A stretch of 11,178 nt of DNA, from assembly GCA_026415985.1 (NCBI GenBank), contig JAOAGA010000059.1:1-11178 (forward strand), in the 5' to 3' direction. The notes beneath the pieces are model-generated. The model made no database searches, was not told where the DNA came from, and worked only from the letters and a program-made list of their open reading frames with translations. This stretch comes from Pseudomonadota bacterium (lineage in GTDB: Bacteria > CALINM01). Positions 1-11,178 of this stretch are shown here, in pieces. Positions within the stretch are counted from its first letter, which is position 1. Each line of letters opens with the position of its first letter. Position numbers and translations under genes: made by a program.

Positions 1-492
1 ACCCATGGCATAACCATTGATTATAGAAGCTGTTTCTGGCTCCCCAAAAATAATGAAGAAAACACCTACACCTAACAAACCAAGTCCTGCCACTGCCATA
101 CCCATAACTGCACCACCATTGAAGGCAACCATCAGAGCAGGTCCTTCCCCATGTTCTTTGGCAGCCCAAGAGGTTCTTGCATTAGCCTTAACTGCTGCCT
201 TCATACCAAAAATACCCGCAAGGATGGATGAGAGACCACCACAAATATAAGTTATAGCGGTCTGAACATTAAGAAAAACACCTAATAAAACAGCAACAAC
301 AGCAAGAAATATAGCAAGGCTCTTATACTCTCTTTTCAGGAATGCCATTGCACCCTCTTCAATCAAACCTGCTATTTCCTGCATTCTCTCATTACCTGCC
401 GGCTTCGCCGCAATTGCGCTAAAAAGCATAAAGGCGATGATTATTCCAAGTACACCAAGAGCAGGCAAAACATAAACAATCATACTCTCCAT
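1..492 (-). CDS. hppA: Membrane-bound ion-pumping pyrophosphatase, N-terminal part (runs off the window)
   Basis: The first 164 residues of a membrane pyrophosphatase are present. The enzyme couples pyrophosphate hydrolysis to export of protons or sodium ions across the cytoplasmic membrane; the usual length is about 650-750 residues. The visible part has a first membrane segment (about 5-27), the family motif IEEGAMAFLKREYK (44-57), hydrophobic segments at about 58-74, 78-96 and 120-150, and the loop GMKAAVKANART (96-107). The pyrophosphate-binding aspartates and the residue that separates potassium-dependent from potassium-independent pumps lie outside the window, so ion specificity cannot be called. 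The start at 492 is chosen because AGGGGG lies 5 bases upstream; an in-frame ATG at 483 is a weaker alternative. Its own promoter follows the transglutaminase gene directly upstream. Family assignment is confident. Confidence 0.93.
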   Translation of the reverse strand, partial: MESMIVYVLPALGVLGIIIAFMLFSAIAAKPAGNERMQEIAGLIEEGAMAFLKREYKSLAIFLAVVAVLLGVFLNVQTAITYICGGLSSILAGIFGMKAAVKANARTSWAAKEHGEGPALMVAFNGGAVMGMAVAGLGLLGVGVFFIIFGEPETASIINGYAMG

Positions 493-531
493 TTTCTCCC
501 CCTGAACGAAGATTTTTTTAAGCAGAATAAT

Positions 532-561
532 TAAATACCACTTTACTTATTTTTTTGTCAA
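532..561 (-). promoter_or_regulatory. Sigma-70-type promoter for hppA
   Basis: Read on the minus strand, a perfect -35 box TTGACA (561-556) is followed after 18 bases by TATTTA (537-532), about 40 bases before the hppA start. The -35 box begins 2 bases after the transglutaminase stop codon, so hppA can be transcribed separately from the genes upstream. The -10 box is only a moderate match. No hairpin terminator separates the two genes, so read-through is also possible. Confidence 0.55.
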
Positions 562-563
562 GA

Positions 564-2186
564 CTATTTTAAATTATCGCTCTTCTCAACTTTTACCCTG
601 AAAACAAAGTCATAATTAAGAATGTCATTCCAGTCCCACCCCTTCTTTGTAGATCTTGTGTCATCGCCATCTCCAAAAGGGTTTCCCGGTATGTAAAACC
701 AATTCATTATTGCTTCCCCTGACCGTCTTATAACAATCCAGTATTTCTTCGGTTCTAAAAGGGTATTTTCATCGAACTTAAAATCAACCCAGTAGTATCC
801 CGCCTTCCTCTCTATATCCTTCAAAAATAAAAGGTTAGACCTAAATCCCTTAAGGGATGGTCTGCCTTCTTCATCTTCAAGCACATCAATATATACAGCT
901 CCATCTCCGCCAAACTTATGCATTGCCAATGAGATCTCCTTTAATATAACCCTTTCTGATAAATCAAACCTCTGAGCATAAAGATCCTTAGAGGTTACAT
1001 ATTCAGCGGTTTCTTTATCTAAAATTCTCTGACCTTTATCGTCTTTGATTAAAAACAAATTAACAAGATTGGGGAAATTTATATTACCTACAATATAGAC
1101 CCTGTCTTTTTTCTCTTCAGGTTTTTTTTCAGGTAGCTCAGGCATCTTTGTTATTAAACCTTTATAGCTATTACTTGCAATATATGCTTTTGGAGTTTCT
1201 TCTGAGTTAGATAGTTTTATATCAATATTATCAGCCAGATATTTAGCAGTGATTTCTTCTTCATACCGGGGCAGGGTTGGCCCACCGCTCCAGGAATCAT
1301 TTACTTCGTTTGAGTCAACTCCGTGTGTCTGTTTGATATGTCTTGTCGATACAAAATTTTTTGTCTGCTGGGGATCGAAGGGTAACCAGCCGTAAGAAGG
1401 AAAATACACTTCAATCCAGGCATGACCTCCCTGACCCATACTCTGAACAAGATACCCATCCTTGCCAAGTGGAATTTTCCATTGTTCTTTAAGTGTTATC
1501 CCGCCAACTATTCTCGCAGGAATGTTTAATGCTCTTAATAAGGCTATACTTAAATGAGCAATATTCTGGCAGTTACCGGATTTCGTTTCCAGTGTGAATA
1601 CAGCATCATACTTTTGAGGGTTGTAGGTATATTTTACATTGTCTGAGACATAGTTGATAACTCTGTTTACAACATCATAAAGATTTGTGGTGCCTTCTGC
1701 CAATTTTATGGCAACTGTTTTTATCCTTTCATCATCGGATTGTACAAGCGGGCTTGAGCTAAGATACCTGCTATTCACATTAGATAGGTCTTTAACAGGA
1801 AAAGAGTCATTAAAGATCAGCTCCTTGAGATTATTTTTTTTGTTAACAACAAAATTTAGCACTATATCTATGTCTTTATCAACATTTTCGAAATAAGCCA
1901 CTTTGAAGACATTGCCTTCCCTGTCCTTTTCCTCTTCGGTTTTTACGGGTCTGACTGAAAATTTTATATCAAGCTTCTCAACCTCCTGCGTTGTTAAAGG
2001 CGTTGTGTAGTTTGTTGGTATTGCAAAACGATACCTTAGCTTTTGAAGAGGTTTAGTTACTTTAAAAGACACGTTCTGAGATATCTCAATTTTTGATATC
2101 ATCTCTCCGTTAAGCAAGAGAGTTTTTGAGTAACTATTGCTGGTTAAGAATAAAAAAAGAAAAAAAATTATTATTTTTGTTTTCAT
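564..2186 (-). CDS. Secreted transglutaminase-like (papain-fold) protein with C-terminal jelly-roll-like domain
   Basis: This 540-residue protein starts with a signal peptide: Lys at 2 and 4, a hydrophobic core at 5-14, and likely cleavage near Ser20. It is therefore probably exported to the periplasm or beyond. An N-terminal beta-rich region (about 21-150) precedes a transglutaminase-like domain whose triad is visible: Cys206 in SGNCQN, His255 in GHAW and Asp271 in FDPQ. Bacterial members of this superfamily are mostly thiol peptidases or crosslinkers; the substrate cannot be read from sequence. A charged, proline-containing linker (about 349-361) leads to a C-terminal region (about 402-533). 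Its features (AQRF, YWIVI, a GDGDD turn, FVFRV at the end) resemble the secreted beta-sandwich domain often annotated as choice-of-anchor R; I infer a binding role. The start is supported by the signal peptide; the ribosome site is weak. It follows the MidA-like gene after 15 bases, so cotranscription is likely. Confidence 0.86.
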   Translation of the reverse strand: MKTKIIIFFLFLFLTSNSYSKTLLLNGEMISKIEISQNVSFKVTKPLQKLRYRFAIPTNYTTPLTTQEVEKLDIKFSVRPVKTEEEKDREGNVFKVAYFENVDKDIDIVLNFVVNKKNNLKELIFNDSFPVKDLSNVNSRYLSSSPLVQSDDERIKTVAIKLAEGTTNLYDVVNRVINYVSDNVKYTYNPQKYDAVFTLETKSGNCQNIAHLSIALLRALNIPARIVGGITLKEQWKIPLGKDGYLVQSMGQGGHAWIEVYFPSYGWLPFDPQQTKNFVSTRHIKQTHGVDSNEVNDSWSGGPTLPRYEEEITAKYLADNIDIKLSNSEETPKAYIASNSYKGLITKMPELPEKKPEEKKDRVYIVGNINFPNLVNLFLIKDDKGQRILDKETAEYVTSKDLYAQRFDLSERVILKEISLAMHKFGGDGAVYIDVLEDEEGRPSLKGFRSNLLFLKDIERKAGYYWVDFKFDENTLLEPKKYWIVIRRSGEAIMNWFYIPGNPFGDGDDTRSTKKGWDWNDILNYDFVFRVKVEKSDNLK

Positions 2187-2201
2187 AAATTAATCTCTTG
2201 T

Positions 2202-3317
2202 TTATAAATTTTTCCTATAGTTTCTTATACTAAACCCTTTAAAACTGGTCTTGCTAACCCCTTTTTTCTGACAGAGAAACTTAAACACATATCCCATTGA
2301 GTTTAAGATCAGATTTTTAATCATGGCAATCTCTCTTTCGTAATCCCGCTGACTTAGACTATTTTTTAATAGCTCAATCTCTTCTAATATACCACATCCC
2401 ATAAGAAAATACTGCTGATCGGTAAAACCAACAGTATCAAAACCGGCCTTCTCCCCTATTTTCGAGATTAAAGAGAAATTTATATGGGCGGTTATATCCT
2501 TTTCTCCTACAAGTTCATAGGGGTTTTCATCGGCTAAATGACTCTTGTAGCACATAAGTGTTCCTTTTCTTCTGTGGCTTAAAAAAAACTCTTCCTGCGT
2601 ATAGCCATAATCAATTATTAAACTAAACCCTTCCTTAATGTTAGAAAGAATATTTTTATAAAAAGATTCCGCCGAAGGACATATCTCCGTTCTAAATCCA
2701 TCGGGTATTTTAATATCCCAAAAATTAATAAAATTCATTATTCCATCAGAGACGGGCAATAAAACCTCCTTAAAAACTCCCTCTTGAAAATCAACATAAA
2801 CCTGATAAATCTTGCCATCCAAATTTTCAATTATCTCAACAGGAAAACTATCAAATAACTCGTTGCAATAAAAAACTCCTTTTATCGGAGATAGATCTTC
2901 AGGACTATTTAAAAATATAACCTCTTTAAAAAAATCTTTTACTTCTGATAGTTGTATATCCCTAAAGGCTTTGTGGGGCTCTATGATTATAAGACTAACA
3001 TCAATCTTATTATTCTTCAGATACTCACCTATATCCCTTGCCAGGTGTCCCCTGCCTGCTCCCGCTTCAATGAGAAAAATATTGTTATCTTCAATTGTAT
3101 CTAAGAACTCAACTATCTGCCTTGCAATTGTATGACCAAAAATACTGTGAACACAGGGACTTGTATAAAAGTCACCGCTTTTCCCGATAGGAAGATATGT
3201 TTTTCTGTAATAACCAAACTGAGGATGATACAGACACCTTTCCATAAACCTTGAAAAGGGGATAGGGCCTGATTGGGCAATTTCTTCTGATATTATATCC
3301 TGTAATTTCTTTCCCAT
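2202..3317 (-). CDS. MidA/NDUFAF7-family SAM-dependent methyltransferase
   Basis: The 371-residue protein matches the MidA family (COG1565) in length and layout. It opens with an N-terminal segment PIPFSRFMERCLYHPQFGYY (18-37) and the SGDFYTSP motif (47-54). The SAM-binding glycine loop EAGAGRGHLA (84-93) and the family signature NELFDSFPVE (151-160) follow. The human homologue NDUFAF7 methylates an arginine of a complex I subunit; bacterial targets are largely unknown, so a protein-arginine methyltransferase role is an inference. It is cytoplasmic, with no signal peptide. Its ATG directly abuts the TAA stop of the upstream amidohydrolase gene, with no good Shine-Dalgarno site, which implies translational coupling. 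The functional link to its neighbours is unclear. Confidence 0.88.
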   Translation of the reverse strand: MGKKLQDIISEEIAQSGPIPFSRFMERCLYHPQFGYYRKTYLPIGKSGDFYTSPCVHSIFGHTIARQIVEFLDTIEDNNIFLIEAGAGRGHLARDIGEYLKNNKIDVSLIIIEPHKAFRDIQLSEVKDFFKEVIFLNSPEDLSPIKGVFYCNELFDSFPVEIIENLDGKIYQVYVDFQEGVFKEVLLPVSDGIMNFINFWDIKIPDGFRTEICPSAESFYKNILSNIKEGFSLIIDYGYTQEEFFLSHRRKGTLMCYKSHLADENPYELVGEKDITAHINFSLISKIGEKAGFDTVGFTDQQYFLMGCGILEEIELLKNSLSQRDYEREIAMIKNLILNSMGYVFKFLCQKKGVSKTSFKGFSIRNYRKNL

Positions 3318-4484
3318 TTAAATTGCCAAGATATTTATATTATGGATCGCCCTTGCAAAGAAATGAATGGCGTATCTCATTACCAACTCATCAAAATCAT
3401 AATAGGGACTGTGAAGTGATAGATTTTCACCCTTTTTCCCGCCAAAAAAGACATAGGCTCCTTTAACCTTCTCAAGATAAACTGAAAAATCTTCAGACCC
3501 CATAAGAGGTTTCATATCAACAAGACTATTCTTTCCTAAATAGGTATGGGCTATTTCTTTTAAAAACTGACAGACCGTCGGAGAATTTTTCAGGGAGGGA
3601 TAACAATTTATATATTCGAAATCTACATTAGCTCCATAGGATTCAGCGATTGAATAAATAATTTTTTTCATTATCTCAGGTATTTTCTTCCTCAGATCAT
3701 CGTTAAAGGTCCTAACCGTTCCTTTGATTTCAACCAGATCAGGAATTATATTAAAGGCATAGCCACCTTTAATCTCCCCGCAGGAGATAACAACTGGTTC
3801 AAAAGGTGAGATCATCCTTGAAACTATATCATTAAGGGAAGAAACTATTTTTGAGGCAACCAATATGGTATCTACCGTCTTTTCCGGTGCCGAAGCATGC
3901 CCGCCAGCACCTGATATTTTTATTATAAACTCATCACATCCCGCCATGGCAGGTCCTTCTATTATTCCTACCTTACCAACATCGATATCGGGAATTATAT
4001 GAAACCCCAATATAATATCTATGTCTTTAAGAACCCCTTCTTCAACAAGAAAGCTGGCACCACCTTTTGGTGGTTTTTCCTCGGCAGGTTGAAAGATAAA
4101 TCTTATCTTACCGTTTAATTTGTCCTTTATCTTTGTCAGCAACAAAGCAAGTCCTATTACTATCGCCATATGACCATCATGACCACAGGCATGCATATAT
4201 CCACCGATTTCTGAAGAAAAGTCGAGTTTTGTCTTTTCTTCTATTGGCAGGGCATCCATATCTGCACGAACAGCGACATTAAGCCCCTTTTTCCCCGTTT
4301 CTAAATCTGCAATAACTCCCGTACCATAAACATTAGCTGGTTTTAAGCCAATCTCCTTCAGTCTCTCAAATACATACTTCGACGTCTTGAACTCTTTGTA
4401 GGCTGGTTCAGGCATTGAATGAAGAGCTCTTCTTATCCCAACAACGTATGGAAAAATCTGTTCAGAAAGCTCCTTTATTTCCAT
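3318..4484 (-). CDS. M20D-family metallo-amidohydrolase (N-acyl-amino-acid hydrolase type)
   Basis: This 388-residue cytoplasmic enzyme belongs to the M20D peptidase group, with hippurate hydrolase, IAA-amino-acid hydrolase and N-acyl-L-amino-acid amidohydrolase. These remove acyl groups from amino acids using a binuclear metal centre. Expected metal ligands and catalytic residues are visible: Cys100 and His102 in HACGHDGH, Glu135-Glu136 in FQPAEE, His162 in GFH, and His358 in SLHSP near the C-terminus. The RADMDALP motif at 73-80 and the dimerisation-domain GGHASAPE (194-201) are also typical. Exact substrate is not predictable. The start at 4484 has AAAGGGGA about 5 bases upstream. It is the first gene of a minus-strand operon with the MidA-like and transglutaminase-like genes and diverges from the SAP-rhodanese-synthetase operon. 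Confidence 0.9.
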   Translation of the reverse strand: MEIKELSEQIFPYVVGIRRALHSMPEPAYKEFKTSKYVFERLKEIGLKPANVYGTGVIADLETGKKGLNVAVRADMDALPIEEKTKLDFSSEIGGYMHACGHDGHMAIVIGLALLLTKIKDKLNGKIRFIFQPAEEKPPKGGASFLVEEGVLKDIDIILGFHIIPDIDVGKVGIIEGPAMAGCDEFIIKISGAGGHASAPEKTVDTILVASKIVSSLNDIVSRMISPFEPVVISCGEIKGGYAFNIIPDLVEIKGTVRTFNDDLRKKIPEIMKKIIYSIAESYGANVDFEYINCYPSLKNSPTVCQFLKEIAHTYLGKNSLVDMKPLMGSEDFSVYLEKVKGAYVFFGGKKGENLSLHSPYYDFDELVMRYAIHFFARAIHNINILAI

Positions 4485-4519
4485 AAAATCCCCTTTAAAA
4501 ACTATTTCTTTTAAAAGAT

Positions 4520-4547
4520 TTTATATTATTTACAGACAAAAATCAAA
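4520..4547 (-). promoter_or_regulatory. Possible promoter for the amidohydrolase operon
   Basis: On the minus strand a TATAAA box (4525-4520) lies 16 bases downstream of TTTGAT (4547-4542), giving a start near 4513 and a leader of about 28 bases with a good Shine-Dalgarno site. The region is so AT-rich that near-matches are common, so this is tentative. Confidence 0.35.
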
Positions 4548-4579
4548 AAATGAAAAAATTTTTGGTAGCCTCTTGGTTT

Positions 4580-4607
4580 TTGAAAAAATATTAGACCCTG
4601 CTATACT
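4580..4607 (+). promoter_or_regulatory. Extended -10 promoter of the SAP / selenorhodanese / SAM synthetase operon
   Basis: TTGAAA (4580-4585) and TATACT (4602-4607) are separated by 16 bases. TG plus one base stands directly before the -10 box, forming an extended -10 element. Transcription would begin near 4614, leaving a leader of about 25 bases, too short for a riboswitch. A/T tracts at about 4538-4563 could act as an UP element. Confidence 0.65.
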
Positions 4608-4639
4608 TTTATTTAGAATTATTAAAGGGGGTGGAGAGG

Positions 4640-4834
4640 ATGCATATAAACGAGATAAGAAAGATAGCAAAAAATTTTGGTATATCCTCATCAAAGATGA
4701 AAAAACCTGAACTTATCAGAGCTATACAGAGAAAAGAGGGGAATTTTGACTGTTATGGAACTGCAAAAGAAGGGTTTTGTTCACAATCAAACTGTCTTTG
4801 GTTTGATGACTGTATGACAGAATCAAAAAAATAA
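4640..4834 (+). CDS. Small SAP/Rho-N-like protein with C-terminal four-cysteine motif
   Basis: The 64-residue product begins with a SAP/Rho N-terminal-like helix-extended-helix (about 1-31, HINEIRKIAKNFGISSSKM then KPELIRAIQ). This fold usually binds nucleic acid. The tail carries Cys38, Cys47, Cys52 and Cys58 (C-x8-C-x4-C-x5-C), which could bind zinc or an iron-sulphur cluster; that is inference. I recall similar small proteins with a GNFDC(Y/F)G tail in Geobacter-like bacteria, function unknown. The ATG at 4640 is preferred because the G-rich run at 4626-4634 is then well spaced; an in-frame GTG at 4631 would add three residues but would lie inside that ribosome site. It is the first gene of the operon, 18 bases before the rhodanese. 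Confidence 0.8.
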   Translation: MHINEIRKIAKNFGISSSKMKKPELIRAIQRKEGNFDCYGTAKEGFCSQSNCLWFDDCMTESKK

Positions 4835-4852
4835 ATTTAAAAGGAGCACTCT

Positions 4853-5164
4853 ATGTCAGAACCTGTTCGTTTGTCAGCAGAGGAAGTTTATAACAAAGTA
4901 AAGGCTGAAAAAGGACTGTTGGTATGTGCCTATAATGACCTCTCCCAGTATGAGCTTGTAAAGATTGAGTTTTCAATACCATTAAGTAGTTTCCTTCAGC
5001 TAAACCCGGAAACATATAAAGATAAGGATATTATCTTCTATTGTGCCTGAACTGCGGAACATACTTCTGCCCGTGTGGCAAAAGAGTTCATGGAAAGAGG
5101 TTACAAAAACGTATATGTTTTAGGTGGTGGATTTGATGGTTGGAAAAAGAGCGGATATAAATGA
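4853..5164 (+). CDS. Rhodanese-like protein with predicted selenocysteine (in-frame TGA at 5048-5050)
   Basis: Read through the TGA at 5048-5050, this is a complete 103-residue single-domain rhodanese. The N-terminal part has LLVCAY (Cys25), and the strand IIFYC ends at Cys64, the position of the usual nucleophile. Then come Ala65, the recoded residue 66, and TAEHTSARVA (67-76). The ending is typical of rhodaneses: ERGYKNVYVLGGG (81-93) and DGW (95-97). Relatives known to me carry Cys-x-Cys in this loop, so the TGA replaces the second cysteine and predicts a Cys-x-Sec pair. Known rhodaneses carry or transfer sulphane sulphur, sometimes selenium; a thiol/selenol redox role here is inference. 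The start has AAGGAG 6 bases upstream. The true stop (5162-5164) overlaps the synthetase ATG as ATGA, supporting an intact gene. Standard gene calling would end it falsely at residue 65. A sequencing error or recent nonsense mutation is the main alternative. Confidence 0.83.
5048..5090 (+). promoter_or_regulatory. Candidate bacterial SECIS element
   Basis: A stem-loop starts at the in-frame TGA itself. TGAACT (5048-5053) pairs perfectly with AGTTCA (5085-5090). After a 10-base 5' bulge, CTT (5064-5066) pairs with AAG (5082-5084). One mismatch follows, then TGCC (5068-5071) pairs with GGCA (5077-5080), closing a five-base loop CGTGT (5072-5076). The loop has G in its second position and lies 21 bases after the TGA. 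Bacterial SECIS elements, as I recall, need a stem-loop close downstream of UGA with a G early in the apical loop. The geometry fits, but no folding energy was computed and a competing hairpin exists. Confidence 0.6.
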
Positions 5165-6357
5165 TAAAGATCGAGAAGATTGATAGCCAGCCGGTCTCCT
5201 CTTTTGATATCGAAATTGTTGAAAGAAAGGGGTTAGGTCATCCCGATACAATATGCGATCTTTTGGCAGAAGAAATATCAAGAGCACTTAGTAAAAAATA
5301 TATTTCATTAACAGGAAGGGTTCTGCATCACAATATTGACAAGATACTTCTGTCGGCAGGAAAAACAGAAAAAACTTTTGGAGGCGGAATATTTTTAAAA
5401 CCAATAAAAATATTCGTCGGAGACAGGGCAACCTTTTTTTCCGGTACTACAAAAATAAATGTATATGAAATAGTTAATTCATCAATAATCAACTGGTTTA
5501 AAAGAGCTATTAAACATTTGGATATTAAAAACATAGAAACAAATATTTTATTAGAAGAAGGCTCAGAAGAACTCACCGGCATCTTTAAAGACAAAAAAGA
5601 TTTTTTGCCTGCAAACGATACATCCGTTGGAATCGGTTACTATCCCTTAACCCCGTTGGAGAGCATGACTTTAGATTTAGAAAACTATCTGAACTCAGAG
5701 ATCTTTAAGAAAAACCATCCCTATACCGGAGAAGATGTAAAGGTTATGGCATTAAGATTCAAAAAAAATACTGATATAACAATAGCAATGCCTTTCATTT
5801 CAAGATACATAAATAACGAAAGACACTACTTTCATCTGAAAGAAGAGGTCTGTAAAGACATTGAAAATTTTGTTGAATCAAAAAGACCTGCCGGGAAAAC
5901 CAAGATTAATTTAAATACCCTTGATAGAAAAGGAGATGGTATCAATGGTATTTATCTGACATTAACGGGGACCTCTGCGGAGGATGCCGACTCCGGAGAG
6001 GTAGGAAGAGGAAACAGGGCAAACGGATTAATCTCTTTTATGAGACCCTTGGGTTCCGAGGCAGTTGCAGGGAAAAATCCTGTCAGTCACATCGGAAAGA
6101 TTTATAACTTTTTTGCCTTTTATCTGGCAGAAAGAATATACAGATGTTTTGATAATATCGATGAAATATATGTATATATTTTAAGCAGGATTGGTAATCC
6201 CGTTAATAAACCTCTCTGCCTGAACATAAAATTATTGCCGAGAAAAAAATTGTCAGAAGATACTTATAACAAGATAACCCTTCTGGCTCAAAAGGAACTT
6301 CAAAGAATAGATGTCTTTTGTAAAAAGATTATATCCGGCAAGATCTGCCTTAAGTAA
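5161..6357 (+). CDS. mat: Archaeal-type S-adenosylmethionine synthetase (methionine adenosyltransferase)
   Basis: This enzyme makes S-adenosylmethionine from methionine and ATP in the cytoplasm. The 398-residue protein matches the archaeal MAT family (COG1812, about 400 residues) rather than bacterial MetK. Conserved blocks are all present: ERKGLGHPDTICD (21-33), HHNIDK (56-61), FGGG (73-76), ANDTSVGIGYYPLTPLE (151-167), TGTSAEDADSGEVGRGNR (269-286) and AVAGKNPVSHIGKIYN (301-316). It looks intact and active. Its ATG overlaps the rhodanese stop by four bases, and GGA about 6 bases upstream is a modest ribosome site, so translation is probably coupled to completion of the rhodanese. It is third in the SAP-rhodanese operon and converges on uvrB with a 10-base gap. 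The archaeal type occurs sporadically in bacteria and suggests old lateral transfer. Whether metK also exists in this genome cannot be seen. Confidence 0.94.
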   Translation: MIKIEKIDSQPVSSFDIEIVERKGLGHPDTICDLLAEEISRALSKKYISLTGRVLHHNIDKILLSAGKTEKTFGGGIFLKPIKIFVGDRATFFSGTTKINVYEIVNSSIINWFKRAIKHLDIKNIETNILLEEGSEELTGIFKDKKDFLPANDTSVGIGYYPLTPLESMTLDLENYLNSEIFKKNHPYTGEDVKVMALRFKKNTDITIAMPFISRYINNERHYFHLKEEVCKDIENFVESKRPAGKTKINLNTLDRKGDGINGIYLTLTGTSAEDADSGEVGRGNRANGLISFMRPLGSEAVAGKNPVSHIGKIYNFFAFYLAERIYRCFDNIDEIYVYILSRIGNPVNKPLCLNIKLLPRKKLSEDTYNKITLLAQKELQRIDVFCKKIISGKICLK

Positions 6358-6367
6358 ACTTATACCT

Positions 6368-8359
6368 CTACCTGAAAACATTATTGGCAAGAATGGTTTT
6401 TATCTCATCTCTAACCTTTGCTGCCTCTTCAAACTGCATATTCTTTGCTAACTTCTTCATCTTTCTTTCCAGTACCTTAATCCTTCTATCAAGTGCTTCG
6501 GTAGTTAAGTCTTTATAGTCTCCCTTTTCTTCTGATACTTCAATAGTAAAGTAATCTTTTTCGCAAAGGATACCAAAGTCTTCATTGATATTTTTCTTAA
6601 CTGTTTCCGGAGTTATATTGTTTGCCCTATTGTATTCCAACTGAATTTTTCTTCTTCTCTCGGCCTCTCCTATAGCCCTTTCCATAGAAGGCGTTATTTT
6701 ATCGGCATAAAATATGACCCTGCCATTTATATTTCTTGCAGCCCTTCCGCAGGTCTGAATAAGAGATGTCTCGCTCCTTAAAAACCCTTCTTTATCGGCA
6801 TCCATTATAGCAACCAATGAAACCTCTGGTAAGTCAAGTCCTTCTCTTAAAAGATTTATACCAATTAATACATCAAACTCACCTTTTCTTAACCCTTTTA
6901 TTATCTTAACCCTGTCGAGAGTATCAATATCGGAATGCAAATACTCTGTCTTAATTCCCTGCTCTTTAAAATAGGCAGACAAATCTTCTGCCATTCTTTT
7001 TGTTAGTGTAGATATTAAAACCCTTTCACCCCTTGAAATAACCTTTCTTGCTTCTTCAAGAATATCTTTAACCTGCTCTCTGGCCGGTTTTACTATAACT
7101 TCCGGATCAATAAGTCCTGTAGGTCTTATTATTTGTTCAACGAGATTCTCACATCTTTTAAGTTCATAGGGACCGGGGGTTGCAGATACATAAATAACAT
7201 AGTTGATCCTTTTTTCAAACTCTTCAAACTTAAGAGGTCTGTTGTCAAGAGCTGAGGGAAGTCTGAAACCGTTATCCACAAGAGTTTGTTTTCTCGATCG
7301 GTCACCTTCATACATCCCGCCTATCTGGGGCACAGTGAGGTGTGATTCATCTATGACAATTAAAAAATCCTTTGGAAAGTAATCAAGGAGGGTAAAAGGA
7401 GGAACTCCTGCGGGTCTTCCATCTAAATAGCGTGAATAATTTTCAATGCCCTTACAATATCCCATCTCCTCTAAAAGCTCTATATCATAAAGGGTTCTTT
7501 GTTTAAGTCTCTCCGCAAAAAGCAATTTTTTTTCTCTTTCGAAAAACTCTAATCTCTCCTTTAACTCTCTTCTTATTCCTGTTATAGCATTTTTTAGCCT
7601 GTCTTCAGAAGCAACATAGTGACTTGCGGGATAGACGGTTATCCTGTCATGGTTTTTAAAAATTTCTCCTGTAACGGGGTCAAAACTTGAGATATTTTCA
7701 ACATTATCTCCGAAAAACTCTACCCTTATTGCCCTGTTATCTTCATAAGGGGGGAATATATCGATGACATCACCTCTTACTCTAAAGGTTCCTCTAAAAA
7801 AATCATAGTCATTTCTTATATATTGCATTTCAATAAGTTTTTTCATCACATCTCTAATGTCTAACACCTCTCCCCTGTCAAAAACCACTATCATTCCTGA
7901 ATAGGCCTCCGGAGAACCTATGCCATAAATACAGGATACAGACGCAACAATTATTACGTCTCTCCTTTCTAAAAGTGAATAGGTTGCCCTGTGGCGTAAC
8001 TTATCAATTTCTTCATTTATAGAAGAGTCCTTTTCAATATAGGTATCGGTTTCGGGAACATAAGCCTCTGGCTGATAGTAATCATAATAGGAAACAAAAT
8101 ACTCCACCGCATTATCCGGAAAAAGTTCCTTAAACTCAAAAAAAAGCTGGGCAGCAAGAGTTTTGTTCGGAGCCATAACAAGGGTGGGCTTATTAACCTT
8201 TTCGATAACATTTGCTATGGTAAAGGTTTTTCCGGAGCCGGTAACTCCCAATAAAACCTGATTTTTCAACCCTGCTTTTATACCATCAACCAAAGAGGCG
8301 ATAGCCTTAGGCTGATCACCTTTTGGTTCAAAGCCTGTGTTTAATTTGAAAAGATGCAT
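6368..8359 (-). CDS. uvrB: UvrABC excinuclease subunit B
   Basis: UvrB is the damage-verifying helicase-like subunit of nucleotide excision repair; it is loaded by UvrA and then recruits UvrC. The 663-residue length is normal. Visible are the opening [17 protein letters not shown] (4-20), Walker A GVTGSGKT (38-45), the tyrosine-rich beta-hairpin region [12 protein letters not shown] (91-102) that probes the strand, DESH (337-340), QTCGRAARN of helicase motif VI, and the C-terminal UVR domain (about 623-658) that contacts UvrC. The start at 8359 fits the family N-terminus, yet the bases upstream show no Shine-Dalgarno sequence. A promoter very close to the ATG suggests a leaderless transcript. 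It is a single-gene unit, diverging from the MoaD-like gene. No LexA-like box was recognised. Confidence 0.97.
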
Positions 8360-8367
8360 TATTTTAT

Positions 8368-8376
8368 TTTATAACA
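8368..8376 (-). promoter_or_regulatory. Extended -10 promoter element of uvrB
   Basis: On the minus strand TATAAA (8373-8368) is preceded by TG plus one base, an extended -10 element. No good -35 box is seen at the right distance. Transcription would start near 8361-8360, only one or two bases before the uvrB ATG at 8359. Confidence 0.5.
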
Positions 8377-8467
8377 ATAACGAGTTAAATAAAACTGCCA
8401 TTAATTTAGATGAGAAAGAAAAAAACCATGACTTTTGACAAGTTTAATTTTAAAAAAAAAGCAAAAA
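8377..8467. other. Core of the uvrB / MoaD-like divergent intergenic region
   Basis: This AT-rich spacer lies between the two divergent promoters. It holds a perfect TTGACA on the plus strand (8435-8440), inside a short inverted repeat ACTT-5-AAGT (8431-8443), but no -10 box at a suitable distance. It might be a regulator site or chance. No small gene or RNA was recognised. Confidence 0.3.
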
Positions 8468-8496
8468 TTCACTTGTTTTTTAATTTTTGATATAAT
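8468..8496 (+). promoter_or_regulatory. Consensus extended -10 promoter of the MoaD-like / kinase / regulator operon
   Basis: A perfect TATAAT (8491-8496) is preceded by TG plus one base (8488-8490), with TTCACT (8468-8473, four of six -35 bases) at a 17-base spacing. The predicted start lies at 8502-8504, immediately before the ATG at 8505. No Shine-Dalgarno site precedes that ATG, so the mRNA is probably leaderless. Confidence 0.7.
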
Positions 8497-8504
8497 ACTG
8501 AAAT

Positions 8505-8729
8505 ATGAAAATAACAGTTAAGCTTTTTGCAACCTTGAGAGATTTCGGACCCAAGTATAGTGAGATTGAGATAAAAGAAGGCTCAAAACTATATGATGTA
8601 ATAAAACACTTCAAGATACCGGACGATTTCCCATTAATCAGACTTGTAAACGGTGATTTCGCCAATAACGATTATGAGTTAAAAGATGGCGACATAGTTT
8701 CTTTATTTCCTCCTATTGCGGGTGGCTAA
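8505..8729 (+). CDS. MoaD/ThiS-family ubiquitin-like sulphur carrier protein
   Basis: The 74-residue protein is a beta-grasp sulphur carrier. It starts with KITVKLFATLRDF (2-14), contains VNGDFANNDYELKDGDIVSLF (residues 48-68, a MoaD-like second half), and ends in PPIAGG. The terminal Gly-Gly is the site that an E1-like enzyme (MoeB, ThiF) adenylates and converts to a thiocarboxylate. MoaD donates sulphur in molybdopterin synthesis, ThiS in thiazole synthesis; the FATLR start and PPIAGG end favour the MoaD side. No MoaE or MoeB gene is nearby, so the pathway is uncertain; relatives serving tungsten cofactor, cysteine or other sulphur pathways are possible. It is the first gene of the operon, and its stop directly abuts the kinase start. 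The start is supported by the family N-terminus although no ribosome site is visible. Confidence 0.88.
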   Translation: MKITVKLFATLRDFGPKYSEIEIKEGSKLYDVIKHFKIPDDFPLIRLVNGDFANNDYELKDGDIVSLFPPIAGG

Positions 8730-10208
8730 GTGTCCGTAAAAGATGAGCTCAGCATACTATATAAACTAATTGATATCTTTAAAGAACTCAGTTTTAGCCC
8801 CGAGAGAAAAGACATATCAGATGTTGTAATTAAAGGGTTAATTTCCGTTTTTAATTTAGACTCAGCCTTCTTCTATGTCCTTGATGAAAAACGGGAGAAC
8901 TTTCTCCTTGAGTTATCTACAAATCAGGAAAAAAGATGCTACAGCGTTGGAGAAGGCTTAATTGGCAAGGTCGGAAAAGAAGGCAATATTTACATAGAGA
9001 GAGAAACCACAACAGACAATAGTTTTTGTATCGCCGTTCCGGTTATAGGGAAAAAAAATATTTTAGGTGTTATTGGTGGCAGAAGAAATAAAGCTAAGGC
9101 CTTTAACTCTAAGGAAAAGGATCTGATAAAGGTTTTTGGTTATCAGGTAGGGATAGCGATGGAAAGCTACATCTACCACAAAAGACTTATCAGAAGCAAG
9201 GAGTTTAGAGATAGCATACTATACAATATCCTGAGCGGAATCCTGGTAATTAATAAAAAACGGGAGATAAAAACCTTTAATAAAAGTGCCTGTTCACTTT
9301 TGGAAGACGACAATCTTAAGGGGAAACAAATTCATAATTTTTTTAATCAGGAGGTCATCCTAAACAAGATTGAAGAGGTTATAAAATATAATCAACCAAG
9401 AAAAAACATAGAGATTGAAAGAGAAGGATACTTTTTTAATGTCAGCCTGATACCACTGCCAACAGAACAAAGTGAGATTGATGTTATGATTATTATAGAT
9501 GATATTACAGAGATTAAAAAGGCCCTTGAAGAAAAGGAAACAGCAAAAAGGATGACTTTAATCGGCCAGCTCTCTGCAGGGATAGCCCACGAAATAAGAA
9601 ATCCTATAACTGGCATTAATATAACCCTTGACATGCTTAAAGAAGCACCAAATATTACAGAAAATCAGACAAAAAGTATAAACAAGATACTAAAAGAGCT
9701 TTCAGATATTGAAGATCTCATCAATTCTCTACTTGAGATCACAAAACCCACTACCTTAAAGCTTAAAAACGAGAATATTGATGATTTTATTAAGGCATTT
9801 ATAACAAGAATAGGCGATTTAGCAAAGAAAAAAAATATCACAATAAAATATGATTGTGACTCTGAAAATGCGAGAGCGATGATTGATGAAAAAAGGTTAA
9901 ATCAGGTTTTCATGAATCTTTTTAACAACAGCCTTGAGGCAATAAACGAAAATGGTATTATTGAGATAAAACTTTCGGAGCTAAAGGAAAATATTATAAT
10001 ATCTTTCAAAGACTATGGTTCCGGTATAAAGAAAGATATAATAGATAAAATTTATGAACCCTTTTATACTACTAAAAGAGAAGGAGCGGGCTTGGGACTA
10101 TATATAACAAAAAGCATTATTGAAGGACACAACGGCACAATAAAGGTTACAAGTGACGGTAATACATACACGGAATTTTTAATCACACTACCTAAAATAA
10201 GGGGATAG
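8730..10208 (+). CDS. GAF-PAS sensor histidine kinase, NtrB/AtoS-like, cytoplasmic
   Basis: This 492-residue protein has no membrane segment, so it senses something inside the cell. The order is a GAF-like domain (about 20-145), a PAS-like domain (about 155-262), a short helical linker, the phosphoacceptor helix with His287 in GIAHEIRNPITG, and an ATPase domain. The ATPase shows the N box NLFNNSLEAI (396-405), G1 DYGSG (428-432) and G2 GAGLGLYI (452-459). Family knowledge says it autophosphorylates and passes phosphate to the adjacent NtrC-type regulator. The signal is unknown. The GTG start follows the TAA of the MoaD-like gene with no gap; GGGTGG just upstream is a modest ribosome site, and coupling by reinitiation is likely. 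Two cysteines in the GAF region (70 and 100) are the only candidates for a redox or metal input; that is speculation. Confidence 0.92.
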   Translation: MSVKDELSILYKLIDIFKELSFSPERKDISDVVIKGLISVFNLDSAFFYVLDEKRENFLLELSTNQEKRCYSVGEGLIGKVGKEGNIYIERETTTDNSFCIAVPVIGKKNILGVIGGRRNKAKAFNSKEKDLIKVFGYQVGIAMESYIYHKRLIRSKEFRDSILYNILSGILVINKKREIKTFNKSACSLLEDDNLKGKQIHNFFNQEVILNKIEEVIKYNQPRKNIEIEREGYFFNVSLIPLPTEQSEIDVMIIIDDITEIKKALEEKETAKRMTLIGQLSAGIAHEIRNPITGINITLDMLKEAPNITENQTKSINKILKELSDIEDLINSLLEITKPTTLKLKNENIDDFIKAFITRIGDLAKKKNITIKYDCDSENARAMIDEKRLNQVFMNLFNNSLEAINENGIIEIKLSELKENIIISFKDYGSGIKKDIIDKIYEPFYTTKREGAGLGLYITKSIIEGHNGTIKVTSDGNTYTEFLITLPKIRG

Positions 10209-10210
10209 TT

Positions 10211-11178
10211 TTGGAAAAGATATTAATAGTTGATGATGAAGAGCTTATAACTGAATCTCTATCAAGTTTTTTAAATGAAAAGGGTTACGATATCAAAACC
10301 GCCGATTGCATTGCCAGAGCTAAAAATGCCCTGCAATCGGAGAATTTCGATTTAGTTCTGCTTGACCTCAAGTTGCCTGATGGTCAGGGGATAGAACTCC
10401 TTGATTTCATATCAAAGGAAAAAGAGAAACCCCTTGTAATTATGATGACCGCTTACGGCACAATTGGTGATGCTGTAAAGGCAATTAAAAAGGGAGCCTA
10501 TGATTTTATTCAAAAACCTTTCAGAACAAAAGATATTGAAATAATTATAAAACTCGCCTTAGAGACAACAAGGTTAGAGAGAGAGTTGCGTCAGGCTCAA
10601 AAGATAAATGCTGAGAAATATGGCATTAAAAATATTATCGGCTCCTCCCCGGGTATGGAAGAAATTTACAGGATAATTAAAAAGATATCAGACAAAGGTG
10701 TTAAATCGGTCCTGATACTTGGAGAAAGTGGAGTTGGAAAAGAGCTGATAGCAAAGGCAATACATTATGAAAGCAGACGATCGTTATGGCCCTTTGTCGC
10801 CATAAACTGTTCATCTATCCCCTCTAACTTATTAGAGAGCGAGCTTTATGGTTACGAAAAAGGAGCCTTTACCGACGCGAGAGACAAAAAGATCGGTCTT
10901 TTAGAAAAGGCCAATAAGGGGACTCTCTTCCTTGATGAGATAGGAGATATGAATTATGAACTTCAATCAAAACTATTAAGAACTTTAGAAGAAAGAACCA
11001 TCAGACGCATTGGAGGAACAACAGATATTCCGGTAGATATACAGGTGATCTCTGCTACTAACCAGGACATTGAAAAACTCGTATCGGAAGGTAAATTCCG
11101 AAAAGACCTTTATTTCCGCCTAAAGGTTGTCGAGATCAAAGTGCCTCCTTTAAGAGAACGGAAAGAAGATATAATGCT
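10211..11178 (+). CDS. NtrC-family sigma-54-dependent response regulator (cut by window end)
   Basis: The first 322 residues are present; family members usually have about 440-480. The receiver domain (1-115) shows Asp8-Asp9-Glu10, phosphoacceptor Asp52 in LLDLKLPDG, Thr80 and Lys102 in KPF. After a helical linker comes the AAA+ sigma-54 activation domain from about 141. It has Walker A GESGVGKE (171-178), the sigma-54 contact loop GAFTDA (218-223, usually GAFTGA), Walker B TLFLDEIGDM (238-247) and the arginine-finger region FRKDLYFRL (296-304). The DNA-binding helix-turn-helix is outside the window. The start is TTG at 10211: no ATG or GTG fits, AAGGGGA lies about 5 bases upstream, and the product then begins EKILIVDDE as expected. 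It follows the kinase after two bases and is certainly its partner. Phosphorylation should drive ATP-dependent opening of sigma-54 promoters. Confidence 0.93.
   Translation, partial: MEKILIVDDEELITESLSSFLNEKGYDIKTADCIARAKNALQSENFDLVLLDLKLPDGQGIELLDFISKEKEKPLVIMMTAYGTIGDAVKAIKKGAYDFIQKPFRTKDIEIIIKLALETTRLERELRQAQKINAEKYGIKNIIGSSPGMEEIYRIIKKISDKGVKSVLILGESGVGKELIAKAIHYESRRSLWPFVAINCSSIPSNLLESELYGYEKGAFTDARDKKIGLLEKANKGTLFLDEIGDMNYELQSKLLRTLEERTIRRIGGTTDIPVDIQVISATNQDIEKLVSEGKFRKDLYFRLKVVEIKVPPLRERKEDIM

Follow-up and report, generated by a model that had tools for sequence, protein, structure and literature searches.

The window, by which we mean the whole stretch of 11,178 nucleotides analysed here, carries on its forward strand (as are all window features below) a gene at 4853..5161 that almost certainly encodes a rhodanese-fold selenoprotein, with the in-frame TGA at 5048-5050 specifying selenocysteine at residue 66 (Sec66). 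An earlier note on this DNA had proposed a selenoprotein, and the proposal is borne out: sel genes are present, the corresponding column in close homologues holds Cys or TGA, and a SECIS hairpin is present and covaries. Because of the sel pathway, the shared TGA column and the SECIS hairpin, we consider sequencing error, a pseudogene and general reassignment of TGA to be very unlikely. Selenoproteins of this type are already known; the gene is a further CxU rhodanese, from a branch that falls below the cut-off of the curated family model.

The interrupted frame and its product

The TGA at 5048-5050 is the sole interruption of the rhodanese frame from 4853 to 5161, and the stop codon, TGA at 5162-5164, is adjoined by a TAA at 5165-5167. 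Translated with the internal TGA as Sec, the frame gives a predicted protein of 103 residues that ends in FYCAU(66)TAEHTSARVAKEFMERGYKNVYVLGGGFDGWKKSGYK, 37 residues past the TGA. Pfam PF00581 matches this read-through product over residues 49-99 (E 3.8e-8; 34.1 bits, above the gathering score of 22.2). With one TGA and a domain match spanning it, the original description of an otherwise intact rhodanese broken by an in-frame TGA, and continued by a normal rhodanese C-terminus in the next 37 codons, is upheld. It had also been expected that ordinary annotation would shorten the gene, and the ORF list does end it at the TGA, after 65 residues.

The 65-residue call made by ordinary annotation and the ORF list would equally suit a pseudogene, or a short protein ended by a true stop. 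We give this reading very little credence, since the 37 codons past the TGA are conserved as protein, with E69, T71, A73, the GG at 92-93 and Trp97 invariant, and since an RNA hairpin is kept there at synonymous sites.

AlphaFold2, given a five-sequence alignment with Cys substituted for Sec, returned a confident rhodanese fold (pLDDT 92), whose best match among solved structures is GlpE (1gmx; Z 15.0, 2.5 A over 100 residues). Column conservation identifies the active-site codons Cys64-Ala65-Sec66 (TGT GCC TGA) at 5042..5050. When the sequence is aligned with those of 6mxv and 3nhv, Cys64 falls on the rhodanese nucleophile. Residue 64 thus coincides with the Cys in rhodaneses of known structure, and the TGA residue lies two after the expected nucleophile, as had been claimed. 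The window protein shares the whole fold and the position of Cys64 with GlpE and the single-domain thiosulfate sulfurtransferases, but it is only 18% identical to GlpE and lacks the Asp-x-Arg motif, and its active-site loop holds Sec and exceeds that of common rhodaneses by two residues. Instead of Asp-x-Arg, the branch consisting of the window gene and six relatives has the motif L-V-C-A-Y, with Cys-Ala-Tyr in 7/7 members, all of which carry the TGA. In the window these invariant residues are Cys25-Ala26-Tyr27, encoded at 4925..4933. A further Cys a few residues past Cys-Ala-Tyr is common in the branch and missing from the window protein.

Homologues and the TGA column

A search of 60 related genomes found two close relatives, both in one genome, at 41-44% identity and with one TGA each. 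A five-sequence profile searched against 386 genomes recovered seven members of the close branch, every one with the TGA, together with further relatives. The resulting alignment comprises 28 sequences, 22 TGA genes and six homologues without TGA. The predicted Sec codon at 5048-5050 falls in a column where TGA is shared by the 22 aligned homologous genes, which come from 18 genomes including that of the window. Across this alignment the second Cys/Sec position of Y-[C/U]-x-[U/C] is where the TGA always sits; most sites are C-x-TGA, five genes have TGA-x-TGA, three have Cys-x-Cys, and a few distant rhodaneses have other residues in the TGA column. The Cys-x-Cys relatives (CDC, CTC and CGC) align where the window gene has Cys-x-Sec, as the earlier note had said of Cys-containing relatives, and the check it suggested for column 66 shows a mix of Cys and TGA among close homologues.

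An error in which TGT or TGC of a plain Cys-x-Cys rhodanese was read as TGA would take only a one-base change, Cys-x-Cys relatives do exist, and the sequence comes from a single draft assembly that looks metagenomic, with 161 contigs and a completeness of 84%. Such an error is nonetheless highly improbable, given a TGA in the same column across 18 genomes, the window's among them, and a hairpin in SECIS register that the window has and the homologues without TGA do not.

SelB was found in 16/17 tested genomes with the TGA form, versus 1/7 genomes that were picked for having no TGA in their listed relatives (Fisher one-sided P ~4e-4, for a set that is small and hand-picked). The TGA-bearing genome in which no SelB was found, G075, has a same-genus counterpart with SelB.

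Five homologues (L101, L102, L103, L113 and L116, from genomes G075, G034, G345 and G018) have two in-frame TGAs, giving Y-U-x-U, and the same hairpin; we predict that they are double-Sec rhodaneses. At L125 (G018:C60:78189-78935) two adjoining rhodanese genes are separated by about 450 nt; one has a U-S-U site and the other C-D-C, and they may be paralogues of the Sec and Cys type. Searching the window protein against a contig collection returned mainly Brucella-group and other matches to the C-terminal half, with no close orthologues, and these were set aside. A search of viral contigs found no relatives, and a class-wide search around genome G026 covered three genomes.

The SECIS hairpin

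A bacterial SECIS hairpin is predicted at 5064..5084, with the stem CUU.UGCC / GGCA.AAG containing one C-A mismatch, and a 5-nt apical loop, CGUGU, at 5072-5076, 21 nt past the TGA. A SECIS-like hairpin occurs at a fixed offset past the TGA in 22/22 TGA genes, always with G as the second of five loop bases, and its core is found in 0/6 of the aligned homologues without TGA. For the six stem pairs tested in the 22 TGA genes, 88.6% of cells pair; none of 500 shuffles matched the pairing or the covariation score, and all slid registers scored lower. The outermost pair that is always formed (columns 21-33) joins third codon bases and shows covariation, being CG in 12 genes, UA in 9, GC in 1 and broken in none. 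RNAalifold independently arrived at the same five-pair stem. When synonymous codons were resampled at random using the third-position GC content of each gene, the hairpin core with the loop G was expected in 3.2 genes as against the 22/22 observed, a contrast whose joint probability is not to be taken literally because the TGA genes are related.

The window hairpin lies within the published limits for bSECIS elements quoted in PMC13188914 (loop CGUGU, 4-bp upper stem, 21 nt, -8.2 kcal/mol with flanking pairs). That energy refers to offsets 9-41, and the isolated hairpin reaches only -5.0 to -6.1 kcal/mol. The upper stem is short, with 4 bp, the mismatch and then 3 bp. The minimum free energy fold of the 53 nt past the TGA prefers a different structure and is not significant (z-score -0.92), so the case for the SECIS element rests on the comparison across genes. 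An Rfam search of the window gave no match.

Selenocysteine machinery and the use of TGA

The earlier note had suggested looking for selA, selB, selC and selD, and the whole set is present in the window's assembly: tRNA-Sec (selC; 76.6 bits, gathering score 47), SelB (373 bits against 242), SelA (378 against 268, its gene cut by a contig end) and SelD (324 against 125). ARAGORN likewise reports a tRNA-SeC with anticodon TCA. SelD (G000:C33:19300-20208; L056, TGA at 1531) is itself a second predicted selenoprotein: its active site, SASG-U-AAKMGPGDL, includes an in-frame TGA at the position where selenoprotein SelDs hold Sec, and a hairpin comes after the TGA.

One might suppose that this genome generally reads TGA as an amino acid, as the rhodanese is the only window gene that ends in TGA. 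Such a reassignment is largely refuted and hardly credible: none of 2,993 other codons is an internal TGA, the TCA-anticodon tRNA scores as tRNA-Sec, RF2 is found above its cut-off, and TGA terminates 2/20 long ORFs elsewhere in the genome. The presence of RF2 and of long ORFs ending in TGA means that the codon also serves as a stop. The statement that no other window gene has an internal TGA was accurate, with none in the eight other ORFs (9,003 nt).

Place among known rhodanese selenoproteins

The earlier caution that the family might already be known was well placed. CxU rhodanese-like selenoproteins appear in the tables of reviews (PMC9312934, PMC13188914) as form 3 (NF041203, rhodanese_LYCAU), for which TKB26178.1 is the example in the literature. 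The window protein resembles this form in its rhodanese fold, its Y-C-x-U loop followed by a helix of the T/S-S-A-R-V-A type, the TGA in the same column and the C-terminal GG(F/W)xxW; it has the C-x-U (or C-x-C) active-site motif of NF041203, and its C-terminal half matches the model with E 2e-19. It differs in scoring 69.6 bits, below the cut-off of 115, and in aligning over residues 47-102 only, and a search of the window's own genome with NF041203 likewise left the rhodanese under the cut-off. Typical members above the cut-off have D-V-R after the second strand, where the window protein has Cys25-Ala-Tyr27. Rhodanese selenoproteins of forms 1, 2 and 4 (UxxS, UxxG) and TsoB (UxxxxU) also carry Sec in the active-site region, within other motifs. 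The TsoB fusion spans 572 positions, and the window protein matches it at only 27.6 bits.

Standard annotation cuts the rhodanese gene short at the TGA and NF041203 misses the branch by score, so that counts of such selenoproteins are probably too low. Genes of this branch could be called with the help of the alignment and the hairpin.

Proposed decoding and role

From sequence, structure and genome content, we infer that SelB and tRNA-Sec would insert selenocysteine at UGA codon 66, under the direction of the SECIS hairpin about 21 nt downstream. In the product, Cys64 would occupy the place of the nucleophile, with Sec66 two positions further on, and the two most likely give either a selenenylsulfide that forms reversibly or a per(thio/seleno)sulfide. 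Cys-x-Sec-type pairs of other selenoproteins form reversible selenenylsulfides, and for this reason our best guess is redox chemistry or the handling of persulfides, not classic thiosulfate:cyanide sulfurtransfer, an assignment to which we give about even chances. We found no characterised Cys-x-Sec rhodanese.

More tentatively, the Cys-Ala-Tyr branch may be a separate selenoenzyme, in which Cys25, Cys64 and Sec66 form a candidate thiol/selenol site for reductive chemistry, which could act on peroxide, persulfide or disulfide, instead of sulfur transfer. The Asp of Asp-x-Arg is replaced in the branch by the invariant Cys25, and all seven members found use Sec, none of them Cys. The extra Cys25 gives a prediction on the mechanism of Cys-x-Sec rhodaneses that can be put to the test.

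Gene neighbourhood

An archaeal-type S-adenosylmethionine synthetase gene (PF01941; 5161..6357) is the probable operon partner of the rhodanese. The overlap of the rhodanese stop with the next start as ATGA, remarked on before, is as described, the TGA at 5162-5164 sharing the ATG of the synthetase gene. As an addition to the selenoprotein reading, selenium might gate translation of the SAM synthetase through termination at 5048: the ATGA overlap spans 5161-5164, and without Sec the premature stop would fall 110 nt upstream. We think such gating improbable, since gene overlap is common in bacterial operons and the SAM synthetase occurs with no rhodanese in front of it in the two same-family genomes. 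The archaeal-type synthetase is found here in a genome with bacterial RF2 and SelA.

Upstream, 18 nt before the rhodanese, a gene for a 67-residue protein with a Rho_N/SAP-like domain and a Cys-rich tail (4631..4834) possibly belongs to the same operon. In eight homologue neighbourhoods, inspected by eye from ORF listings and the first 50 residues, we noticed no shared operon. Since the branch showed no common set of neighbouring genes, any reaction proposed for it is a guess. Elsewhere in the window, 8505-8729 encodes a MoaD/ThiS-like sulfur carrier protein with a GG end, directly before a histidine kinase gene with a GTG start.
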